From: Candidatus Eremiobacteraceae bacterium
GTDB taxonomy: Bacteria; Vulcanimicrobiota; Vulcanimicrobiia; Eremiobacterales; Eremiobacteraceae
Assembly (NCBI GenBank): GCA_035710745.1
Contig: DASTCX010000025.1
Location: 62,001-126,000 of the forward strand
Length of the DNA stretch: 64,000 nt
Reading direction: 5' to 3'
Part shown: in pieces, positions 1 through 64,000 of the stretch
Layout of the letters: the number at the start of each line of letters is the position of its first letter
Position numbering within the stretch: position 1 is the first letter of the stretch
Translations under genes and position numbers: made by a program
The notes under the pieces: model-generated
The model's database searches: none
The model's input: the letters and a program-made list of their open reading frames with translations, nothing else
What the model was told of the DNA's origin: nothing

Positions 1-606
1 GCGAAGCGCGGCGAAGAAGATCGACGCGTCCATGACGCGGCCGATGAGCGTGTGGAAGCGGCGGAACAATTCATCGAGGTCGAACTCGCGCGCGAGTACG
101 CGTGCAGTCTCGAGGAGCAGCGACAGCGAGCGCGCTTGGACTTCGCGATACGCGTCGTCGCGCAGCAGCGTCAGATGTTGTGCGACGAGGGTCGACAGCA
201 TCGTGACGTCGTCGGCCGCGTCGCCGGAGAATGCGACGTCCGCTTGCGCGAGGATGAATCCGACGTGCCGGCCGCCACACCACAACGGCGCGACGAGCGC
301 ATGCGCGAGCCTGCCGACGGTGCTCGAACCGTTCGTGACGGATGCGCGGCGGATCGGTTCGACAGTCGGCAAGAGCGTCGGCTGCTGGCACCCGAGCGCG
401 ACGGCGAGCGTCTGCGCGTCGAGCGGTTCCGGCATCGGCTCGGCGAGATCGGCGTGATATTCGAAACGGACGGGGCTCGATTCGTTCGCGTCGAGCGTCG
501 CGATCGTCAGACGGCGGACGTCCTGCTCGGACAGGATGCGATGCACCGCGGCGAATGCTTCGCCGCCGCGTTGACGCGCGAAGACGTCGGCCATGCGGAC
601 ATGCAC
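1..606 (-). CDS. GAF-domain sensory protein, C-terminal part cut by the window edge
   Basis: The reverse frame is open from about 606 to the left edge and reads as an ordinary acidic/hydrophobic protein, unlike the arginine-rich overlapping frames. Its N-terminal part contains VHRILSEQDVRRLTIATLDA, and a later stretch (LLLETARVLAREFDLDELF) is typical of the helix that precedes a GAF domain in cyclic-di-GMP, SpoIIE or kinase signalling proteins. The effector domain lies beyond the edge, so the output is unknown. The start is uncertain: GTG 606 has GAGGG about 9 bases upstream, while ATG 594 and GTG 642 are alternatives in the same frame. Calling it a signalling protein rests on the GAF-like pattern only. 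Confidence 0.6.
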   Translation of the reverse strand, partial: MHVRMADVFARQRGGEAFAAVHRILSEQDVRRLTIATLDANESSPVRFEYHADLAEPMPEPLDAQTLAVALGCQQPTLLPTVEPIRRASVTNGSSTVGRLAHALVAPLWCGGRHVGFILAQADVAFSGDAADDVTMLSTLVAQHLTLLRDDAYREVQARSLSLLLETARVLAREFDLDELFRRFHTLIGRVMDASIFFAALR

Positions 607-845
607 GGAACCGGCCCTCGGCCGCTCCCGCGCGGAGCGCACACCCGGGTTTTCCACTGTCTCTGGCTCGCCTCTCTTGTCGACCGCGGTCCCTCGCTTG
701 GATTATCGGCACGGTCGACGCCCCGGTTGCACTTTACGTGATGTCCGTCACACTTTGACCAGCGTCACACTCTGGACCATGAGGTCGTTTGCCGTCACGG
801 TGGGACCACCGTCGGGTCCTACGAGCAGGACGGTCGAACAAGCGT

Positions 846-1223
846 ATGCAGACACGGGATAAATTCGATTCCGCACTTCGCAGCATCAAGATGCCTGCGA
901 CGGAATCGTCGCGTTCGCCGGTAGCGATCATCGACGTCGGAACGCGGCTCGACTATCGCGCGGCGGAGCGGATGAAGCGCCGTTTCAAGCAATTCGCGGC
1001 CGACGGCCGCCATCGCCACATCGTCGATCTATCGCAGACGAGTGCGCTCGACTCAGCCGGACTGGCCGGTTTGATCTCGGCGTTGCGCGCGGTCCGCGAC
1101 AACGGCGGTTCGGTCGACCTCGTCGTCAAGTCCGGCAATGTCACGCGCATCCTCGAGCTCACCTCGGTCACGCGGGCGTTCAGGGTCCACCCTTCATTGC
1201 AAGAGGCGCTCGCCGCCGTCTAG
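846..1223 (+). CDS. STAS-domain protein (anti-anti-sigma factor type)
   Basis: About 125 residues, almost all of them one STAS domain of the SpoIIAA/RsbV type. Visible signatures are the strand SPVAIIDVGTRLDYRAAERM and the phospho-acceptor region IVDLSQTSALDSAGLAGLIS, in which the Ser after ALD sits where SpoIIAA-like proteins are phosphorylated by an anti-sigma kinase. Such proteins release a sigma factor by binding its anti-sigma partner; no kinase or sigma gene is adjacent. ATG 846 was chosen because it leaves a short N-terminus before the domain; in-frame ATG codons at 789 and 891 are possible. The 3' end overlaps the opposing gene by 4 bases. Confidence 0.8.
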   Translation: MQTRDKFDSALRSIKMPATESSRSPVAIIDVGTRLDYRAAERMKRRFKQFAADGRHRHIVDLSQTSALDSAGLAGLISALRAVRDNGGSVDLVVKSGNVTRILELTSVTRAFRVHPSLQEALAAV

Positions 1224-1639
1224 TCCGCCTGCGGCGCGCGATACGTCGGGCCGCACGTCATCGGCGCATCCGGCCGGAAATCGCGCCACACCGACTCGAT
1301 CTCGACCTCGAACGTGGAACGACCGTCGTGCGCGGCCCTTGGCGGCTTCGTCATGCGTCCTTTTATGGTATAGGCTGCCCCATCGAGGACGTACCAGAGC
1401 GACATGGCTTTGCGCGCGATCAGATTCGAGCATGTCGTGCTCTCTGCGGCGAGTGCGATGCGAAGGCGCTTGTCGTCGATAGGTGAGATCTCGGCGGTTG
1501 AAAGAACGGCGAAGCGGATAGAGCCGTCTTCGTCGATCGTGCCTAGGATGACGGCAGTCGCCGCCTCACCGGACCTGGGCCGATGGCCGAGCTCCAGGCC
1601 GACGGGTGCCGGAAGGCGGTCCCCGACGTGGTCCGACAC
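1220..1639 (-). CDS. Conserved hypothetical protein, possibly pyridoxamine-phosphate-oxidase-like
   Basis: 139 residues without signal peptide or membrane segment. The pattern (AVILGTIDEDGSIRFAVLS, then LIARKAMSLWYVLDGAAYTI) resembles small split-barrel flavin or pyridoxamine-phosphate-oxidase-like proteins, where a beta barrel binds a flavin. The resemblance is weak and I would not assign a substrate. It is convergent with the STAS gene, and the two stop codons overlap. The N-terminal 20 residues are less protein-like, so the true start may lie further in. Confidence 0.55.
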   Translation of the reverse strand: MSDHVGDRLPAPVGLELGHRPRSGEAATAVILGTIDEDGSIRFAVLSTAEISPIDDKRLRIALAAESTTCSNLIARKAMSLWYVLDGAAYTIKGRMTKPPRAAHDGRSTFEVEIESVWRDFRPDAPMTCGPTYRAPQAD

Positions 1640-1722
1640 GGCCGGATCAACGCCTCGCTGCGCGGGCGGGCGTGTTGCAGCTGCCGCCTGATGCCGAATA
1701 TATATGTATGCAACGCTCGATC

Positions 1723-1902
1723 ATGTTCTGCAACGAGTGCGGCACGCGGCTCGAAGAAGAGGACCGCTTGTGCTCCTGCTGCGGCACCGACGCGAGCGAG
1801 GCCAACTCGATCAAACTGCTGCGGCGGACGCCGCCGCGCAAGGGCAAACGCGACGGCTTCGAAGAGGCCAAAGACGAGGACTTCTTCGAGCTGCTCATCT
1901 AG
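1723..1902 (+). CDS. Small zinc-ribbon protein
   Basis: A 59-residue protein beginning MFCNECGTRLEEEDRLCSCC, that is, two CxxC knuckles about 14 residues apart, the usual zinc-ribbon arrangement. The remainder is a charged, probably disordered tail ending in DEDFFELLI. Proteins of this kind are common and mostly uncharacterised; binding to nucleic acid or protein is a guess. Start ATG 1723 places the first knuckle at residue 3, as in related small ribbons; ATG 1708 is an in-frame alternative. It ends convergently with the next gene, overlapping it by 4 bases. Confidence 0.55.
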   Translation: MFCNECGTRLEEEDRLCSCCGTDASEANSIKLLRRTPPRKGKRDGFEEAKDEDFFELLI

Positions 1903-2114
1903 GCGTCGCCCTTTTGCCGCGTGAAGCGTTCGAGCACGTACTGCGCGATCTGCTTCGCCGCAGCCGATGAGAAAAACCCGAACTGGCGCGGAGACGTCGT
2001 GCTCTTCGCGATCGCTTCGTCGATGACGCCCCGCGCGAATGTCTCGAGCGCGTCGTCTCGTTCGTACTGATACGGATTTACGGCCGCGGCCGGCTTCGCT
2101 GGCGTATCTTCCAT
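1899..2114 (-). CDS. Hypothetical small protein
   Basis: 71 residues, not recognised. The sequence begins MEDTPAKPAAAVNPYQYERD, then forms an amphipathic helical stretch (DALETFARGVIDEAIAK, AAAKQIAQYVLERFTRQK). ATG 2114 is preceded by GAGGAAGG at a spacing of about 8 bases, much better than the upstream ATG at 2168, so the shorter form is annotated. No membrane segment or signal peptide. It is divergent from the dehydrogenase gene at 2215, so the 100 bases between them probably hold both promoters. Confidence 0.6.
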   Translation of the reverse strand: MEDTPAKPAAAVNPYQYERDDALETFARGVIDEAIAKSTTSPRQFGFFSSAAAKQIAQYVLERFTRQKGDA

Positions 2115-2214
2115 TCTTGAGCCTTCCTCGGGTGTGAAGTGATTTCCGCGCCTCGTCGCGAACGACATGTGGCGTTACGCGCAATCGCGCGCACGCCGAC
2201 GTCAGGGAGCACGC

Positions 2215-3324
2215 ATGAACGCTGCTAGCAATCCCGTGCCCGCCATCGCCGCAGATCTCGGATTCACCCATCAATCGCTTCCGCAACGGGTCGTCTGCAA
2301 ACGAGGCTGTCGCCTCGATATCGCGGACGAACTCGCGTTGCTCGGATGCTCGCGGGCGATGTTCGTCACCGGGCCTCGGGCCCACGGCCATCCTGGCGCG
2401 CAGGAGATCAAGGGCGCGCTGCTCCCGCTGCTTGCGGACGAGTTCCTCGAAGTCGATCCGCGAATGCCGACGTCGCTCGTCGCATCGTTCGCATCGCGGG
2501 TCGATGCGGCGGGCGCCGATGTCGTCGTCGCCTTCGGCGGTGGTGCGACGATCGATCTTGCGAAAGCGGGTGCGCGCGCGACCGGGCAACTGCGCGGAGG
2601 TGCGAACGAGGTGCCTGCGGTCGTGGCGATACCGTCGACGCTCGTCGGCGCCGAACTCACCGCCGTACCGGGCGGGAGCGCTCGGACCGTCTTGTACGAC
2701 CCCGAAGTGCTGGCGCGAGCCGGCCTTTCTTCTGTTCTCGCGAGCGGTGCGGCAGCGCTGTCGCACGGCGCAGAGGCGCTGTATCGGCGCGGCGATCCGC
2801 TCGTCGAGACCTCGGCGTCGGAAGCGATCTATCGTCTGGCCGACGCGTTGCCGCGTTTCCGCGACGACCCTGAGGATCTGCTGGCGGCGCAAAGCTTGTT
2901 CCACGGGGCGTATCTCGCGGCGTTCGCAATGTCGCGGTCGCAGATGGGTTTGGCCCACGGGATCGCGCGGACGATCAGCGCGCGCACGCCGGTCTCGTAT
3001 TCCGTCGCGCATGCGATCGTGTTGCCGCACGCACTGCGCTACAATCGCTCGGTGCTAGGCGATCGGATCGCGCTTGCCGGCCGCGCCCTTGGCGCCGCGT
3101 ATCGAAGCGAGCCCGACGACGACGCGGCGGTCAAGACGTGCAATGCGCTCGAGCGGCTCGTGCGCGCTTTAGGATTGCCGGGGCGCCTAAGCGACGCCGG
3201 CATCGAAGAGGGCGCGCTATTGTCGCTCGCAGAGGCCGCGCTTGCGAACCCGTGCATGATGACGAACCCGAAACGGATCGACAGCGCAGGCCAGATCCTG
3301 TCGGTCCTCCGCGCCGCCTTCTAA
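2215..3324 (+). CDS. Iron-containing alcohol dehydrogenase family protein, maleylacetate-reductase-like
   Basis: 369 residues of the group III (iron) alcohol dehydrogenase fold: an N-terminal NAD(P)-binding part with FGGGATIDLAKAGA and VAIPSTLVGAELT, and a C-terminal helical metal-binding part. The metal histidines are visible in LSHGAEALYR, MGLAHGIARTI and VAHAIVLPHALRYN. The Asp that normally lies four residues before the first His is Ala here (GAAALSHG). Maleylacetate reductases carry Asn at that place, and the overall pattern is closest to them. Neighbours do not suggest an aromatic-degradation operon, so the substrate is open. ATG 2215 has AGGGAG upstream. Confidence 0.8.
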   Translation: MNAASNPVPAIAADLGFTHQSLPQRVVCKRGCRLDIADELALLGCSRAMFVTGPRAHGHPGAQEIKGALLPLLADEFLEVDPRMPTSLVASFASRVDAAGADVVVAFGGGATIDLAKAGARATGQLRGGANEVPAVVAIPSTLVGAELTAVPGGSARTVLYDPEVLARAGLSSVLASGAAALSHGAEALYRRGDPLVETSASEAIYRLADALPRFRDDPEDLLAAQSLFHGAYLAAFAMSRSQMGLAHGIARTISARTPVSYSVAHAIVLPHALRYNRSVLGDRIALAGRALGAAYRSEPDDDAAVKTCNALERLVRALGLPGRLSDAGIEEGALLSLAEAALANPCMMTNPKRIDSAGQILSVLRAAF

Positions 3325-3340
3325 ACGGCGACAATCCGGG

Positions 3341-3384
3341 CGCTCGACGATCCGCGTCGCTCGACAGTCCGCGTCGCTCGAAAT
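3341..3384 (+). repeat. Short imperfect 17-bp direct repeats
   Basis: Immediately after the dehydrogenase stop, the unit GCTCGACAGTCCGCGTC occurs about twice, followed by a third partial copy. It lies directly before a family A palindrome and may be degenerate repeat material. No function can be read from it. Confidence 0.45.
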
Positions 3385-3387
3385 AGA

Positions 3388-3412
3388 GCGGTCGACCTTT
3401 AAGGTCGACCGC
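3388..3412. repeat. Family A palindrome, ACC/GGT version
   Basis: Perfect 12-bp inverted repeat around a single central base, within GCGGTCGACC...GGTCGACCGC, followed by CGCGGTCTTTT. It lies between two converging genes and is one of 19 copies of this family in the window. A role as bidirectional terminator or 3' end stabiliser is inferred from position. Confidence 0.9.
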
Positions 3413-3436
3413 CGCGGTCTTTTCGCTGGGCTGATC

Positions 3437-3784
3437 CTAATGTGGCAACTTAGCCTTGTCCACGATCATAATAACGTGCTCTTGAAGGAGCGTCGGACCT
3501 CCCGCGGGTTCCACGACAACTGCGTAGTATTTTTCGTATTCATGAACGATGATGCTGCCACCACGAACATACGCGTCATCGCACGAGTGATTAAAGCCCT
3601 TGATTTGTTCGCAAGCGACAACCAAGACCGGCACAATGGCGCCCTTCACTTCGTATGTCGCGAGGGGTGAGGGCACGGGGATGGGGGTCGGATCGTTCGC
3701 CTGACTCCAACCAGCCGACGCAGAAGCACTAAGAGCGACCGCCGAAGCCGCGGCCACGATCAAAGGAATATTCACACGCGCCAT
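3437..3784 (-). CDS. Small secreted hypothetical protein
   Basis: 115 residues starting with a clear signal peptide: MARVNIPLIVAAASAVALSA, with probable cleavage near ASA-GWSQ. The mature part has a proline-rich linker (DPTPIPVPSP) and about 80 residues of beta-rich sequence with two cysteines (VVACEQIKGFNHSCDDAYV) that could form a disulfide. No family recognised. The gene follows the hydrolase at 3797-4435 by 12 bases on the same strand and may be cotranscribed with it, although base usage is slightly more AT-rich than its neighbours. Confidence 0.7.
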   Translation of the reverse strand: MARVNIPLIVAAASAVALSASASAGWSQANDPTPIPVPSPLATYEVKGAIVPVLVVACEQIKGFNHSCDDAYVRGGSIIVHEYEKYYAVVVEPAGGPTLLQEHVIMIVDKAKLPH

Positions 3785-3796
3785 TTCTGGCCCCCA

Positions 3797-4435
3797 CTAC
3801 AGGAATGGATTCGCTTTGCGCTCCGTGCCGATCGTCGTGCGAGGGCCGTGCCCGGGTATGACGATCGTTTCATCCGGCAGCGTCAAGAGTTTCGACTTGA
3901 TCGAAGTGATGATCTCCTCGAACGATCCGCCCCACAAGTCCGTCCGTCCGATGCTGCCCGCGAATAGCGTGTCGCCCGACAGCACGATCGGCGTGCTCTC
4001 GGGCAGCACGAGCGAGACGCTGCCCGGCGAATGTCCAGGGGTATGGCGCACGTCGAAGGTCACGGCCCCGAGTGAGAGGCCGGCTTTCTCGTCGAGCGTT
4101 CCGTCGAGCTTCGTCATCGAGGGCGGATCGATGCCAAGCCACTGCGCTTGCATCGCGAGCTCGTCGTAAAGCGGCGCGTCGGCTTCATGGAGGAGCACTT
4201 TCGCGCCGGTCAACCGCTTGAGGTCGCCGAAGCCGCCGACATGGTCGATGTGCGCGTGTGTTGCGACGATCGCCGCCACTTTGAACCCGCGGCGGTCGAG
4301 CACAGCGGTCACGCGCTCGATCTCATCTCCCGGATCGACGACGATGGCCGTCTTCGTCACGTCATCGCCTACGATCACGCAGTTGCACATCAGCGGACCG
4401 ACCGGAAACGTCTCGATGACGAGATTGGCGGGCAT
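3797..4435 (-). CDS. Metallo-beta-lactamase-fold hydrolase, glyoxalase-II-like
   Basis: 212 residues with the full zinc set of the fold: THAHIDH (His60, His62, Asp64, His65), HTPGHSPGS, SGDTLFAGSIGRTD and the closing PGHGP. The pattern GDTLFAGSIGRTDL with PGHGPRTTIG is typical of the YcbL/GloB branch, which hydrolyses hydroxyacyl-glutathione or similar thioesters, using two metal ions in the cytoplasm. The exact thiol partner is unknown. ATG 4435 (MPANLVIETFPVGPLMCNCV) matches the family start; an in-frame upstream ATG at 4516 would run into the divergent luxE-like gene. Confidence 0.88.
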   Translation of the reverse strand: MPANLVIETFPVGPLMCNCVIVGDDVTKTAIVVDPGDEIERVTAVLDRRGFKVAAIVATHAHIDHVGGFGDLKRLTGAKVLLHEADAPLYDELAMQAQWLGIDPPSMTKLDGTLDEKAGLSLGAVTFDVRHTPGHSPGSVSLVLPESTPIVLSGDTLFAGSIGRTDLWGGSFEEIITSIKSKLLTLPDETIVIPGHGPRTTIGTERKANPFL

Positions 4436-4500
4436 GGCGCGCGATGTTCTCTGGGTTCGCGAAAGGTCCCCGCACGCGTGCGCGAAAGTCGGACGCCGAC

Positions 4501-5751
4501 ATGACCCTGACGACAAACGGGGATGACGGCCGCGATGCGCAGGCTCGCGCGCTCGACGAGCAGATCCTGAGTTTCATCGCATCGGAGCGGCCATCAGACG
4601 CCGATTTCGACCGGCTCGCGCTGGCCTGCTTCGCATATCAATACGAACGCTGCGAACCATATCGGCGGCTTTGCGATCGAGCGGGGCAATCGCCGCACGA
4701 CGTTTCGTCGTGGGTTGACGTACCGCCGGTCCAAAGCGCGTCATTCGCGATCGCGCGCCTCGCATGCTTCCCACGCGAACGCACGACGGTGGAATTCCAT
4801 TCGAGCGGAACCACGTCGTCCGGCGAGCGCGCATCGACGATCGAGCTCGATTCGCCCGAGCTCTATGAAGCTTCGCTGCTCGCGCATTTCCGCCGCCGCA
4901 TAATGCCCGACGCTCCGACGATGCGGATCCTCGCGCTCGTGCCCTCGCGAACCGATGCGCCCAACTCGTCGCTATCGTACATGGCCGCGCACCTCATCGA
5001 TTCGGTCGGGGCTGACGGCAGCGGCTTCTTCATCGTCGACGGCGAGCTCGCGTACGAAGCATTGTGCGAAGCGCTCGCTCGGCCGGAGCCGGCGATCGTC
5101 TTCGGTACCGCGTTCTCCTTCGTCCACCTCTTCGACCGTTGTCGCCCCGATGGCCTGACCTTCCGTTTGCCGGCGGGCAGCCGCGTTGTCGAGACCGGAG
5201 GCTTCAAAGGGCGGTCGCGCGAGGTGCCACGCGAAGAGTTGTACGGGTCCTTCACCGAGTTTTTGGCCGTGCCGCGCGAGATGTGCGCATCTGAGTACGG
5301 CATGTGCGAACTCAGTAGCCAGTGGTACGATGCGACGATCGAGCGCCGACCTTCGCTCGGCATACCACATTCTGCCGGCATACCACATGCTGTTGACATA
5401 CCACATGCTGTTGACATACCACATTCTGTTGACATACCACATCCTGTCGGCATGCCACATTCTGTTGGCAAACAACATTCTGTTGGCACAGCACATTCTG
5501 TCAAGGTCGGGCCGCACTGGGCCAAAGCGATCGTCGTAGATCCCATGACCGCACGACCGGTCGAGCCGGGAACCGAAGGGCTCATCCGCATCTTCGATCT
5601 GAGCAACCGAGGATCGGTGTGCGCGCTCGTCACGGGCGATCTCGGCGTCGAGCGCGATGGCGGCTTCGTCCTGCTCGGGCGATCCGCGGGCGCCCCACCG
5701 AAAGGATGCAGCATCGAAGCTGACGAGCTGCTGACTCGCGGCCGTGGTTGA
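4501..5751 (+). CDS. LuxE-like acyl-protein synthetase with an 8-unit tandem repeat insert
   Basis: 416 residues of the LuxE (acyl-protein synthetase) branch of adenylate-forming enzymes. Family marks are FHSSGTTSSGERAS (adenylate loop), CASEYGMCELSSQWYD, FDLSNRGSVCALVTGDLGV and the C-terminal KGCSIE, whose Cys403 corresponds to the cysteine that LuxE uses to carry the acyl group. LuxE activates a fatty acid as acyl-AMP and hands it to LuxC as a thioester. Residues 287-334 are eight six-residue repeats (GIPHSA/DIPHAV type) placed between the ELSSQWYD motif and the C-terminal subdomain; they are not part of the family. ATG 4501 leaves room for a divergent promoter; ATG 4444 is possible. The next gene starts 8 bases before this stop. 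Confidence 0.85.
   Translation: MTLTTNGDDGRDAQARALDEQILSFIASERPSDADFDRLALACFAYQYERCEPYRRLCDRAGQSPHDVSSWVDVPPVQSASFAIARLACFPRERTTVEFHSSGTTSSGERASTIELDSPELYEASLLAHFRRRIMPDAPTMRILALVPSRTDAPNSSLSYMAAHLIDSVGADGSGFFIVDGELAYEALCEALARPEPAIVFGTAFSFVHLFDRCRPDGLTFRLPAGSRVVETGGFKGRSREVPREELYGSFTEFLAVPREMCASEYGMCELSSQWYDATIERRPSLGIPHSAGIPHAVDIPHAVDIPHSVDIPHPVGMPHSVGKQHSVGTAHSVKVGPHWAKAIVVDPMTARPVEPGTEGLIRIFDLSNRGSVCALVTGDLGVERDGGFVLLGRSAGAPPKGCSIEADELLTRGRG
5359..5502 (+). repeat. Eight tandem 18-bp repeats inside the luxE-like gene
   Basis: Eight consecutive units related to GACATACCACATTCTGTT, all in frame, encoding (G/D)-I-P-H-(S/A/P)-(V/A). Units 2-5 are nearly identical and units 7-8 have diverged in their first half (GKQHSV, GTAHSV). 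The tract is visibly richer in A+T than the surrounding gene. Because 18 is a multiple of 3, changes in copy number would alter protein length without shifting the frame. This is an array within one gene, without spacers, so it is not CRISPR. Confidence 0.97.
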
Positions 5752-6877
5752 TACCTCGGTTCGCGCGCAGCTCATCGCGCGCGGCGCGGCGCAATGGCGC
5801 GATCATCGATCAGAGGTCCGCGAAAAAGCTCGGCTGGCTTTGCGCGACTCGGAGTGGTCGTCGGCCGTCGTGGAGGCAGCGCTCGGCGATGTCTTATTCG
5901 ACCTCGACGACGAGCGCTCGCAAACGCTGGCAGTGGAACGGCCACGCGAAGATGAGCGACCGGTTCTCGTCATCCTGCCGGGCAACATCATCGGTCCGGC
6001 GATCGCGTCGGCCTACTGCGCTGCGGCGGCGGGCGCGAACGTCATCCTGAAGTCGCCTGGAAGTGAGAGGAAGATCGCGCCGATCATCGCCGAGCAATTC
6101 GATACGCTCGGCAAGCCGCTCGCCGGCACGATCGACGCGCGATATTGGAAGGGTGGCGATTTCGAGATCGAGCCGGCTTTGTTCCAATCGGTCAGAAAGA
6201 TCATCGCGTTCGGCTCGGACGAGGCGCTCGACCAAATCGAACGACGCGCGCCGGTCCCTCTCCGCGGCTACGGTACATCATATTCCGTAGGCTTCGTCTC
6301 TGCGGACACTGATCTGGCGAGCGCCGCTTCCTGTGCGGCGCGCGACGTCGCGATGTTCGACCAGCGCGGCTGCATGTCACCGCGGACGATTTACGTCGAG
6401 GGTGATGAAGGACGCTCGTTGTTGTTCGCTCGCGCACTCGAAGCCGAGATGCGGAACGTCCGGCAGACATTGCCGCGAGGGCGGATAGCGCACGACGAAG
6501 CCGCGGCGATCGCGATGTCAATCCGCAAGTTGTCGGTGAACGCCCTCGCGCCGAAGACGCACGGGCTCGACACACTCATCGTCGGCCCGGACGAGGGCGG
6601 CGTGCCGGGCTTCGTAATCGTCGTGGAACCGGATGGTCCGCCGACCACCGAGGGCTTCTCGCGCATCGTCTCTGTCAAACCGTGCGGGAACATCGATACA
6701 ATCGTAGCCATCGCGATGACGGCAACGATCAAGCTCGAGTCACTTGGAGTGTGCGGCGTCGTCACTTCCGCTCAGCGCGAACGCCTCCTCGCCGCCGGCT
6801 TCCTACGCGTGTGCCGGCTTGGCGAGATGCAGCGTCCGCCGTTCGGCTACCGGCCGACCGTTGAGGATTTCAGATGA
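5744..6877 (+). CDS. LuxC-like acyl reductase
   Basis: 377 residues of the acyl-CoA/acyl-protein reductase (LuxC) branch of the aldehyde dehydrogenase superfamily. Seen: LVILPGNIIGPAIASAYCAA and ANVILKSPGSE (nucleotide-binding region), FGSDEALDQI, RGYGTSYSVGFV and the catalytic-cysteine region MFDQRGCMSPRTIYVEG with Cys210. LuxC reduces an activated acyl group to an aldehyde with NADPH. The protein is about 100 residues shorter than bioluminescence LuxC, mostly at the N-terminus. GTG 5744 overlaps the LuxE-like stop by 8 bases and the 3' end overlaps the aminotransferase by 4 bases, so the three genes are translationally coupled. There are no luxA, luxB or luxD genes, so this is not a light operon. 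Confidence 0.85.
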   Translation: MVDTSVRAQLIARGAAQWRDHRSEVREKARLALRDSEWSSAVVEAALGDVLFDLDDERSQTLAVERPREDERPVLVILPGNIIGPAIASAYCAAAAGANVILKSPGSERKIAPIIAEQFDTLGKPLAGTIDARYWKGGDFEIEPALFQSVRKIIAFGSDEALDQIERRAPVPLRGYGTSYSVGFVSADTDLASAASCAARDVAMFDQRGCMSPRTIYVEGDEGRSLLFARALEAEMRNVRQTLPRGRIAHDEAAAIAMSIRKLSVNALAPKTHGLDTLIVGPDEGGVPGFVIVVEPDGPPTTEGFSRIVSVKPCGNIDTIVAIAMTATIKLESLGVCGVVTSAQRERLLAAGFLRVCRLGEMQRPPFGYRPTVEDFR

Positions 6878-8229
6878 CCGGCCGCGACCTCGCGAAGATC
6901 GTCGTGACGCCTCCCGGTCCGAAGAGCCGGGCGCTCACGCGCGACCTCCAGGCGGTCGAGAGCCGGAACATCACCTTCGTGTCCGACGATTTTCCCGTCT
7001 TCTTCGAAGCCGGCGCGGGCGCGAATCTCCAAGACGCGGACGGCAACGTCTACGTCGATCTGTCGGGCGCGTTTGCCGTCGCAGCTGCCGGGCACAGCGA
7101 CCCGGATATCGCCGAAGCGCTCGGAGATCAAGCGAAGCGGCTCATGCACGGCATGGGCGACGTTCACCCGAACAGCCTCAAGGTCGAACTTGCGAGACGG
7201 CTGTGCGCGCTCACGCCGGGCGACGGGCCCAAGCGGGTCATCTTCTCTTCCTCGGGCGCCGAAGCGATCGAATCGGCCATCAAGACGGCCGCGATCGCGA
7301 GCGGCAAGCCGGGCGTCCTTTGCTTTACCGGCGCCTACCATGGTCTCACGTACGGCGCGCTCGAAGTGACCGATCGGAGCATCTTCCGCGCGCCGTTCGT
7401 CCGACAGCTCGGCGGTTTCTCGACGCGCGTGCCGTACGCGTACTGCCATCGCTGCCCGATCGGCCTTCATTATCCCGGCTGTTCGATCGAGTGCTTGCGG
7501 CTGGTCGAGCACGCCCTCGATGGACCCGACGGCGCCGACGTCGGCGCGATCATCGTCGAGCCGATCCAAGCGCGCGGCGGCGACGTCGTGCCTCCGAACG
7601 AGTGGCTTCGAGGTCTGCGAGCGCTCTGCGATAGGCGCGGTCTGCTCTTCATCGCAGATGAGATCTACGCAGGCTTCGGTCGCACCGGGAAATGGTTCGC
7701 CTGCGATCACGCCGGCGTCGTCCCCGACCTCATCTGCGTCGGCAAGGGGATGTCGTCCGGATTCCCGATCTCCGCGTGCGTCGGCAGCGCGGATCTCATG
7801 GATCGTTGGCCCCCATCGTCGGGCGAGGCCATCCATACGTCGACGTTCCTCGGCAATCCGATGGGCTGCGCCGCAGCCCTCGCTTCGATCAGGCAGCTGC
7901 ACGACAAGCGGCTCGTCGAGCGTGCTGCGACACTCGGAGCGGGGTTGGCACAGCGGCTCGAAGCTCTTCGCGCAAGATCGGAGGGCCGTATCGCTGATGT
8001 CCGCGGTCGCGGTCTCATGTGGGGCCTCGAGTGCGTCGACGAAAGAGGCGAGCCCGACGGAGCGCTTGCCGGCGCGATCGTCGTCGGCGTCTTGCGACGC
8101 GGCGTCGTGATGCTGGCGTCTGGTCCCGCGGGCAGCGTGCTCCAGCTTGCTCCGCCGCTCGTCATCACGGACGAGCAGTTGCGGTTCGGTGTCGACGAAA
8201 TCGAGTCGGCGCTGGTTCAAACCCGCTAA
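6874..8229 (+). CDS. Class III pyridoxal-phosphate aminotransferase
   Basis: 451 residues of the class III (ornithine/GABA/diamine) aminotransferases. Visible: FSSSGAEAIESAIK (phosphate cup), FTGAYHGLTYGALEVTD, DEIYAGFGRTGKWFA with the cofactor Asp, VGKGMSSGFP with the Schiff-base Lys291, and STFLGNPMGCAAALASI. A cysteine-rich segment YCHRCPIGLHYPGCSIEC is typical of a subgroup annotated as aspartate aminotransferase family. Enzymes of this class move an amino group onto an aldehyde or ketone. Coupling to an acyl reductase suggests that the aldehyde product is aminated, which is an inference from gene order. ATG 6874 overlaps the previous stop as ATGA. Confidence 0.88.
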   Translation: MTGRDLAKIVVTPPGPKSRALTRDLQAVESRNITFVSDDFPVFFEAGAGANLQDADGNVYVDLSGAFAVAAAGHSDPDIAEALGDQAKRLMHGMGDVHPNSLKVELARRLCALTPGDGPKRVIFSSSGAEAIESAIKTAAIASGKPGVLCFTGAYHGLTYGALEVTDRSIFRAPFVRQLGGFSTRVPYAYCHRCPIGLHYPGCSIECLRLVEHALDGPDGADVGAIIVEPIQARGGDVVPPNEWLRGLRALCDRRGLLFIADEIYAGFGRTGKWFACDHAGVVPDLICVGKGMSSGFPISACVGSADLMDRWPPSSGEAIHTSTFLGNPMGCAAALASIRQLHDKRLVERAATLGAGLAQRLEALRARSEGRIADVRGRGLMWGLECVDERGEPDGALAGAIVVGVLRRGVVMLASGPAGSVLQLAPPLVITDEQLRFGVDEIESALVQTR

Positions 8230-8274
8230 TCGATCTTATCCACAATTTAATTTCAAAACGAACAGAGATTCGTC

Positions 8275-8303
8275 TTGCGCCTTGGGAGCGCAGCAAGTAT
8301 ACT
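8275..8303 (+). promoter_or_regulatory. Sigma70-type promoter for the structured RNA
   Basis: TTGCGC, a 17-base spacer and TATACT, ending at 8303. The -10 element matches the consensus in five of six bases and the spacing is ideal; the -35 matches in three. It lies in an AT-richer stretch after the aminotransferase stop. Transcription would start near 8310. Confidence 0.6.
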
Positions 8304-8309
8304 GCGCAT

Positions 8310-8562
8310 ACACCGACCGCGGTGCCGAGAAATAAAGCAACAACGGATGCTACGTTTGCAAGCGTAGAGAGCAGAGTTTCTCGGGGATGGTACCCCGCCG
8401 TTGGGGATCCGGCTTCCAGCCGGATGATGGACCCGGGGATCGCGTCCCGGTAAAGTCTACGCAGACGGATCAGAGTTCCGGAAACTCTAAGATCCCGAGC
8501 GCGACGATAGCGCCATCGACCAAACAGGAAAGGACCGGGCAGCAATGCCCGGTCCTTTAAGT
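8310..8562 (+). ncRNA. Unclassified structured RNA candidate, about 250 nt
   Basis: A non-coding stretch bounded by a promoter (8275-8303) and a strong terminator (8529-8558). Its middle folds by eye into a multi-branched element: GCGTAGA (near 8357) can pair with TCTACGC (8456-8462). Between them lie GAGA/TCTC, GGGGATGGTACCCC, ATCCGGC-TTCCA-GCCGGAT and CCGGG/CCCGG hairpins. After it comes GGATC-AGAGTT...AACTCT-GATCC. I could not match it to tmRNA, RNase P, SRP RNA, 6S or a common riboswitch. It may be a stand-alone RNA or a leader controlling the exporter at 8649. Confidence 0.55.
8529..8562 (+). terminator. Rho-independent terminator
   Basis: A 12-bp perfect stem (AAAGGACCGGGC / GCCCGGTCCTTT) with a six-base loop AGCAAT, followed by TTTAAGTTTTG. 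It lies 90 bases before the start of the exporter gene, so it would end the RNA from 8310 or act as an attenuator. Confidence 0.88.
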
Positions 8563-8648
8563 TTTGTTGTGCGTGAGCGCACATGCGCGCTCGATTGCGC
8601 GTGCGACGAGGTAGGGCATGGCTTGCGCCTCCGGAAAAGTTAACCGTA

Positions 8649-9920
8649 ATGCCCGTCGACGCGTCCCTAGACTCCACCACACTTGATCCCGCCCCACCAC
8701 TTCGCTCCAGATTCGGCGCCCTCGCGTACCGCGAATTCCGGCTGCTCTGGTCGGGTCTTGTCATCTCGAACACCGGCTCGTGGATGCAGTACTTGGCGCA
8801 AGGCTGGCTCGTCGTCGAGTTGGCGGCGAGCGCCAGCCAAGGCGCTTTGTATCTCGGTCTCGTCGGCCTCGTCAGGGCCGTCCCGGTGCTCCTCCTGTCA
8901 GGCGTTGCGGGCACGCTTGCGGACCGCATGGACCGTCGGCGGATCCTCGTGGTCGCTCAATGCGTCATGGGAGGCAGCGCGCTCGTCCTCGGCCTGCTCA
9001 CGCAGTTCGGCGTCGTGCGGATATGGGAGGTTATGATCGTTGCGGCCTTCTCGTCCGCCGGCGCCGCGTTCGACGCGCCGACGCGTCAGTCGCTCGTGCC
9101 GCTCATCGTCCATAAGCGCGACCTCATGAACGCGATCGGCCTCAACTCAGCGGCGTTCAACGGACCGGCGATCATCGGCCCGGCGCTCGCAGGCGTTCTC
9201 GTCGCATCGATCGGCGTCGTACCGTGCTTCTATATCAATGCGGCGTCGTACGTCGCGGTGCTCATCGCCGTCGGTATGATGTCGCCGAAACCACCCGTCG
9301 AAGGCGTCCATCGGCCGGGGATCTGGCACGAGATGCTCGCCGGCGTCAGGTACATGCGCAGCAGCACGCCGCTCATGGGCATCATGGTCCTCTCGACGAT
9401 CGTCGCGATCGTCGCGCGCCCGTATATCCAGTTGCTGCCGGCGTTCGCAAAGGGCGTCATCGGCGGGGGGCCGGGCACGCTCGGAATCCTCGGAAGCGCG
9501 GCCGGAGCCGGAGCGCTGGTGGGATCGATCACCACGGCATTCATCGGATTGAAGCGCCATCGCGGTCGAGTTCTCATAGGCGCAGCGCTTTGCGCCGGTC
9601 TCGCTCTCGCGCTATTCGCGAGCACGCGCAGCGAGCTGACCGCGTCGATCGCGCTCATCTTGCTCGGCTCGACGATCATGCTCTTCATGGGGATGGCGAA
9701 CACGCTGTTGCAGACGTACACGCGCATCGACATGCGCGGGCGCGTCATGGCGCTTTACACGATGACGTTCCTCGGTCTCATGCCGCTCGGTACGTGGGTG
9801 CTCGGTTCGGTCGCGAGCGTTTCGTCATTGCCGGTCGCTTTCACGTTCGCAGGTTTGGGGATCGTCGTCGTCGCGCTCGTGTGGGGTTATCGAGCGGTCG
9901 AACTGCGCGCCCTCGACTAG
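8649..9920 (+). CDS. MFS transporter, EntS/MFS_3 type exporter
   Basis: 423 residues with about 12 hydrophobic segments. It has the major-facilitator signature after segment 2 (GVAGTLADRMDRRRILVVAQ, motif A) and FDAPTRQSLVPLIVHKRDLMNAIGLNS, typical of the EntS-like multidrug/siderophore exporter group, which uses the proton gradient. The substrate cannot be read. ATG 8649 follows GGAAAAG; an upstream ATG at 8583 would add an arginine-rich, unlikely leader and lie closer to the terminator of the structured RNA. The gene ends in a cluster of palindromic repeats. Confidence 0.85.
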   Translation: MPVDASLDSTTLDPAPPLRSRFGALAYREFRLLWSGLVISNTGSWMQYLAQGWLVVELAASASQGALYLGLVGLVRAVPVLLLSGVAGTLADRMDRRRILVVAQCVMGGSALVLGLLTQFGVVRIWEVMIVAAFSSAGAAFDAPTRQSLVPLIVHKRDLMNAIGLNSAAFNGPAIIGPALAGVLVASIGVVPCFYINAASYVAVLIAVGMMSPKPPVEGVHRPGIWHEMLAGVRYMRSSTPLMGIMVLSTIVAIVARPYIQLLPAFAKGVIGGGPGTLGILGSAAGAGALVGSITTAFIGLKRHRGRVLIGAALCAGLALALFASTRSELTASIALILLGSTIMLFMGMANTLLQTYTRIDMRGRVMALYTMTFLGLMPLGTWVLGSVASVSSLPVAFTFAGLGIVVVALVWGYRAVELRALD

Positions 9921-9936
9921 CCGAGCTTCGCTCGGC
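9920..9936. repeat. Family B palindrome
   Basis: GCCGAGCTTCGCTCGGC followed by CTACTAC, overlapping the last base of the MFS stop codon. The same element with the same CTACTAC tail recurs at 60633, and a variant at 38735. Stem of 6-7 bp. Confidence 0.85.
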
Positions 9937-9949
9937 CTACTACATCATC

Positions 9950-10103
9950 GAGGGAAAGTCCGCGGCGGTCGACCATAAAGGTCGACCGCTCCCCATTCCC
10001 ATTTTAAAAGACCGCGGCGGTCGACCATAAAGGTCGACCGCTCCCCATTCCTATTTAAAAGACCGCGGCGATCGAGATAAATCTCGACCGCTCCCTATTT
10101 CTA
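9950..10103. repeat. Three tandem family A palindrome units
   Basis: Palindromes at 9965-9989, 10017-10041 (ACC/GGT version) and 10068-10091 (AGA/TCT version), repeating about every 52 bases with conserved flanks (AAAAGACCGCG before and CTCCCCATTCC after). The first two are nearly identical, a sign of local duplication. The third has one outer mismatch. They fill the gap between converging genes. Confidence 0.93.
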
Positions 10104-10124
10104 TTGAATAGCGATCGAGCTGAT

Positions 10125-10964
10125 CTAGCCGTTCGTGTCTTCGATGCCGATTATCTGGAAGCCGCTGCCGAGCGTGTCGACGACGTAGATGCTGACGTTC
10201 TGCTTGCCGAGCGGATCGGGCAGAACGTCGCCGGTATTGAGACCATTGAGCGCCGAGGCCGGAATCGATGCGGTCGCTGTGCCGAGCGTGTAGCCGCCCG
10301 ACGGGATAAGACTGGTCGGACCACGCGAAACACCCGCTGCGGCCGGATTGCCGATCGGCTGATTCGTCGGACACGCCTTGCAATTGACCGTGAATTGCAC
10401 GGAACCGGCATTGAGCGAAGCGTTATGGAATACGCCCATGACATCGCCGAATCCGGATTGGAACAAGCCGTCCTTGTAGAGGTAGCCCTGGAAGAACGGC
10501 GGCGCGGGCGGCGGCAATATCGTCTGGCCTGCGAGGACGAACGAGTATTTGTTGTTCGCCGACGTCGCGATGGGCAGACCGTAGACTTCGCTGCCCTCGG
10601 GACCGCCGGGTGTCGTCGGGGACGCGAAGATCTGGATCAACACCTGGCCGGACACGACCGAGACGTACGGCAAGATCGCCGCGGAACCGGGAAGTCCGCC
10701 TTGCGAGTACGGAACGAAAGGCGCGACCAGCTTGCCGTCGAGGAAGACGTCGACGCACGTCGTCGCGACGCCGAAAACCGTGCATGGCGAGCCGGCGTCG
10801 GGCGATCCGTTGACCACCCGCACGAGCGCGTTGTTCGTGGAGAAGCCTTGGCCGTTCGGACCGTTCGGCGGCATCGGCAGATCGCTGCCGGTGCAAGACG
10901 ATAGGACGAATGCGGTGAGCGCGGCGACGGCGGCGGCTGCGAAGCGTCGATGCTTCAAGCTCAT
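10125..10964 (-). CDS. DUF4397-domain lipoprotein
   Basis: 279 residues starting MSLKHRRFAAAAVAALTAFV and a lipobox LSSC, so a lipid-anchored exported protein. The mature part carries the DUF4397 pattern NALVRVVNGSPDAGSPCTVF, then CVDVFLDGKLVAPFVPYSQG, a beta-sandwich domain found in surface proteins of unknown role. Two cysteine pairs could form disulfides (CTVFGVATTC; CKAC). ATG 10964 has AAAGG upstream and puts the signal at the N-terminus; ATG 11021 would add 19 residues. Monocistronic; its 3' end faces a repeat cluster. Confidence 0.82.
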   Translation of the reverse strand: MSLKHRRFAAAAVAALTAFVLSSCTGSDLPMPPNGPNGQGFSTNNALVRVVNGSPDAGSPCTVFGVATTCVDVFLDGKLVAPFVPYSQGGLPGSAAILPYVSVVSGQVLIQIFASPTTPGGPEGSEVYGLPIATSANNKYSFVLAGQTILPPPAPPFFQGYLYKDGLFQSGFGDVMGVFHNASLNAGSVQFTVNCKACPTNQPIGNPAAAGVSRGPTSLIPSGGYTLGTATASIPASALNGLNTGDVLPDPLGKQNVSIYVVDTLGSGFQIIGIEDTNG

Positions 10965-11068
10965 CGAAAACCTTTCGTAGACGTTCGGACGCGACAGGCC
11001 GTCTCCACGTGGCGGCCGCACCTGGGGTTCGCCCGGAAGACGACCTTTCCCGTCCGCCGGGCCAGCCC

Positions 11069-12364
11069 TTAAGCCGGTTGGAACGACTCCAACTGCGCCT
11101 TCACCGACCCTAGGAACCGGGACGCGGCCGCCCCGTCAAGGACGCGGTGATCGATGCACATGCACAGATTCATGATCGAGCGGATCGCGATGGCGTCGTT
11201 GACGACCCACGGTCGCTTGACGACCGCTTCCATCGTGATGATCGCGGCCTGCGGCGGGTTGATGATCGGCACCGATGCGATGTTGCCGAGCGCACCGGTG
11301 TTGTCGACCGTGATCGTTCCGTCGGTGAGATCTGCCATCGTCAGTCGCCGCTTGCGTGCTTTGTCGACGATCTCGTTGATCGCTTGCGCGAGGCCGGCGA
11401 GACTGTAGCGGTCAGCGTCGCGCACGACCGGCACGACCAAGCCGTCTTCGACGTCGATCGCGATGCCGACGTTGATGTGCTTGCGCATGATGATGTGGTC
11501 GCCCGCCCACGTGCTGTTGACGGCAGGCACATCGCGCAGCGCGCGGCAAACGGCCGAGACGACGATCGGCAAGTATGTCAGGTTGACGCCCTCACGCGCC
11601 TTGAACGCCGCCTTCTCCTTGTCGCGCCAGCGCGAGAGTTCGGTGACGTCGGCTTCCATCATGCACCACGCGTGCGGGATCGTCGAGGTCGAGAGGACCA
11701 TACGCTCGGCGATCGTCTTGCGCATCTGCGAGAGACGGACGACAACGTCTTCATCACCGGCAGGCGCGATAGGCACCTGCGCCGGTACCGCCGTGGGAAT
11801 GCGCGGCGCTGCAACTGTTGCGCTTGCGACTTGCGCCGCGGGCGAGTAGCGATCTGCGGCCGCGGCGCCGGAGCCGACATGCGCGGTCACGTCGTGCGCG
11901 GTAACGCGGCCGCCGCGACCCGTGCCGGAGACCGAACCGAGATCGATGCGATGCTCGCGCGCGAGCTTACGTACTGCAGGCGAGTACCGCACGCCGTTGC
12001 CGCCGGTCGAAACGGGGCTCGGCGATGTCGCGCCGACGTTCGCGTGGCTTGCACCGCTCGGACTCGCGGATGTCGCGGTCGAAGGCGCCGCTGCGCTCGA
12101 ACCGCTCGACGACGGCGCTCCACCGATCGCCGCCTCGCCGATCTCGCATATCGCCACGCCCACCGGCACCGTCGTGCCTTCCTGCGCGAGTATCGACGTC
12201 AGCGTGCCGGCGAACGGTGACGGGATCTCGGACGCGACCTTATCGGTCTCGACTTCGAGCAGCGGTTCGTACTTCTCGACCCGGTCGCCGACTTTCTTGA
12301 GCCAGCGTCCCACCGTTCCTTCGGTGACGGTCTCGCCCAGCTGCGGCATGATGACTTGTGCCAA
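11069..12364 (-). CDS. bkdB: 2-oxoacid dehydrogenase E2 (dihydrolipoamide acyltransferase)
   Basis: 431 residues in classic order: N-terminal lipoyl domain (lipoylated Lys42 in ETDKVASE), an Ala/Ser/Pro-rich linker, a peripheral subunit-binding domain (RYSPAVRKLAREHRIDLGSV, about 125-162) and a C-terminal acyltransferase core ending with the active-site motif DHRVLDGAAASRFLG. It transfers the acyl group from lipoamide to CoA in the multienzyme complex. E1beta and E1alpha lie directly upstream, which favours a branched-chain or broad 2-oxoacid complex; the symbol is a family-level choice. No E3 gene is in view. One hybrid repeat separates it from E1beta. Confidence 0.9.
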   Translation of the reverse strand: MAQVIMPQLGETVTEGTVGRWLKKVGDRVEKYEPLLEVETDKVASEIPSPFAGTLTSILAQEGTTVPVGVAICEIGEAAIGGAPSSSGSSAAAPSTATSASPSGASHANVGATSPSPVSTGGNGVRYSPAVRKLAREHRIDLGSVSGTGRGGRVTAHDVTAHVGSGAAAADRYSPAAQVASATVAAPRIPTAVPAQVPIAPAGDEDVVVRLSQMRKTIAERMVLSTSTIPHAWCMMEADVTELSRWRDKEKAAFKAREGVNLTYLPIVVSAVCRALRDVPAVNSTWAGDHIIMRKHINVGIAIDVEDGLVVPVVRDADRYSLAGLAQAINEIVDKARKRRLTMADLTDGTITVDNTGALGNIASVPIINPPQAAIITMEAVVKRPWVVNDAIAIRSIMNLCMCIDHRVLDGAAASRFLGSVKAQLESFQPA

Positions 12365-12375
12365 CTCCGACCCTC

Positions 12376-12414
12376 GCCGAGCTTCGCTCGGCCGGTCGAG
12401 CTAAAGCTCGACCG
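12376..12414. repeat. Family B plus family A palindromes in tandem
   Basis: GCCGAGCTTCGCTCGGC (12376-12392) is followed at once by CGGTCGAGCTAAAGCTCGACCG (12393-12414). It is the only family A copy inside an operon, between the E1beta stop and the E2 start. A hairpin here could set the E1:E2 expression ratio, which is speculation. Confidence 0.9.
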
Positions 12415-12430
12415 CTACATTCACGTACGT

Positions 12431-13414
12431 CTAGAATTGCGCGAGTTCGCGCATCGCGTCGGCGATCCGCTCTGGCGACGGCATGAACGCTTCTTCGTAC
12501 TCTTTCGCGTAGCCCATCGCCGGAACGTCGGGCCCGCACAAGCGCTTGATGGGCGCGTCGAGCTCGAAGAGCGCCTCCTCGGCGATCGCTGCCGAGATCT
12601 CCGCGCCGACGCCGCCGAACTTGTTGTCTTCGTGCACGACGAGGACACGTCGCGTCTTCGTCGCCGAGTTGATGATCGTCTCGCGGTCCATCGGACGGAT
12701 CGAGCGAAGATCGACGACCTCGGCATCGATGCCTTCTGCAGCGATCTTCTCCGCCGCTTCGACCGCGAAATGCCGCATGAGACCGTACGTGATGACGCTC
12801 AGATCCTTGCCGGCCCGCGCGATATCCGCCTTTCCGATCGGCACGGTATGCCGGCCTTCGGGCACCTCGCCTTTGATGAGCCGATACGTGCGCTTGTGCT
12901 CGAGGAACAGCACCGGGTCTTCGTCGGCGATCGCGCTCGTCAACAAGCCCTTCGCATCCGCTGGCGTCGACGGCGCCAAAACCTTGAGTCCAGGCACGTG
13001 GTAGAAGAGCGCTTCGATGCTCACCGAGTGCGACAGCGCGCCGCGCACGCCGCCGCCGTACGGCGTGCGGATGACGAGCGGGCACGAGTTGCCGCCGGCG
13101 CTGCGATAGCGCGTCTTCGCCGCTTCGCCGACGATCTGATTGAACGCCGGATAGATGAAGTCGGCGAATTGGATCTCGGCGATCGGCCGCAAGCCTGCCA
13201 TCGCCGCGCCGATCGCGACGCCGACGATCGAGGCTTCGGCGAGCGGGGTGTCGATGATGCGCTCGCGCCCGAACTCTTCTTGGAATCCGGCGGTGATGAG
13301 GAAGACGTTGCCGCGCGCGCCGACGTCTTCACCCATGATGAAGACGCGCTCGTCCGACGCCATCGCGTCGTGGAGCGTTTCGCGTACCGCTTCGAGGAGA
13401 TTCTTCGTCGCCAT
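12431..13414 (-). CDS. bkdA2: 2-oxoacid dehydrogenase E1 beta subunit
   Basis: 327 residues of the transketolase-like E1beta family: MGEDVGARGNVFLITAGFQ, DTPLAEASIVGVAIGAAMAG, GGGVRGALSHSVSIEALFYH, VLAPSTPADAKGLLTSAI and the C-terminal swivel VVDLRSIRPMDRETIINSA. With E1alpha it forms the thiamine-diphosphate site that decarboxylates a 2-oxoacid and acylates the E2 lipoyl group. ATG 13414 (MATKNLLEAVRETLHDAM) is the family start and lies 8 bases after the E1alpha stop; the longer reading frame into 13498 is overlap with E1alpha. The exact substrate is not readable. Confidence 0.92.
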   Translation of the reverse strand: MATKNLLEAVRETLHDAMASDERVFIMGEDVGARGNVFLITAGFQEEFGRERIIDTPLAEASIVGVAIGAAMAGLRPIAEIQFADFIYPAFNQIVGEAAKTRYRSAGGNSCPLVIRTPYGGGVRGALSHSVSIEALFYHVPGLKVLAPSTPADAKGLLTSAIADEDPVLFLEHKRTYRLIKGEVPEGRHTVPIGKADIARAGKDLSVITYGLMRHFAVEAAEKIAAEGIDAEVVDLRSIRPMDRETIINSATKTRRVLVVHEDNKFGGVGAEISAAIAEEALFELDAPIKRLCGPDVPAMGYAKEYEEAFMPSPERIADAMRELAQF

Positions 13415-13422
13415 GATCGTCC

Positions 13423-14439
13423 TTAAGAAAGGGGGCCGGAGTGGTAGACGTGCGTGTAGAGGTCGGCTTCGGTCGGTGGCGCCTGCGCTTCGGCCCAATC
13501 CGTCGCGTCGTTGACCTCGCGCAGCGCTTTCGCTTTGAGCTCGGCGATCGTGTCATCGTCGATCATGCCGCGTTCTTTCAGCCAGTTCTCGAAGCGCGGG
13601 ATCGGGTCGCGCGTCTTCACCGCCTCGATCTCGTCTGGGGTCCGGTACGTGAGCTGGTTGTCGTCGCTCGTGTGCGACATCGCGCGATAGCACTTCGCTT
13701 CGACGAGCGTCGGCCCGCCGCCCGAACGAGCTCGCTCGACCGCGTCGCGGACCGTCTCGTACGACTGCACAGGATCGGTGCCGTCGCAGATGACGCCGGG
13801 GAATCCGTAACCGGCCGCGCGATCGGCGACGTTCTTGACGCCCATCTGCAACGACTGGTGGACGGAGATCGCGTACTCGTTGTTCTCGCAAAGGAACACG
13901 ATCGGCACTTTGTGGATCCCGGCGAAGTTGAGCGCCTCGTGCCACTCGCCCTCGCTCGTCGAGCCTTCGCCGAACGAGGTGAGCACGACGGCGCTCTGTT
14001 TGCGCATCTTCGCCGCGAGCGCGATGCCGACGGCATGCGTGACGTGGGCGGCGATGATGCTCGAGATGCTCGCGATCTGACGATCCGGCACGCTATAGTG
14101 GTTCGGGAACTGACGCCCGCTCGAGAAGATGTCGCCCTTGCGCGCGAACAGACACATGAGCTGCTCGCGCGGGGTCACGCCGAAAGAGAGGGCCATGCAC
14201 GTGTCGCGATAGTAGGGTACGAGCCAATCGACGCCCCGCCGAAGCGCGAACGCGGCGCCGACCTGGATCGCTTCGTGTCCCTGGCAGGTCGCTGCGAACG
14301 GGATCTTGCCTTGACGGTTGAGGGCGAACCCGCGGTCGTCGCACGTGCGGGTGAGCACCATGTAATAGTACATCTCGAGCAACCGCTCCGGAGTGAGACC
14401 CTCCGGCAGCGATGCCCGTACTTTCGGCTCGCTTTTCAT
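13423..14439 (-). CDS. bkdA1: 2-oxoacid dehydrogenase E1 alpha subunit
   Basis: 338 residues. The thiamine diphosphate/Mg motif is GEGSTSEGEWHEALNFAG ending in ENN (GDG-x-NN variant). Other marks are ATCQGHEAIQVGAAFAL, WLVPYYRDTCMALSFG and the phosphorylation-loop-like YRAMSHTSDDNQLTYR, which resembles branched-chain E1alpha more than pyruvate E1alpha. ATG 14439 overlaps the malic enzyme stop as ATGA, so translation is coupled. Together with malic enzyme upstream, the operon links C4-acid decarboxylation with 2-oxoacid oxidation. Confidence 0.92.
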   Translation of the reverse strand: MKSEPKVRASLPEGLTPERLLEMYYYMVLTRTCDDRGFALNRQGKIPFAATCQGHEAIQVGAAFALRRGVDWLVPYYRDTCMALSFGVTPREQLMCLFARKGDIFSSGRQFPNHYSVPDRQIASISSIIAAHVTHAVGIALAAKMRKQSAVVLTSFGEGSTSEGEWHEALNFAGIHKVPIVFLCENNEYAISVHQSLQMGVKNVADRAAGYGFPGVICDGTDPVQSYETVRDAVERARSGGGPTLVEAKCYRAMSHTSDDNQLTYRTPDEIEAVKTRDPIPRFENWLKERGMIDDDTIAELKAKALREVNDATDWAEAQAPPTEADLYTHVYHSGPLS

Positions 14440-15881
14440 GCGCTGCCCGTTCGAACGGCCTCCTCTGATTTCATCCTTTTGCGCGCGACGCCCGACTCGA
14501 TCGCTGCATTCGCGACGGCGCGACTCACCGCTTCCACGACCCGCTTGTCGAAGACGCTCGGGATCACATAATCCGCCAACACCTCGTCGTCGCCGATGAC
14601 GCCGGCGATCGCGTGTGCGGCGGCGAGCAGCATCGACTCGTTGATGCAGCTCGCGCGCACGTCGAGCGCGCCGCGGAAAATGCCCGGGAAGGCGAGCACG
14701 TTGTTCACCTGATTCGGATAGTCCGAACGTCCGGTCGCGATCACCGCGACATACGGCTCCGCCAGATCCGGCGATATCTCCGGAACCGGATTGGCCATCG
14801 CGAAGACGATCGAGTCTTTCGCCATCGACTTCACAGCGTCGAGCGACAGGGCATTCGGCCCGCTCAGCCCGATGAAGACGTCGGCGCCTTTAATGACGTC
14901 CTCGAGGCTGCCCGAGCGAAAATCTTTGTTGCCGTTGTCGGCGATCCACTGCTTCATCGGGTTGTCGTACGTCGTGCCGCGGACATATGCGCCTTCTAGG
15001 CCGACGCCGATGACGTCGCCCGCGCCCGCCGAGAGCAAGAGTTTCGCGCACGAACCGCCGGCCGCGCCGATGCCGAGGATGACGACGCGGACGTCCTCGA
15101 GCTTCTTGCCGACGACCTTGAGCGCGTTGATAAGCGCCGCAAGTATGACGACCGCCGTGCCGTGCTGATCGTCGTGCATCACCGGGATGTCGAGTCGCTC
15201 GATGAGTCGGCGTTCGACTTCGAAACAGCGCGGCGATGAGATGTCTTCGAGATTGATCCCGCCGAAGCCGGGCGCGATGCGCACGACCGTTTCGACGATC
15301 GCGTCGACGTCTTTCGTATCGAGGCAGATCGGAAACGCGTCGACGCGCCCGAACTCCTTGAAGAGCATCGCCTTGCCTTCCATCACCGGCAACGCGGCGA
15401 AAGGACCGATGTCGCCGAGCCCGAGGACGGCGGTGCCGTCGGTGACGACGGCGACCATGTTCGCTTTCGCGGTAAGCGTGTATGCTTTCGACGGGTCGTC
15501 GGCGATCGCGAGGCACACGCGTGCGACGCCCGGCGTATAGACGCGCGACAGCGCATCGCGATTGTTGAGCGGTATGCGGCCGAGCACTTCGATCTTGCCG
15601 CCGAGATGCGCGAGGAACGTCCGGTCGCTGACGTCGACGACGTGCGTGCCTTCGATCGCCGAGATCGCGTCGACGACGTGCTTCAGGTGCTCTTCATCTC
15701 CGACTTCGATCGTGATGTCGCGGACGGCGGAGCGCCGCGTCGCCTGGCTGACGTCGACCGCGCCGATCCGGCCGCCTACGCGTGCGATCGCTTCAGCGAT
15801 CTTCGCGAACGTGCCGATCTGCCGCGATTGTTCGACGCGGACCACGGCGGTAAACCCGATCTTCATGTCGTGATTGGTCAC
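14436..15881 (-). CDS. NAD(P)-dependent malic enzyme with N-terminal ACT-like domain
   Basis: 481 residues. The first 75 form an ACT-like domain (GFTAVVRVEQSRQIGTFAKI). The catalytic part has YTPGVARVCLAI with its catalytic Tyr, AVVTDGTAVLGLGDIG, the metal-binding INLEDISSP and HDDQHGTAVVILAALINAL, the Rossmann VVILGIGAAGGSCAKLL, and FAMANPVPEI. It oxidatively decarboxylates malate to pyruvate. The ACT domain suggests allosteric control by a small ligand. GTG 15881 has GGAGG about 10 bases upstream; ATG 15866 is the alternative. First gene of the malic enzyme-E1alpha-E1beta-E2 operon. Confidence 0.92.
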   Translation of the reverse strand: MTNHDMKIGFTAVVRVEQSRQIGTFAKIAEAIARVGGRIGAVDVSQATRRSAVRDITIEVGDEEHLKHVVDAISAIEGTHVVDVSDRTFLAHLGGKIEVLGRIPLNNRDALSRVYTPGVARVCLAIADDPSKAYTLTAKANMVAVVTDGTAVLGLGDIGPFAALPVMEGKAMLFKEFGRVDAFPICLDTKDVDAIVETVVRIAPGFGGINLEDISSPRCFEVERRLIERLDIPVMHDDQHGTAVVILAALINALKVVGKKLEDVRVVILGIGAAGGSCAKLLLSAGAGDVIGVGLEGAYVRGTTYDNPMKQWIADNGNKDFRSGSLEDVIKGADVFIGLSGPNALSLDAVKSMAKDSIVFAMANPVPEISPDLAEPYVAVIATGRSDYPNQVNNVLAFPGIFRGALDVRASCINESMLLAAAHAIAGVIGDDEVLADYVIPSVFDKRVVEAVSRAVANAAIESGVARKRMKSEEAVRTGSA

Positions 15882-16014
15882 GCTTTGCCGGCCTCCGGCC
15901 GCCACGCTTCGACCCGCGGGGGGCCGCACCCACCGACCCGTCGAAGGTTTTTGCTGCGCTCGCCGCATCGCGGGCGTCGTCCCCTGCGCGGGGCCGGCCG
16001 GAGATCACTCACTC

Positions 16015-17148
16015 GTGCGTCGATTCATCGCCGTCGCTCTCGCCGTAGCGATTCTCACCGGTCCGATCAGCGGGTGTTCGCAACCCATCGATCCCGGCAG
16101 CTCGGTTCCGGCGCAGTCGCAGCCGTTCGTCGCGCTGCTCGCGCTCATCGGGCTCGGGATCGGGCTCACCGCGTTGCATCACCACAACGAGTCGCACTCC
16201 GGCTCCGGCGGTACGGGCGGCAATGCGGTCGGTGCGCAGTTCAGCGTCGCGCCTTTCATCAGCGGCTATAAACCGGTCGACCTCGTCGTCGACCCGGTCA
16301 ACGTCGCGCTCGGAGCGCTCGAATCGCCGCTCGCGGGCGGCGGAACGGGCAAGTTCACGGAGATCCAAGATCTCAGCAATACTGCCCAGCCGTTCGGAAC
16401 GTATACCTTGCCTGCGAACTACTCTCCGAGCGCAGTCGCGATGGACGCGAACGGGCTCACATGGTTCGTCGACGCGACCGGCAAGGTGCAAGGCTGCGCC
16501 TCGATGACGTCAGCCACGACGACGTGCACGTCCGCCGGCACCTTCAACGACGGACTCGGCGCGGGGTCGCGCTCGATCGCGGTCGACGTCGGCTTCATCG
16601 TCGTGATCGTGGACGGCGGGAACGGCAAGGTGAAGTGGTGGGCGACCGAAGGGTCGAGCGGAAGCGGCACCGGCACGTACTCATCGACGTCGACATCGCC
16701 GATCTACGCCGCCGACGCGATCGAACTGACGACGACGCCGCCGAGCGGCTTCACGGTCTACCATCAAGATGGCTCGTCCGACTTCATCACGTTCACACTG
16801 ACCGGCTCGACGTTGTCGTTGACGCCTCAGGCGAACTTCCTCTATACGCCCGCTTCGCTCGTCGGATTGAGCAACATCGGAGGCGAGGTCTCGGGCAAGG
16901 ATGCGGTCTTCGGTTTCACCGGCGAACCGGCGGGATCGTATTCGATGACGAAGTACGAAACGGCGACCGCTGCCGGCATCGGACAAGCGACTGCGACGTC
17001 CGAGCTCATCGACTTCAACGGCCAGGTCGGTAATCCGAGCGGGGCACCGTTCACCGCACCGCTCGACTCCTCGCACCTGGACACTGGAGAGAACTCGATC
17101 TGGGCGATCGACGCCGGTGGCCGCATCGTCAACTTCGCCCCATTCTGA
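16015..17148 (+). CDS. Exported lipoprotein with beta-propeller-like repeats
   Basis: 377 residues. A signal peptide (RRFIAVALAVAILTGPISGC) ends in a lipobox-like ISGC. A Gly/Ser-rich linker and beta-rich repeats follow (for example SPSAVAMDANGLTWFVDATG, SIAVDVGFIVVIVDGGNGKV, ENSIWAIDAGGRIVNFAPF), resembling NHL or SMP-30-like propellers. No catalytic motif recognised. GTG 16015 (GGAG 13 bases upstream) fits the signal peptide; upstream in-frame residues are shadow sequence. It is divergent from the malic enzyme gene, with about 130 bases for both promoters. Confidence 0.72.
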   Translation: MRRFIAVALAVAILTGPISGCSQPIDPGSSVPAQSQPFVALLALIGLGIGLTALHHHNESHSGSGGTGGNAVGAQFSVAPFISGYKPVDLVVDPVNVALGALESPLAGGGTGKFTEIQDLSNTAQPFGTYTLPANYSPSAVAMDANGLTWFVDATGKVQGCASMTSATTTCTSAGTFNDGLGAGSRSIAVDVGFIVVIVDGGNGKVKWWATEGSSGSGTGTYSSTSTSPIYAADAIELTTTPPSGFTVYHQDGSSDFITFTLTGSTLSLTPQANFLYTPASLVGLSNIGGEVSGKDAVFGFTGEPAGSYSMTKYETATAAGIGQATATSELIDFNGQVGNPSGAPFTAPLDSSHLDTGENSIWAIDAGGRIVNFAPF

Positions 17149-17193
17149 TCGCGACCGTCGTTTGTAGCGGTCGTTCTTGAGTGAGGAAAGGGA

Positions 17194-17371
17194 GCGGTCG
17201 AGCTTTAGCTCGACCGCCGCGGTTGTTCTTGAGTGGGGAAAGGGAGCGGTCGACCTTTACGGTCGACCGCCGCGGCCTTGCTTCAAGGTCGTCTCCGGTC
17301 GAGCTAAAGCTCGACCGCCACAAGTCATTCGTCTGTAAGGTCGTCTGCGGTCGACCGTGAAGGTCGACCGC
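17194..17371. repeat. Cluster of four family A palindromes
   Basis: Copies at 17194-17217 (AGC/GCT), 17246-17270 (ACC/GGT), 17296-17317 (AGC/GCT) and 17347-17371 (ACC/GGT), spaced about 51 bases apart and alternating between two inner-stem versions. They occupy nearly the whole 236-base gap between converging genes; nothing else is visible in that gap. Confidence 0.93.
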
Positions 17372-17384
17372 TCCATTCAATTTC

Positions 17385-18863
17385 TTACGCGGCTTTGGCG
17401 GGCGAGCCGAAGCCTTGGCGTTGCTGGGCGCCCCATTGTTTCTGACCGCGGATCCAGTCGATCGTGCCACGCAGGCGCCACCAGAGCGTCAGTTGCCGGT
17501 AGCCGAAGTTCTCGATGATGGCGTACAAGTTGAGCGTCAGCAGCTCTTTCCAGCGCGGATAGCGGTGGAATGAAGCTTCTTCCAACAGCACGGAGCTCAC
17601 CGATAGGATGATGCCGAACACCACCGCGCACATCGTATAAAGGAAGGCGTTGAGCGGCGCGAGCAGACCGAGCAGCGCGGCGAGCGGCAATAAGATGTAG
17701 CCTGAGAGCTCGACGATCGGGCCGATCGCCTCGATGAACAAGAAATACGGCATGCCGAACCAGCCGACGCGCCCATAGGTGCGGTTGAAGAACAGGTCCT
17801 TGTGCTTGAGAAGCACCTCGAACATCCCGCGGTGCCAGCGATTGCGCTGGCGGCCGAGGGTCTCCCACGTCGCCGGCACCTCCGTCCAGCAGACGGTCTG
17901 CGGTACGAAGAGCACTTCATACTCGCGCTTCTGCTCTTTCAAGTGACGGACGATCTTGACGACGAGTTCCTTGTCCTCGCCGACCGTGTCGGTCGAGTAC
18001 CCGCCGACGATCTTCGCCGTCGCCTTGTGGAAGAGCCCGAACGCGCCCGACACGATGAGCATGACGTTCAAAGCCGACTGCGCCGTCCGTCCGCACAAGA
18101 ACGCTCGCATGTACTCGACGATCTGGAAGATCTCGATCGGCCTGCGCGGCAAGCCGACCGCTTCGACGCGGCCTTTGATCACGCGGCAGCCGTTCGCGGC
18201 ACGGATGATGCCGCCGGTGATCGGGACGAACTTCGTGCGGTCGAGCATCGGCTTGACGACGTGGAGCAGGGCGTCCTCTTCGAGCAGCGCGTCGGCGTCG
18301 ACCGTGCAGAAGAGCGGATAGCGCGACGCGTTGATGCCCGCGTTGAGCGCGTCGGCCTTCCCGCCGTTCTCTTTGTCGACGACGATGAGCTTCGGATAGC
18401 GCGGCGACGCGTACAGCCCGCGCACGGGCTTGCTCTTCACCGAGTTCTCGAACGTGAACTCGAGACGCTCCATACCAAAAGCTTCGATGAGATATTGGAG
18501 CGTCTGGTCTTTCGAGCCGTCGTTGATGACGACGACTTCGTGTTTGCTGTATTTGAGACGGAGCAGCGAGCGCACCGACTCGACGATCGTCGCGCCTTCG
18601 TTGTACGCCGGACAGAGGATCGAGATCGGCGGCACGAGGCGCGATCGGAAGATCTGCTCGAGCCGCTCCTTGTCGCGCGAGCGCAAGTACGACCGCACTT
18701 CCGCCAGCGCCATGAGCGTGAAGACGAGGTATACCGAGTCGACGAAGATGACGTAGAAGAACACGACGTCGTTGAACGCGAGGATCATCTTGCGCAGCAA
18801 GAGGTGGATCGGCGCTTCGTCGGCGACGAGCAGCGGGATCAAAGCGAAAACGGCAGCCATCAT
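17385..18863 (-). CDS. Membrane glycosyltransferase family 2
   Basis: 492 residues: two hydrophobic N-terminal segments, a GT-A catalytic domain and three to four C-terminal membrane segments. Catalytic marks are ISILCPAYNEGATIVESVRS, VVVINDGSKDQT, the metal-binding VDADALLEED, GEDKELVVKI and QRNRWHRG (the QxxRW motif of processive synthases). This architecture is that of poly-N-acetylglucosamine/cellulose-synthase-like enzymes that polymerise and export a beta-linked polysaccharide from UDP-sugars. The product is unknown. Its start overlaps the HEAT gene stop by 4 bases, which points to one transcript with the HEAT protein and receivers. Confidence 0.9.
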   Translation of the reverse strand: MMAAVFALIPLLVADEAPIHLLLRKMILAFNDVVFFYVIFVDSVYLVFTLMALAEVRSYLRSRDKERLEQIFRSRLVPPISILCPAYNEGATIVESVRSLLRLKYSKHEVVVINDGSKDQTLQYLIEAFGMERLEFTFENSVKSKPVRGLYASPRYPKLIVVDKENGGKADALNAGINASRYPLFCTVDADALLEEDALLHVVKPMLDRTKFVPITGGIIRAANGCRVIKGRVEAVGLPRRPIEIFQIVEYMRAFLCGRTAQSALNVMLIVSGAFGLFHKATAKIVGGYSTDTVGEDKELVVKIVRHLKEQKREYEVLFVPQTVCWTEVPATWETLGRQRNRWHRGMFEVLLKHKDLFFNRTYGRVGWFGMPYFLFIEAIGPIVELSGYILLPLAALLGLLAPLNAFLYTMCAVVFGIILSVSSVLLEEASFHRYPRWKELLTLNLYAIIENFGYRQLTLWWRLRGTIDWIRGQKQWGAQQRQGFGSPAKAA

Positions 18864-20008
18864 CGTGCGATCGCCGTCTTACGAGATTTCGCAGCCGACG
18901 CGATGAGATGGAGCTGCAGCGCGGACACCGATGCGCGGCGCGCCGGCGAATCGGGCGCTTCGATCATCGCTCGCGCGAGCAGTCGACGCCCGTCTTCGCC
19001 CACCTTGACGAGCGCCTCGGCGGCATGCTGTCGCACCCACCATACGCCATCGTGGAGCCCTTGCTCGAGCGTGCCGAGGTAGCGCGCGCGTTGCGAGCGT
19101 TCGTGCGGCGCACCGAGCGCCTCGAGCGCCTTCATGACGCGCACGCGGACGAACCAGGCGGGATCGGCGGCCGCTTTCATCACCGCTTCGGTCGCTTCGA
19201 GCGCGCCCGCTCGTCCGAGCGCCTCTGCCGCACGCGCACGGACCTCCGGCGATACGTGCGTCAAGGCGCGGATCGCCGGATCGAAATCCGACATCCAGCC
19301 GATGTCGGCGAGGATGTCGAGCGCGAGCGCGGACATGCGTGCGTCGTCGTCGTCGATGGCAGCGGTGAGCGCGGGAACCGCCATCATGCCCATGCGGGCG
19401 AGGACTTCCGCGACGCGGACCTGTTGGAAGCGCGTCGGATCGCGCAGCGCCTTGAGCAGATGCGCGACGGCAGGTTCGGCACCGACGACGCCGAGCGCTT
19501 CGGCCGCCGTGATGCGCACCATCGCGTCCGGATCGTCGTTGAAGATCTCGATGAGCGCCGGGATCGCGATGCGCGAGTGCATGCCGCCGAGCATCATACA
19601 TGCCTTGAGACGCGTCTCGCCGAGCGGCGAGCGCAGCTGGCGCATCGACGCCGCGACGTAACCGGCGGACTCGAGGATCGTCACGAGCCGGCCGCGCAGG
19701 TCGCCGCTGATGAAGCTGAGATGGTCGACGAGGAACTCTCGCACCGCATCGCCGACAGGACCGCCCGGCTTCGGGATGGTGTAGAGCTGCTCGCCGTCGA
19801 TGAGCACCGCGCGATCTTGTATCGAAAATGCGCGTTCGGTATCGAGTATCTTGCTGAGGACGCTGGTCATCGACTCGCGCACGTGCACGTGCACCGCCGC
19901 TCGCCACTCGCGATACATGCGCATCGTCATGATGAACAAGACGAGCGACGCGAGCGCGATGCCAAGTGACGACAGCACGAGTTCGAGCGTGACGAGTTCG
20001 AGCGACAT
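18860..20008 (-). CDS. Membrane-anchored HEAT-repeat protein
   Basis: 382 residues. One N-terminal membrane helix (LVLSSLGIALASLVLFIMTM) is followed by a soluble part of helical HEAT/Armadillo repeats, for example AVHLLKALRDPTRFQQVRV, MAVPALTAAIDDDDARMSAL and SPEVRARAAEALGRAGALEA. Such solenoids bind partner proteins. The 4-base overlap with the glycosyltransferase suggests that it is a membrane partner or scaffold of that enzyme. No enzymatic motif seen. ATG 20008 is the first codon that includes the membrane helix. Confidence 0.8.
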   Translation of the reverse strand: MSLELVTLELVLSSLGIALASLVLFIMTMRMYREWRAAVHVHVRESMTSVLSKILDTERAFSIQDRAVLIDGEQLYTIPKPGGPVGDAVREFLVDHLSFISGDLRGRLVTILESAGYVAASMRQLRSPLGETRLKACMMLGGMHSRIAIPALIEIFNDDPDAMVRITAAEALGVVGAEPAVAHLLKALRDPTRFQQVRVAEVLARMGMMAVPALTAAIDDDDARMSALALDILADIGWMSDFDPAIRALTHVSPEVRARAAEALGRAGALEATEAVMKAAADPAWFVRVRVMKALEALGAPHERSQRARYLGTLEQGLHDGVWWVRQHAAEALVKVGEDGRRLLARAMIEAPDSPARRASVSALQLHLIASAAKSRKTAIAR

Positions 20009-20037
20009 CTACATATAGGGATATCGGCGGGGGAGGC

Positions 20038-20427
20038 CTATTGACGCTTGGCGAGGACCGCCCGAACCCGCACTTGGAGCTCGCGTGGCGAGAACGGCTT
20101 CACCATGTAGTCGACGGCGCCGGAATCGAAGCCCTCGAGAACATCATGTTCCTGACCGCGGGATGTGAGGAACATCACAGGTACCTCGGCCGTCGCCGGA
20201 TCGCTCTTGAGCGCGCGCGCCACTTCCCAGCCATCCATCCGCGGCATCAGCACGTCGAGGATGACGAGATCAGGCTTCGACTCCCGGACGCACTCGAGCG
20301 CTTCTTCTCCGTCCGATGCGACCGTGACGTCGCAGCCCGCGTTGGTCACCGTCATCTCGACGAGACGGCGGATGTCGGGATCGTCATCGGCGATGACGAC
20401 GCGCGGCCTGCTCTCTTGTTCGTCCAT
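20038..20427 (-). CDS. Stand-alone receiver-domain response regulator
   Basis: 129 residues, a single receiver domain with acidic pocket ADDDPD, phospho-acceptor Asp58 in LVILDVLMPRMDG, the switch Thr/Ser in MFLTSRG and Lys in YMVKPFSP. No output domain, so it must act by protein contact. It abuts the other receiver gene without a gap and lies 29 bases before the HEAT gene, so it probably belongs to the same operon and may control polysaccharide synthesis; that role is inferred. Confidence 0.9.
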   Translation of the reverse strand: MDEQESRPRVVIADDDPDIRRLVEMTVTNAGCDVTVASDGEEALECVRESKPDLVILDVLMPRMDGWEVARALKSDPATAEVPVMFLTSRGQEHDVLEGFDSGAVDYMVKPFSPRELQVRVRAVLAKRQ

Positions 20428-20823
20428 CTATTGCCGCGCGTTCGGTGCGAGGATGCCGCGCACCCGGTCAGCGAGCACGACGGGATCGAACGGTTTGTCC
20501 AAATAGCCGGCGGCACCGGCGGCGAGACCCTCGGCGCGATCGCTGTCCGTGCACTTCGCCGACAAGAAGACGATCGGTATCTCGGAAGTCGCGGGCGATG
20601 CCTTCAGCCGCTTGCACACGTCGAGTCCGTCAGCGCCGGCGAGCATCCGATCGAGTACGATGACATCCGGACGGCGCTGCGCGATCGCCGCGTCGACGCC
20701 GTCGGCACCGTCGCACGTCACGACTTCCCAATGGCCGATGAGCTTCAGCGCGAGACCGATGATGCGTGCGATATCGGCCTCGTCTTCGACGACGAGAACC
20801 GTGCGCACGTCCAACGCGTCCAC
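20428..20823 (-). CDS. Second stand-alone receiver-domain protein
   Basis: 131 residues, receiver domain only: VVEDEAD pocket, Asp58 in DVIVLDRMLAGADG, VFLSAKC and the conserved Lys in YLDKPFDP. It differs from its neighbour enough to be an old duplicate. Its stop is immediately followed by the start of the 20038-20427 gene. No histidine kinase is adjacent; the nearest one in the window is at 43853-45997. Confidence 0.9.
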   Translation of the reverse strand: MDALDVRTVLVVEDEADIARIIGLALKLIGHWEVVTCDGADGVDAAIAQRRPDVIVLDRMLAGADGLDVCKRLKASPATSEIPIVFLSAKCTDSDRAEGLAAGAAGYLDKPFDPVVLADRVRGILAPNARQ

Positions 20824-20827
20824 GCGG

Positions 20828-23407
20828 TCAGCGTCTCTTGGGCGCGGCTTTGCGGCCGTTTTTCGATGCCGCCGTGCGGCCGCTCGCTTCGAGCCTGTCG
20901 ATACGCTCGCCGAGCGCGCGGTTCTGCGCGCGCAACTCGACGAGTTCGTCGCGCAGCTTCACGAGCTCCGCGGGCCGCTCGGCGTGCTCGCGAATGGCTC
21001 TGATCGCTTCGGCGCAGCGGCGCTTGAGCCGTCCGTCGACGTCTTGCGCCGCGATCGCCTCGAGCGCGGGCAACGCCGCGATGTCGTGGAGCGCCTGGAG
21101 CGCCATGACCGACGAGATGCGGACGTCGAACGAGCGGTCGTCGAGCAGCGCGATGATCGCTTCGCGCACGTCCTTGCGCCCCTCGCCGAGTTTCGCCAGC
21201 GCTCCGATCGCCGCGCGGCGGGCGCGCCTGTGACGACCGTATTTCGTCCAATCGAGACAGATCGGCACGGCGCGTTCGTCGCCCAGCTCGGCGAACCCGG
21301 CGAGCGCGCCGCAGCGCACGACCTCGTTCCAGGACTCCTTCGCCATCGATTTCTTGAGCATATCGAACGCGCTCGCCGCGCGCGTCCTGCCGATCGACGT
21401 CGCGGCCTCGGCCTCGACGAAATAAGACGCGTCTTTGCGGGCGAGCGGTGTCAGCGATTTCACCGCATCTTCCGAACGGAAATCGCCGAGCGCGTGTGCG
21501 ACCGCCGCTCGCGCCTTCGGGTGCTTCACTTTCGTGGCCGCTGCGAGCGCCGCGAACGCTCGATCGCCACGGATAAGGCCGAGCGCACGAGCCGCTTCCG
21601 CTTGAACGCCCCAGAATTTGTCTGAACGCAACGCGCCGGCAAGCGCTTCAACGCTCGCAGCCGACGTATCGGTGGACAAAGCCCGCGCAGCCTGGACGCG
21701 GGCGGCGACGAACGGATGCGTCGTCAGTTGACGCGCGAGCATCTCGAACGGCACATGCTGTTTCAGCGCTTTCAAGATATCGCCGCGCGGGTCGAAGACG
21801 CACGTCACGGGCTTCGCACGCAAGTTGAAGTGGAACGTCTGCTCGGTCGAATCGCAGTCGACCGTGAAGGACTCCGACGCGCCGCTCGAGTGGCCGAACT
21901 CGATCGTGATCGGCGTGTCGAATAGCGGGGTCTGCTCGTCGACCGTCTGCGTCTGCTTCACGGTGAGGACCGCCTGCCCGCGCGCGTCATCCCATTCGTA
22001 CGCGACGTCGAACTCGGGGTGACCGGCGCGAAAGACCCACTGGTCGAAGAACGGGGCGAAATTGAGACCGGTGACCTCTTCAATCGCGCGCGCGAGATCG
22101 ACGGTCTCGACGTTGCGCGTCGCGTTGTCTGCGACGTAGCGCCCCATCGCCTTCCAGAACAGGTCGTCGCCGAGACGGCTGCGGACCATGTGCAGCACGC
22201 ACGCGCCCTTTTCGTAGAGATGACGATCGAACAGCTCGACGGGCTCCATGTAGACGTTCGTCACGATCGCGCGGCGGTATTGCTCGGCGTCCTCGCGCTT
22301 GTACGTGTCCTGGAGCGCGACGCGGTAGTACTGGAATTCGTCTTCGCCGCGATCGAATTCGCGGTAGAGCGCCTCGAAGTATGTCGCAAAGCCTTCGTTG
22401 AGCCACGCATGGGACCAGTCGCGGCACGTGAGCAGGTCGCCGAACCATTGATGCGCGAGCTCGTGCGCGACGAGCGGATCGCTCGAGAAGTCGAGATGCG
22501 CGCGCGCGTCGTGGAGCGTGTCGTCGGTCTGCGTCGTCGCCGTCGTGTTCTCCATCCCGCCGAAGATGAAGTCGGTGACAGCGACTTGCGCGTACTTCGC
22601 GTAGGGGTACGGATAGCCGAGGATATCGCCGAAGAACTTCACCATCTTCGGCGTCGCGCCGAACGAGCGGGCGCCGTCCGCCTCGCGACCGGGCCGGACG
22701 TAGTACGAGACCGGAATATCGCCCACCATGTCCGTGTGCTCGGAGAACTTGCCGGCGACGCAGGTCACGAGATACGTCACGTGGGGGACGTCCATCTGCC
22801 AGTGGTACGTCGTCGTCTTGCGCTTCGTATCGCGCGTCGTCTTGAGGAGCGCACCGTTGCTCAGGACGAAGAAGCCCTTCGGCACCGTCGCCGTGACTTC
22901 GGTCGTCGCCTTCGCGTTCGGATAGTCGATGCACGGGAACCAGTAATGCGCGTCCTCGTCTTGGCCTTGCGTCCACACCTCGACCGGTTTTTTCGGATAG
23001 CCTTCGTCCGGCCCGATGAAATAGATGCCTTGACGCGGCTGCCGAGCTTCGTAGTCGATGATGATCGTCGCCGACTTGCCGGCGCGTAACGGCGTGTCGA
23101 GCGCAACACGCAGCTTCGTGCCGGTCATGTCGAAGTCGAGCTGCTTGCGCGCCGGCGTCGATGCCTTGAGGATCGTCAGCTGCGCTGCGTCGAGATCGAC
23201 GTGCGAGATGGTCGCGCCGACGGCGGTGAACGTCGTCGCGCAGCGGCCGTATAGGATCTTGCGCTCGAAGTCGAACGACAGCGTCAACGCGATGTGGTCG
23301 ACCTTCGCGGGCCGATCGGGTCCGTAGCGCGCTTTCGCGGCGGGCAGAGCGAACGGTCTGCGGCGCAGCGCCACATCGAGCGCCCGCCGGCAATAGGCTT
23401 CGTTCAT
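20828..23407 (-). CDS. pepN: M1 family aminopeptidase with HEAT-repeat C-terminus
   Basis: 859 residues of the aminopeptidase N family. The exopeptidase motif GGMENTTATT and zinc motif HELAHQWFGD with the downstream Glu in NEGFATYFEALY are intact; the catalytic Tyr lies further on near LYEKGACVLH. After about residue 520 the protein carries HEAT-like repeats (VAARVQAARALSTDTSAASV, HPKARAAVAHALGDF) and ends with a short coiled coil and a basic tail (SGRTAASKNGRKAAPKRR). It removes N-terminal residues from peptides; without a signal peptide it is probably cytoplasmic. Only 4 bases separate it from the receiver genes. Confidence 0.92.
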   Translation of the reverse strand: MNEAYCRRALDVALRRRPFALPAAKARYGPDRPAKVDHIALTLSFDFERKILYGRCATTFTAVGATISHVDLDAAQLTILKASTPARKQLDFDMTGTKLRVALDTPLRAGKSATIIIDYEARQPRQGIYFIGPDEGYPKKPVEVWTQGQDEDAHYWFPCIDYPNAKATTEVTATVPKGFFVLSNGALLKTTRDTKRKTTTYHWQMDVPHVTYLVTCVAGKFSEHTDMVGDIPVSYYVRPGREADGARSFGATPKMVKFFGDILGYPYPYAKYAQVAVTDFIFGGMENTTATTQTDDTLHDARAHLDFSSDPLVAHELAHQWFGDLLTCRDWSHAWLNEGFATYFEALYREFDRGEDEFQYYRVALQDTYKREDAEQYRRAIVTNVYMEPVELFDRHLYEKGACVLHMVRSRLGDDLFWKAMGRYVADNATRNVETVDLARAIEEVTGLNFAPFFDQWVFRAGHPEFDVAYEWDDARGQAVLTVKQTQTVDEQTPLFDTPITIEFGHSSGASESFTVDCDSTEQTFHFNLRAKPVTCVFDPRGDILKALKQHVPFEMLARQLTTHPFVAARVQAARALSTDTSAASVEALAGALRSDKFWGVQAEAARALGLIRGDRAFAALAAATKVKHPKARAAVAHALGDFRSEDAVKSLTPLARKDASYFVEAEAATSIGRTRAASAFDMLKKSMAKESWNEVVRCGALAGFAELGDERAVPICLDWTKYGRHRRARRAAIGALAKLGEGRKDVREAIIALLDDRSFDVRISSVMALQALHDIAALPALEAIAAQDVDGRLKRRCAEAIRAIREHAERPAELVKLRDELVELRAQNRALGERIDRLEASGRTAASKNGRKAAPKRR

Positions 23408-23441
23408 CCTCGTCCTTCTGCGAGCGTCCCCAGCGGAGCCC

Positions 23442-25508
23442 TCACTTGGCGGCGGCGAGTTCCTTGCGAGCGGCCGCGACGGTCTGCACGACCTTCGGCG
23501 GCGCGAACTCGAAATGGTCGTGGTAGGCCGTGTAATACCCGAGACCTTGCGTCGCCGTGCGCAGCTCTGTGAGATAGCGCTGCATCTCCGCTTGCGGAAC
23601 GAGCGCTTTCACGAAATCCCAACCCGGGCGATCGTCGGTCGCGCCGTAGCTGAGGATCTGACCGCGCCGCCCTGAGACCTGTTGGAGCACCGCACTCGTG
23701 TAGTGGGTCGGTACGAGGATCTCCACGCGCTGGATCGGCTCGAGCAGCGACGGATTGCATTTCGGCAGCCCGTCGCGCATGCCCATCGACGCAGCCATCT
23801 TGAACGCAGCTTCATTCGAGTCGACGCTGTGATACGAGCCGTCGTAGAGCGTGACGCGGACGTCGACGACGGGGAAGCCCGCCACCGCGCCCTTTTCAAG
23901 CGCTTCGCGTACGCCCTTCTCGACGCCGGGGAAGAACTGTTTCGGTACGACGCCGCCGACGACGCGCTCGGCGAACTTGAAGCCCTCGCCGCGAGGCAAT
24001 GGCTCGATCTCGAGATGGACGTCGCCGAACATCCCGTGGCCGCCGGTCTGGTGCTTGTAGCGGCCTTGTTGCTGCGTCTTCGCCGTGATGGTCTCTCTAT
24101 ACGGCACTTGCGGCAGCTGCGAGTCGAGCTTGACGCCGTACTTGCGCGCCATGCGTTCGGCGATGACCGTGAGCTGCATCTCGCCGTGCCCGCGCACGAC
24201 GAGTTCGTCGGTGAAGTCGGCGCGCTCGACGACGAGCGTCGGCTCTTCATCGCGCAGCCGCGCGAGCAGCTGCGACATCTTCGACTCGTCGCTGCGATCG
24301 TGGGGCCGGATCGCGAGGACGAACGGCGGCCGTGGCACGGTCGGGACCGGCATGACCGTCTTGGCGCCGCCGGAGCACAGCGTGTCGCCGGTTTGTGCGC
24401 CCTCGAGCCGGGCGATCGCGATGAGCGATCCCGGCTCGGCCCTCTGCACGGCGGTCTGGGTCTTGCCTTGCAGCGCGTACAGCCCGCCCGGACGCTCTTT
24501 CGTGTCGCCGCGCGACGTGTTGACGAGCTGCGTCTCCGGCGTCAGCGTGCCGGAGAGCACGCGCGCCACCGAAAGCTTGCCGCTTTGCGGGTGCACGAAC
24601 GTCTTACAGATCTGGACGACGACCGGCCCGCTCGGCGACGGCTCGATGATCTTGCCTGCGTTGTCGGCGCGAACCGCGTGCGTGCCGTCGGGGAACTGTC
24701 TGACGATGACGTCGAGCAGTTCAGCGACGCCGAAGCTCTTGACGCCGCTCGCGACGAGCACCGGAACGATGCGATCGGTGCTGACGTCGTCGGTGAGGTC
24801 TTTTCGGACCTCGTCGATTGGCGGCTCGACGCCTTCGAGGATCTCTTCCATGAGATGGTCGTCGAAGTCGGCGAGCGCTTCGAGCAATTCTTCGTGCGAT
24901 TTGTCCGCGATGCCGTCGGGCATGGCGGTCGGCGACGCCTTGCCGCCGTCGGCATACTTGTAGGCTTGCATCGCGACGACGTCGGCGTACCCGGCGAAAC
25001 CGTCGCCCTGACCGATCGGCGCCTGCTCGGCGACGACGTGATTGCCGAAACGCCGGCGCAATTCGGCGTAGGTCGCGGGGAAGTCGGCGCCCGGACGATC
25101 CATACGGTTGATGACGAAGCAGTGCGGCATCTTGACGGACTCGAGATGAGTGACGAGCATCTCGACCTGCGCGATGCGATTCGGGTCTGCTTCAACGACG
25201 ACGATCGCCGCGTCCGCACCGAGCAGCGCGAACTTCGTGTCCTCAAAAAAATCGATCGCCCCCGGGCAATCGATGAGATTGATGTGCGCGCCTTGCGAGG
25301 TCGCGTGAGCGAATCCGGGCGCGACGGACATCTGATGGGAGTGCGCTTCGGGGTCGTGGTCGGTCGTCGCGGTGTTGTCGACGACGGATCCTTTGCGCGT
25401 GACGGCGCCTGACAGCGAGAGCATCGTTTCGACGAGTGTCGTCTTGCCGCTGTGGTGCGGACCGACGATCGCCACGTTCCTGATGCCGGCGGCATCCTGT
25501 GCAGCCAT
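23442..25508 (-). CDS. Elongation factor G-like GTPase (EF-G paralogue)
   Basis: 688 residues with the EF-G domain order. The GTPase domain has P-loop GPHHSGKTTLVE, DCPGAIDF (DxxG) and NRMDRPGADF (NKxD variant with Arg). Later domains show VERADFTDELVVRGHGEMQL and the domain IV region YKHQTGGHGMFGDVHLEIEP. It lacks the str-operon neighbours of fusA, so it is probably the FusA2-type paralogue whose role in translation is unclear. ATG 25508 has an excellent site, GGAGGAGGTG. The open frame further upstream, to 26471, is shadow of queE/queD. Confidence 0.9.
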   Translation of the reverse strand: MAAQDAAGIRNVAIVGPHHSGKTTLVETMLSLSGAVTRKGSVVDNTATTDHDPEAHSHQMSVAPGFAHATSQGAHINLIDCPGAIDFFEDTKFALLGADAAIVVVEADPNRIAQVEMLVTHLESVKMPHCFVINRMDRPGADFPATYAELRRRFGNHVVAEQAPIGQGDGFAGYADVVAMQAYKYADGGKASPTAMPDGIADKSHEELLEALADFDDHLMEEILEGVEPPIDEVRKDLTDDVSTDRIVPVLVASGVKSFGVAELLDVIVRQFPDGTHAVRADNAGKIIEPSPSGPVVVQICKTFVHPQSGKLSVARVLSGTLTPETQLVNTSRGDTKERPGGLYALQGKTQTAVQRAEPGSLIAIARLEGAQTGDTLCSGGAKTVMPVPTVPRPPFVLAIRPHDRSDESKMSQLLARLRDEEPTLVVERADFTDELVVRGHGEMQLTVIAERMARKYGVKLDSQLPQVPYRETITAKTQQQGRYKHQTGGHGMFGDVHLEIEPLPRGEGFKFAERVVGGVVPKQFFPGVEKGVREALEKGAVAGFPVVDVRVTLYDGSYHSVDSNEAAFKMAASMGMRDGLPKCNPSLLEPIQRVEILVPTHYTSAVLQQVSGRRGQILSYGATDDRPGWDFVKALVPQAEMQRYLTELRTATQGLGYYTAYHDHFEFAPPKVVQTVAAARKELAAAK

Positions 25509-25510
25509 AT

Positions 25511-25530
25511 GTGATACACCTCCTCCAAGG
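25511..25530 (-). promoter_or_regulatory. Strong ribosome binding site of the EF-G paralogue
   Basis: On the minus strand TTGGAGGAGGTGTATCACAT precedes the ATG at 25508. The GGAGGAGGTG core is the best Shine-Dalgarno match noticed in the window and decides the start, excluding the longer upstream open frame. Confidence 0.85.
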
Positions 25531-25715
25531 AAGGCGCGGCCGACATCGTGCGGGTGCCGGCCGTCGGAGCGGCCGGCATGTCGAGCAGCCGGCCATTTCG
25601 AGCGATCGCGAGACGCGACCGAAAGGACCCCGGCCTTCGACGCCGATAGCGGGTCGCCTCTCGCACGCGCGGTCCACAGCGGGTGCCTAAACGGACCTTC
25701 GAGAATTTCTGTGCG

Positions 25716-26405
25716 ATGCTCGCCGTCTCGACGCTCGAAGTGAGCGAGACCTTTCCATCGTTGCAGGGCGAGGGCTCGCTGGTCGGCTCTGCGTCGTTCT
25801 TCATCCGGCTGGATGGCTGCCCGCTCCGCTGCACGTGGTGCGACACGCCGTATGCGCTCGCCGGCGATGCAGGACGCACGATGTCGATCGACGATCTCGC
25901 TTCTCTCGCGAGCGGTTATCGGCGCGTCGTCATCACCGGCGGCGAACCTCTCGCGCAGGACATCGGGCCGCTCGTCGATCGCCTCACGCCGCGCCACCAC
26001 GTGACGGTCGAGACGAGCGGCGCTATGTTCGCCGATCTGCCGAAGGTGTCGCTGTTCTCGCTCAGCCCGAAGGTCGGAAGCTCGGGCTACAAGCCCAAGA
26101 TCGAAGTGCTCCGCAAGTATTGCGCGAGCGCGCCGGGGCGGATGCATGTGAAGTTCGTCATCGCGGACGGCCGCGATCTCGACGAGGCGTTCGACTGCCT
26201 CGCCGCGATCGAGAACGAGTTGCCCGCGGCGACGCCTGTGATCTTGCAGCCCGAGAGCGGCTCGGCCGGACGAGGCGAGGACTATAGCGCGGCGCTGCGT
26301 CGGATCGCGGACCGCGTCATCGGAGAGGAACGCTGGCGCCGCTTCGACGTGCGCGTGCTGCCGCAGCTCCACTACTTGATGTGGGGCGGAGAGCCGGGCC
26401 GTTGA
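25716..26405 (+). CDS. queE: 7-carboxy-7-deazaguanine synthase
   Basis: About 229 residues, a short radical-SAM enzyme. The iron-sulfur motif is CPLRCTWC with Cys35, Cys39 and Cys42, preceded by FPSLQGEGSLVG, which is diagnostic for QueE. Later VVITGGEPLAQD and VTVETSGAMF belong to the SAM barrel. It converts the QueD product carboxytetrahydropterin into carboxydeazaguanine, the base of queuosine and deazaguanine DNA modifications. queD overlaps its stop. The start is uncertain: ATG 25716 is four residues before the conserved STLEVSE strand; GTG 25683 is possible. No queC or queF in the window. Confidence 0.88.
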   Translation: MLAVSTLEVSETFPSLQGEGSLVGSASFFIRLDGCPLRCTWCDTPYALAGDAGRTMSIDDLASLASGYRRVVITGGEPLAQDIGPLVDRLTPRHHVTVETSGAMFADLPKVSLFSLSPKVGSSGYKPKIEVLRKYCASAPGRMHVKFVIADGRDLDEAFDCLAAIENELPAATPVILQPESGSAGRGEDYSAALRRIADRVIGEERWRRFDVRVLPQLHYLMWGGEPGR

Positions 26406-26770
26406 TCTCGATCTCCTATGCGTGCCACTTCGACGCCGCGCATCAGCTCGACGTGCCGTACGAATCGCCATGCAATCGCCGGCACGGTCATCGCTATACG
26501 GTTCGTATCGTCGCGTCAGCCGAGGAGCTGCTCCACGGCATGGTCGTCGACTTCAACCTGCTGAAAGCGGTCGTCGACGAATTCGATCATCGCGATCTGA
26601 ACGAGCTGGCGGACTTCAAAGAGACCGGCCTTCAGACGACCGCGGAGAACATCTGCATCGTGCTCGTCCGCAAGTTGCAGGCGGTCGTCGGCACGCGCGT
26701 GAGCATCGATGAGGTGATCGTGCGAGAGACGCCGCGCTCTGCTGCGAAGTGGCGCAAAACTCCGCGCTAG
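26402..26770 (+). CDS. queD: 6-carboxytetrahydropterin synthase
   Basis: 122 residues of the PTPS/QueD fold. The zinc histidines are visible in FDAAHQL (His14) and RRHGHRY (His28, His30), with catalytic Cys24 in SPCNRR, then VVDFNLLK, FDHRDLNEL and the purine-binding Glu in IVRETPRSAAKW. It turns dihydroneopterin triphosphate into carboxytetrahydropterin, the substrate of QueE. The likely start is TTG 26402, which overlaps the queE stop and gives the usual MISIS-like beginning; the ATG at 26381 lies within queE. Translational coupling is therefore expected. Confidence 0.9.
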   Translation: MISISYACHFDAAHQLDVPYESPCNRRHGHRYTVRIVASAEELLHGMVVDFNLLKAVVDEFDHRDLNELADFKETGLQTTAENICIVLVRKLQAVVGTRVSIDEVIVRETPRSAAKWRKTPR

Positions 26771-26779
26771 AAAAGGGAA

Positions 26780-26852
26780 CGGTCGAGATCTATCTCGACC
26801 GCCGCGGTCTTGCTAAACGCTGATATGGGAGCGGTCGAGATTTATCTCGACC
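26780..26852. repeat. Two family A palindromes
   Basis: Copies at 26780-26801 and 26832-26852, both the AGA/TCT inner-stem version (loops TCTA and TTTA), 52 bases apart. They separate the converging queD and rpoZ genes. Confidence 0.92.
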
Positions 26853-26855
26853 GAC

Positions 26856-27098
26856 CTAACCTCGCCGGCCGTTCCCTTGCGGTGTGGTGTCCATTTCGAT
26901 ATCGAGCTTGCCGGTACGGATCTCGGAGAACGCAGTCGTCACGGCCTTCTCGGGATTCGCTCCTTCGACGAGCGGTTCGATGCCGTTGACCAGCTGCTGC
27001 GCACGCACGCGCGCGACGTTGACGAGCAGGTACTTGTTGCCGATCTCCTCGAGAAGGCGATCGATATTGCCGAACGACGGCGATGCGGCGTCTTTCAT
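26856..27098 (-). CDS. rpoZ: RNA polymerase omega subunit
   Basis: 80 residues with the omega core IDRLLEEIGNKYLLVNVARVRAQQLVNG, followed by KAVTTAFSEIRTGKLDI. Omega binds and stabilises the beta' subunit of RNA polymerase. ATG 27098 is the family start; the reading frame continuing to 27878 is not coding. It stands alone here, without the gmk gene that often precedes it. A TATAAT element at 27150-27155 on the same strand gives a short leader. Confidence 0.88.
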   Translation of the reverse strand: MKDAASPSFGNIDRLLEEIGNKYLLVNVARVRAQQLVNGIEPLVEGANPEKAVTTAFSEIRTGKLDIEMDTTPQGNGRRG

Positions 27099-27149
27099 GG
27101 GCCTCACTTGCGGGACATCAGAAAAGCGCACGAGGGCGCTCAAGTTCTG

Positions 27150-27155
27150 ATTATA
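27150..27155 (-). promoter_or_regulatory. rpoZ: Probable -10 element of rpoZ
   Basis: Perfect TATAAT on the minus strand, about 52 bases before the rpoZ start. The -35 region at a 17-base spacing (TGTTCT) is a poor match, so the assignment rests on the -10 alone. Confidence 0.5.
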
Positions 27156-27181
27156 CCATAGCGCGCCCCGCGAGAACAGCC

Positions 27182-27745
27182 TTATATGGCTGTCTTGATG
27201 CCGAAATAGAAACCTGTGAGCGCGGAACGCGTGCCGAGGATGTACTTGGCTTCGACCGACGTTCCCGAGCCGGCGCCAATATCGAGGTACGTGTCGCCGA
27301 CGAGCCCATTGCTGGCCTGACCGCCTTGTAGACTGTGCGACACGAAATCGTAGCCGAGCCCGCCGCCGAAGCGCACGGGTCCGAGGCCGGCGCCGCTGCC
27401 TTCGATGAAGACGGGGATCTGCGTGATGGTCTCGTCCGCCGAGAACGGGCCGATCGGCGACAGATACGTCCCCGTTTGTTTCTGCTGCAGCGCCATCGCG
27501 GTTATCTGGTAGCCGCCCGGGATCACGCCTTGACCGAACGATACTTCGAAGCTGATATCGCCATGCTGGTTTATCGACGTGCCGGGGAACGGCTCGAAAC
27601 CTTCGAGGCTCGATGACGGCGAGGACGGCACGAAGTCGCCGATGCCGATGGTGAAGGCAGACTTCGTGTCGGCGAGCGCGACGGCCGGCATCAGCAGCGC
27701 GGCGGCGAGCGCGACGACTGCTGACCGGAACGATCGGTGGATCAT
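27182..27745 (-). CDS. Secreted, probably beta-barrel hypothetical protein
   Basis: 187 residues with a signal peptide (MIHRSFRSAVVALAAALLMP, cleavage near ALA-DTKS). The mature part alternates polar and hydrophobic residues in glycine-rich strands (VRFGGGLGYDFVSHSL, GDTYLDIGAGSGTSVEAKYI) and ends in a strand-like GFYFGIKTAI. This is compatible with a small outer-membrane barrel, but the family is not recognised. GGAGGAG lies about 11 bases before ATG 27745. Divergent from the exported protein gene at 27893. Confidence 0.7.
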   Translation of the reverse strand: MIHRSFRSAVVALAAALLMPAVALADTKSAFTIGIGDFVPSSPSSSLEGFEPFPGTSINQHGDISFEVSFGQGVIPGGYQITAMALQQKQTGTYLSPIGPFSADETITQIPVFIEGSGAGLGPVRFGGGLGYDFVSHSLQGGQASNGLVGDTYLDIGAGSGTSVEAKYILGTRSALTGFYFGIKTAI

Positions 27746-27892
27746 AGTGTGAATTCTCCTCCGGTGACGTGATAGTCGTGGTCGTGACGAGTCGGGAACG
27801 AAGATGGGGCGGCCCTTGGTTCCCAGCTGATAGGTCGAGTATGTGACGTCGCACTCGCGCTCCTTTCGCGAAAGGCACGTGGGAAGGGCTGC

Positions 27893-28411
27893 ATGAAAGC
27901 GCTAGTCATGATATTTTCTTCCATCATCTCGATCGTCTCCGTCGCCGGCGCGCTCGTGACTTCGGCGCTCGCCGTACCATCGCAAACCATACCCGTTCCT
28001 GCTTCCGCCACTGCGACGCGCGTCGCCATCGATAGCATCCAGGACGCGCCTGTCGGACAAGAAGTCGAAGTCGTCGGGTACTTCTCCCACAAGTCCGACG
28101 AGATAGACGGTGACCTGCAGGTGTGGCTCATCGATCACAGAGGGAATTTCGTCGTCGTCGAAGCCCCCAAGCGTTTTCGCGACATGAAGTACTTCATCCG
28201 CGGCATGCGTCTGCATCGTGGCGAGCTCGTTATCGCGCGCGGCGTCATGACGCGCCAGCACGATAAGCCGACGACCGAATATCGCAACGGCTGGATGGAG
28301 ATCCAGCCGGTCGACTACATCGCTCGATATGAAGGGCCCAAACCCTCCGATCTGCACTACGTGCGCGTCGCGCACCACCTGTTCGGCCGCGTGACGACCA
28401 CGCAAGAATAG
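27893..28411 (+). CDS. Exported hypothetical protein, OB-fold-like
   Basis: 172 residues. An N-terminal hydrophobic stretch (LVMIFSSIISIVSVAGALVT) acts as signal peptide. The mature part (VAIDSIQDAPVGQEVEVVGY, then LQVWLIDHRGNFVVVEAP, GELVIARGVMTRQ) has the strand pattern of a small OB-like domain, as in some nucleic-acid- or ligand-binding periplasmic proteins. No catalytic residues recognised. The gene ends 12 bases before a family A palindrome and 60 bases before a hairpin terminator. Confidence 0.65.
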   Translation: MKALVMIFSSIISIVSVAGALVTSALAVPSQTIPVPASATATRVAIDSIQDAPVGQEVEVVGYFSHKSDEIDGDLQVWLIDHRGNFVVVEAPKRFRDMKYFIRGMRLHRGELVIARGVMTRQHDKPTTEYRNGWMEIQPVDYIARYEGPKPSDLHYVRVAHHLFGRVTTTQE

Positions 28412-28423
28412 GGTTAGTTTGTA

Positions 28424-28447
28424 GCGGTCGAGCTAAAGCTCGACCGC
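28424..28447. repeat. Family A palindrome, AGC/GCT version
   Basis: GCGGTCGAGC-TAAA-GCTCGACCGC, a perfect 10-bp stem with a 4-base loop, between converging genes. Confidence 0.93.
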
Positions 28448-28471
28448 TGACGATCTTGCCATCGGCGAAAT

Positions 28472-28506
28472 GAAACGACCGGCCGAGTGATTCGGCCGGC
28501 CGTTTC
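28472..28506. terminator. Bidirectional hairpin terminator
   Basis: Long stem GAAACG-A-CCGGCCGA / TCGGCCGG-C-CGTTTC with a short loop GTGAT and one internal mismatch, placed between the exported-protein gene and the converging STAS gene. T-tracts are poor on both sides (GTTCC; ATTTC). Confidence 0.65.
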
Positions 28507-28529
28507 GTTCCTCGCGCCTTGAGGATCTT

Positions 28530-28901
28530 TTACGCCGCTTGCTCCGGATCGATGAAGCGGAGCGCGTCTGCGCCGCGGCCGTAGACCGGGATCTTCTCCT
28601 TCGAGAGCGCGCCCGCGAGCGAGGAGTCGGGCGCGACGGCGATGACGCGCAGGGCTGGATGACGGGCGACCGCCTGTCGCACGGCCGCCGCGAGTGACGC
28701 GACGCCGCGATCGTCCGCTGCCGTGACGTCACCGAGATCGATCACCATGCGCGCGACCGCGTCGTGGTCAGCCGCTTTCGCGAGCGCCGTTCGAACGGCC
28801 GGCGCGCCGGCGAAGTCGAGTTCGCCTTCAATCTTCAGCAGCGCCAGGCCGGCGGAGATGGGAATGTCGTGGAGTATCATGTCCAGGAAACGTGGCGCCA
28901 T
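28530..28901 (-). CDS. STAS-like domain protein
   Basis: About 123 residues. The strand-helix pattern PISAGLALLKIEGELDFAGA, then RMVIDLGDVTAADDRGVASLAAAVRQA is that of STAS domains, but the usual Ser/Thr phospho-site after the Asp is replaced by Ala-Asp-Asp (VTAADDRG), so it may not be switched by phosphorylation. No partner kinase or sigma gene nearby. ATG 28901 has GAAGACG just upstream; ATG 28880 is an alternative. Its 3' end faces the terminator at 28472. Confidence 0.65.
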   Translation of the reverse strand: MAPRFLDMILHDIPISAGLALLKIEGELDFAGAPAVRTALAKAADHDAVARMVIDLGDVTAADDRGVASLAAAVRQAVARHPALRVIAVAPDSSLAGALSKEKIPVYGRGADALRFIDPEQAA

Positions 28902-29025
28902 CGTCTTCAGTTCGTTCCGTTGCGCGGTTTTGTGAGGCCTTCATCACAACCTCATCGCGCGTCACAGCTCCGTCACAGGCTATCGCGGCGAGGCCCCATT
29001 CAGGGAGGCGCTGAATCACGGCGCG

Positions 29026-29205
29026 ATGGACGTCGTATGCATCATCGGCGAGCGGCTGTACCACGCGTCGGGCAGCCCTTGTCATCAAGCGCTCGTCGAA
29101 TCGGGTGGCGCAATCCTCGCGCTCACCGAAGCGCAAGCGCACGAAGTCGGCATGGAACCTTGCGGCGTCTGCTTGAAACCGAACGAAGAAAATCGCTCTA
29201 ACTAG
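29026..29205 (+). CDS. Small cysteine-rich hypothetical protein
   Basis: 59 residues: begins MDVVCIIGERLYHASGSPCH and later contains CGVC (EPCGVCLKP). Four cysteines and two histidines could bind a metal ion. It reads as a real protein: helix ILALTEAQAHEVG, balanced composition. There is no clear ribosome site (AGGGAGG is about 17 bases upstream, with a stop between) and no recognised family. It overlaps the 3' end of the converging thioesterase by 4 bases. Confidence 0.5.
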   Translation: MDVVCIIGERLYHASGSPCHQALVESGGAILALTEAQAHEVGMEPCGVCLKPNEENRSN

Positions 29206-29612
29206 CCCGCGAACGGCGCGAGGGCTTTGCGGAGTTCTTCTGGGACCGGTTTCGGCTTGAACGATTTCCTGTCGACGCAGACGAGGACGATGCTGCAGTC
29301 GGCGACACGTTCGCCCGCATCGTCGTCGAACGTGAACTCGAGCGCTATCGAGCTCGTGCCGATGCGCCCGACACGCGCGTTGACGGTGAGCTGCTCGTCG
29401 AGAACTGCCGGCTTGCGGAATTCCATCTTGTAGCTCGCCCGCGGCAGCCAGCAGTCGAAACGCTCGAAGACCTTGCCGTACGGGATGCCGGCTGCGCGGA
29501 AAAGCTCGGTCTCCGCGATCTCGATGAAGCGCACGTAAGCGCCGTAGCAGATGACGCCCGCGGCGTCGACGTCGCCCCAACGGACGTATTCGCGGATCGA
29601 AAAAGGCGTCAC
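29202..29612 (-). CDS. Hotdog-fold acyl-CoA thioesterase, YbgC/4HBT type
   Basis: 136 residues. The catalytic motif VRWGDVDAAGVICYGAYVRF carries the Asp of 4-hydroxybenzoyl-CoA thioesterases, followed by the long helix FIEIAETELFRAAGIPYGKV. Such enzymes hydrolyse acyl-CoAs in the cytoplasm; the chain specificity is unknown. GTG 29612 overlaps the stop of the upstream thioesterase gene (GTGA), so the two are probably cotranslated; the longer frame to 29654 lies within that neighbour. Confidence 0.85.
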   Translation of the reverse strand: MTPFSIREYVRWGDVDAAGVICYGAYVRFIEIAETELFRAAGIPYGKVFERFDCWLPRASYKMEFRKPAVLDEQLTVNARVGRIGTSSIALEFTFDDDAGERVADCSIVLVCVDRKSFKPKPVPEELRKALAPFAG

Positions 29613-30049
29613 GTCTTCGCCCGCGGATCGACGATCATGAACGTCGACATGCAAAGCGCGATGAGCTTGCCGGATTCATTTTCTACTTTTGCGCGCCCGC
29701 GCACGAGCGTCTGCCCTGCGTGCTCGATGACTGCGGTCGCCGTTGCGATACCCGACGTCAGCGGCCGGACGTATTGAACGGTCAGCTCGGTCGTGACGAA
29801 GTCGCGCCCTTCGGTCACGATCGACGCGACGGCGAACGCGAGCGACGCGTCCGCGTACGCGACGACGATGCCACCCTGGACGGCGCCTTGGTATTGCGTC
29901 AGCTCCGGCCGGAACGGGAAGCGCAGGATCGCTTGTCCGCGCTCGAGCGCCACGACCTCGAGGTCGAAGTGCTCGGCGAACGGATTGCGCGTGAGAATCG
30001 CCCGATATCGCTCGGGAACATTCGCGGGGTCGATCCCTCGGACCGGCAA
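29609..30049 (-). CDS. Hotdog-fold thioesterase, PaaI type
   Basis: 146 residues. PaaI-like marks: NPFAEHFDLEVVALERGQAI, YQGAVQGGIVVAYADASLAF (Gly-rich turn and Asp), then ELTVQYVRPLTSG. These tetrameric thioesterases clear acyl- or aryl-CoA. It differs from the YbgC-type enzyme that it overlaps, so two unlike thioesterases are made from one message. The start appears to be TTG 30049, 7 bases after the DUF5069 stop; no ATG is available in frame. Confidence 0.82.
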   Translation of the reverse strand: MPVRGIDPANVPERYRAILTRNPFAEHFDLEVVALERGQAILRFPFRPELTQYQGAVQGGIVVAYADASLAFAVASIVTEGRDFVTTELTVQYVRPLTSGIATATAVIEHAGQTLVRGRAKVENESGKLIALCMSTFMIVDPRAKT

Positions 30050-30056
30050 CTGGCGG

Positions 30057-30509
30057 CTAGCCTGCCACCGCGGCGAGTCGTCCTTCTTCTACGTCGAGGA
30101 GATCGGTCCACGTGGTGATGTCCGCCCTGCCGGGGGCGAGGACCTCACGCTGTCGTTCGAACCGCGCCTTGCTCTCGGCGGATTTCGGCGCCCAGTTCTC
30201 GATCGAGTCGTTGTGCCCGTCGAGCGCTTCGCCCTCGGGGATCGCGTTGCGACCGCGCAGCCAGGCGACGACGGCGATGTCGTCCGGCGAGCGCGAGACC
30301 ACTTCGAGGAACTCGTCGCTCGCGATGCCGAGCGTCGCGAAGAGCTGACGGTCCATCGGGCAATCGTACACGTATTCGCCAAGCGTGCCTGCGAGCTGTG
30401 CGCGGGCTTTGTCGATCGTGCGCGCCAGCATGCTCACGCCGGCGAGACGTTCGCGCGGTCCACGTGGATATGAGTTCGTAAGGTCGATGATCGGAGCTGT
30501 GAGATTCAT
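30057..30509 (-). CDS. DUF5069-domain protein
   Basis: 150 residues starting MNLTAPIIDLTNSYPRGPRE and continuing RLAGVSMLARTIDKARAQLA, the hallmark of DUF5069, a cytoplasmic family of unknown function. A later stretch (ATLGIASDEFLEVVSRSPDD) and WLRGRNAIPEGEAL also fit. ATG 30509 agrees with the family start. First gene of a three-gene set with two thioesterases, so a role in acyl-CoA metabolism is possible but unproven. Confidence 0.8.
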   Translation of the reverse strand: MNLTAPIIDLTNSYPRGPRERLAGVSMLARTIDKARAQLAGTLGEYVYDCPMDRQLFATLGIASDEFLEVVSRSPDDIAVVAWLRGRNAIPEGEALDGHNDSIENWAPKSAESKARFERQREVLAPGRADITTWTDLLDVEEGRLAAVAG

Positions 30510-30549
30510 TTCAGTAGGAAAGTTCTTCTTGCCGGGTAACTCCACCCGC

Positions 30550-30753
30550 GTGATTTCGGACGCGCCGCGGGCACATCGATGCCCGAAGTGCCAATCGCCC
30601 GGTCTCAACCGGACCGAGTTCCGATACCCGGTGCTCGGCTACAGCGATTTCGAGCTCGCCTGCATTTGCTGCGGGCTTTCTCTCTGGCAGCGTCCCGATG
30701 AGTCACCTCGCCAGACGTATTTCCGCTGGCTCATGGACCGCATCGCGTTCTAA
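30550..30753 (+). CDS. Small zinc-ribbon-like protein
   Basis: About 67 residues. HRCPKCQSPGLNRTEFRYP then ACICCGLSLWQRP gives two CxxC knuckles about 25 residues apart, a probable zinc site. The C-terminus is SPRQTYFRWLMDRIAF. GTG 30550 is the last in-frame start before the first knuckle and lies 40 bases from the divergent DUF5069 gene; upstream in-frame sequence overlaps that gene and looks non-coding. Function unknown. Confidence 0.55.
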   Translation: MISDAPRAHRCPKCQSPGLNRTEFRYPVLGYSDFELACICCGLSLWQRPDESPRQTYFRWLMDRIAF

Positions 30754-30777
30754 AGCAGCGTCCGCCGCACGCCGGTC

Positions 30778-31590
30778 CTACGACCCCGTTCCCTGATATC
30801 GGTTGAGTCCTATGCGCCAGAACGTCAGCGATCCGGCGGCCCATATCGCTGCGACGAGCGGCGCCATCCAACCGAGCGCCGGATTGAACTGCGCGGCGTC
30901 GGCCGTCTTGTGCAGCAGCACGGTCGCCGGGAAATAGTTCATGAATGCGAACGGAAAGACGTAGCCGAGTATGATGCGCACCGCGCGATTGTACATCGAC
31001 AGCGGAAAGCGTGTGAAATCGTTTTCGAGCGACATGACGACCCAGCGCAGCGCGTCGAGCCGGATGACCCAGAACGAGAGCGTCGCGACGACCAGCTGGA
31101 CGGCGCCGTCGATGACGGCGGCCGAAAGTATCGTCATCACGATGAGGAATGCGACGACCGCCGTCCATTGCAGGTGGACGAGCGCCGCGGCGATCCCGAA
31201 GACGATGATCGAGACGAAGAAATCGTCGGGAAAATTCTGGCCGGGCTGCGCGATGATCTGGAACAGCGAATCGAGCGGTCGCACGAGCATCCGGTCGAAC
31301 CGGCCTTCTTGCACGGCTTCGGGCACGTCGCCGACCATGAAGAAGAGCGAGTTGTTCAGCGTGTGGCCGACCATCCACAACGCGTAGAGGAAAAAGACGT
31401 CGGTCCGCGCCCAACCGTTGAGCGACGGGAACTTGGTGAGGATGACCCATATCGCGGTAAGCGCGACACCGTGGTAGACGATCGTGAACACGAACCAGAT
31501 GAAGAAATTCGCCTTGTACTCCATGAGCGTCAGCACGTTGAGGCGCCACACCTCTTTGTATGCATCCCAGTAGCGCGCCGCGCTAACCAC
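30778..31590 (-). CDS. ABC-2 type exporter permease (DUF990 family)
   Basis: 270 residues with about six membrane helices. Family marks of the ABC2_membrane_6/DUF990 group: YWDAYKEVWRLNVLTLMEYK at the N-terminus, DVPEAVQEGRFDRMLVRPL (the conserved GxxDxxLxxP loop) and VFPFAFMNYFPATVLL near the C-terminus. It pairs with the next permease and the ATPase to form an exporter; the cargo is unknown. It overlaps the second permease by 8 bases and is the last gene of the operon. Confidence 0.88.
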   Translation of the reverse strand: MVSAARYWDAYKEVWRLNVLTLMEYKANFFIWFVFTIVYHGVALTAIWVILTKFPSLNGWARTDVFFLYALWMVGHTLNNSLFFMVGDVPEAVQEGRFDRMLVRPLDSLFQIIAQPGQNFPDDFFVSIIVFGIAAALVHLQWTAVVAFLIVMTILSAAVIDGAVQLVVATLSFWVIRLDALRWVVMSLENDFTRFPLSMYNRAVRIILGYVFPFAFMNYFPATVLLHKTADAAQFNPALGWMAPLVAAIWAAGSLTFWRIGLNRYQGTGS

Positions 31591-32380
31591 CTTGGATCAC
31601 CACTTTGCGCTCGCCGACGCTCCACAGCCACACGGCGAACGATCCGAGGACGGCCGCCCAGAACAGCTGCATCCCGAGCGCCGCGACATACTGCGCCGGC
31701 TCGATCTTGCCGATCCAGATCGAGAGCGGCACGTTGTAGAGCGTCGCGAACGGCGAGTTCAACAGGATCTGTTGGATCGGGCCTTGCGGGAAGAAGTATA
31801 GCGGCACGAGCGATCCCGACAACAGCGACGCGATGAACTGCACCATGATCTGGATGCCGAAGATCTCCATCGTCCAGAACGTCATCGTCGCCATGATCAT
31901 ATCGATGAAGTAGTTGACGACGAACCCGATCGCGAGCGCGACGACGAAGGCGACGAGCGCAAGCGCCGACGGCGGACCGTCGATGTGGACGAGGAACGCC
32001 GACAGGGCGAGCGCGGGCACGCACTGGATCAGGGCGAATCCGGTCTGGCCGAGCGTGTCCGAGAAGACGTAGAGCGGCACGCTGATCGGGCGCATGAAGT
32101 CGATCGCGATCGTGCCTTCGCGGATCTTCTCGCGGACGACGTACGCGCCGTTGATGCCGTAGACGATGTCGAGCAGCAACGCGAGCACGACGTACGTGAG
32201 CATGCTGTGCAGCGGGATGCCCGCCTGCTCGCCGTTCGCACGGTAGAGATTCGTCCAAAGCGTGGCGAGCAGGAAGACGCGCAAGAGCACGGACCCGACG
32301 CGACTGAATACCTGGAATCGATACGTGCCTTCGCGCGAGAACGCGCGCTTGGCGAACTCGACGTATGCCTCGAGCCTCAC
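31583..32380 (-). CDS. Second ABC-2 type permease (DUF990 family)
   Basis: 265 residues, about six membrane helices. It has the matching coupling loop (VVREKIREGTIAIDFMRPIS) and C-terminal helix SLVPLYFFPQGPIQQILLNS. The two permeases share the fold but not close sequence, as is usual for this exporter type, which forms a heterodimer. GTG 32380 overlaps the Kelch gene stop as GTGA; the reading frame further upstream is a shadow of the Kelch gene. Confidence 0.85.
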   Translation of the reverse strand: MRLEAYVEFAKRAFSREGTYRFQVFSRVGSVLLRVFLLATLWTNLYRANGEQAGIPLHSMLTYVVLALLLDIVYGINGAYVVREKIREGTIAIDFMRPISVPLYVFSDTLGQTGFALIQCVPALALSAFLVHIDGPPSALALVAFVVALAIGFVVNYFIDMIMATMTFWTMEIFGIQIMVQFIASLLSGSLVPLYFFPQGPIQQILLNSPFATLYNVPLSIWIGKIEPAQYVAALGMQLFWAAVLGSFAVWLWSVGERKVVIQGG

Positions 32381-33459
32381 GGGGGCGCGCGGCCGCCGAA
32401 CTTCACCTTCACGACCGGGATGACGTAGCGCAATACGCTCGCGGTCGGCGATGTCGAGTCGGAGCTCGATCCGCCGATGACCCAGACGATGTGCCCGAGC
32501 ACGGCGACGGCCATCCCTTCGCGTGGGAACGGCAGCCATCGCCCATCCATCCATCCCTCGCCGTTTTGCCCCGATATCTCCGTCGTCTGCGTCGTGACGC
32601 TGGTGAGCAGATTGCCGCCGCCGATCGCGAAGAGGCGGTCTTCGACCGATGCAAGACCGAAATGGCTGCGCGCGAGATGCAGGCTCGAACAGACCGACCA
32701 GCCGTTGTGCGCGGGATCGTAGAGATCGCACGACGCGATGTTGTGCTCTTCGCGGTCGCGTCCGCCGACGAGGACGATCTTTCCGCCGAACAGCGCTGTC
32801 TGCGACGCCTCGCGCTCCGTTCCGAGCGCGTCGCTGATCATGCTCCACGATGCCGTCGCCGGATCGTAGACCTCGATGCTGCGTTCGTCCTGTCCGTGCG
32901 ACGATGCACCGCCGATGAGGTATAGCTTGCCGCCGAACGGCTGCATCGTCGCCGCATAGCGCGGCACGGGCAACGGTGGCAGCGTCGCCCAAGTGTCGTC
33001 CGCGGGATCGTAGCGCCAGAACTTGTTCGAGACGAGCTTCTCGACCGATCCGCCCGCGACGTAGATGAAGCCGTCGAGCGCGGCGGCGGCGGCGTGGTCG
33101 ATCGCTTCCGGGATCGCGCGCGCGCTCGTCCACGAACCGACCGGAAAGACCGGAGCGGGCGCCGCCGATGCCGATGGCGTGAGGTTCGTGCCGGGTGGCT
33201 GCTCGAGGACGAAGTTCGACGTCGTCGGACTTCCGCCGGGTCCGAAGCCGCCTATCACGTAGATGTGGCCGTCGAGAACGGCGACCGCGGAGTCTTGGCG
33301 CGGTGCCGGCAGATTCGGACCGTGAAGCCACGAGCCCGCGTGCGGGTCGAGCGCGTAGATCGGCGCCGGCGTCGCGTCGTCCGCGATCGCGGAGCGAGGA
33401 AGCGCGATCGCTGCAATCGCGATCGCGGCGAGGAGCGTGGACGAGAATATCGTTCTCAC
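32377..33459 (-). CDS. Secreted Kelch-repeat beta-propeller protein
   Basis: 360 residues. The N-terminal signal (RTIFSSTLLAAIAIAAIALP, cleavage near AIA-DDAT) is followed by about five Kelch blades with the typical double glycine: LDGHIYVIGGFGPGG, LDGFIYVAGGSVEK, FGGKLYLIGGASSHG, FGGKIVLVGGRDREE, VEDRLFAIGGGN and LGHIVWVIGGSSS. It should sit outside the cytoplasmic membrane. It lies between the ATPase and the permeases of an exporter, with GTGA overlaps on both sides, so it is probably made with them and may be a periplasmic partner. GTG 33459 is the start. Confidence 0.85.
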   Translation of the reverse strand: MRTIFSSTLLAAIAIAAIALPRSAIADDATPAPIYALDPHAGSWLHGPNLPAPRQDSAVAVLDGHIYVIGGFGPGGSPTTSNFVLEQPPGTNLTPSASAAPAPVFPVGSWTSARAIPEAIDHAAAAALDGFIYVAGGSVEKLVSNKFWRYDPADDTWATLPPLPVPRYAATMQPFGGKLYLIGGASSHGQDERSIEVYDPATASWSMISDALGTEREASQTALFGGKIVLVGGRDREEHNIASCDLYDPAHNGWSVCSSLHLARSHFGLASVEDRLFAIGGGNLLTSVTTQTTEISGQNGEGWMDGRWLPFPREGMAVAVLGHIVWVIGGSSSDSTSPTASVLRYVIPVVKVKFGGRAPP

Positions 33460-34466
33460 GTCGTCGCTCCGGCCGTGAGCGGCTCGAGACCGCTTTGGTA
33501 GATCTGGCGGATGATCACTTCGAGCTCGGGCTCCGCGATCGTCACGTCCTTGAGCTCGCAGGTGCGCGAAAGCTCGACGATGAGCTCGTCCGCGCGGACG
33601 CGGGTGCGGTCGAACTCGATCGTGATGCGATGACCCTCGCGCGCGACGACGGTCGTACCGGGCAGGCGGACCTCGATGTCGGCGCACGCGACGTTGAGGT
33701 CGGCGGTGAGGACGCGCTTGGCGCCGTATCGCTCCTTGATCGCATCGATGCTTCCGTCGTAGAGCTTGCTGCCGTGGTCGATGATGATGATGCGGTCGCA
33801 CAGCTTTTCGACGTCGTTGAGGTCGTGCGTCGTCAAGATGTACGTCGTTCCGCGCGTGCGATTCGTCCGCGCGATGAACTCGCGGATCGCTTCCTTCGCG
33901 ACGACGTCGAGTCCGATCGTCGGCTCGTCGAGGAACACGACCTTCGGCTCGTGGAGCATCGCGGCCGCGAAATCGCCGCGCATACGTTGACCGAGGCTCA
34001 GCTGGCGCACGGGCGTGCGGATGAACTCGTCGAGGTCGAGCAGATCGGTGAACGCCTTGAGGTTCTGTTCGTAGCGGTCTTGCGGAATGCCGTATATCGC
34101 GCGGAGAAGCCGGAACGATTCGATGAGCGGCAGGTCCCAATATAGCTGGGTGCGCTGGCCGAAGACGACGCCGATCTGGCGCGCGTTGCCTTTGCGATCG
34201 AGCCACGGCACCACGCCGTTGACGGTGCACGATCCGGCGCTCGGCACGAGGATGCCCGTGAGCATCTTGATCGTCGTCGACTTTCCGGCGCCGTTCGGAC
34301 CGATATAGCCGACGAGCTCGCCCGCCTCGAGCTCGAACGATACGTCTTTGACCGCGTCTTTGAGGTCGTACTCGCGCGAGAAAAGGTTCGCGAGCGTGCC
34401 GACGACGCCGTCTTTGCGACGCAAGCTCTTGAACTGCTTCGTGAGATGTTCCGCGCGGATGATCAT
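33456..34466 (-). CDS. ABC-2 exporter ATP-binding protein
   Basis: 336 residues. Walker A GPNGAGKSTTIK, Q-loop VVFGQRTQLYWDLP, signature LSLGQRMRGD, Walker B VVFLDEPTIGLD and H-loop TTHDLNDVEKLC are intact. The insert SLRRKDGVVGTLANLFSREYD before Walker A and the pattern GQRTQLYWD are characteristic of ATPases that serve DUF990 permeases. The C-terminal 100 residues form a domain as in DrrA-like exporters. ATG 34466 is the family start; the frame to 34622 overlaps the divergent gene at 34545. First gene of the four-gene operon. Confidence 0.92.
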   Translation of the reverse strand: MIIRAEHLTKQFKSLRRKDGVVGTLANLFSREYDLKDAVKDVSFELEAGELVGYIGPNGAGKSTTIKMLTGILVPSAGSCTVNGVVPWLDRKGNARQIGVVFGQRTQLYWDLPLIESFRLLRAIYGIPQDRYEQNLKAFTDLLDLDEFIRTPVRQLSLGQRMRGDFAAAMLHEPKVVFLDEPTIGLDVVAKEAIREFIARTNRTRGTTYILTTHDLNDVEKLCDRIIIIDHGSKLYDGSIDAIKERYGAKRVLTADLNVACADIEVRLPGTTVVAREGHRITIEFDRTRVRADELIVELSRTCELKDVTIAEPELEVIIRQIYQSGLEPLTAGATT

Positions 34467-34544
34467 CGGACGGATAGGGTTGGCCAAACGCGGCGGCCGA
34501 CCTTGCCTCGTACGCGCATGAAAGACCATGCGCTGCGGTGACGA

Positions 34545-34943
34545 ATGGCGGACACCGTGGCGGATCCCGATCTCGTCTTCGTCTATGGGCTTCTCATGCG
34601 CGGTCACGAACTCCACCATCACATGGAGAGCGGTGAGTTCGTGGGTGATGGCAGCGTTGATGGAGTGCTCTTGTCGTTAGGACGGTATCCCGGACTTATC
34701 GAAGGGACGGGTTCGGTGCGGGGCGAGCTATATCGCTTCGCCGATCTTCCCAGCGCGCTCGATGTGCTCGACGACGTCGAGGAGTTCGAACCGACCGACC
34801 CGTCGCGCAGTCTCTATCTGCGAGTCGCCATGCACGTGAAGACGGATGACGGAAACGACGTCGAGGCGTGGGTGTATCGCTACAACGGCTCGACCGAAGG
34901 CGCAGAGCGCATCACATCGGGAGAATGGAGCGGTCGAACATAA
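34545..34943 (+). CDS. Gamma-glutamylcyclotransferase-like (AIG2) protein
   Basis: 132 residues with the BtrG/GGCT fold: LVFVYGLLMRGHELHHHM (the YGxL substrate loop) and the acidic region LDVLDDVEEFEPTDPSRSLY holding the catalytic Glu. Enzymes of this family release 5-oxoproline from gamma-glutamyl amines or peptides. The last residues (SGEWSGRT) are encoded by the start of a family A repeat element, so the original C-terminus may have been replaced by repeat sequence. Divergent from the ABC operon by about 80 bases. Confidence 0.78.
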   Translation: MADTVADPDLVFVYGLLMRGHELHHHMESGEFVGDGSVDGVLLSLGRYPGLIEGTGSVRGELYRFADLPSALDVLDDVEEFEPTDPSRSLYLRVAMHVKTDDGNDVEAWVYRYNGSTEGAERITSGEWSGRT

Positions 34944-34947
34944 TGGA

Positions 34948-35106
34948 GCGGTCGACCTTAATGGTCGACCGCAGACGACCTCGCATCATTGCTCCCGTAT
35001 CGATGCTCCCGCTAAGGTAAGACCGCGGCGGTCGACCGTAAAGGTCGACCGCTCCCCCCATTTTTGATAAGGTAAGAGTGCGGCGGTCGAGCTAAAGCTC
35101 GATCGC
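34948..35106. repeat. Three family A palindromes plus a half copy
   Basis: Copies at 34948-34972 (ACC/GGT), 35028-35052 (ACC/GGT) and 35083-35106 (AGC/GCT, one outer mismatch). A half element GGAGCGGTCGAA near 34927 forms the end of the preceding gene. They fill the gap between converging genes. Confidence 0.92.
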
Positions 35107-35127
35107 TACGGTCCTTAAGATCCTCCG

Positions 35128-38100
35128 CTAGTTGTCGGGGGTCCAGTCTTTCGGGTTTTGGCTCGTGTGGCCGACGCTCGTCGCGTGGAAGACTCCGAGC
35201 TTGTCGATCGTGCCGTATACGACCACCGCCTTGTCGACCGGCAACATGCCTGTCGTGCGCGCGGCAGCCGCTTGCCGTAGGTCGATCGAGACGATACGTC
35301 CATCGCGTAATCGCAAATGCAGTGTCGCCGACGTCGCCGAGACGACGACGCCGTGCACTTGGTGCGTCACCGGACCCGACGCGTTTGTCTGCGCGATCGG
35401 CAGCCGCTTGCCGCCGATGCCGAAGACCGTCACGGTGCCGCTTGCCGGCACGAAGACCTTGCCGTCGGCGACGAGCGGCGTGAGGAATCCGTTCGATTGC
35501 GGATTCGACCATATCCCAGCCGCCGCGCTGAAGAGCATCTTCGATACGTCAGTCGCGTCGTATGCTTCCAGCTTGAGCGGCGAACTGCGATTGATGAGCC
35601 AGACGATGCCCGTGCCCGGTTTTTGGAGGAACGATGAGACGACCGGCATCGATCCTCCGTAGCCCGAGTAGCTCGAACCCGTTGAGGACAGCTCAAGTTT
35701 CGGCACGCCGTTTTGGCCTTGCTCGACCGCGTACGCGGATAACGGTGCGCCGCCGGCCTGGTAGTAGACGAACTGACCTGTCGGTCCGCTATAGTACGCA
35801 GGTCCGCCCCAAACGCCGCCGCCTGTGCCGGTGATGTGCTGGAGCGCTCCGGCGTCGCCGTTTTGGACTCCGCCGAGCGCAGCGCGATTGAGCAGGTAAA
35901 GCGTCGACTCTTTGCCCTGTGCGACCGCGACGTTCGGCACGGAACCTTGTTGCGCCGGCAACAGCATGATGCCGCCCGATCCGAAGTCTGTGTCGCCGTC
36001 GTTGAGCGTCTGCCAGTCGTCGGGCGTGAAGTAGTCAAGGTCGGCCGTCAGATCGGCGCTCAACCGGATGACGCTTTCGCCGTAGTTCTTGCCGCCTTGA
36101 TCGATGTCGAACGCGCCGTTGCCGGTGACGGCGAACAGCGAGCCGTCTGTGTCGACCGCCGGTGCGAAGCCAGTCATCCACACGCTGCTGAGCAGATAGG
36201 TCGTCGAGTCTTCATCGGTCGCGAACTTGCCGATCTGATTGAGGTTGAAATCGTAGCGCAGCACCCAGCCGGTGATTGCGCCCGCGTTGTTGTCGCAATG
36301 CGATCCGATCGGCACGTAGACGGATCCGTTGGCGAGGACGAGGCTCGAACGGTTCATCTGGTGCTGCGGATCGAACGTGATCTGCATTCCGTTGCTGATC
36401 GTCTCGGACGCCGTGATGTCGACCGGCGCTATCTTGTCGGCCAACGTCGCTATATCGAGCGCGTGGAGCCGCGTCTTGAAGTGGTCGAGCGACGGCTCGG
36501 TCGCGACGACGACGTACAACGTCTGCGATGTAGGATCGATGACCGGCGTTCCCGTGATGCCGTACTCGGGGCGGATGTCGAGACAGCCGACGTCGTGCGA
36601 GCTCTGCGACGTTCCGAAATGGACCTTGTTGATCTGTTGGCCGGTGTCGGCGTCGAACTCATAGATCGACGCGTGCTCGGTCGCGACGATGAGGATGTTG
36701 CGCCCGCCGAGCGGCGCGAAGTGCTCGAGGTAGAGCGGCTGGGCGAGCACGCTGCCGTCGACGGCGAGCGTTTCGAGCAGTCCGAATTGCGACGCGACAT
36801 TGGTCGTGTTGAGCTGCGTCTCTCCCATGTCCCATCCGAGCCGGAAAGGCCCACCGTGGTACGTCGTCATGTCCGACGAGGCGAGCGAGAGGTTCGCCGG
36901 CAGCGGGGTCAGCGTCGCGCCGTAGAACGCGACGTCGCCGTGCGACGGGTTCGTCATCGAAAGCGTCACGTCGATGCGCGACGTCGTCGATGAATGATAG
37001 ACGAGCGTATAGACGTACTCGTGCGAGCCTCTCGGCGTCGAGACGGTTCGCCGAGATATGCTCGCACCGGCCAGCGTCACATCGAACGTCGCCGTAGCAG
37101 AGCTCAGGCCGAAGTAGAGCCGCAAGACGTTCGATCCACGCGAGGCGGGCGCGGACACGTGCGCGATCGTCGAGCCCGTGAACGCGATGCCGGCCGACGA
37201 CGAGCCGCTTCGGACGCCGACACCGTCGCGCCAGGCGAGCGCAGCAAAGCCGGGCGACGTGCCGCGCACCTGCGAGCCCTCGAATCGAATGCCGAGCTGG
37301 CCACCGTGTGCTTTGCGCTCGAAGCGTCCTGGCGCCGAGACCGCGATCCAGTCCGTCGTCCCCTCGGCGGTGAGATCGGCGAGTTGCAGCGGATCGCCGA
37401 TCGCCGACGCGACTTCGTGCGAGCCGTCGACCCGCGGCGACAGCGACCCCGGCGACAGCAGGGGCGTGAAATGAAGGGCCTGCGGCGGCGGCCCGGGCCG
37501 ATCCGGCGCCGGCGCCGTATCGGATCCGACAGCGAACGAAGCGACGGAGGGAACGATGCGCGCGTGTGTTGACGCATCGCCGTTCATCCACGTCGAATCG
37601 CCGATCTTCCGCCACGTTGTGCCGGTCGAATCGCCGCGCGACCCGTCTTGCGATGCGATCATGAACCCGACGCGCCCAGCGTCTGCGCCGAACACGCGAG
37701 CGACGATCGATTCGATCTGGTTCGACCGGACCGAATACCAGCGCGACGCCGCGTCGCCGGCATCTCGAGCTAGCCCGGTGTTCCGCGCCGCCATTTGCGC
37801 ATACGCATTGGCCGGCGATCCTACGGTCAGCACGCCGTCACCGTATTCAAATGACGGGCGCAGTCGCGGATCGATAAAGCGGTGGACCAGATCGCTCATG
37901 CCGGCGACGTACGCGTTCGTCGCGCCGACCGGGATGACGAACCAAGGGTCCGCGCCCGTTTCGTCGGCAAGCTCGATCTGGTATTCCCAAGCGACGCCTC
38001 GATCGCGCGCTTGCGTCACATCGCCGACGCGCGGGCGAAGCGGCCACACTTGCGATGAGACGAGCGCACTCGCGTGCGACCACGTCGCGAACCGCAGCGT

Positions 38101-38625
38101 GTCCGCGCCCGTCATCGAAGCGACGAACGCCGGGTAGAACGGACGGCGCGCGAACGAATTCTCGAAACCCGGCAAGATGAGATGGAGATCGTGCGGCGGG
38201 TCCTGCGCGTCGACGTTCACGAGTGCGACCGCGAGGCCGGAATTCGAGGGTCCCACGCGGATGACGATCCGTCCGCTTCGCATCGCGATGACCCGACCGC
38301 CCTCGAACGCAAAGCGGCCGCGCCCTGCGTAGAGGAGCACGTAGTCGCCCGCGACGTGCGCTTGGCCGGGAGCGAAGACGATCCGCGACGCGACCTGGCC
38401 CGGACGCAGCGCGAGCACGTCGCCTTCGGGCGACAACGCGAGCGGCGATGTGCTCGACCACGGTGTCGACTGCTGGAGGGTATCGACGAAGACGATCGGT
38501 GTCGAAGTGCCGGGCTCGATGCCGGGAACATCGACCGCGGTGCGCGCGGCCGCATATCGCGGAGCTAATGCGACGATAGCCAGCAGCCAAACAGCGGCGG
38601 CGGAAATACGGATCGCGCGCGGCAT
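35128..38625 (-). CDS. Giant secreted protein with PQQ-like beta-propeller
   Basis: 1165 residues with a clear signal peptide (AAAVWLLAIVALAPRYAAA). Residues about 30-560 are unlike any family that I recognise: beta-rich and Ser/Gly-rich. From about 610 to 1060 the protein resembles a PQQ-type or BamB-like propeller, with blades such as RNILIVATEHASIYEFDADT, YGITGTPVIDPTSQTLYVVV and SSLVLANGSVYVPIGSHCD. No quinone-binding residues were identified, so an enzyme role is not supported. GGAGG precedes ATG 38625 by 5 bases. Next to the NDH-2 gene, but no functional link is evident. Confidence 0.8.
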   Translation of the reverse strand: MPRAIRISAAAVWLLAIVALAPRYAAARTAVDVPGIEPGTSTPIVFVDTLQQSTPWSSTSPLALSPEGDVLALRPGQVASRIVFAPGQAHVAGDYVLLYAGRGRFAFEGGRVIAMRSGRIVIRVGPSNSGLAVALVNVDAQDPPHDLHLILPGFENSFARRPFYPAFVASMTGADTLRFATWSHASALVSSQVWPLRPRVGDVTQARDRGVAWEYQIELADETGADPWFVIPVGATNAYVAGMSDLVHRFIDPRLRPSFEYGDGVLTVGSPANAYAQMAARNTGLARDAGDAASRWYSVRSNQIESIVARVFGADAGRVGFMIASQDGSRGDSTGTTWRKIGDSTWMNGDASTHARIVPSVASFAVGSDTAPAPDRPGPPPQALHFTPLLSPGSLSPRVDGSHEVASAIGDPLQLADLTAEGTTDWIAVSAPGRFERKAHGGQLGIRFEGSQVRGTSPGFAALAWRDGVGVRSGSSSAGIAFTGSTIAHVSAPASRGSNVLRLYFGLSSATATFDVTLAGASISRRTVSTPRGSHEYVYTLVYHSSTTSRIDVTLSMTNPSHGDVAFYGATLTPLPANLSLASSDMTTYHGGPFRLGWDMGETQLNTTNVASQFGLLETLAVDGSVLAQPLYLEHFAPLGGRNILIVATEHASIYEFDADTGQQINKVHFGTSQSSHDVGCLDIRPEYGITGTPVIDPTSQTLYVVVATEPSLDHFKTRLHALDIATLADKIAPVDITASETISNGMQITFDPQHQMNRSSLVLANGSVYVPIGSHCDNNAGAITGWVLRYDFNLNQIGKFATDEDSTTYLLSSVWMTGFAPAVDTDGSLFAVTGNGAFDIDQGGKNYGESVIRLSADLTADLDYFTPDDWQTLNDGDTDFGSGGIMLLPAQQGSVPNVAVAQGKESTLYLLNRAALGGVQNGDAGALQHITGTGGGVWGGPAYYSGPTGQFVYYQAGGAPLSAYAVEQGQNGVPKLELSSTGSSYSGYGGSMPVVSSFLQKPGTGIVWLINRSSPLKLEAYDATDVSKMLFSAAAGIWSNPQSNGFLTPLVADGKVFVPASGTVTVFGIGGKRLPIAQTNASGPVTHQVHGVVVSATSATLHLRLRDGRIVSIDLRQAAAARTTGMLPVDKAVVVYGTIDKLGVFHATSVGHTSQNPKDWTPDN

Positions 38626-38731
38626 GCGAGCCTCCGATCGTCATATGATGAAGATAGCCGGGTTCGGTGGTGCGCTTGTTTTGCGCGCAGACGCGTTTCT
38701 AATCCTACGTCGCGTCCAATCCTAGATCAGA

Positions 38732-40048
38732 TCAGCCGGGCTTCGCTCGGCCTGCTACGTCTTCTCCCCAGGGAGCGAGCTTGACGATGTCGCGCGGGAA
38801 GATGAGATCGAGCGTCCAGTCGATCGCGACGCGCACTCGGCGATCGAGCGTCGGAAGGCGCAGCAGATAATAAGTCCGCCATAACCACCACGCCGGGAAA
38901 CCCGAGACCTGGATGCCTCCGAGCATCGCGACGGCGTCGCGCTCGCCAAGATTGGCCATCTGCCCCTTCATCTTGTAGTCGAACGGGCGCAGCGGCTTTC
39001 CGTCGATCGCCGCGATGATATTGTCCGCGACGTGCGGACCCATCCGTACTGCGTGCTGCGCGGTCGGCGGATATGGACGGCCGCCTTCCGGGGGTATGAT
39101 AGAAGCGCAATCGCCGATCGCCCAAACACCCGGCCGGCCCGCGACGACAAAATCGGCGGATGCTGGAGCTCGGCCCCGCGCGTCCGCTATCGGAAGCGAA
39201 GCGACGAGCGGGTTCGGCGCAACGCCGCCTGCCCAGACGATCGTCGCGCCGTCGACGCGACTGCCGTCTTTGAGCGTCACGCCCCGATCGTCGGCGGAGG
39301 CGACGAAGATGCCGAGGCGCACTTCGACGCCGCGCTTTTCGAGCGTGCGTTTCGTCAGCTCACCGAGACGCTCGCGCAGCTCCGGCAAGACGCGAGCGCC
39401 GCCATCGACGAGCTTCACCTTCACGTCCGCCGGCGTGAAGCGGTGATATGCACGCGCGGCACGGTGCACGAAGATGTCGAGCTCTGCGGCCGTCTCGACG
39501 CCTGCGAATCCGGCGCCGACGACGACGAACGATAGGAGTGAGGCTCTCACGGCAGGATCGTCCTCGAGCTCCGCGCGTTCGAGCATGTCGAGCGCGTGAT
39601 TGCGAAGCCGCACCGCGTCGGACAGCGTTTTGATCGGAATCGAGTGCTCCGCCACTCCAGGGATGCCGAAGAAGTTCGTGACGCCACCGAGGGCGAGCAG
39701 CAGATGATCGTAGCCGAGGATGTGGCGCGGGCCATCCTCGTGCGCGACCGTCACCAGCTTGGCATCGAGGTCGACGGCTTCGATCTCCGCTTCGAAGAAG
39801 TTCACGCGGCGGAGGACCGCGCGGACCGGCGTGACGATATGCCGTGTGTCGATCCCGCTCGCAGCCACCTGCGGCAGCATCGGCGTAAGCAGGAAGAAAT
39901 TCTCGCGGCTGACGAGCGTCACGTCGATATCGGCGCGACGTCGCAACAAGCGTTCCAAACGCAAAGCGGCGTACAATCCGCCGAATCCTCCGCCGAGGAT
40001 GACGATGCGGGTCTTCGCGGGTGGCGCCTGTTCTTGTGCTGCGGCCAT
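38732..40048 (-). CDS. ndh: Type II NADH dehydrogenase-like flavoprotein
   Basis: 438 residues. Two Rossmann folds: FAD-binding RIVILGGGFGGLYAALRLER and NAD-binding FVVVGAGFAGVETAAELDIF. The FAD motif is VWAIGDCASI, and AQHAVRMGPHVADNI with FDYKMKGQMANLGERDAVAM are typical of single-subunit NDH-2, which feeds electrons from NADH to quinone at the membrane without pumping protons. The C-terminal amphipathic part (WWLWRTYYLLRLP) is the membrane-binding region. Its last residues (RAKPG) are encoded by a family B repeat. ATG 40048 is the chosen start. Confidence 0.9.
   Translation of the reverse strand: MAAAQEQAPPAKTRIVILGGGFGGLYAALRLERLLRRRADIDVTLVSRENFFLLTPMLPQVAASGIDTRHIVTPVRAVLRRVNFFEAEIEAVDLDAKLVTVAHEDGPRHILGYDHLLLALGGVTNFFGIPGVAEHSIPIKTLSDAVRLRNHALDMLERAELEDDPAVRASLLSFVVVGAGFAGVETAAELDIFVHRAARAYHRFTPADVKVKLVDGGARVLPELRERLGELTKRTLEKRGVEVRLGIFVASADDRGVTLKDGSRVDGATIVWAGGVAPNPLVASLPIADARGRAPASADFVVAGRPGVWAIGDCASIIPPEGGRPYPPTAQHAVRMGPHVADNIIAAIDGKPLRPFDYKMKGQMANLGERDAVAMLGGIQVSGFPAWWLWRTYYLLRLPTLDRRVRVAIDWTLDLIFPRDIVKLAPWGEDVAGRAKPG
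38735..38752. repeat. Family B palindrome, variant
   Basis: GCCGGGCTTCGCTCGGCC, a variant of the 9920 and 60633 elements with one mismatch in the stem, overlapping the last codons of ndh. Confidence 0.75.
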
Positions 40049-40129
40049 GTCCTAAGCGTATTTGGCCAAAGGTCGAAGGGACCCGTCTTAATGCACCCGT
40101 AATCGCACGCCGTCATGATTGGAGATATG

Positions 40130-42463
40130 ATGCGAAAGTCGCTCGCCCTCGCCTCGGTCGTGTCGACTGCGGCCGTCTTCATGTTGCTCGCCGCGGTGCA
40201 CGCGCAGGCGACGGTCCTCCCGAACGGCTGGACGGTGCGGCCGGCGGGGGCGCTCACCTCACTCGGCGACCTGCCGCTGCACATGGCGTTCGATAACAGC
40301 GGCAAGTGGATAGCGGTGACGAACGCGGGCTATGCGCCGCCCACCGTGTCGATCATCGAAGCCGCGAGCGGCCGCGTCGTCGACACGCAGCCGCTCGACG
40401 GCGTCTTTTACGGCGTCGAGTTCGCTCCCGACGACTCGACGCTTTACGTCGCGACCGCCCAGGCGAGCGGCGTCAAAGTGTTCGGCTTCGACCAGTCGAG
40501 CGGCAAGCTCACAGCGCGCGCGACTTGGGCGCTCGCGAAGGGCGATGCGTGGACCGACGGCCTCGCCGTATCGTCGGATGGATCGACCGTTTACGTCACC
40601 GGCGGGTTGACCCAGAAACTGTACGCCGTGGATACGGCCAGCGGCAAGCTGCGCTGGACCGCACGCACCGGACCCGAGCCCTTAGCGGTGCTGCTGTCAT
40701 CCGACGGCGATCGCGCGTACGTCAGCGACTGGGGCGGCTCGTCGATCGCCGTCATCGACGCACGCACGGGCCGGCCGATCGCGACGATCGTCGTCGACCA
40801 TCACCCGAACGCTCTCGCTGTCTCGCCGGACGGCGCGACGCTCTATGCGGCGTGCGCCAACGCCGACGTCGTCGACGTCATCGACGTCAAGTCCGGCAAG
40901 GTCCGTGCGCGGTTCAAGCCGAGCCTTTGGGAGAATGCGCTCGAAGGAACGACACCGAGCGGTCTGGCGGTTACGCGCGACGGCAAGACGCTCTTCGTCG
41001 CGGACGCCGGCGACAACGCAGTCGCGGCGCTGTCGACTTCGACCGGCAAGCTGACCGGCGCGATACCAGTCGGCTGGTATCCGACCGACGTCGCGCTCAC
41101 CGCCGACGGATCGACGCTCTTCGTCCTTGACGGCGATGGGGTCTCCGGTCATCCGAATCCGAAGTTCGGCCACTCCGCGATCCGCAAGTCCGACGACAGC
41201 CAGTACATCGGCACGCTCCTGACAGGTGATCTCGAACGCGTTCCGTTGCAAGGTTCGTCGATGCTCGGACAGGGGCTCGCCGCCGCGCGCGATGACGCGC
41301 TCTATCATGGCGATGCCCCGGCGACGCGGCCGCGGAGCGCGCTCGTCCGTCACGTCATCTACATCATCAAGGAGAATCGGACGTACGACGAGATCCTCGG
41401 CGACGATCCGCGTGGCGACGGCGATAAGTCGTTGGCGCTATTCGGCCGCAAGATCACGCCGAACATCCACCGCCTCGCGGACGAGTTCGTCCTCATGGAT
41501 CACTTCGAAGAGAACGGCTTCGTCAGCGTCAACGGCCACAACTGGGCGACCGCCGCCTATGCGGACGATTATGTCGAGAAGCTCTGGCCGACCGCATATG
41601 CCGGCCGCGGACGCGAGAACGATTCGTTCTTCCCCGACGATCCGCCGGCCGTTCCCGATGCCGGCTATCTATGGAACGACGCGCTCGCTCATGGGCGCAC
41701 CGTCCGCGATTACGGCGAGTTCATCATCCAAGACGGCAAGAAGATCGACTATCAGGCGCGGTCTCTGCGCGGCAAAATCGACCTCAAGTTCCCGGGCTGG
41801 AACCTCTACGTCAGCGACCAGACGCGTATCGATGAATGGATGCGAGAGTTCGACGGGTACGATCGCGACGGCGGCCTGCCCGACCTAGAGATCGTCTACC
41901 TACCCGACGATCACACCGCTGCGACGCGCCCAGGGTATCGGACGCCGTTCGCGATGGAAGCGAGCAACGATTACGCTGTCGGACGTCTCGTCGACCGGTT
42001 GAGCCACAGCCGCTACTGGAAGGACACGGTCGTCTTCGTCGTCGAGGACGACTCGCAATCCGGCCCCGACCATGTCAGCGCGCAACGCGCCGAGGCGCTC
42101 ATCGCCGGCGGACCGGTGCGGCGTCGAGTCGTCTCGCACGACGGCTTCACGCAGTGCTCGGTGCTGCGGACGATCGAGCTCGTGCTGGGCTTGCCGCCGA
42201 TGAGCCAGTACGACGCCGGTGCGCTGCCGATGACGTCGCTCTTCCTCGACGAGCCCGACACGACGCCGTGGACGGCGTCGAAGCCGAACATCTCGCTCGC
42301 AGCGCGCAACGGTTCGAACGCGGTGCATGCGCAGACGTCCATGCTGTTCGACCTGTCGAAACCCGATGCGTCCGACGAGGCCGCGTTCAACGCCGTCCTC
42401 TTCGACTACGCGAAGGCTACTCTCGGTCGTAGTAGTCGAGGCGCGGCGACGCGCGAACGATGA
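40130..42463 (+). CDS. Exported YVTN-propeller/phosphoesterase fusion
   Basis: About 777 residues. A signal peptide (ALASVVSTAAVFMLLAAVHA) precedes a seven-bladed YVTN-type propeller (GDRAYVSDWGGSSIAVIDAR, DGATLYAACANADVVDVIDV). A C-terminal phosphoesterase domain follows, related to acid phosphatases/phospholipase C: VIYIIKENRTYDEILGDDP, EENGFVSVNGHNWATAAYA, FVVEDDSQSGPDHVSAQRAE. Such fusions are exported phosphoesterases of unknown substrate. ATG 40130 is preceded by GGAG at 5 bases; ATG 40127 and 40115 are alternatives. Its 3' end overlaps the converging cupin gene by 47 bases. Confidence 0.85.
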   Translation: MRKSLALASVVSTAAVFMLLAAVHAQATVLPNGWTVRPAGALTSLGDLPLHMAFDNSGKWIAVTNAGYAPPTVSIIEAASGRVVDTQPLDGVFYGVEFAPDDSTLYVATAQASGVKVFGFDQSSGKLTARATWALAKGDAWTDGLAVSSDGSTVYVTGGLTQKLYAVDTASGKLRWTARTGPEPLAVLLSSDGDRAYVSDWGGSSIAVIDARTGRPIATIVVDHHPNALAVSPDGATLYAACANADVVDVIDVKSGKVRARFKPSLWENALEGTTPSGLAVTRDGKTLFVADAGDNAVAALSTSTGKLTGAIPVGWYPTDVALTADGSTLFVLDGDGVSGHPNPKFGHSAIRKSDDSQYIGTLLTGDLERVPLQGSSMLGQGLAAARDDALYHGDAPATRPRSALVRHVIYIIKENRTYDEILGDDPRGDGDKSLALFGRKITPNIHRLADEFVLMDHFEENGFVSVNGHNWATAAYADDYVEKLWPTAYAGRGRENDSFFPDDPPAVPDAGYLWNDALAHGRTVRDYGEFIIQDGKKIDYQARSLRGKIDLKFPGWNLYVSDQTRIDEWMREFDGYDRDGGLPDLEIVYLPDDHTAATRPGYRTPFAMEASNDYAVGRLVDRLSHSRYWKDTVVFVVEDDSQSGPDHVSAQRAEALIAGGPVRRRVVSHDGFTQCSVLRTIELVLGLPPMSQYDAGALPMTSLFLDEPDTTPWTASKPNISLAARNGSNAVHAQTSMLFDLSKPDASDEAAFNAVLFDYAKATLGRSSRGAATRER

Positions 42464-43481
42464 GGCGGCCGCGGCCACGCACGAGCACTTTGTCGGAGTC
42501 GGGGTAGTAGGCGACCTCGTTCGGCTCCGCGTTGCCGAGCAGGAAGACCGTGCACGGCGCTTTGCTTGCATTGACGAGTTGGTGCATGCCGACGTCGCCG
42601 ACGGGGAAGCTGATGACGTCGCCTTTGCGGCACGCGAAGTCGCCGCGCGGCGTCCGGATCGTCGGCTCGCCATCCCAGACGAGGAACATCTCCTCCTCGA
42701 GCTGGTGCGAGTGCATCGGGCACAGCCGCTCTCCGGGTTTCATCGTGACGAAGATGTAGCCCAGCCGGCGGGCGCCGATCGGCCAACCGGTCTCGTAAGC
42801 GGTCGCACCGTACTTGCCGCTTAGGTCGCTGAACGTCTCCGGCTCGATCTCGTCGAGGTTGATGCGGTTGACGTAGACGTCGGAACGAGATTGCAGAAAG
42901 TCGCCGATGATCCGATCGGCTCCCGCCAAGATCGATTGACCGTCGCCTACGAGCAACATCTCGAGCCGCAGTGCCCATAACTGCCGCAGGCTCAATACCG
43001 CGCGCGGCGCGTCGATGAGTTTGTCGTCGGGCAGCATGCGGATCGCACCCGCCGGATCGCCCCAAAGAGCGTCGCCGACGAGCGCCGCGCGATGCTTCGG
43101 CATCGATAGCGCGATCTCGCCCGGCGACTTGAGACCCTCCAGCGCGATGACGGTCGCGCCATCGAACGGCTCGTCGCCCGCCTTGAGCACGAGGTCGACC
43201 GGGCCCGACAGGAGTGGGGCGTCGCGTTCGCTCGCTGCGATCTTCGCCTTGAAGCGCGCCGCGAGATCGCGCGACTTGCGCTCGTGATCGCGATTCGTGA
43301 TGATGATGAGCGCCACGCCGCCGAGCGAATCCATTTGCACGAGATCGGCATCGGACGCGGCGAGCGGGTCGACGACGACGTTGCCCGCGTCGCGCGTGAA
43401 GAAATGCGAGTTGAAGTAGACGTTGCGTTCGGGCTGCCACACCGACCAGGTGAAGGCGCCCGGGATCGCGAGGGGCTGCAT
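42417..43481 (-). CDS. Degenerate metallo-beta-lactamase-like domain fused to a cupin
   Basis: 354 residues. Residues 1-210 follow the MBL fold order (FFTRDAGNVVVDPLAASDAD, ALIIITNRDHERKSRD, LVGDALWGDP, LLVGDGQSIL), but the metal motif THxHxDH reads TNRDHER and the closing GHG reads GDG, so the usual zinc site is missing. Residues 250-345 are a cupin with metal-ligand pattern MKPGERLCPMHSHQLEEEMF and FPVGDVGMHQLVNAS. The cupin may be the active part. Four bases after its stop-side neighbour comes nothing on this strand; the receiver gene at 43485 ends 3 bases upstream of its start. Confidence 0.78.
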   Translation of the reverse strand: MQPLAIPGAFTWSVWQPERNVYFNSHFFTRDAGNVVVDPLAASDADLVQMDSLGGVALIIITNRDHERKSRDLAARFKAKIAASERDAPLLSGPVDLVLKAGDEPFDGATVIALEGLKSPGEIALSMPKHRAALVGDALWGDPAGAIRMLPDDKLIDAPRAVLSLRQLWALRLEMLLVGDGQSILAGADRIIGDFLQSRSDVYVNRINLDEIEPETFSDLSGKYGATAYETGWPIGARRLGYIFVTMKPGERLCPMHSHQLEEEMFLVWDGEPTIRTPRGDFACRKGDVISFPVGDVGMHQLVNASKAPCTVFLLGNAEPNEVAYYPDSDKVLVRGRGRLIVRASPRLDYYDRE

Positions 43482-43484
43482 GCG

Positions 43485-43853
43485 TTAGTCCTTTTTGACT
43501 GCTTCGTCGATGGCGGCGAGGAGGTGGTCGGGTTCGAAGGGTTTGATGACGCATCCCGCACCGATGCGCTCGATCTCGTCGAAGAGATCCGATTGCGTGT
43601 TGCGCGCGGTAATGAAGAGGAAGGGGACGTCGGCGAAGTCCGGATCCGTGCGAAGCTCGCGGCAGAGCGACATGCCATCGCGTCCGGGCATGAGGACGTC
43701 CGACACGATGATGTCAGGACGTTGCCGGCGCGCTTGGACGAGCGCATCGTCTCCATCGGGTGCCTCGTCGACGTCGTGGCCGGCGAACTCGAGGTATTGC
43801 CGCAGCGCGCTGCGGAGCACCGGCTCGTCGTCGACGAGCAAGACGCGCGCCAT
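43485..43853 (-). CDS. Stand-alone receiver response regulator
   Basis: 122 residues, a receiver domain with LLVDDEP, phospho-acceptor Asp52 in DIIVSDVLMPGRDG, the switch residue in FLFITARN and Lys in CVIKPFEP. Its ATG overlaps the histidine kinase stop by one base, so it is the cognate partner of that kinase and made with it. There is no output domain; it must pass the signal by contact. The cupin gene begins 3 bases after its stop and probably shares the transcript. Confidence 0.92.
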   Translation of the reverse strand: MARVLLVDDEPVLRSALRQYLEFAGHDVDEAPDGDDALVQARRQRPDIIVSDVLMPGRDGMSLCRELRTDPDFADVPFLFITARNTQSDLFDEIERIGAGCVIKPFEPDHLLAAIDEAVKKD

Positions 43854-45997
43854 CAGGCGCTCGCCGCCGCGGGCGCATCGGCCGCGCTCGTGCCGGGCGC
43901 GCCCGGCACCTCGACCGACACCGTCGTGCCGTGCCCGACCTCGCTCGAAATCGAGATGGCGCCACGCATTCGCTCGACGAGACGCGCGACGATCGCGAGC
44001 CCGAGGCCGGTGCCGCGGATCTCGGTGCCCGGGCGCTCGACGCGATAGAACCGCTCGAAGACGTGCGGCAGATCGTCCTCCGGTATGCCGATGCCCGTGT
44101 CGGCGACGACGAGACGGACGCGGTCGCCGAGCCGTTCGACGCTGACCGTGACGCGGCCGTCCGCCGGCGTGAACTTCCTCGCGTTACCGACGAGGTTCAC
44201 GATGATCCGGCGCAGCGCGTTTTCGTCCGCTCGGACGTACGCCGGCGTGTTGGGCAAGCGCACCTCGACCGCCGGACCTGCCCTGGCGTCGAGCGCGAAC
44301 GTCGCGTCGACCTCGGCACTCACGAGCGCGCGCAGGTCGACGTCCGTCTCGTCGTGCGGCGCCTCGGTCGCGTCGACTTTCGCCACCTCGAGAAGGTCGT
44401 CGACCAGACTCGCGAGGCGCCGCGTCTCGAAGTCGAGCATGCCGAGAAGCTTCGCGTCGTCGTCCGTGAACGGATAGCGCGGCAGCACCTTGCGCCCGAG
44501 CAATGCGGAGAGCGTCCTCAGCGTCGTCGCCGGCGTCCGCAGCTCGTGGCTCGCAGTGCCTACGAAATCGGTGCTGACACGCATCTGACGTTCGGCTTCT
44601 TCTTTCGCGTGGACGAGCTCGTCGACGAGCCGGCGACGGTCGCTGACGTCGCGCGATACCGCGATCATCTTGTCTTTTAGGCCTTCGTCGCTGTGATGCG
44701 TCACCGTGATGCCCGCCCAATACTTCGTGCCGTCGACGCGCGTTCGCTCGGTTTCGAGATACGCATAGCCGCGCGTGGCGACCGTGTCCGAGAGCTCCGC
44801 GAGCTGCGCTTTCGAGATCGCGAGCGGGGGATAGTCTTTCACCGCTTTGTCCATGAGGTCGTCGAGCGTGCATCCGAGTTCGTGACAGAGCGCGTCGTTC
44901 GCGTAACGGACGATCCCATCGGCGTCGACGAGCATGACGCCTTCGTGCACCGACTCGACGACGGCCGCGAGCGTCTGCGATTCCGCGACGCTCGCTTGGA
45001 GTTGGCGCGTGCGCGCCGCGACGCGCGCCTCGAGGCCTTCGTTCAGCACTCGAACTCGCCGGTTGATCTGACCGACGACTTCGATCGGCACGCTCACCGC
45101 GAGCCACGCGACGAGCCACAGCAAGACGAAGAGCCACGGCTGCGCGGGCTGATCGGTCGGCGGCGGCGCGATCGTCAGGCTCCACGCGCGGTCTGCGAAC
45201 GGGATCGAAAACGTTTGGACGTAGGGTTGGGTCCCCGCGCCGGTACCGGCGATGCCGCCCGGAGAGCCCGATTGCAGCCTGCCGCTTCCGTCGTCGAGCA
45301 CGTACGGCACGGGGAGCACCGCGGCAAGATCGTCCGCCAACAGCAGCTGGACATCGATGCGCGCGACGATCGTTCCGGTGACATCGAGATGGCGCACGAG
45401 CGGCTCGGCGACGTAGACGAAGAGGCGGCCTTGGCCGCCCGGCGGGGTCGACGGATCGCGAACGCGGAGCGCATGCGACGACGTCGTCGTGCGCGTCACG
45501 GTCGACTCGCTCAGCACGAGATCGACCGCGCTGATGACTGCACCGGGTACCCGATTCGCGCCGGCGCGCGACGGCATGCCGAACGCTTCGCGTCCAGTCG
45601 CTTCGACGTGTGCGACGTGCTGATCGTTCTCGTCGAAGTAGTCGACGACGTCGATCATCGGATCCGAACGCATCATCGAGCGCGCGGCCTGTGCGAACGG
45701 AGCCTGTGCGAAGCCGGTCGTCTCGAATTCGTTCTTGAGCGTCAAGAGCGAGCCGAGCGTCTGGTCGATGCGAACGGCTTCGCGCTGAGCGACGCGACCG
45801 CCGAGCGAACGCGTATCGTTGGCCGTGCGAACGGCGATCGCATCGGTCGAGGTCCGATAGAGGATCGTCGCCATGAACGCCAAGACGACGCCGACGAGGA
45901 TCTGGGAAATGCGGACGCTCGCGTTGCCCATGAGGGCGACGCCGTCACCGTCGGCTTGGGAACGCGCACGAGGACGCTCGCGTGACCTCGACATCAT
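43853..45997 (-). CDS. Membrane sensor histidine kinase with PAS domain
   Basis: 714 residues: membrane helix near residue 30-48 (ISQILVGVVLAFMATILY), an extracytoplasmic sensor of about 235 residues, a second helix (PWLFVLLWLVAWLAVSVPIE), a coiled coil, a PAS domain (VVESVHEGVMLVDADGIVRY), HisKA with the phospho-His in VGTASHELRTPATTLRT, and HATPase with NLVGNARKFTP, DTGIGIPEDDLPHVFERFYR and GTGLGLAIVARLVERM. It should autophosphorylate and pass phosphate to the receiver at 43485. The signal is unknown. Start uncertain: ATG 45997 is used, ATG 45931 is possible. Divergent from the helicase gene, about 125 bases apart. Confidence 0.9.
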   Translation of the reverse strand: MMSRSRERPRARSQADGDGVALMGNASVRISQILVGVVLAFMATILYRTSTDAIAVRTANDTRSLGGRVAQREAVRIDQTLGSLLTLKNEFETTGFAQAPFAQAARSMMRSDPMIDVVDYFDENDQHVAHVEATGREAFGMPSRAGANRVPGAVISAVDLVLSESTVTRTTTSSHALRVRDPSTPPGGQGRLFVYVAEPLVRHLDVTGTIVARIDVQLLLADDLAAVLPVPYVLDDGSGRLQSGSPGGIAGTGAGTQPYVQTFSIPFADRAWSLTIAPPPTDQPAQPWLFVLLWLVAWLAVSVPIEVVGQINRRVRVLNEGLEARVAARTRQLQASVAESQTLAAVVESVHEGVMLVDADGIVRYANDALCHELGCTLDDLMDKAVKDYPPLAISKAQLAELSDTVATRGYAYLETERTRVDGTKYWAGITVTHHSDEGLKDKMIAVSRDVSDRRRLVDELVHAKEEAERQMRVSTDFVGTASHELRTPATTLRTLSALLGRKVLPRYPFTDDDAKLLGMLDFETRRLASLVDDLLEVAKVDATEAPHDETDVDLRALVSAEVDATFALDARAGPAVEVRLPNTPAYVRADENALRRIIVNLVGNARKFTPADGRVTVSVERLGDRVRLVVADTGIGIPEDDLPHVFERFYRVERPGTEIRGTGLGLAIVARLVERMRGAISISSEVGHGTTVSVEVPGAPGTSAADAPAAASA

Positions 45998-46121
45998 GCA
46001 GTAATTTCGCTTAAGTGCGCATCTATGCTTGCCTCTCCTGTGTACGTACATGGTGAAGAAATGACAATCGGCCCGGGCTTTAGAGGGAACCGTGCACCCG
46101 GACCGTCGAAAAGAGACGAAT

Positions 46122-49100
46122 ATGGCCATTCGCGCGCAATCGAAGCCCCACCAGCCGGTGATGCTTCGCTTCGAGGACGGTGTTGCTCCCAATCGCGGCG
46201 GACCGCCGCTCGGCTCGTGGCAGGAATGGTTGCCGTCTCAACCATCGATCGAAGGCACATTCCCGAAGCCGATCATCGCGCAAGGCCTCGCCGCCTATCA
46301 GCGCGGTAAAGTCAGAAGCCTGAATCTCCGTCGCGCTGACATCGTCGCGACGGTCGCCGACACCGAGACGCACACGACGACGCTGACGCGCGACACGTCG
46401 CGCCCGCCGCTCGGCATGCGCTGCAACTGCACGTGCCGTTACGGATACGACTGCAAGCATGCGGTGGCTGCGCTCTACATGCTTCTCGAGCTGCGCGAAC
46501 AACAAGAAGACGGCGAGAGCTCCCCGCCGGCGCCGCCGAACGGACAAGCGCCCGCGACCAACGGTCACGCGACCACCGCGCCTTCGACGCCTCAGACACA
46601 AAACGGCAATGGTGCAGCGACCGCCGCCGTCGTCGCGCCGACCCCTTCTGCGGCGGCGAAGTCGCCTGCCGGCTCGCCGGCGTTCGTCGAATTCCTCGAC
46701 CTCCTCACACCGCATCATGAAGCGGTCGTGCCGCGCCGTCGGTTATGGATCGTCGTCGGCTACGACGAGCGGCTCGGCGTCTTCCACGCGCGGCTTTGCC
46801 TCGACGCCCCGAAGCTTCACGGCGTCGCGCGCACGCACGCGGATCTTCAACAGCTCTATCGCACGACGCGACAAGCGAACGTCACGGGCGAAGAATGGGA
46901 TCGCCACGACGCCGCGCTCCTCTCCGATGCGTCGCTCGGCGCCGTCTTCGGCACGCCCGCCGACTACGCGCTCGCCCGCGCGACGAGCGAGCAGACGCAA
47001 CGTCTGACGCACAACTTCGCGCAGTTGCTGCTTCGGCTCATCTCGCATCCTCGTTTGCGGCTCGACGATCATCTCGGCGCCCATCCGGAGACGATGCCGC
47101 CCGTGCGAATCGCGCTCGCGCCGTTGCGCCTTCGACTAGGCGGCACGCGCGACGACGAGATGCATCTCGACCTCGGCGGACGGCTCGTACGGCCCGATGG
47201 CTCCGAGATCACGTGCGAGAGCGTGCGCACGGTCGACGGCACCCCCGCGTGGCTTTTCGACGGCAGCACGTTTTATCTTCACGACGGCAGCTTCAGCGTC
47301 CGCGTCATCGACAGGTTGAAGGCGTCGCCGACCATCCGCCTCTCGCCGCCCGAGGTGCCGCAATTCCTCGAACGCGCGCACGGCTTGCTCGACCGCGAAA
47401 CCGCCGCGGGCATGATGCTCGTGCCCGAGGACATGAAGCAACAAGTATTGCTCCGGCTCCGATGGCAAGGCGACGGCATCACAGCTGACGCTGCGATCGA
47501 AGACGCCGGGAGCGGCGCGAATTGGCCAGTGACGACGCTCGAGTTCAATCCGCTGCAGCGAGTCGACGACGGTCATCAAGGCTCGACGCCGCGCTACGCA
47601 TATTGCGATCCCGCGGTCGCTGCGCGCGTCCGCAGCCAGCTCGAAGCCGCAGGTTTCCGGCCGTGGAAAGAGATCGCCGACGCGTACGCGGCGCAGCATC
47701 AAGACGAGCCGCCTCCACATTTCGACGAGACGAAATGGCGTCTCGAGCCGACCGATACCGCATACCAGTTCGGCACCGACGTCCTCCCGCTGTGGCGCTC
47801 GACGCTGCAGCTCGACCTGGACGATACGGTCAAGTCGCTCGTGGAAGGCCCGAAGGCGCTGCAAGTCTCCGTCGCCGTCGATACCGCCGAAGAGCGCGAA
47901 CGCGCGGATAAGGGGAAAAAGGGCAAAGGCGCCGTTTCGACCGGCCCCATCGATTGGCTCGAGATCTCGGTCGAGCTGCTTCTCGACGGCAAGCCGCTCT
48001 CTCCCGAAGACGTGAAAGCGCTCTGGCATTCAAGCGGGCGTTTTCATCGTCTCTCCGACGGCCGATTCATCGACCTCTCGTCGTTCGCGCTGTTGCGCGA
48101 AGCGACCGGCGGTTTCGGCGGCAGCCTCGAGAAAGGCGGACGTGCGCGACTCACCGCCGCGCAGATGCTTTCGGTCTACGACGATCTCAAGCGGGCGTGC
48201 GGCGAATCGCAGCTGCCGGCACCGCTTCGCGAGCTGCGCGAATCCGTGCGAGACTTCAAGGGCATCGACGAGATCGAGCCGCCGGCCAATCTCGCGAAGA
48301 TCCTGCGACCCTATCAGAAGCGCGGCCTCGACTTCCTCGCCTATCTCGGCAGCTATCACTTCGGCGGCATTCTCGCCGACGACATGGGCCTCGGCAAGAC
48401 GCTCCAAGTGCTCTCGTATCTCGAACATCGCCGCGTCGGCGTCGGCAGCGCACCGAATCTCATCGTCTGCCCGACTTCGGTGACGCACACGTGGGTCAAC
48501 GAGGCCGCGCGCTTCGTGCCCGAGCTCAAGGTGACGCTTCTTTCCGCCGGCTCCGGCCGCGATGCGATCTACAAGACCGCCGGTGAGTACGACATGCTCG
48601 TGACGTCGTACGCGCTCGCCCGGCGCGACGCCGAAAGCCTCAACAAGATCGGCTTCCGAGCGGTCGTGCTCGACGAAGCACAGCAGATCAAGAACCCGCA
48701 GGCGAAGATATCGCAGGTCATCAAGTCGCTCGACGCCGAGCAGCGCTTGGCGCTCACCGGCACGCCGATCGAGAACTCCGTCCTCGACCTCTGGTCGATC
48801 GTCGACTTCGTCATGCCGGGCCTACTCGGCAACGAGAGCCATTTCCGGACGACCTTCGAGACGCCGATCATGCGCGACGGCGACGCCGAGAAGCAGCAGC
48901 GTCTCGCCAAGCGCATCCAGCCGTTCATGATCCGCCGCCTCAAGACGCAAGTCGCGGCCGACTTGCCGTCACGTACCGAGCAGACGATCGAGTGCGAGAT
49001 GACCGCGGCGCAGAAAAAGGCGTATCGCGAAATCGTCTTGCGTGCGCGGCGCGAGATATTGCGCGAGGTCGACGAGCACGGCATCGGCCGCGCGCAGCTC

Positions 49101-49706
49101 TCGATCCTCGCGGCGCTCACGAAGCTGCGTCAGATCTGTTGTCACCCCGGCCTTGTCGGCGACCATTGGCGCGAAGACGAAGAGGCATCGGGCAAATTCC
49201 TCGCGTTCCTCGAACTCGTCGAATCGATCGTCGAGTCGGGGCACCGCGTCTTGGTCTTCTCCTCGTTCACGGAGATGCTCGGCATCATCCGTGAGGCGTT
49301 CGATTCGCGCACGCTCGGCTATTCATACCTCGACGGCACGACGAAGAACCGCAGCAAAGTGCTCGAAGATTTCAAGCGCGAGGACGGACCGCCGGTGTTC
49401 CTCATGAGCCTCAAGGCGGGCGGCGTCGGTCTCACCGTCACGGAAGCCGACTACGTCATCCTCTACGATCCTTGGTGGAACCCCGCCATCGAGCGCCAGG
49501 CGATCGACCGCACGCATCGCATCGGTCAGACAAAGCCCGTGACAGCGTACAGGCTCGTCACGCTCGGCTCGGTCGAAGAGAAGATCCAAGCCCTCCAGGG
49601 CCGCAAACAGGCACTCGCAGATTCCGTCATCGCGACCGACGCCGCGTTTGCGAAGAGCCTCACGCGCGAGGACCTCGACGACCTGTTCGCACCCATCGGA
49701 GAATAG
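46122..49706 (+). CDS. SWIM zinc finger/SNF2 family helicase
   Basis: 1194 residues. The N-terminal SWIM finger is CNCTCRYGYDCKHAVAA (CxCx7CxH type). A middle region of about 450 residues follows, then a Snf2 motor with Walker A DDMGLGKTLQV, the DEAQ box VVLDEAQQIKN, LTGTPIENSVLDLWSI, GGVGLTVTEADYVILYDPWW and the final DRTHRIGQ. It is an ATP-driven double-strand DNA translocase, as in the RapA/HepA-like group; the role in bacteria may be in transcription or repair. ATG 46122 gives the family-like start; ATG 46092 would add 10 residues. Length is normal for SWIM-Snf2 proteins. Confidence 0.92.
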   Translation: MAIRAQSKPHQPVMLRFEDGVAPNRGGPPLGSWQEWLPSQPSIEGTFPKPIIAQGLAAYQRGKVRSLNLRRADIVATVADTETHTTTLTRDTSRPPLGMRCNCTCRYGYDCKHAVAALYMLLELREQQEDGESSPPAPPNGQAPATNGHATTAPSTPQTQNGNGAATAAVVAPTPSAAAKSPAGSPAFVEFLDLLTPHHEAVVPRRRLWIVVGYDERLGVFHARLCLDAPKLHGVARTHADLQQLYRTTRQANVTGEEWDRHDAALLSDASLGAVFGTPADYALARATSEQTQRLTHNFAQLLLRLISHPRLRLDDHLGAHPETMPPVRIALAPLRLRLGGTRDDEMHLDLGGRLVRPDGSEITCESVRTVDGTPAWLFDGSTFYLHDGSFSVRVIDRLKASPTIRLSPPEVPQFLERAHGLLDRETAAGMMLVPEDMKQQVLLRLRWQGDGITADAAIEDAGSGANWPVTTLEFNPLQRVDDGHQGSTPRYAYCDPAVAARVRSQLEAAGFRPWKEIADAYAAQHQDEPPPHFDETKWRLEPTDTAYQFGTDVLPLWRSTLQLDLDDTVKSLVEGPKALQVSVAVDTAEERERADKGKKGKGAVSTGPIDWLEISVELLLDGKPLSPEDVKALWHSSGRFHRLSDGRFIDLSSFALLREATGGFGGSLEKGGRARLTAAQMLSVYDDLKRACGESQLPAPLRELRESVRDFKGIDEIEPPANLAKILRPYQKRGLDFLAYLGSYHFGGILADDMGLGKTLQVLSYLEHRRVGVGSAPNLIVCPTSVTHTWVNEAARFVPELKVTLLSAGSGRDAIYKTAGEYDMLVTSYALARRDAESLNKIGFRAVVLDEAQQIKNPQAKISQVIKSLDAEQRLALTGTPIENSVLDLWSIVDFVMPGLLGNESHFRTTFETPIMRDGDAEKQQRLAKRIQPFMIRRLKTQVAADLPSRTEQTIECEMTAAQKKAYREIVLRARREILREVDEHGIGRAQLSILAALTKLRQICCHPGLVGDHWREDEEASGKFLAFLELVESIVESGHRVLVFSSFTEMLGIIREAFDSRTLGYSYLDGTTKNRSKVLEDFKREDGPPVFLMSLKAGGVGLTVTEADYVILYDPWWNPAIERQAIDRTHRIGQTKPVTAYRLVTLGSVEEKIQALQGRKQALADSVIATDAAFAKSLTREDLDDLFAPIGE

Positions 49707-49720
49707 CGTCCTATTCGGGA

Positions 49721-49745
49721 GCGGTCGAGAGTCCATCTCGACCGC
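49721..49745. repeat. Family A palindrome, AGA/TCT version
   Basis: GCGGTCGAGA-GTCCA-TCTCGACCGC, 15 bases after the helicase stop. The loop is unlike that of other copies while the stem is perfect. Confidence 0.92.
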
Positions 49746-49875
49746 CGCGGCCTCACCACGCGGCTTTTACTCGGCTAGCCCTGTGACGGCGGTCTCACAC
49801 GAGGCCGCAGAGTCACGCCGCCGGCACCGTCTTGTCGTATGTACGTAACGCTCTTCACGACAAGGAATCGCCGAC

Positions 49876-50061
49876 ATGGACGCCTGTGCCTTCTGCCACT
49901 CGGACGCGAAACAATCGAATCTCTACGTCAGTTTCGTGTCGGCGGGACCGCCCCAGTTCCACATCTGCTCCGCGTGCTACCTCGTCGCCATCCGCCACGG
50001 TTACGCGGTCGTCTACCGCAACCCGCACGTCGCCTCGATGCCGCAAACGGCAGTCGCCTAA
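49876..50061 (+). CDS. Small zinc-binding-like protein
   Basis: 61 residues: begins MDACAFCHSDAKQSNLYVSF and has a second knuckle HICSACYLVAIRH, giving two CxxC pairs about 25 residues apart. AAGGA lies 9 bases before the ATG, and a strong terminator follows at 50093, which supports an independently expressed short gene. Function unknown. Confidence 0.7.
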   Translation: MDACAFCHSDAKQSNLYVSFVSAGPPQFHICSACYLVAIRHGYAVVYRNPHVASMPQTAVA

Positions 50062-50092
50062 CGCTCCAGACGTCGCCAAAATCGCAACTGTA

Positions 50093-50129
50093 AAGACGGC
50101 CGGTCCCCCTCGGCCGTCTTACTTTTTTT
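50093..50129 (+). terminator. Rho-independent terminator
   Basis: Perfect 10-bp stem AAGACGGCCG / CGGCCGTCTT with loop GTCCCCCT, followed by AC and seven T. It ends the small zinc-protein transcript. Confidence 0.92.
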
Positions 50130-50153
50130 CGCGTCGACGTTTGAGTAATGGGA

Positions 50154-50285
50154 GCGGTCGAGATTCATCTCGACCGCCGCGGCTTGGCCAAATTTTTGTA
50201 GCGGTCGAGCTTTAGCTCGACCGTCGCGGCCTCACCGTTTCGGACAACTGGGTAGACCGCGGCGGTCGAGATAAATCTCGACCGC
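50154..50285. repeat. Three family A palindromes
   Basis: Copies at 50154-50177 (AGA/TCT), 50201-50224 (AGC/GCT, weak outer end) and 50262-50285 (AGA/TCT), between the small zinc-protein terminator and the converging citrate synthase gene. Confidence 0.92.
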
Positions 50286-50314
50286 TCCCCTTTTCTTTAG
50301 GAAAGGTCCGGACC

Positions 50315-51454
50315 TTAGCGGCGGTCGATGGAAGTCCAGGGCAGGTTGAGCAGGCCTGTATATTTCACTTGCGGGCGGATGAGGCGGTTATCAGCCATCT
50401 GCTCCATGATGTGCGCGGTCCAACCCGCCATACGACTGCACGCGAACATGCACGTGAACGTATCGGGCTCGAGGCCGAGACCGAAGAGCGTCGGCGCCGA
50501 GTAGAACTCGACGTTCGCATAGAGCTGGCGTCCGGGCTTCTTCTCGTGGAGCTGGCGCACGGCGATCGCTTCGAGCTCGTGCGCGATCGCATACCACTGC
50601 GGCTCATCCGAGCTCTTGCCGAGATCGCGCGCCATCGCCTCGAGCGGACCCGCGCGCGGATCGCGCACTTTGTATTCGCGATGACCGATGCCCATGACGC
50701 GGTCGCCCTTTTCGAGCAGCCGGCGCACGTACGGCTCGGCCTTCTCCGGCGATCCGATCTCTTGGATCATCTTCATGACCTTGCCCGGCGCGCCGCCGTG
50801 CAGGTCGCCTTGAAGGGTCGCGACGGCCGTCGTCGCGGCAGCGTACATATCGGACCACGTGCTAGCGGTCACGCGCGCCGCGAACGTCGACGCGTTGAAG
50901 CCGTGATCGGCGAGAAGCACGAAGTATGTGTCGAGCGCTCGGGCGGCGGTCGGAGACGGAACATCGCCGTTCTTCATATATAGGAAGTTCGCGGCGTGGC
51001 TGAGGTCGGTGCGCGGCTCGACCGGGTCGAGCCCGCGGCGGATGCGATCCCATGCCGCGACGGCGGTCGCGGCGACCGACGTCAGACGGATCGCCGTATT
51101 GATGTCGGAAGGATGCGTGCCGTCCGGGCGAGGCGGCTCGTGCGTGCCGACCGCGGAGACGGCCGTGCGCAGAACGTCCATCGGCCACGACTTCGGCTCG
51201 AACGAGCGGAGCATGTCGATGACCGGCTTCGGGAGCGCGCGCGCCGCTGCCATCGCGCTGCTCAAGCTCGTCAGCTCGGCGCGACTGGGCAGTCGACCGT
51301 TCCAAAGCAGATAGGCGATCTCTTCGAACGACGCGTTCGCGGCGAGATCGGCGATGTCGTATCCGCGATACGTCAGACGTCCTTCGTCGCCGGCGACGAG
51401 ACTGATCGCGGTCGATCCGACGACGACGCCTTCGAGGCCGGGGTTGACCGTCAC
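50315..51454 (-). CDS. gltA: Citrate synthase (or 2-methylcitrate synthase)
   Basis: 379 residues of the short, dimeric citrate synthase type: LTYRGYDIADLAANASFEEI, catalytic His in LQGDLHGGAPGKVM, second His in GIGHREYKVRDPRA, and CMFACSRMAGWTAHIMEQMADNRLIRPQ. The third catalytic residue, Asp in the usual NVDFYS, is Glu here (YANVEFYSA). It condenses oxaloacetate with acetyl-CoA to enter the citric acid cycle; a propionyl-CoA-using version cannot be excluded. The start is GTG 51454; no ATG is available, as an in-frame stop lies shortly upstream. aconitase and icd are 7-10 kb away on the same strand. Confidence 0.88.
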   Translation of the reverse strand: MTVNPGLEGVVVGSTAISLVAGDEGRLTYRGYDIADLAANASFEEIAYLLWNGRLPSRAELTSLSSAMAAARALPKPVIDMLRSFEPKSWPMDVLRTAVSAVGTHEPPRPDGTHPSDINTAIRLTSVAATAVAAWDRIRRGLDPVEPRTDLSHAANFLYMKNGDVPSPTAARALDTYFVLLADHGFNASTFAARVTASTWSDMYAAATTAVATLQGDLHGGAPGKVMKMIQEIGSPEKAEPYVRRLLEKGDRVMGIGHREYKVRDPRAGPLEAMARDLGKSSDEPQWYAIAHELEAIAVRQLHEKKPGRQLYANVEFYSAPTLFGLGLEPDTFTCMFACSRMAGWTAHIMEQMADNRLIRPQVKYTGLLNLPWTSIDRR

Positions 51455-51502
51455 GCTGCTGTTCTTGACGGAGATGCCCTTTCACGCGCACTGCGAGCGG
51501 CT

Positions 51503-51514
51503 GTGAACGTTCAC
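51503..51514. promoter_or_regulatory. Perfect 12-bp palindrome upstream of citrate synthase
   Basis: GTGAACGTTCAC, about 50 bases before the citrate synthase start, in the only gap between it and the upstream oxidase gene. Size and position suit an operator for a dimeric repressor; no regulator is assigned. Confidence 0.4.
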
Positions 51515-51556
51515 TCGCCGCGCTGGACGCACCTCCAGCATCGCCTTAGCGGCGCT

Positions 51557-52681
51557 TCACGCGCGTGAAAAGCGCTCGCGACGGAAGCGTGAGATGTCGA
51601 CGCGCGGAGGACGATCGAGTGCGATGTCGGCGACGACCGCGCCGAGCAGCGTGCCGAACTTGAACGCGTGACCGGAACAGCCGCCGACGAACGCGCAACC
51701 GGGAATGCCTTCGACCGAGTCGACGATGAAATCCTCATCCGGCGTCACCGAGTACAAACACGTCTTCGCGAATATCACTTCGCCGTCGGCGAGCGCAGGA
51801 AAACGGCGGCGTGCGTATGCGCGCGTCCGCTCGATCTCGCGATCGTCGATCGTTCGATCGACCCGATCGGGATCGACCGTCGGTCCGAAGTCGTGGCTCG
51901 CGAACTTCACGCCGTCGACGTCGCCGTGGCGCGGAAAGCCGTACCAGTTCTCGGCAGCGTCGATCCAGATGGGCATCGCGCCCGGCTCGAACATCGCGGC
52001 GTCGCGCGTCGGCGCTATGTACGCATATTGCTGACGCGTGACGCGGATCGGCAGACGCAAGTCTTCGAACATGGCCGGCGTCCAGGGACCGGCGCAGACG
52101 ACGGCGCGATCGAAGATCTCGCGCTCGCCCGCGATATCGATCGCGACGCCGCCACCGGGCGCGCGCGCGATCGCGCCGGCTCTGCGACCGGTGACGAACA
52201 TCGCGCCGTCACGACGCGCCGCCTCGACCGCCGCACGGACGCAACGCGACGCGCGCAGGCTGCCCGCGGATCCGTCGATGATGCCCGCTTCATCGTCGCG
52301 AAATCGGAATGCGGGAAACCTTGCGCGCAGCGCTTGCGCGCCGAGCAGCTCGGCGGGCTCGCCGATCGCTTCCAAGCCGCGCCGCGCGGCGGCGAGGCGC
52401 TCGTGATCGCGCGGTCCGAAGTATAGGCCGCCGAGCGTGTCTATGAGATGAACGCCTGTCGTGCGCTCGAGCGCGCGCCACAGATCATACGCAAGAGGCA
52501 TGAGCGCCGTGTAATACGGATCATCGTAGAAGCGTCGAATGATGCGCGAATCGCCGTACGAGCTGCCGCGATCGTGATCGATGTCGAACTGCTCGAAGAC
52601 GGTGACGTCGTGGCGCTGCGACGCGAGCTCGAACGCTGCGCACGCGCCGATAATGCCTGCGCCGACGACTGCTACCTTCAT
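51557..52681 (-). CDS. FAD-dependent amine oxidase, sarcosine/N-methyltryptophan oxidase type
   Basis: 374 residues of the monomeric sarcosine oxidase (MSOX/SolA) family. FAD-binding VAVVGAGIIGACAAFELAS, GSSYGDSRIIRRFYDDPYYT, the covalent-flavin cysteine context FAKTCLYSVTPDEDFIVD and the C-terminal VGGCSGHAFKFG match the family, which oxidises N-methylated amino acids with release of formaldehyde and H2O2. The substrate is unknown. ATG 52681 is the family start, nine codons inside the longest frame. It is divergent from the glycosyltransferase gene 55 bases away. Confidence 0.88.
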   Translation of the reverse strand: MKVAVVGAGIIGACAAFELASQRHDVTVFEQFDIDHDRGSSYGDSRIIRRFYDDPYYTALMPLAYDLWRALERTTGVHLIDTLGGLYFGPRDHERLAAARRGLEAIGEPAELLGAQALRARFPAFRFRDDEAGIIDGSAGSLRASRCVRAAVEAARRDGAMFVTGRRAGAIARAPGGGVAIDIAGEREIFDRAVVCAGPWTPAMFEDLRLPIRVTRQQYAYIAPTRDAAMFEPGAMPIWIDAAENWYGFPRHGDVDGVKFASHDFGPTVDPDRVDRTIDDREIERTRAYARRRFPALADGEVIFAKTCLYSVTPDEDFIVDSVEGIPGCAFVGGCSGHAFKFGTLLGAVVADIALDRPPRVDISRFRRERFSRA

Positions 52682-52735
52682 CGAGTCACGGGACAGGCGA
52701 AGGCGCAAGCTGCCTGCCGTGCGAAAACCATAAGC

Positions 52736-53941
52736 GTGCAGTCAGAACAGCCGGCCCCCGGCTCATCGGCGCGCATCCTCTTCCTCTATTCCGACACCGG
52801 CGGCGGTCATCGCGCAGCGGCGCAGGCGATCGACCGCGCGCTCAAAGCGTTGCCCGGCGGCACGTCGATCGAGACGAATCAAGTCGACGCGTTCGCGTCT
52901 TCGTGGTTTCCGCTCCGCGAAGGCGTCGCCTCCTACGGCACGATGCTCAAGGTGCAGCCGAGCCCGTATCCAGCGATCTATCATCTGACGAACGGCCGCA
53001 CGCGCTTCCGCGTGATCGCCGAACTCGGCATGCCGTTGATCCGACGCAGCTTCCGGCGCATGCTCGCCGCCATCCGGCCGGACATCGTCGTGTCGGTCCA
53101 TCCTCTGCTCAACACGTTCGCGCGTCGCCTGATCCACTCGATGCGCATCGATGCGTCGCTCGTCACGGTCATCACCGATCTCGTGACGATCCATCACAGC
53201 TGGACGACCGGTGCTGCCGCCGACGAGTACGTCGTTCCCTCGCCTGAGGCTGGTGCGCTCTGCGTCGAACGCGGGATTCCGCCGACGCGCGTCCACGATC
53301 TTGGTCTACCGATCAGAGCCGGATTCACGCCTCGCATCGGCACGGGCGCGGAAGCGAAGGCCGTTATCGGACTCGACGATAGGCGGACGCTTCTCGTCAT
53401 GGGCGGCGGCGAGGGCGGCGGCAGACTCAAGCATCTCCTAGCCGACATCGCGCCGACGGTACGCACGCTCGGTCTGCAGCTCGTCGTCATAACCGGACGC
53501 AACGAACAGCTGCGCAAACACCTCACCGAGAACGTCGCGGACTTCGGCCGGGGTGCGCAGATCCTCGGGTTCGTCGAGAACGTCGCCGACTACATGCGCG
53601 CCGCCGACCTTCTGCTGACGAAAGCCGGACCCGGTGCGATCGCCGAAGCTGCAGCGACCGGACTGCCCGTCGTGCTGTACGAGTACATCTCGGGCCAGGA
53701 AAAGGGCAACCTCGACTACGTACGCTCGCGTGGCGCCGGTGTTGTGGCGCTCGACGACGCATCGGTCATCGCAGCGCTCGATAGGCTATTCGCACCAGCA
53801 TCGGCCGAGCTCGAAGGCATGCGCGTACGCGCTTTGCGAAGCGCACGCCCGAACGCGGCGCACGACATCGCGTGCTTTTTGATGGAAATGCTCGATCGGG
53901 CGGCCGCGGTCAGAACGAGCGGGCGGCGCGTAAGGCCTTGA
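52736..53941 (+). CDS. Diacylglycerol glycosyltransferase-like protein (MGDG synthase/UgtP type)
   Basis: 401 residues of the GT28-like MGDG synthase group: N-terminal ARILFLYSDTGGGHRAAAQAID (the lipid-acceptor motif GGGHRAAA), RPDIVVSVHPLLNTFARRLI, then the nucleotide-sugar domain with LLVMGGGEGGGRLKHLLADI and AADLLLTKAGPGAIAEAAATGLPVVLYEY. Enzymes of this group add glucose or galactose to diacylglycerol at the inner membrane, giving glycolipids. The product here is open. GTG 52736 is used as start; upstream in-frame residues overlap the divergent oxidase gene. Its end overlaps the converging ROK gene by 32 bases. Confidence 0.85.
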   Translation: MQSEQPAPGSSARILFLYSDTGGGHRAAAQAIDRALKALPGGTSIETNQVDAFASSWFPLREGVASYGTMLKVQPSPYPAIYHLTNGRTRFRVIAELGMPLIRRSFRRMLAAIRPDIVVSVHPLLNTFARRLIHSMRIDASLVTVITDLVTIHHSWTTGAAADEYVVPSPEAGALCVERGIPPTRVHDLGLPIRAGFTPRIGTGAEAKAVIGLDDRRTLLVMGGGEGGGRLKHLLADIAPTVRTLGLQLVVITGRNEQLRKHLTENVADFGRGAQILGFVENVADYMRAADLLLTKAGPGAIAEAAATGLPVVLYEYISGQEKGNLDYVRSRGAGVVALDDASVIAALDRLFAPASAELEGMRVRALRSARPNAAHDIACFLMEMLDRAAAVRTSGRRVRP

Positions 53942-54887
53942 TCCCGCCCAGAAAGGCGAGCACCGCTCCGCCGACCGCACCTGCGTCGTTGCCCAATGCC
54001 GCCGAAACGATCTTCGTATCTTTCGGCGCCATCGTCGTCAGCACGTCGACGCGCCGCTTCAGCGGCACCGCCAGCATCGCACGGTCGGTCTGACCGACAC
54101 CGCCGCCGAGCGCGACCATCTGCGGGTTCGTGAAAGCGACGATGTTCGCGACGCCGATCGCGAGATCGTCGAGATAGCGCTCCCACGCGGCGGCGCCGTG
54201 CGGATCGCCCGCTGCCGCCGCCTTCACGATCATCTTGCTGCCCCAATCGGCAGGCTTGCGCTGGAGGAAGAGCATGCTGCGCGGAAACGATGGCGCGACG
54301 GCAAGCGCGTGACGGAGAAGTCCGGTACCCGAGGCTTGCGCCTCGAAACAACCGACTTTGCCGCACATGCAGATGAAGCCGGTGTCCGGCCGGATCTGGT
54401 GATGACCGACTTCGCCCGCGCCCATGCCGTGTCCGAGGATGAGCTTACCGCTCGCGACGATGCCACCGCCGATCCCCGTGCCGATCGTGATGAGCGCGAA
54501 GTCCTGCGTGCCCTTGCCGCAACCGTGGACGTATTCACCGAGCGTGGCGGAGCGCGCGTCGTTGAGGATGTGGACGCGCTGACCGAGCCGGCGCTTGAGC
54601 GCCGCGCCGAGCGGCACGTTCTTCCACTCGAAGTTCGGCGACCAGCGGACGGTGCCGGTCCGCTCGTCGATGTTGCCGGGCGACCCGACGCCGACGCCCT
54701 CGACCTTGCGGCCCTTCAGCGACGCCGCCGCCTTACCGACGGCCGTGCCGATTCGGTCGACGACATCGTCGAAGTCGTGCGATTTCAGCTCGTGTTGAAA
54801 ACGACTGCGGATCTTGCCGCGATCATCGACGGTCGCCGCCATGACGTGCGTGCCGCCGAGGTCGACGCCGATTGCCCAAGCCATCAA
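53910..54887 (-). CDS. ROK-family glucokinase
   Basis: 325 residues. ATP/phosphate loop IGVDLGGTHVMAATVD, VGVGSPGNIDERTGTV, catalytic Asp region VHILNDARSATLGEYV, phosphate-binding ITIGTGIGGGIVASG and the zinc motif CMCGKVGCFEAQASG (CxCGxxGCxE) of ROK kinases. It phosphorylates glucose or a similar hexose with ATP in the cytoplasm. There is no DNA-binding N-terminal domain, so it is a kinase rather than a repressor. It may feed the sugar-nucleotide supply for the neighbouring glycosyltransferase, which is inferred from position only. Confidence 0.9.
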   Translation of the reverse strand: MMAWAIGVDLGGTHVMAATVDDRGKIRSRFQHELKSHDFDDVVDRIGTAVGKAAASLKGRKVEGVGVGSPGNIDERTGTVRWSPNFEWKNVPLGAALKRRLGQRVHILNDARSATLGEYVHGCGKGTQDFALITIGTGIGGGIVASGKLILGHGMGAGEVGHHQIRPDTGFICMCGKVGCFEAQASGTGLLRHALAVAPSFPRSMLFLQRKPADWGSKMIVKAAAAGDPHGAAAWERYLDDLAIGVANIVAFTNPQMVALGGGVGQTDRAMLAVPLKRRVDVLTTMAPKDTKIVSAALGNDAGAVGGAVLAFLGGIKALRAARSF

Positions 54888-54922
54888 TCAACTCCAAAGC
54901 CGAAGAAGCCTTGTTCGAAACG

Positions 54923-55006
54923 TGCCCAGGACAGGACTCGAACCTGCACCGGTGTTACCCGACTAGCCCCTCAAACTAGCGCGTCTACCAATTCCGCCAC
55001 CTGGGC
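54923..55006 (-). tRNA. tRNA-Leu (anticodon GAG)
   Basis: 84 bases on the minus strand. Acceptor stem GCCCAGG/CCTGGGC, D-arm GGCGGAATTGGTAGACGC, anticodon arm CTAGT-TTGAGGG-GCTAG with anticodon GAG (reads CUC/CUU), a long variable arm (TCGGGTAACACCGG region) and T-arm GCAGGTTCGAGTCCTGT. The long variable arm and D-loop are those of leucine tRNAs. No encoded CCA; discriminator base A. A promoter lies about 20 bases upstream. Confidence 0.96.
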
Positions 55007-55026
55007 ACGAAAAAACACCGGACCAC

Positions 55027-55055
55027 ATTATAGCATCAACGAACGTTCGGGTCCA
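55027..55055 (-). promoter_or_regulatory. Promoter of tRNA-Leu
   Basis: On the minus strand TGGACC, a 17-base spacer and a perfect TATAAT, ending about 20 bases before the tRNA. Its -35 lies inside the last codons of the upstream permease gene. Confidence 0.75.
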
Positions 55056-55986
55056 GCGCGTCGCGCAGTCCGTCGCCCATATAGTTGATCGCGAGGACGG
55101 TCGCGAAGATGCACAGGCCGGGATAGACCGCCGCCCACCAAGCGATGGAGACGTTCTCCTGCGCGTCGGAGAGCATGTTGCCCCACGACGCGGTCGGCGG
55201 CTGGATGCCGAAACCGAGGAACGAAAGCGCGGATTCCAGGATGATGACGTTCGCGACGTCGAGCGTCGCCTGGACGATGATCGGCGCGACGGCGTTCGGC
55301 AGCAAGTGCCGCATGATGATGCGGTTGTCATTGCTCCCGATCGCGCGCGCGGCCTCGCAGAACTCTTTCTCCCGCAAGCTCAAGAAAGCGCCGCGCACGA
55401 GCCGCGCGACCGGCATCCACGAGAGGAAGCCGATGATGAGGACTATGCTCGTGGGGTTCAGCGCCGCCTTCGTCGACGAGGCGGCGACGATGCCGGTGAG
55501 CACCAGTAGCAACGGCAAAAGCGGGATCGACAAGAACGTGTCGGTCAACCGCATCATCGCCCAGTCGATCCAACCGCCGTAGTAGCCGGCGATAGCCCCG
55601 ACGATCGTGCCGAGCACGACCTCGATGAGGACCGCGAAGATCGCGACCGTCAGCGAGATGCGGCCGCCGAACAGCATACGCGCCCATAAGTCGCGGCCGA
55701 GGTTGTCCGTGCCGAGCCAATGACCGAACTGGCCGGGCGCGAGCGGCGTGCCGCTCCAGTTCCCGTCGATCGCGTTCGGATCGAAATGGGTGAAGGCAGG
55801 CGCGAAGATGGCGCTGATAGCGATGAGGATGAGCGCGCCCGCACCGGCGAGCGCGAGATAGTGCCGGCGGAACTTCCGCCACGCCTGGTGTCGTTCGCGT
55901 GTGAACTCGGCCTCGTGCGCCTCTTGCAGCGTGCTCTCTTCCGAGCCCGGGGTCCGCATGGGAAGCAATACCTGTCGCATCGCCAT
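55036..55986 (-). CDS. Oligopeptide ABC transporter permease, DppC/OppC type
   Basis: 316 residues with about six helices. Signature loop EFCEAARAIGSNDNRIIMRHLLPNAV (the EAA motif) and GHWLGTDNLGRDLWARMLFG near the N-terminus are diagnostic of the DppC subunit. It forms a heterodimer channel with DppB for importing di- or oligopeptides or nickel-like substrates. It follows DppB with no gap. No ATPase or binding-protein genes are in view, so the system is completed elsewhere. The N-terminal cytoplasmic extension (about 35 residues) is charged. Confidence 0.92.
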   Translation of the reverse strand: MAMRQVLLPMRTPGSEESTLQEAHEAEFTRERHQAWRKFRRHYLALAGAGALILIAISAIFAPAFTHFDPNAIDGNWSGTPLAPGQFGHWLGTDNLGRDLWARMLFGGRISLTVAIFAVLIEVVLGTIVGAIAGYYGGWIDWAMMRLTDTFLSIPLLPLLLVLTGIVAASSTKAALNPTSIVLIIGFLSWMPVARLVRGAFLSLREKEFCEAARAIGSNDNRIIMRHLLPNAVAPIIVQATLDVANVIILESALSFLGFGIQPPTASWGNMLSDAQENVSIAWWAAVYPGLCIFATVLAINYMGDGLRDALDPNVR

Positions 55987-55987
55987 C

Positions 55988-56977
55988 TTAGTCGTACTTC
56001 ACCCGCGGGTCGAGCCAACCGTACGCGAGGTCGGCGACCAGATTGAAGATCACGACCAGCGCCGAGATCAAGACGAGGTAGCCCATGAGGAGCGAGAAGT
56101 CTTGCTGGTAGAGCGCCGTGATGAAGAGCCGGCCCGCGCCCGGCCACGCGAAGATCGTCTCGGTGATCACGGCGCCGCCGACGACGCCGGGCAGCGCGAG
56201 CGCGAGCACGGTGACGACCGGCATGAGCGCGTTCTTCAAACCGTGCTTGAAGATGATCTTCCAGTAGCTGAGTCCCTTCGCCGCGGCGGTTCGCATGTAG
56301 TCCGTGTGGAGCACTTCCTGCATCGAGGCGCGTGTGAAGCGCGACCACGTCGCGATCTGGATGAGCGAAAGCACGGTCACCGGCAAGATAAGATGCCGGA
56401 GGCCGTCGACGAAGCCGCCGCCGTCGGTTTCGTAGCGCCCCGCGGAAGGGAGGCTGAAGTCGATGCGGTAGTCGGAGAACGGGATTCGGAAGTGGATGCC
56501 GTTGACCGCGAACGCGATCTGCAAGAGGATCGCGAACCAGAACGTCGGCATCGACATTCCGAAGAACGCGAAGGTCGTGACGAAATAATCCCACAACGAG
56601 TACGGACGGACCGCCGCTAGGATTCCGAACGCCAACCCGATGACGAGCGAGACGACGAGCGAGATGCCCATCAGTTCGAGCGTCGCAGGCAGCCGTTCGG
56701 CGATCGCCTCCGTCACCGTCGTCGAGTTCATCGTCGACCAGCCCCAATCACCGCGCACGTACGCACCGAGCCACGAAAGGTATTGGATGTACACCGGTCG
56801 ATCGAGCCCGAAATTATGTCTGAGCCGCTCGATATCGGCCTGCGTGATGTGCGGGTTCTGCATGTACGGCGCAAGCGGACCACCCGGCATGAAATGCAGG
56901 ATGGTGAACAGGATGATACTGATGAAAACCATCAGCGGAATCGCCTGAAGCAGGCGCCGTATCGTGTAGATCAGCAC
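55988..56977 (-). CDS. Oligopeptide ABC transporter permease, DppB/OppB type
   Basis: 329 residues, about six helices, beginning IYTIRRLLQAIPLMVFISI with ILHFMPGGPL and LRHNFGLDRPVYIQYLSWLG, all typical of DppB. The EAA loop is DYMRTAAAKGLSYWKIIFKH. A soluble loop FRIPFSDYRIDFSLPSAGRYE lies between helices. Partner of the DppC gene that starts one base after its stop. Confidence 0.92.
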   Translation of the reverse strand: MLIYTIRRLLQAIPLMVFISIILFTILHFMPGGPLAPYMQNPHITQADIERLRHNFGLDRPVYIQYLSWLGAYVRGDWGWSTMNSTTVTEAIAERLPATLELMGISLVVSLVIGLAFGILAAVRPYSLWDYFVTTFAFFGMSMPTFWFAILLQIAFAVNGIHFRIPFSDYRIDFSLPSAGRYETDGGGFVDGLRHLILPVTVLSLIQIATWSRFTRASMQEVLHTDYMRTAAAKGLSYWKIIFKHGLKNALMPVVTVLALALPGVVGGAVITETIFAWPGAGRLFITALYQQDFSLLMGYLVLISALVVIFNLVADLAYGWLDPRVKYD

Positions 56978-57029
56978 GTGGACTCCGGGCCTTCTGCCGT
57001 CCGCCTAGGCCGGCCTGCTCGCTTCGGCG

Positions 57030-57467
57030 CTACGGGCGCCGCTGTGACGTCAAGCGGCGCCCGCTCGGACCTCGTATGTCGGCGGACAACACCCAGCCGT
57101 ATTTGCCGCGCGCGTCTCCCGATACGACCCGGACCCCGATCAAGTAGATGGTCGACGCTCCCGAAGGGTCGCCCGAGGCGCTCGGACGGATCACCTGCTT
57201 GCGGCAGCCGAGCGCGAACGCCTTGCTGAAAGCGTGGACGAGCACCGTGTGTTTGAGGACGGTCTGGACGTCGTAATCGCCGGACGCGTAGCGGACGAGC
57301 CGGTCGGCGGAATCCCAGAGGAAGACGTCGGGATCGAGTTCTTGCGAAACGAGCACGAGCGCGGCGCCGCGTGAGACCGGGCACGCATTTGCAGAATGGC
57401 CGCTCGCGAACACGAAGCAGAGCGCGAAAACGGCGACGCGCACAGCGCGGGTGACGCGTTCGGGCAT
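57030..57467 (-). CDS. Secreted hypothetical protein
   Basis: 145 residues. The signal peptide (RAVRVAVFALCFVFASGHS) leads to a mature part beginning NACPVSRGAALVLVSQELDP, with a hydrophobic core and a single further Cys (ALGCRKQ). No family recognised. ATG 57467 is the start that gives a signal peptide; the longer frame upstream is the shadow of csaA. It lies 53 bases before dppB on the same strand and could be part of that transcript. Confidence 0.6.
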   Translation of the reverse strand: MPERVTRAVRVAVFALCFVFASGHSANACPVSRGAALVLVSQELDPDVFLWDSADRLVRYASGDYDVQTVLKHTVLVHAFSKAFALGCRKQVIRPSASGDPSGASTIYLIGVRVVSGDARGKYGWVLSADIRGPSGRRLTSQRRP

Positions 57468-57513
57468 TTTCAGATGCAAGATTCGAGCGGCCGGCCGACG
57501 CATCCCGCTCGAT

Positions 57514-57849
57514 ATGGATGAAATCGTCGCAGCGTTCGCCGCCGTCGAGATACGAGCTGGCACCGTGCTTGAGGCCGAGCCGATCGCCGGCGCACGCAAA
57601 CCTTCGTACAAGCTTCGGATCGACTTCGGCCCCTCGACGGGCACACGCACTTCGAGCGCGCAGTTGACGCGGCGCTACCAAGCGAGCGAGCTTGTCGGCA
57701 AACAAGTGCTGGGTGTCGTCAATTTGCCGGTGAAGCGCATCGCAGGCGTCGCGAGCGAGGTGTTGACGCTCGGTGTTGAGGACGAAGCCGGCGCGGTCGT
57801 GCTCGTCGTTCCTGAAGCCGCGGTGCCCAACGGCGCGCGGCTGTATTAG
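57514..57849 (+). CDS. csaA: tRNA-binding-domain protein, CsaA family
   Basis: 111 residues, a lone tRNA-binding (EMAP-II/OB) domain: AAVEIRAGTVLEAEPIAGAR, YKLRIDFGPSTGTRTSSAQL and VLGVVNLPVKRIAGVASEVL match CsaA, an export-related chaperone-like tRNA-binding protein. ATG 57514 is the family start. It converges with aconitase with only 3 bases between the stop codons. Confidence 0.9.
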   Translation: MDEIVAAFAAVEIRAGTVLEAEPIAGARKPSYKLRIDFGPSTGTRTSSAQLTRRYQASELVGKQVLGVVNLPVKRIAGVASEVLTLGVEDEAGAVVLVVPEAAVPNGARLY

Positions 57850-57852
57850 CGC

Positions 57853-60588
57853 CTAGCCTCGGATCTGGCGCAATACGTATTGGAGGATGCCGTCGTGGCG
57901 GTAGTATTCCGCTTCGTCCGGCGTGTCGATGCGTGCCGTCGTCGTGAACTGCTTCTTCTTCCCGGCGGAGTCGGTCGCGGTGACGGCGATCTTCGCGCCG
58001 GGCTTGACGCCGCCGGCGATGCCGGCGAAATCGTACGTCTCCTCGCCGGTGAGCCCGAGCGATTCAGCCGATTCACCGGTGGCGAATTCGAGTGGCAGTA
58101 TCCCCATGCCGATGAGATTGCTCCGGTGGATCCGCTCGAAGGTCTCGGCGAGCGCGGCAACGACGCCGAGCAGTCGCGGGCCTTTCGCGGCCCAGTCGCG
58201 CGATGAACCCGCACCGTACTCCTTGCCGGCGATGACGATGAGCGGCACGCCGTCCTTCTGGTAGCGCATCGACGCATCGTAGATCGTCATCTGTTCGCCG
58301 TCTGGCATGTGGCGCGTGAAACCGCCTTCGGTGCCCGGCGCGAGCCGGTTGCGCAGCCGCACGTTCGCGAACGTGCCGCGCACCATGACCTCATGGTTGC
58401 CGCGGCGTGCGCCGTACGAATTGAAGTCTTTCGGTTCGACACCGTGGTCGATGAGATATTTGCCGGCGGGCGTCGACTTCGGTATGCTGCCCGCTGGGGA
58501 GATGTGGTCGGTCGTCACGCTGTCGCCGACGTATGCGAGCACGCGCGCTCCGCGTATGTCCGCCCGCGGCTGCGCTTCGCGCGGCATGCCGTCGAAGAAC
58601 GGCGGCCGTTTGACGTACGTCGATGACGGACTCCACTCGAATCTCGTTCCGGCCGGGACCGCCATCGACTTCCAGCGCTCGTCGCCGCCGAACGCGTCGG
58701 CGTATTGGATGCGGAACATCGACTCGGCGACGCATTCCGCGACGACTTTATTGATCTCCGCCGATGACGGCCATAAGTCGCGCAAGTAGACCGGCTTGCC
58801 GTCGGTCGTGCCAAGCGGCTCGTCGACCAAGTCGAAGTCCATCCGCCCGGCGAGCGCATATGCCACGACGAGCGGCGGCGAAGCGAGATAGTTCGCTCGC
58901 ACTTGGGGGTGGACGCGGCCCTCGAAGTTGCGGTTGCCGGAAAGCACCGAGCAGACGATGAGGTCGTTGTCGTTGACGGCCTCGGCGATCGGCTCGGGCA
59001 GCGGCCCGCTGTTGCCGATGCACGTCGTGCAGCCGTAGCCGACGAGGTAGAAGCCGAGCTTTTCGAGATAGGGCGTGAGGCCGGCCTTGGCGAGGTAATC
59101 GGTGACGACTTTCGATCCGGGCGCGATGCTCGTCTTCACCCACGGCTTCGACGAGAGGCCGGCCTCGACGGCTTTCTTCGCGAGCAGCCCCGCGCAGACG
59201 AGGACGCTCGGATTCGAGGTGTTCGTGCAGCTCGTGATCGCCGCGATGACGACGGCGCCGTCGGAGATCTTCTGAGCCCCTGATGGCCCCGCGTACGTGA
59301 CCGTCCGCTTGCGGGCCATCAGCGAGAGCGCTTCGTTGCCTTCGGGATCGAAGGTCGCCATCTGCGCGACCTTCGCTTCGCGCCGCTCGGCCATCTGCGC
59401 GAACGCGTCGCAGAACGACGGCTTCGCTGACTTGAGCGCCACGCGATCCTGTGGACGCCGTGGTCCCGCGAGACTTGGCTCGACCGTCGCGAGATCGAGA
59501 TGCATGACGTCCGTGAAGATCGGATCGGCGATATCGTCGGTGCGGAATATCCCTTGCGCTTTCGCATAGTCGCGGACGAGCGCGACGTGTGCGGCCTCGC
59601 GTCCGGTGAGGCGGAGATACGTCAACGTCTCTTCGTCGATCGGGAACAGCGCGGCGGTCGCGCCGTATTCGGGGCACATGTTGCTGACGGTCGCGCGGTC
59701 GGCGAGGCTGAGCGTGCTCAAGCCTGAGCCGAAAAACTCGACGATCTTGCCGACGACGCCGCGCTTGCGCAGCATTTCGGTGCACGTGAGGACGAGGTCG
59801 GTCGCGGTCGCGCCCTCGCGCATGCGGCCGGTGATCTTGAAACCGATGACGTCTGGGACGAGCATCGAAACGGGCTGGCCGAGCATCGCCGCTTCTGCTT
59901 CGATGCCGCCGACGCCCCAGCCGAGGACGCCGAGCCCGTTCACCATCGTCGTGTGCGAATCGGTGCCGACGAGCGTGTCGGGAAACGCGATCGCTTCGCC
60001 GTCCTTGCTTTCGAGGAAGACGACGCGCGCGAGATACTCGAGGTTCACTTGGTGGACGATGCCTTGATCGGGCGGCAGCGCGCGAAAACGTCGCAGCGAC
60101 TGCTGTCCCCACTTCAACAGCTGATAGCGTTCGCCGTTGCGTTGGAACTCGAGCTCCGCGTTGATCTTGAAGGCCTCGCGCGAACCGAACGCGTCGGCGA
60201 TGACCGAGTGGTCGATGACGAGCTCGACGTCTTGGAGCGGGTTGATGCGGTCGGGATCGCCGCCCATCTCGGCCATCGCATCGCGCATCGCGGCGAGATC
60301 GACGACGCACGGCACGCCGGTGAAATCTTGGAGCAGCACGCGAGCTGGACGAAACGCGATCTCACGCTGCGGCGGTTTTTTCGGATCCCAGTTCGCGAGC
60401 GCTTCGATGTGCGCTTTGTCGACGGAGCGGCCGTCCTCGTGACGGAGCAGATTCTCGAGAAGGATCTTCAGCGCTACCGGCAAGCGTTTGACGTTTGGTC
60501 CGACGGCCTCGACTTTGTGATATGAGACCTTCTTGCCCGAGGATTCGAGCGTCGTCTTCGCGCTGAAACTGTCCATGCCGGTCGCCAC
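57853..60588 (-). CDS. acnA: Aconitate hydratase A
   Basis: 911 residues, the full AcnA/IRP length. The 4Fe-4S cysteines appear in AITSCTNTSNPSVLV and GCTTCIGNSGPL; substrate motifs LVGTDSHTTMVNGLGVLGWG, GDSVTTDHISPAGSIP and GAGSSRDWAAKG are intact. It isomerises citrate to isocitrate via cis-aconitate. It stands between citrate synthase (50.3 kb) and isocitrate dehydrogenase (60.7 kb) on the same strand, separated from the latter by a large inverted repeat. ATG 60588 is the chosen start. Confidence 0.96.
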   Translation of the reverse strand: MATGMDSFSAKTTLESSGKKVSYHKVEAVGPNVKRLPVALKILLENLLRHEDGRSVDKAHIEALANWDPKKPPQREIAFRPARVLLQDFTGVPCVVDLAAMRDAMAEMGGDPDRINPLQDVELVIDHSVIADAFGSREAFKINAELEFQRNGERYQLLKWGQQSLRRFRALPPDQGIVHQVNLEYLARVVFLESKDGEAIAFPDTLVGTDSHTTMVNGLGVLGWGVGGIEAEAAMLGQPVSMLVPDVIGFKITGRMREGATATDLVLTCTEMLRKRGVVGKIVEFFGSGLSTLSLADRATVSNMCPEYGATAALFPIDEETLTYLRLTGREAAHVALVRDYAKAQGIFRTDDIADPIFTDVMHLDLATVEPSLAGPRRPQDRVALKSAKPSFCDAFAQMAERREAKVAQMATFDPEGNEALSLMARKRTVTYAGPSGAQKISDGAVVIAAITSCTNTSNPSVLVCAGLLAKKAVEAGLSSKPWVKTSIAPGSKVVTDYLAKAGLTPYLEKLGFYLVGYGCTTCIGNSGPLPEPIAEAVNDNDLIVCSVLSGNRNFEGRVHPQVRANYLASPPLVVAYALAGRMDFDLVDEPLGTTDGKPVYLRDLWPSSAEINKVVAECVAESMFRIQYADAFGGDERWKSMAVPAGTRFEWSPSSTYVKRPPFFDGMPREAQPRADIRGARVLAYVGDSVTTDHISPAGSIPKSTPAGKYLIDHGVEPKDFNSYGARRGNHEVMVRGTFANVRLRNRLAPGTEGGFTRHMPDGEQMTIYDASMRYQKDGVPLIVIAGKEYGAGSSRDWAAKGPRLLGVVAALAETFERIHRSNLIGMGILPLEFATGESAESLGLTGEETYDFAGIAGGVKPGAKIAVTATDSAGKKKQFTTTARIDTPDEAEYYRHDGILQYVLRQIRG

Positions 60589-60606
60589 TGTCTCGTCCTT
60601 TCCGAT

Positions 60607-60656
60607 GTAGTAGGCCGACCGCAGGTCGGCAAGCCGAGCTTCGCTCGGCCTACTAC
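60607..60656. repeat. Nested inverted repeat with two family B-like palindromes
   Basis: GCCGACCGCAGGTCGGC (60614-60630) and GCCGAGCTTCGCTCGGC (60633-60649) stand side by side, framed by GTAGTAGGCCGA and its complement TCGGCCTACTAC, so the whole 50 bases form one large inverted repeat. It lies between the icd stop and the acnA start, in the intergenic part of a same-strand pair. Confidence 0.9.
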
Positions 60657-60660
60657 TATT

Positions 60661-62103
60661 CTACTCCCCTTGCACCACCGAGTAGCCCGGCGCGCCGTCG
60701 AAGGCGTAGAGATTCTCCGTCTTGATCGAGTCGAACCCGGCGCCCTCGATCCACCCGAGCAATGCTGCGATCTCAGATTGTTTGATGGTTCCGTTCGCGG
60801 TCTTCGACTTGAAGCGCAGCCGCCATTGATCGGTGCAGAACGTCTCGGGCAGGCCGTCCGGCCACACCTTCGTGCCGCGATTCATGATCGCGGCCAGACG
60901 CAGCGCTCCACCGCCGAGCCGTGCTGCGATATCGTCTGCTTTTCCGCCGGCGAGATCGATGAAGACGTCGACGCCGACGAGCGTCTTCGACTGGGTCTTT
61001 GACGACGCCGCTCCGACGGACGGCGGCTTTGCGGCCTCGACCGCATAAGCCACCGGCTTCAGCTTCTCAGGCTTTTGCCCGACGCGCGCGACGACGGCTT
61101 GCGCGAACTCCTTCGTGCCGACTTTTTCTTTGCTCACCTGCGGATCGAAGATATCGTACGTGTGGATCCCATCCTCGATCGTCCGCAGCCACGCGTTGTG
61201 GACGAGCGTCGCGACGTCGCCTTGTCCGATATGGACGAGCATGAGCACGCCGCCGAGCAACAGACCCGATGGGTTAGCCATGTTCTGACCGGCGCGGCGC
61301 GGCGCCGATCCGTGGATCGCTTCGAACATCGCACACGACTCGCCGATGTTCGCGGAGCCGGCGAGTCCGACTGAGCCGGCGATCTGAGCGGCGACGTCGG
61401 ATAAGATGTCGCCATACAGATTCGGCAGCACGACGACGTCGAACGCCTCCGGGGTGTCGGCGAGCTTCGCCGCGCCGATGTCGACGATCCAATGCTCGTG
61501 CTCGATGTCGGGATACTCCGCCGAGATCTCATCGAAGATCTTGTGGAATAGACCGTCCGTGATCTTCATGATGTTGTCTTTAGTGAAGCACGTGACTTTT
61601 TTGCGGCCGTTGCGCTTCGCGTAGTCGAATGCGAAGCGTACGATCTTCTCGGAGCCCGGGCGGGAGATGAGCTTGAGACACTCGGTCATGCCCTGCGTCT
61701 GCCGGTACTCGATGCCGCCATAGACGTCTTCTTCGTTCTCGCGGACGATGACGACGTCCATCTTCGGATGCTTCGTCCGCACGTACGGCGCGTACGACAC
61801 GCACGGCCGGACGTTCGCGTACAGACCGAACACCGTGCGCGTCGTGACGTTGAGGCTCTTGTAACCGCCGCCTTGCGGCGTCGTGATCGGCGCCTTCAAG
61901 AATACTTTGGTCCGGCGCAGGCTTTCCCACGCGTTCGGCGCGATGCCGGCGGAATTGCCGGCGAGATAGACCTTCTCGCCGACTTCGATGACTTCGATAT
62001 CGAGGCGCGCGCCCGCGGCTTTCAGGATGTCGAGCGTCGCATGCATGATCTCGGGACCGATGCCGTCGCCGTACGCGACCGTGATCGGTGTGTTCGTCGC
62101 CAT
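60661..62103 (-). CDS. icd: Isocitrate dehydrogenase (NADP type, extended C-terminus)
   Basis: 480 residues, about 145 longer than the shorter Icd/LeuB enzymes, which matches the Thermus/rickettsial isocitrate dehydrogenases with a C-terminal extension. Core motifs: VAYGDGIGPEIMHATLDILK, KAPITTPQGGGYKSLNVTTR, VIVRENEEDVYGGIEYRQT, VVVLPNLYGDILSDVAAQIA and HGSAPRRAGQNMANPSGLLL. It oxidises isocitrate to 2-oxoglutarate. The extension after about 335 ends in LYAFDGAPGYSVVQGE. Next gene to aconitase. Confidence 0.92.
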   Translation of the reverse strand: MATNTPITVAYGDGIGPEIMHATLDILKAAGARLDIEVIEVGEKVYLAGNSAGIAPNAWESLRRTKVFLKAPITTPQGGGYKSLNVTTRTVFGLYANVRPCVSYAPYVRTKHPKMDVVIVRENEEDVYGGIEYRQTQGMTECLKLISRPGSEKIVRFAFDYAKRNGRKKVTCFTKDNIMKITDGLFHKIFDEISAEYPDIEHEHWIVDIGAAKLADTPEAFDVVVLPNLYGDILSDVAAQIAGSVGLAGSANIGESCAMFEAIHGSAPRRAGQNMANPSGLLLGGVLMLVHIGQGDVATLVHNAWLRTIEDGIHTYDIFDPQVSKEKVGTKEFAQAVVARVGQKPEKLKPVAYAVEAAKPPSVGAASSKTQSKTLVGVDVFIDLAGGKADDIAARLGGGALRLAAIMNRGTKVWPDGLPETFCTDQWRLRFKSKTANGTIKQSEIAALLGWIEGAGFDSIKTENLYAFDGAPGYSVVQGE

Positions 62104-62194
62104 GTGGGCCGTTTTCGGTCGGGTGCGACGGGCGTCCTATCCCGAGCGTCGTCGCTGAAGGGCGCAAAGTCGCATTGGACAAACGACAGCGGTG

Positions 62195-62458
62195 ATGAGC
62201 AGCGCAAACATCGTCACCGCGACGTTCGACCTGACGCGCAATGCGACCGCGGCGGTCGACTGGTTCTTGAATCAATCGATCGATCGCGACGCGGTGAGCG
62301 TTCGCGTCGCCGGTGCGGGCGAACAGCCCCGGCCGCCGCAAGCCGGCGACAACCGTCGCGCGGACTTGACGTGGTCAGTGAGCGTCGACTTATCGCGCAC
62401 GCGGCTGAACAAGCGCATCGTCGTCGAGACGATGAAGCGCGAAGGCGGAAGAGTCTAA
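62195..62458 (+). CDS. Hypothetical protein, general-stress-like
   Basis: 87 residues: SSANIVTATFDLTRNATAAVDWFLNQSIDRDAVSVRVAG has the strand-helix-strand pattern of YflT/general stress 17M domains, which is only a weak resemblance. The remainder is polar. ATG 62195 is the first good start; GTG 62192 directly precedes it. Divergent from icd by 91 bases. Confidence 0.5.
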   Translation: MSSANIVTATFDLTRNATAAVDWFLNQSIDRDAVSVRVAGAGEQPRPPQAGDNRRADLTWSVSVDLSRTRLNKRIVVETMKREGGRV

Positions 62459-62469
62459 GGGTTCGTGGG

Positions 62470-62793
62470 TTAGTTCGCGAGCGTTGCGAGGAGCAGCTTC
62501 GCGCCGCCGAAGTGGAACGGCAATTCTCCGACGCCCTGCATGCCCGCGCGCCATTCGTCGTCTTTGAGGAAGATGCGCGCGACCGGATCGCCGAGCGAGT
62601 CGTAGACGAAGAACGTCTGACCGGTCTCGTCGTATCGATAGTCGTGGACGCGACCCGCTTGATCTTTCGGCGCTAGATAGAAGCCGACGTGGGTCGCCCT
62701 GTACGCGTACGCGTGAGGATCCGACGCGCTCGCGAAAAGCGCATCGACGATGATGCGTCGCGCGAGCGGAAGGCCGATCTTGAATTCGGTCAC
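62470..62793 (-). CDS. Hypothetical protein
   Basis: 107 residues. Strand-rich: TEFKIGLPLARRIIVDALFA, RATHVGFYLAPKDQAGRVHD, TFFVYDSLGDPVARIFLKDD and GELPFHFGGAKLLLATLAN. No family recognised and no membrane segment. GTG 62793 is chosen because the sequence upstream of it, in frame to 62952, is arginine-rich and shadow-like. The 3' end faces the 62195 gene, 11 bases apart. Confidence 0.5.
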   Translation of the reverse strand: MTEFKIGLPLARRIIVDALFASASDPHAYAYRATHVGFYLAPKDQAGRVHDYRYDETGQTFFVYDSLGDPVARIFLKDDEWRAGMQGVGELPFHFGGAKLLLATLAN

Positions 62794-62970
62794 GGACGGC
62801 CGTCCAAGCGTACACCGGACCGCGCGAAAGATGCGCGGTCCGTCGTGGCGCGCTCGCGCGTCGTCCACTTCATGCGGCCGCGTTCGCGCAGATTCCAACG
62901 CTTGCCTTGCGCGATACTCGCGGTGTGACTGGGCCCATGTTCGAGCGATCATGGGCCTATCGATGCGACG

Positions 62971-64000
62971 TTAGGCCCTCACCGCGTCGAGCGCTGGGCC
63001 TTCGCCGATGGCGCAGACCGCCGCGGCATCCCAGCGGATGCGTTCGCGCACGAACTCGTTGAATTGCGCGATGCCAACGCCGTCGAGCATCTCGCGCTCC
63101 CGAGCCGGCGTCACGAGCGGCTGGTCGATGAGCGTCAGCTCTGCATAACGTGCGGCGTTCGCCATCGGCCATTGCGCGCCGAGATCGATCTGCGCCGCGA
63201 GCGCTTCCTTGCCCCGCGAGAACTCGTCGGCGCTGAATCCTCGCGATGTGTCTTCTAGTAGTCGCTTCATCTCTCGCACGGCAACCCCGGCTCTATTGCG
63301 ACCGACTGCGGCCATCGCGCTCATGACGCCGACGTCCGAATAGAAGTCGAGAGTCGCATAGACCTCGTACGCAAGACCCATGCGTTCCCGCATACCGTCC
63401 CATAGACGGCTGCCGTCGCCATCGCCGATCAGCACTTGCGCGAGCTGCGTCTGGAGAACCGCATCGTAGCCGTCCGGATACGACGGCGTCGTCGTCGACG
63501 CGGAGAACCACACTTGCGACGTGCCTGATCGACGAAGCACCTTCGATCGGCGTCGCTGAAGCCCGGCGGGAGCGAGTTGCGCAGCCACGCGTCGCCGCGG
63601 CGTCGCGGCGATCGCGGACGTCGTCCATCCGCCGAAGTGCCGGCGAGCAAGCGCGAGCATATCGCGCTCGCTCAGTGCACCGGCCACGCTCAACACGGCG
63701 TTGCGCGGGTGGAAATAGCGGCGATGGTATCGTCTGACCTGGTCGCGCGTGATCTCGCGGATCGTCGCGCGCTTGCCCCCTATGTCACGACCCATCGGAT
63801 GTGGACCCCAAAGTGCGGCGTCTGCCAGCACCTCGATGCGCTTGCTCGGATCGTCTTCCCAATCGCGAAGCTCTTCGAGCACGACGAGGCGTTCGGTCTC
63901 GATGTCGTCGGCCGCGAAACGGGGCCGCTGTGCAACGCTTGCGATGAGCGCGAGCGCCTCGTCCGCTTTTGGCGACGGAACTGTGCCCGAGATAGCGATC
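62971..64000 (-). CDS. M16 family peptidase, C-terminal part cut by the window edge
   Basis: 343 residues in view, open to the right edge. The visible part is the second half of an M16 (pitrilysin/PqqL-like) peptidase: TVPSPKADEALALIASVAQ, VVLEELRDWEDDPSKRIEV, GPHPMGRDIGGKRATIREIT, YFHPRNAVLSVAGALSERDM and MRERMGLAYEVYATLDFYSD. The zinc motif HxxEH should lie further upstream, outside the window. It ends at 62971 with QFNEFVRERIRWDAAAVCAI. Cellular location cannot be judged without the N-terminus. Confidence 0.9.
   Translation of the reverse strand, partial: IAISGTVPSPKADEALALIASVAQRPRFAADDIETERLVVLEELRDWEDDPSKRIEVLADAALWGPHPMGRDIGGKRATIREITRDQVRRYHRRYFHPRNAVLSVAGALSERDMLALARRHFGGWTTSAIAATPRRRVAAQLAPAGLQRRRSKVLRRSGTSQVWFSASTTTPSYPDGYDAVLQTQLAQVLIGDGDGSRLWDGMRERMGLAYEVYATLDFYSDVGVMSAMAAVGRNRAGVAVREMKRLLEDTSRGFSADEFSRGKEALAAQIDLGAQWPMANAARYAELTLIDQPLVTPAREREMLDGVGIAQFNEFVRERIRWDAAAVCAIGEGPALDAVRA

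Follow-up and report, generated by a model that had tools for sequence, protein, structure and literature searches.

A LuxE-LuxC-aminotransferase cassette proposed as an alternative route to preQ1 in bacterial queuosine biosynthesis

Results

A three-gene operon with a putative role in acid activation, reduction and transamination

Positions 4501-8229 of the window (the whole stretch of 64,000 nucleotides analysed here) carry on the + strand three consecutive, overlapping genes for a LuxE-like protein, a LuxC-like protein and a class III aminotransferase (AT) (Table 1). An in-frame ATG at 4444 is a second possible start of luxE, the GTG start codon of luxC overlaps the luxE stop, and luxC and the AT gene are joined by an ATGA overlap. 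A sequence-only reading of this DNA had described three translationally coupled genes whose products have their Cys, Cys and Lys, respectively, and no luciferase genes. The open reading frames, the Pfam matches and the residues located below bear this out, and the operon contains neither luxAB nor luxD.

Table 1. Features of the window
Feature	Position	Strand	Remarks
luxE-like acyl-adenylating enzyme (proposed CDG--LuxC ligase)	4501..5751	+	416 aa; PF04443 E 4.5e-11
18-bp in-frame repeat inside luxE, ~8 copies	5359..5501	+	codes for a disordered insert
luxC-like acyl-thioester reductase	5744..6877	+	377 aa; PF05893 E 1.8e-31
class III PLP aminotransferase, cassette clade	6874..8229	+	451 aa; PF00202 E 9e-103
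queE, 7-carboxy-7-deazaguanine synthase	25683..26405	+	TIGR04349 1.7e-31 and TIGR03365 5.6e-29, both below curated cut-offs; Cx3Cx2C motif; start 25683, 25716 or 25740
queD, 6-carboxytetrahydropterin synthase, overlaps queE	26381..26770	+	PF01242 E 3.6e-26; TIGR03367 3e-20, below curated cut-off; C-x3-HGH motif

The LuxE-like protein belongs to PF04443 (42.7 bits, gathering score 24.9). Its acyl-carrying Cys403 (window 5707-5709) is invariant in 30 aligned relatives, among which the family motif ETGGFKG, encoded from window position 5191, is also invariant or nearly so. The AlphaFold model (pLDDT 85) has a fold of the ANL/PaaK branch with PaaK carrying an aryl-acyl adenylate, and also EhpF, among its best PDB matches. 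The disordered insert encoded by the repeat is peculiar to the window's genome. The LuxC-like protein is a member of PF05893 (109.9 bits, gathering score 21), and its catalytic Cys210 (window 6371-6373), invariant in 21 relatives, aligns with the active-site Cys in the LuxC structure 7xc6. Neither protein qualifies as a bioluminescence equivalog: LuxE scores 41.9 bits against NF052244 (cut-off 550) and LuxC 55.7 bits against NF052251 (cut-off 750).

The third protein is a class III AT (344.5 bits against PF00202, cut-off 30.5) whose PLP-binding Lys291 (window 7744-7746) was assigned by motif. Its nearest solved relatives are GABA transaminases, and the PigE model matched its AT domain only, with a score below the cut-off. 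In the AT tree a branch with an SH-aLRT support of 98 separates the 78 cassette-type ATs, without exception, from 17 paralogue rows. The window's genome has ten PF00202 matches as well as ArgC/Asd-type genes, one of which adjoins an ArgD candidate; given these further enzymes, the cassette AT probably does not fill a gap in arginine, lysine or heme synthesis.

The cassette is widespread and in several lineages linked to queD and queE

We examined 116 genomes of the window's class, 32 genomes of the same phylum outside this class and 50 cassette-bearing genomes of other phyla. Counted from match rows, the cassette LuxE is present in 110 of the 116 class genomes versus none of the 32 others of the phylum, and the module occurs in at least nine other phyla. 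The three-gene order, whose loss in relatives would by its own account have refuted the earlier reading, is kept widely; since it recurs in nearly all class genomes examined and in other phyla, the arrangement is far beyond chance.

In 8 of 76 relatives' loci queE and/or queD directly flank the cassette. The order is queE-AT-luxE-luxC-queD in one Verrucomicrobiota locus (L126), queE-AT ... luxE-luxC-queD in another (L103) and queE-AT-luxE-luxC in four more (L060, L079, L086 and L118), all six being assigned to Verrucomicrobiota by title or by their tree neighbours. Two Bacillota MAGs (L098, L107) show the order queD-queE-luxE-luxC-AT with an AT from a class III subfamily distinct from the cassette clade. 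In Eremiobacterota and Myxococcota no que genes adjoin the cassette, and the queE-queD pair of the window lies 18 kb downstream of it. No Rfam match to a preQ1 riboswitch was found near ten cassette loci. The Myxococcota neighbours (a SUF operon, PAPS reductase, HPPK and a luciferase-like gene) were discarded as a clue, being regional synteny that the other phyla lack.

Cassette genomes retain QueA and lack QueF and canonical QueC

QueF was found in none of the 116 class genomes and in none of the 50 cassette-bearing genomes of other phyla, where nothing but FolE-like matches scoring 31 bits or less appeared. Canonical QueC (threshold E <= 1e-40) is likewise absent from all 116 class genomes, as against 15 of 32 phylum genomes outside the class, and in the other phyla it is represented by a single fragment, which ends a contig of chimeric appearance in a genome without QueA (G152). 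QueA is present in 114 of 116 class genomes, including that of the window, and in 45 of 50 elsewhere; QueD occurs in 108 of 116 class genomes. Among the nearly complete genomes of the class, the only one in which LuxE is missing (G024, 96%) has no QueA either. Within the phylum the cassette route and the QueC/QueF route do not overlap, and this split is close to a single evolutionary event. The absence of QueF alone is not specific, as some cassette-less genomes of the phylum with QueC and QueA also lack QueF.

Canonical QueC is marked by the signature YxQxHxxE, VPxRN, YPDC and C(x)8CxxCxxC (PMC13329287). The QueC-like PF06508 protein of the window's genome, with YGQ..E, WPFRN, no YPDC and CH(x)5CxxCxGCxK, was therefore rejected as canonical QueC; its gene adjoins PfkB-PF05014 and is of the cluster 4 type (PfkB-nucleoside-deoxyribosyltransferase/Ogg-linked) in the typing of the same study (PMC13329287). 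The QueC-like proteins left in cassette genomes do not carry the published signature (PMC13329287). In five Verrucomicrobia/Omnitrophota genomes such proteins (105-116 bits) were rejected for their missing Tyr35, YPDC and Tyr189. Co-occurrence with QueD and QueA, linkage to que genes and absence of QueF and intact canonical QueC, three traits expected of a preQ1-forming branch of the queuosine pathway, were found for the cassette.

Discussion

Comparative genomics suggests that the cassette most likely provides preQ1 (7-aminomethyl-7-deazaguanine) for queuosine biosynthesis by another route, in place of QueC and QueF. QueE yields the acid CDG (7-carboxy-7-deazaguanine); the compound required for queuosine is preQ1, in which an aminomethyl group takes the place of the carboxylate, and QueA acts on preQ1-tRNA. 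The proposed acid-to-amine chemistry is exactly the step missing in cassette genomes.

In our model QueD and QueE would produce CDG as usual and LuxE would adenylate its carboxylate with ATP. The acyl group would then move via the C-terminal Cys of LuxE onto the Cys of LuxC, and LuxC would use NAD(P)H to reduce this thioester, giving 7-formyl-7-deazaguanine. Amination of this aldehyde by the class III AT would yield preQ1, to be passed on to tRNA-guanine transglycosylase and QueA. We infer this substrate, the aldehyde, the transfer of the acyl group and the end product from gene distribution and linkage: the queD/queE operons, and the lack of QueC and QueF where QueA is retained, suggest that the acid is CDG and the amine preQ1. 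A LuxE-LuxC fusion protein in one Phycisphaerae MAG (L081) was counted as further support.

The proposed route would share its starting compound, CDG from QueD and QueE, and its end product, the aminomethyl base that precedes QueA, with the QueC/QueF route. QueC activates the CDG carboxylate with ATP and, using ammonia, forms the amide and then the nitrile, which QueF reduces with NADPH. The cassette, on the other hand, would proceed by way of an adenylate, a thioester and an aldehyde and would take its nitrogen from a PLP aminotransferase. The cassette enzymes are homologous to the LuxC-LuxE reductase that acts on fatty acids in luminous bacteria (7xc6), with both the acyl-carrying Cys of LuxE and the catalytic Cys of LuxC conserved. 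They differ from it in falling far below the equivalog cut-offs, in lacking luxD and luxAB and in that their genes are linked to an aminotransferase gene and also, in several lineages, to queD/queE. Among the structural matches to the LuxE model is EhpF (PDB 3hgu, 3hgv and 3l2k, which we take to be this phenazine antibiotic biosynthesis protein), a short LuxE-like ANL enzyme with a low identity of 11-13%. Its proposed substrate is an aromatic acid, on which it would act together with EhpG, a partner resembling LuxC; it differs from the cassette in its substrate and in having no aminotransferase partner. PigE (prodigiosin) and TamH (tambjamine) convert an acid-derived thioester to an aldehyde that is then aminated by a class III-type AT, albeit with other activating and reducing domains, on fatty substrates and in secondary metabolism. 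Our literature search found no paper linking LuxE/LuxC to queuosine and nothing relevant on LuxE with an aminotransferase; the flagellin-glycan LuxE/LuxC clusters described there were set aside as a different setting.

The sequence-only reading had proposed a CoA-independent path from an acid via an aldehyde to a primary amine, for a lipid, a polyamine or a secondary metabolite. The chemistry is well supported and consistent with all the evidence, whereas the substrate guess is unsupported in view of the queD/queE operons and of QueA being kept without QueC and QueF, and the suggested product is probably wrong. We nevertheless considered the module as a source of some other small amine of this kind, with its closeness to que genes and the missing QueC/QueF as mere coincidences. 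LuxE and LuxC are indeed known for acting on long-chain acids, the AT is a generic class III enzyme close to GABA transaminases, and the operons of family f3 additionally hold an O-acetylhomoserine sulfhydrylase, YccU and a Gfo/Idh/MocA oxidoreductase, while MFS and metallo-beta-lactamase genes neighbour the f1 cassettes. The f3 extras, confined to this family and its relatives, were rejected as a functional clue. Such a coincidence is unlikely when five-gene operons with queD and queE occur in two lineages and two gene orders, when queE stands beside the AT in four further loci, when cassette genomes keep QueA without QueF or an intact canonical QueC, and when the flanking genes differ by family with the queuosine gene set remaining constant.

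We give a similarly small chance to the idea that LuxE and LuxC form a general reductase of heteroaromatic acids for which the AT is not obligate, preQ1 arising through other aminotransferases or the aldehyde being used alone. No AT lies near LuxE(-LuxC) in 19 of 76 loci, Gemmatimonadota included (several of these are near a contig end), and the Bacillota AT comes from another subfamily. On megaplasmids of Azospirillum, Pantoea and Niallia, LuxE-LuxC pairs that belong to a nested or sister clade have an SDR instead, beside transporters of the thiamin-precursor type (ThiW or NMT1 type), which indicates that the module is able to serve other acids. Against this, 57 of 76 loci have an AT directly beside luxE or luxC, and the cassette ATs belong to a single clade.

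That the cassette makes a different 7-substituted 7-deazaguanine for DNA modification or as a metabolite, with preQ1 for tRNA obtained by salvage, is very improbable: the queD/queE linkage would show merely that CDG lies upstream, salvage via transporters is common (PMC11130926) and defence is known to have co-opted QueC homologues (PMC13329287), but QueA is nearly universal in the cassette genomes, no phage relatives of LuxE were found in our search, the cassette is distributed in a core-like and not a patchy manner, and preQ1 is itself the amine derived from CDG, which would make salvage superfluous.

The preQ1 reading therefore remains our preferred one. It is likely that the cassette represents a second, non-homologous route from CDG to preQ1 which runs through 7-formyl-7-deazaguanine and transamination and not through the nitrile, that it is the standard for queuosine in whole, mostly uncultured bacterial lineages, and that more than one event of spread or assembly lies behind it, given the two gene orders and the two AT subfamilies.

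Queuosine is among the most widespread tRNA modifications, and to our knowledge QueD, QueE, QueC and QueF have been taken as its single de novo path. Indeed, these four enzymes are stated to be required for preQ1 synthesis (PMC11130926). The route described here is most likely a previously undescribed variant branch of this widespread pathway, and it would account for a missing-gene problem. Should preQ1 indeed be the product of the cassette, many genomes now classed as salvagers or as incomplete producers of queuosine would be those of producers. By our own accounting the route would also be the cheaper one: it would consume one ATP (converted to AMP), a single NADPH and an amino donor, as compared with two ATP, two NADPH and ammonia. 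Biocatalysis could also take an interest in a CoA-free module that turns a heteroaromatic acid into an amine. An aldehyde intermediate would be added to deazaguanine metabolism, and the LuxE/LuxC module would gain a role in primary metabolism outside luminescence.

Conservation of the cassette

The sequence-only reading had described luxE-like, luxC-like and class III aminotransferase genes with their catalytic Cys, Cys and Lys, and this is borne out by coordinates, Pfam families and residues: LuxE has its acyl Cys (Cys403), LuxC its catalytic Cys (Cys210) and the aminotransferase its PLP Lys (Lys291), and both gene junctions overlap. Since the window LuxE and LuxC score far under the bioluminescence equivalog models, they are superfamily members and not luminescence enzymes. 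The nearest matches of an AlphaFold LuxE model (pLDDT 85) are PaaK aryl-acid ligases, with EhpF also matched, a modelled likeness that informs on fold, not on substrate. The genome carrying the window (contig C25) is 2.97 Mb in size and 98% complete, and its LuxC is 81% identical to that of a congener. Within luxE, an 18-bp in-frame repeat encoding IPHSVD-like hexapeptides is present in some eight copies; this stretch is disordered in the structure model, and the repeat is absent from the nearest congener and every other aligned relative. A separate repeat element, GCGGTCGACCTTTA, occurs 14 times when up to one mismatch is allowed, compared with 0.03 occurrences expected; the copies are frequently arranged as inverted pairs and apparently lie between genes.

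Coordinates of features in the window
Feature	Position	Strand	Remark
luxE-like gene	4501-5751	+	PF04443 (Pfam)
luxC-like gene	5744-6877	+	PF05893 (Pfam)
class III aminotransferase gene	6874-8229	+	PF00202 (Pfam)
queE	25683-26405	same as cassette	overlaps queD
queD	26381-26770	same as cassette	overlaps queE
18-bp repeat	5359-5501		within luxE
GCGGTCGACCTTTA sites	3388-3412, 9976-10041, 17194-17371, 34948-35052, others

The same three-gene order was searched for across genomes and found in other phyla and, by a LuxC search of 149 phylum genomes, in every family of the class Vulcanimicrobiia, with LuxE upstream and the aminotransferase downstream of LuxC. In the window's family, the cassette is flanked by a divergent metallo-beta-lactamase-fold gene, an MFS gene and a 2-oxoacid dehydrogenase operon, while another family (f3) has the operon O-acetylhomoserine sulfhydrylase-YccU-luxE-luxC-aminotransferase-Gfo/Idh/MocA. 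Scanning genome contigs with the LuxE alignment turned up no fewer than 492 relatives, of which 80 were retained; by record title, these include members of the Myxococcota, Verrucomicrobiota, Omnitrophota, Gemmatimonadota, Sumerlaeota, Planctomycetota, Spirochaetota, Pseudomonadota and Bacillota. Among 76 of these loci (L055-L130), LuxC directly follows LuxE in 68 and an aminotransferase is nearby in 57 (54 in the order aminotransferase-LuxE-LuxC, three in the order LuxE-LuxC-aminotransferase). LuxE and LuxC are fused in one Phycisphaerae genome.

Linkage to queuosine genes

In Verrucomicrobia loci, a 215-aa radical SAM protein precedes the aminotransferase and a PTPS protein follows luxC. By NCBIfam these are QueE (303.7 bits in L079, cut-off 300) and QueD (109.4 bits in L103 and 97.7 in L098, cut-off 89.25). 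A frame-level search of the loci gave the layouts queE-AT-luxE-luxC-queD (L126; AT, aminotransferase), queE-AT plus luxE-luxC-queD (L103), queE-AT-luxE-luxC (L060, L079, L086, L118) and, in Bacillota MAGs, queD-queE-luxE-luxC-AT (L098, L107). The window's own queE-queD pair lies 18 kb downstream of the cassette, and in several other genomes of the family queD is 14-27 kb from it.

A branch with SH-aLRT support of 98 separates 78 cassette-type aminotransferases from 17 paralogue rows, which include the window genome's other class III aminotransferases. The que-operon Verrucomicrobia enzymes belong to the cassette group and share a region of the tree with the window's family (support 92). Those of the Bacillota operons lie outside it among the paralogues; long branches make this placement uncertain, but it suggests that an aminotransferase was recruited a second time.

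The plasmid LuxEs of Azospirillum, Pantoea and Niallia group together as a separate clade in the LuxE tree, either nested among the cassette LuxEs or next to them. These megaplasmid LuxE-LuxC pairs (L188:7019-12860, L189:6980-10388, L190:5095-10388) adjoin an SDR gene, with an NMT1/THI5-type ABC system in Azospirillum and ThiW and a xanthine/uracil permease in Niallia; they possibly reduce a pyrimidine carboxylic acid to the thiamin precursor alcohol. Judging by such neighbours, the substrates of this LuxE group may include several heteroaromatic acids. Five loci from phylum members outside the class (L021, L024, L026, L027, L028) encode a LuxC domain joined in one protein to a PaaK-like adenylating domain; four of them have a LuxE-like gene immediately upstream and none showed an aminotransferase. 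This would be a different LuxE/LuxC system.

Absence of canonical QueC and of QueF

QueD and QueE end at 7-carboxy-7-deazaguanine (CDG), an acid, and Tgt and QueA require preQ1, the aminomethyl base. In the textbook route, QueC converts the acid to a nitrile and QueF the nitrile to the amine (PMC13329287, PMC11130926). We searched 148 genomes of the phylum, 116 from the class and 32 others, for QueC, QueF, QueA and QueD and with the LuxE alignment. Full-strength LuxE occurred in 110/116 class genomes versus 0/32 others, QueF in 0/116 versus 8/32 (six strong), QueC at E <= 1e-40 in 0/116 versus 15/32, QueA in 114/116 versus 11/32 and QueD in 108/116 versus 17/32, counts that approximate a single phylogenetic split and not 148 independent tests. 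The six class genomes lacking LuxE are mostly incomplete; in G087 the cassette is cut by a contig end, and G024, the only 96%-complete one, also lacks QueA. Six genomes with no cassette (G001, G002, G003, G005, G011, G012) have strong QueC and QueA with QueF not found, and may use another preQ0-to-preQ1 enzyme or a divergent QueF.

Among 50 further cassette genomes outside the class sample, QueA was present in 45 and no QueF was found: the 32 matches were weak (<=31 bits), covering the FolE-like part in mostly FolE-sized frames. QueC-like matches were weak as well, except two fragments and five proteins at 105-116 bits, and in these five YxQ, YPDC and Tyr189 are all missing. The canonical signature published in 2026 (YxQxHxxE, VPxRN, YPDC, C(x)8CxxCxxC; PMC13329287) is carried by the QueCs of phylum members outside the class. 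G152 has one canonical QueC fragment, at the end of a 6.7-kb contig where it abuts unrelated coding sequence, and QueA was not found in that genome; the fragment is likely contamination or misassembly.

In the window genome, the PF06508 protein matches the cluster 4 pattern CH(x)5CxxCxGCxK; its gene adjoins those of a PfkB-nucleoside deoxyribosyltransferase, a neighbourhood described for cluster 4 (PMC13329287), and an Ogg-HhH DNA glycosylase (L169:6550-9857, contig C18). This island is common to two class genomes, the second (L171:4887-7495) without Ogg-HhH, and possibly has a defence role. In G158, a divergent QueC-like gene adjoins one that is TGT-like by eye (L191:2712-4392), resembling type IV CBASS-like content.

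A proposed alternative route to preQ1

The sequence-only reading had also proposed a CoA-independent conversion of an acid to an amine. This chemistry is probably right, and the suggested lipid, polyamine or secondary-metabolite substrate is probably wrong given the queD/queE operons and the QueC/QueF gap. In the proposed pathway, CDG and ATP would give CDG-AMP, the acyl group would pass to Cys403 of LuxE and then to Cys210 of LuxC, reduction by NAD(P)H would yield 7-formyl-7-deazaguanine and transamination would produce preQ1. Activation of the CDG carboxylate has precedent, since QueC makes activated CDG with ATP (PMC13329287). A search around ten cassette loci found no preQ1 riboswitch, and nothing in the open-licence literature searched tied LuxE or LuxC to queuosine or to a formyl-deazaguanine intermediate. 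At the sequence level, the cassette encodes a predicted acyl-activating enzyme of ANL type bearing a terminal Cys, together with a Cys-dependent reductase and a PLP aminotransferase, and it is co-inherited with queuosine genes. Its most likely function, which we propose with good confidence, would be an alternative branch of preQ1 synthesis.
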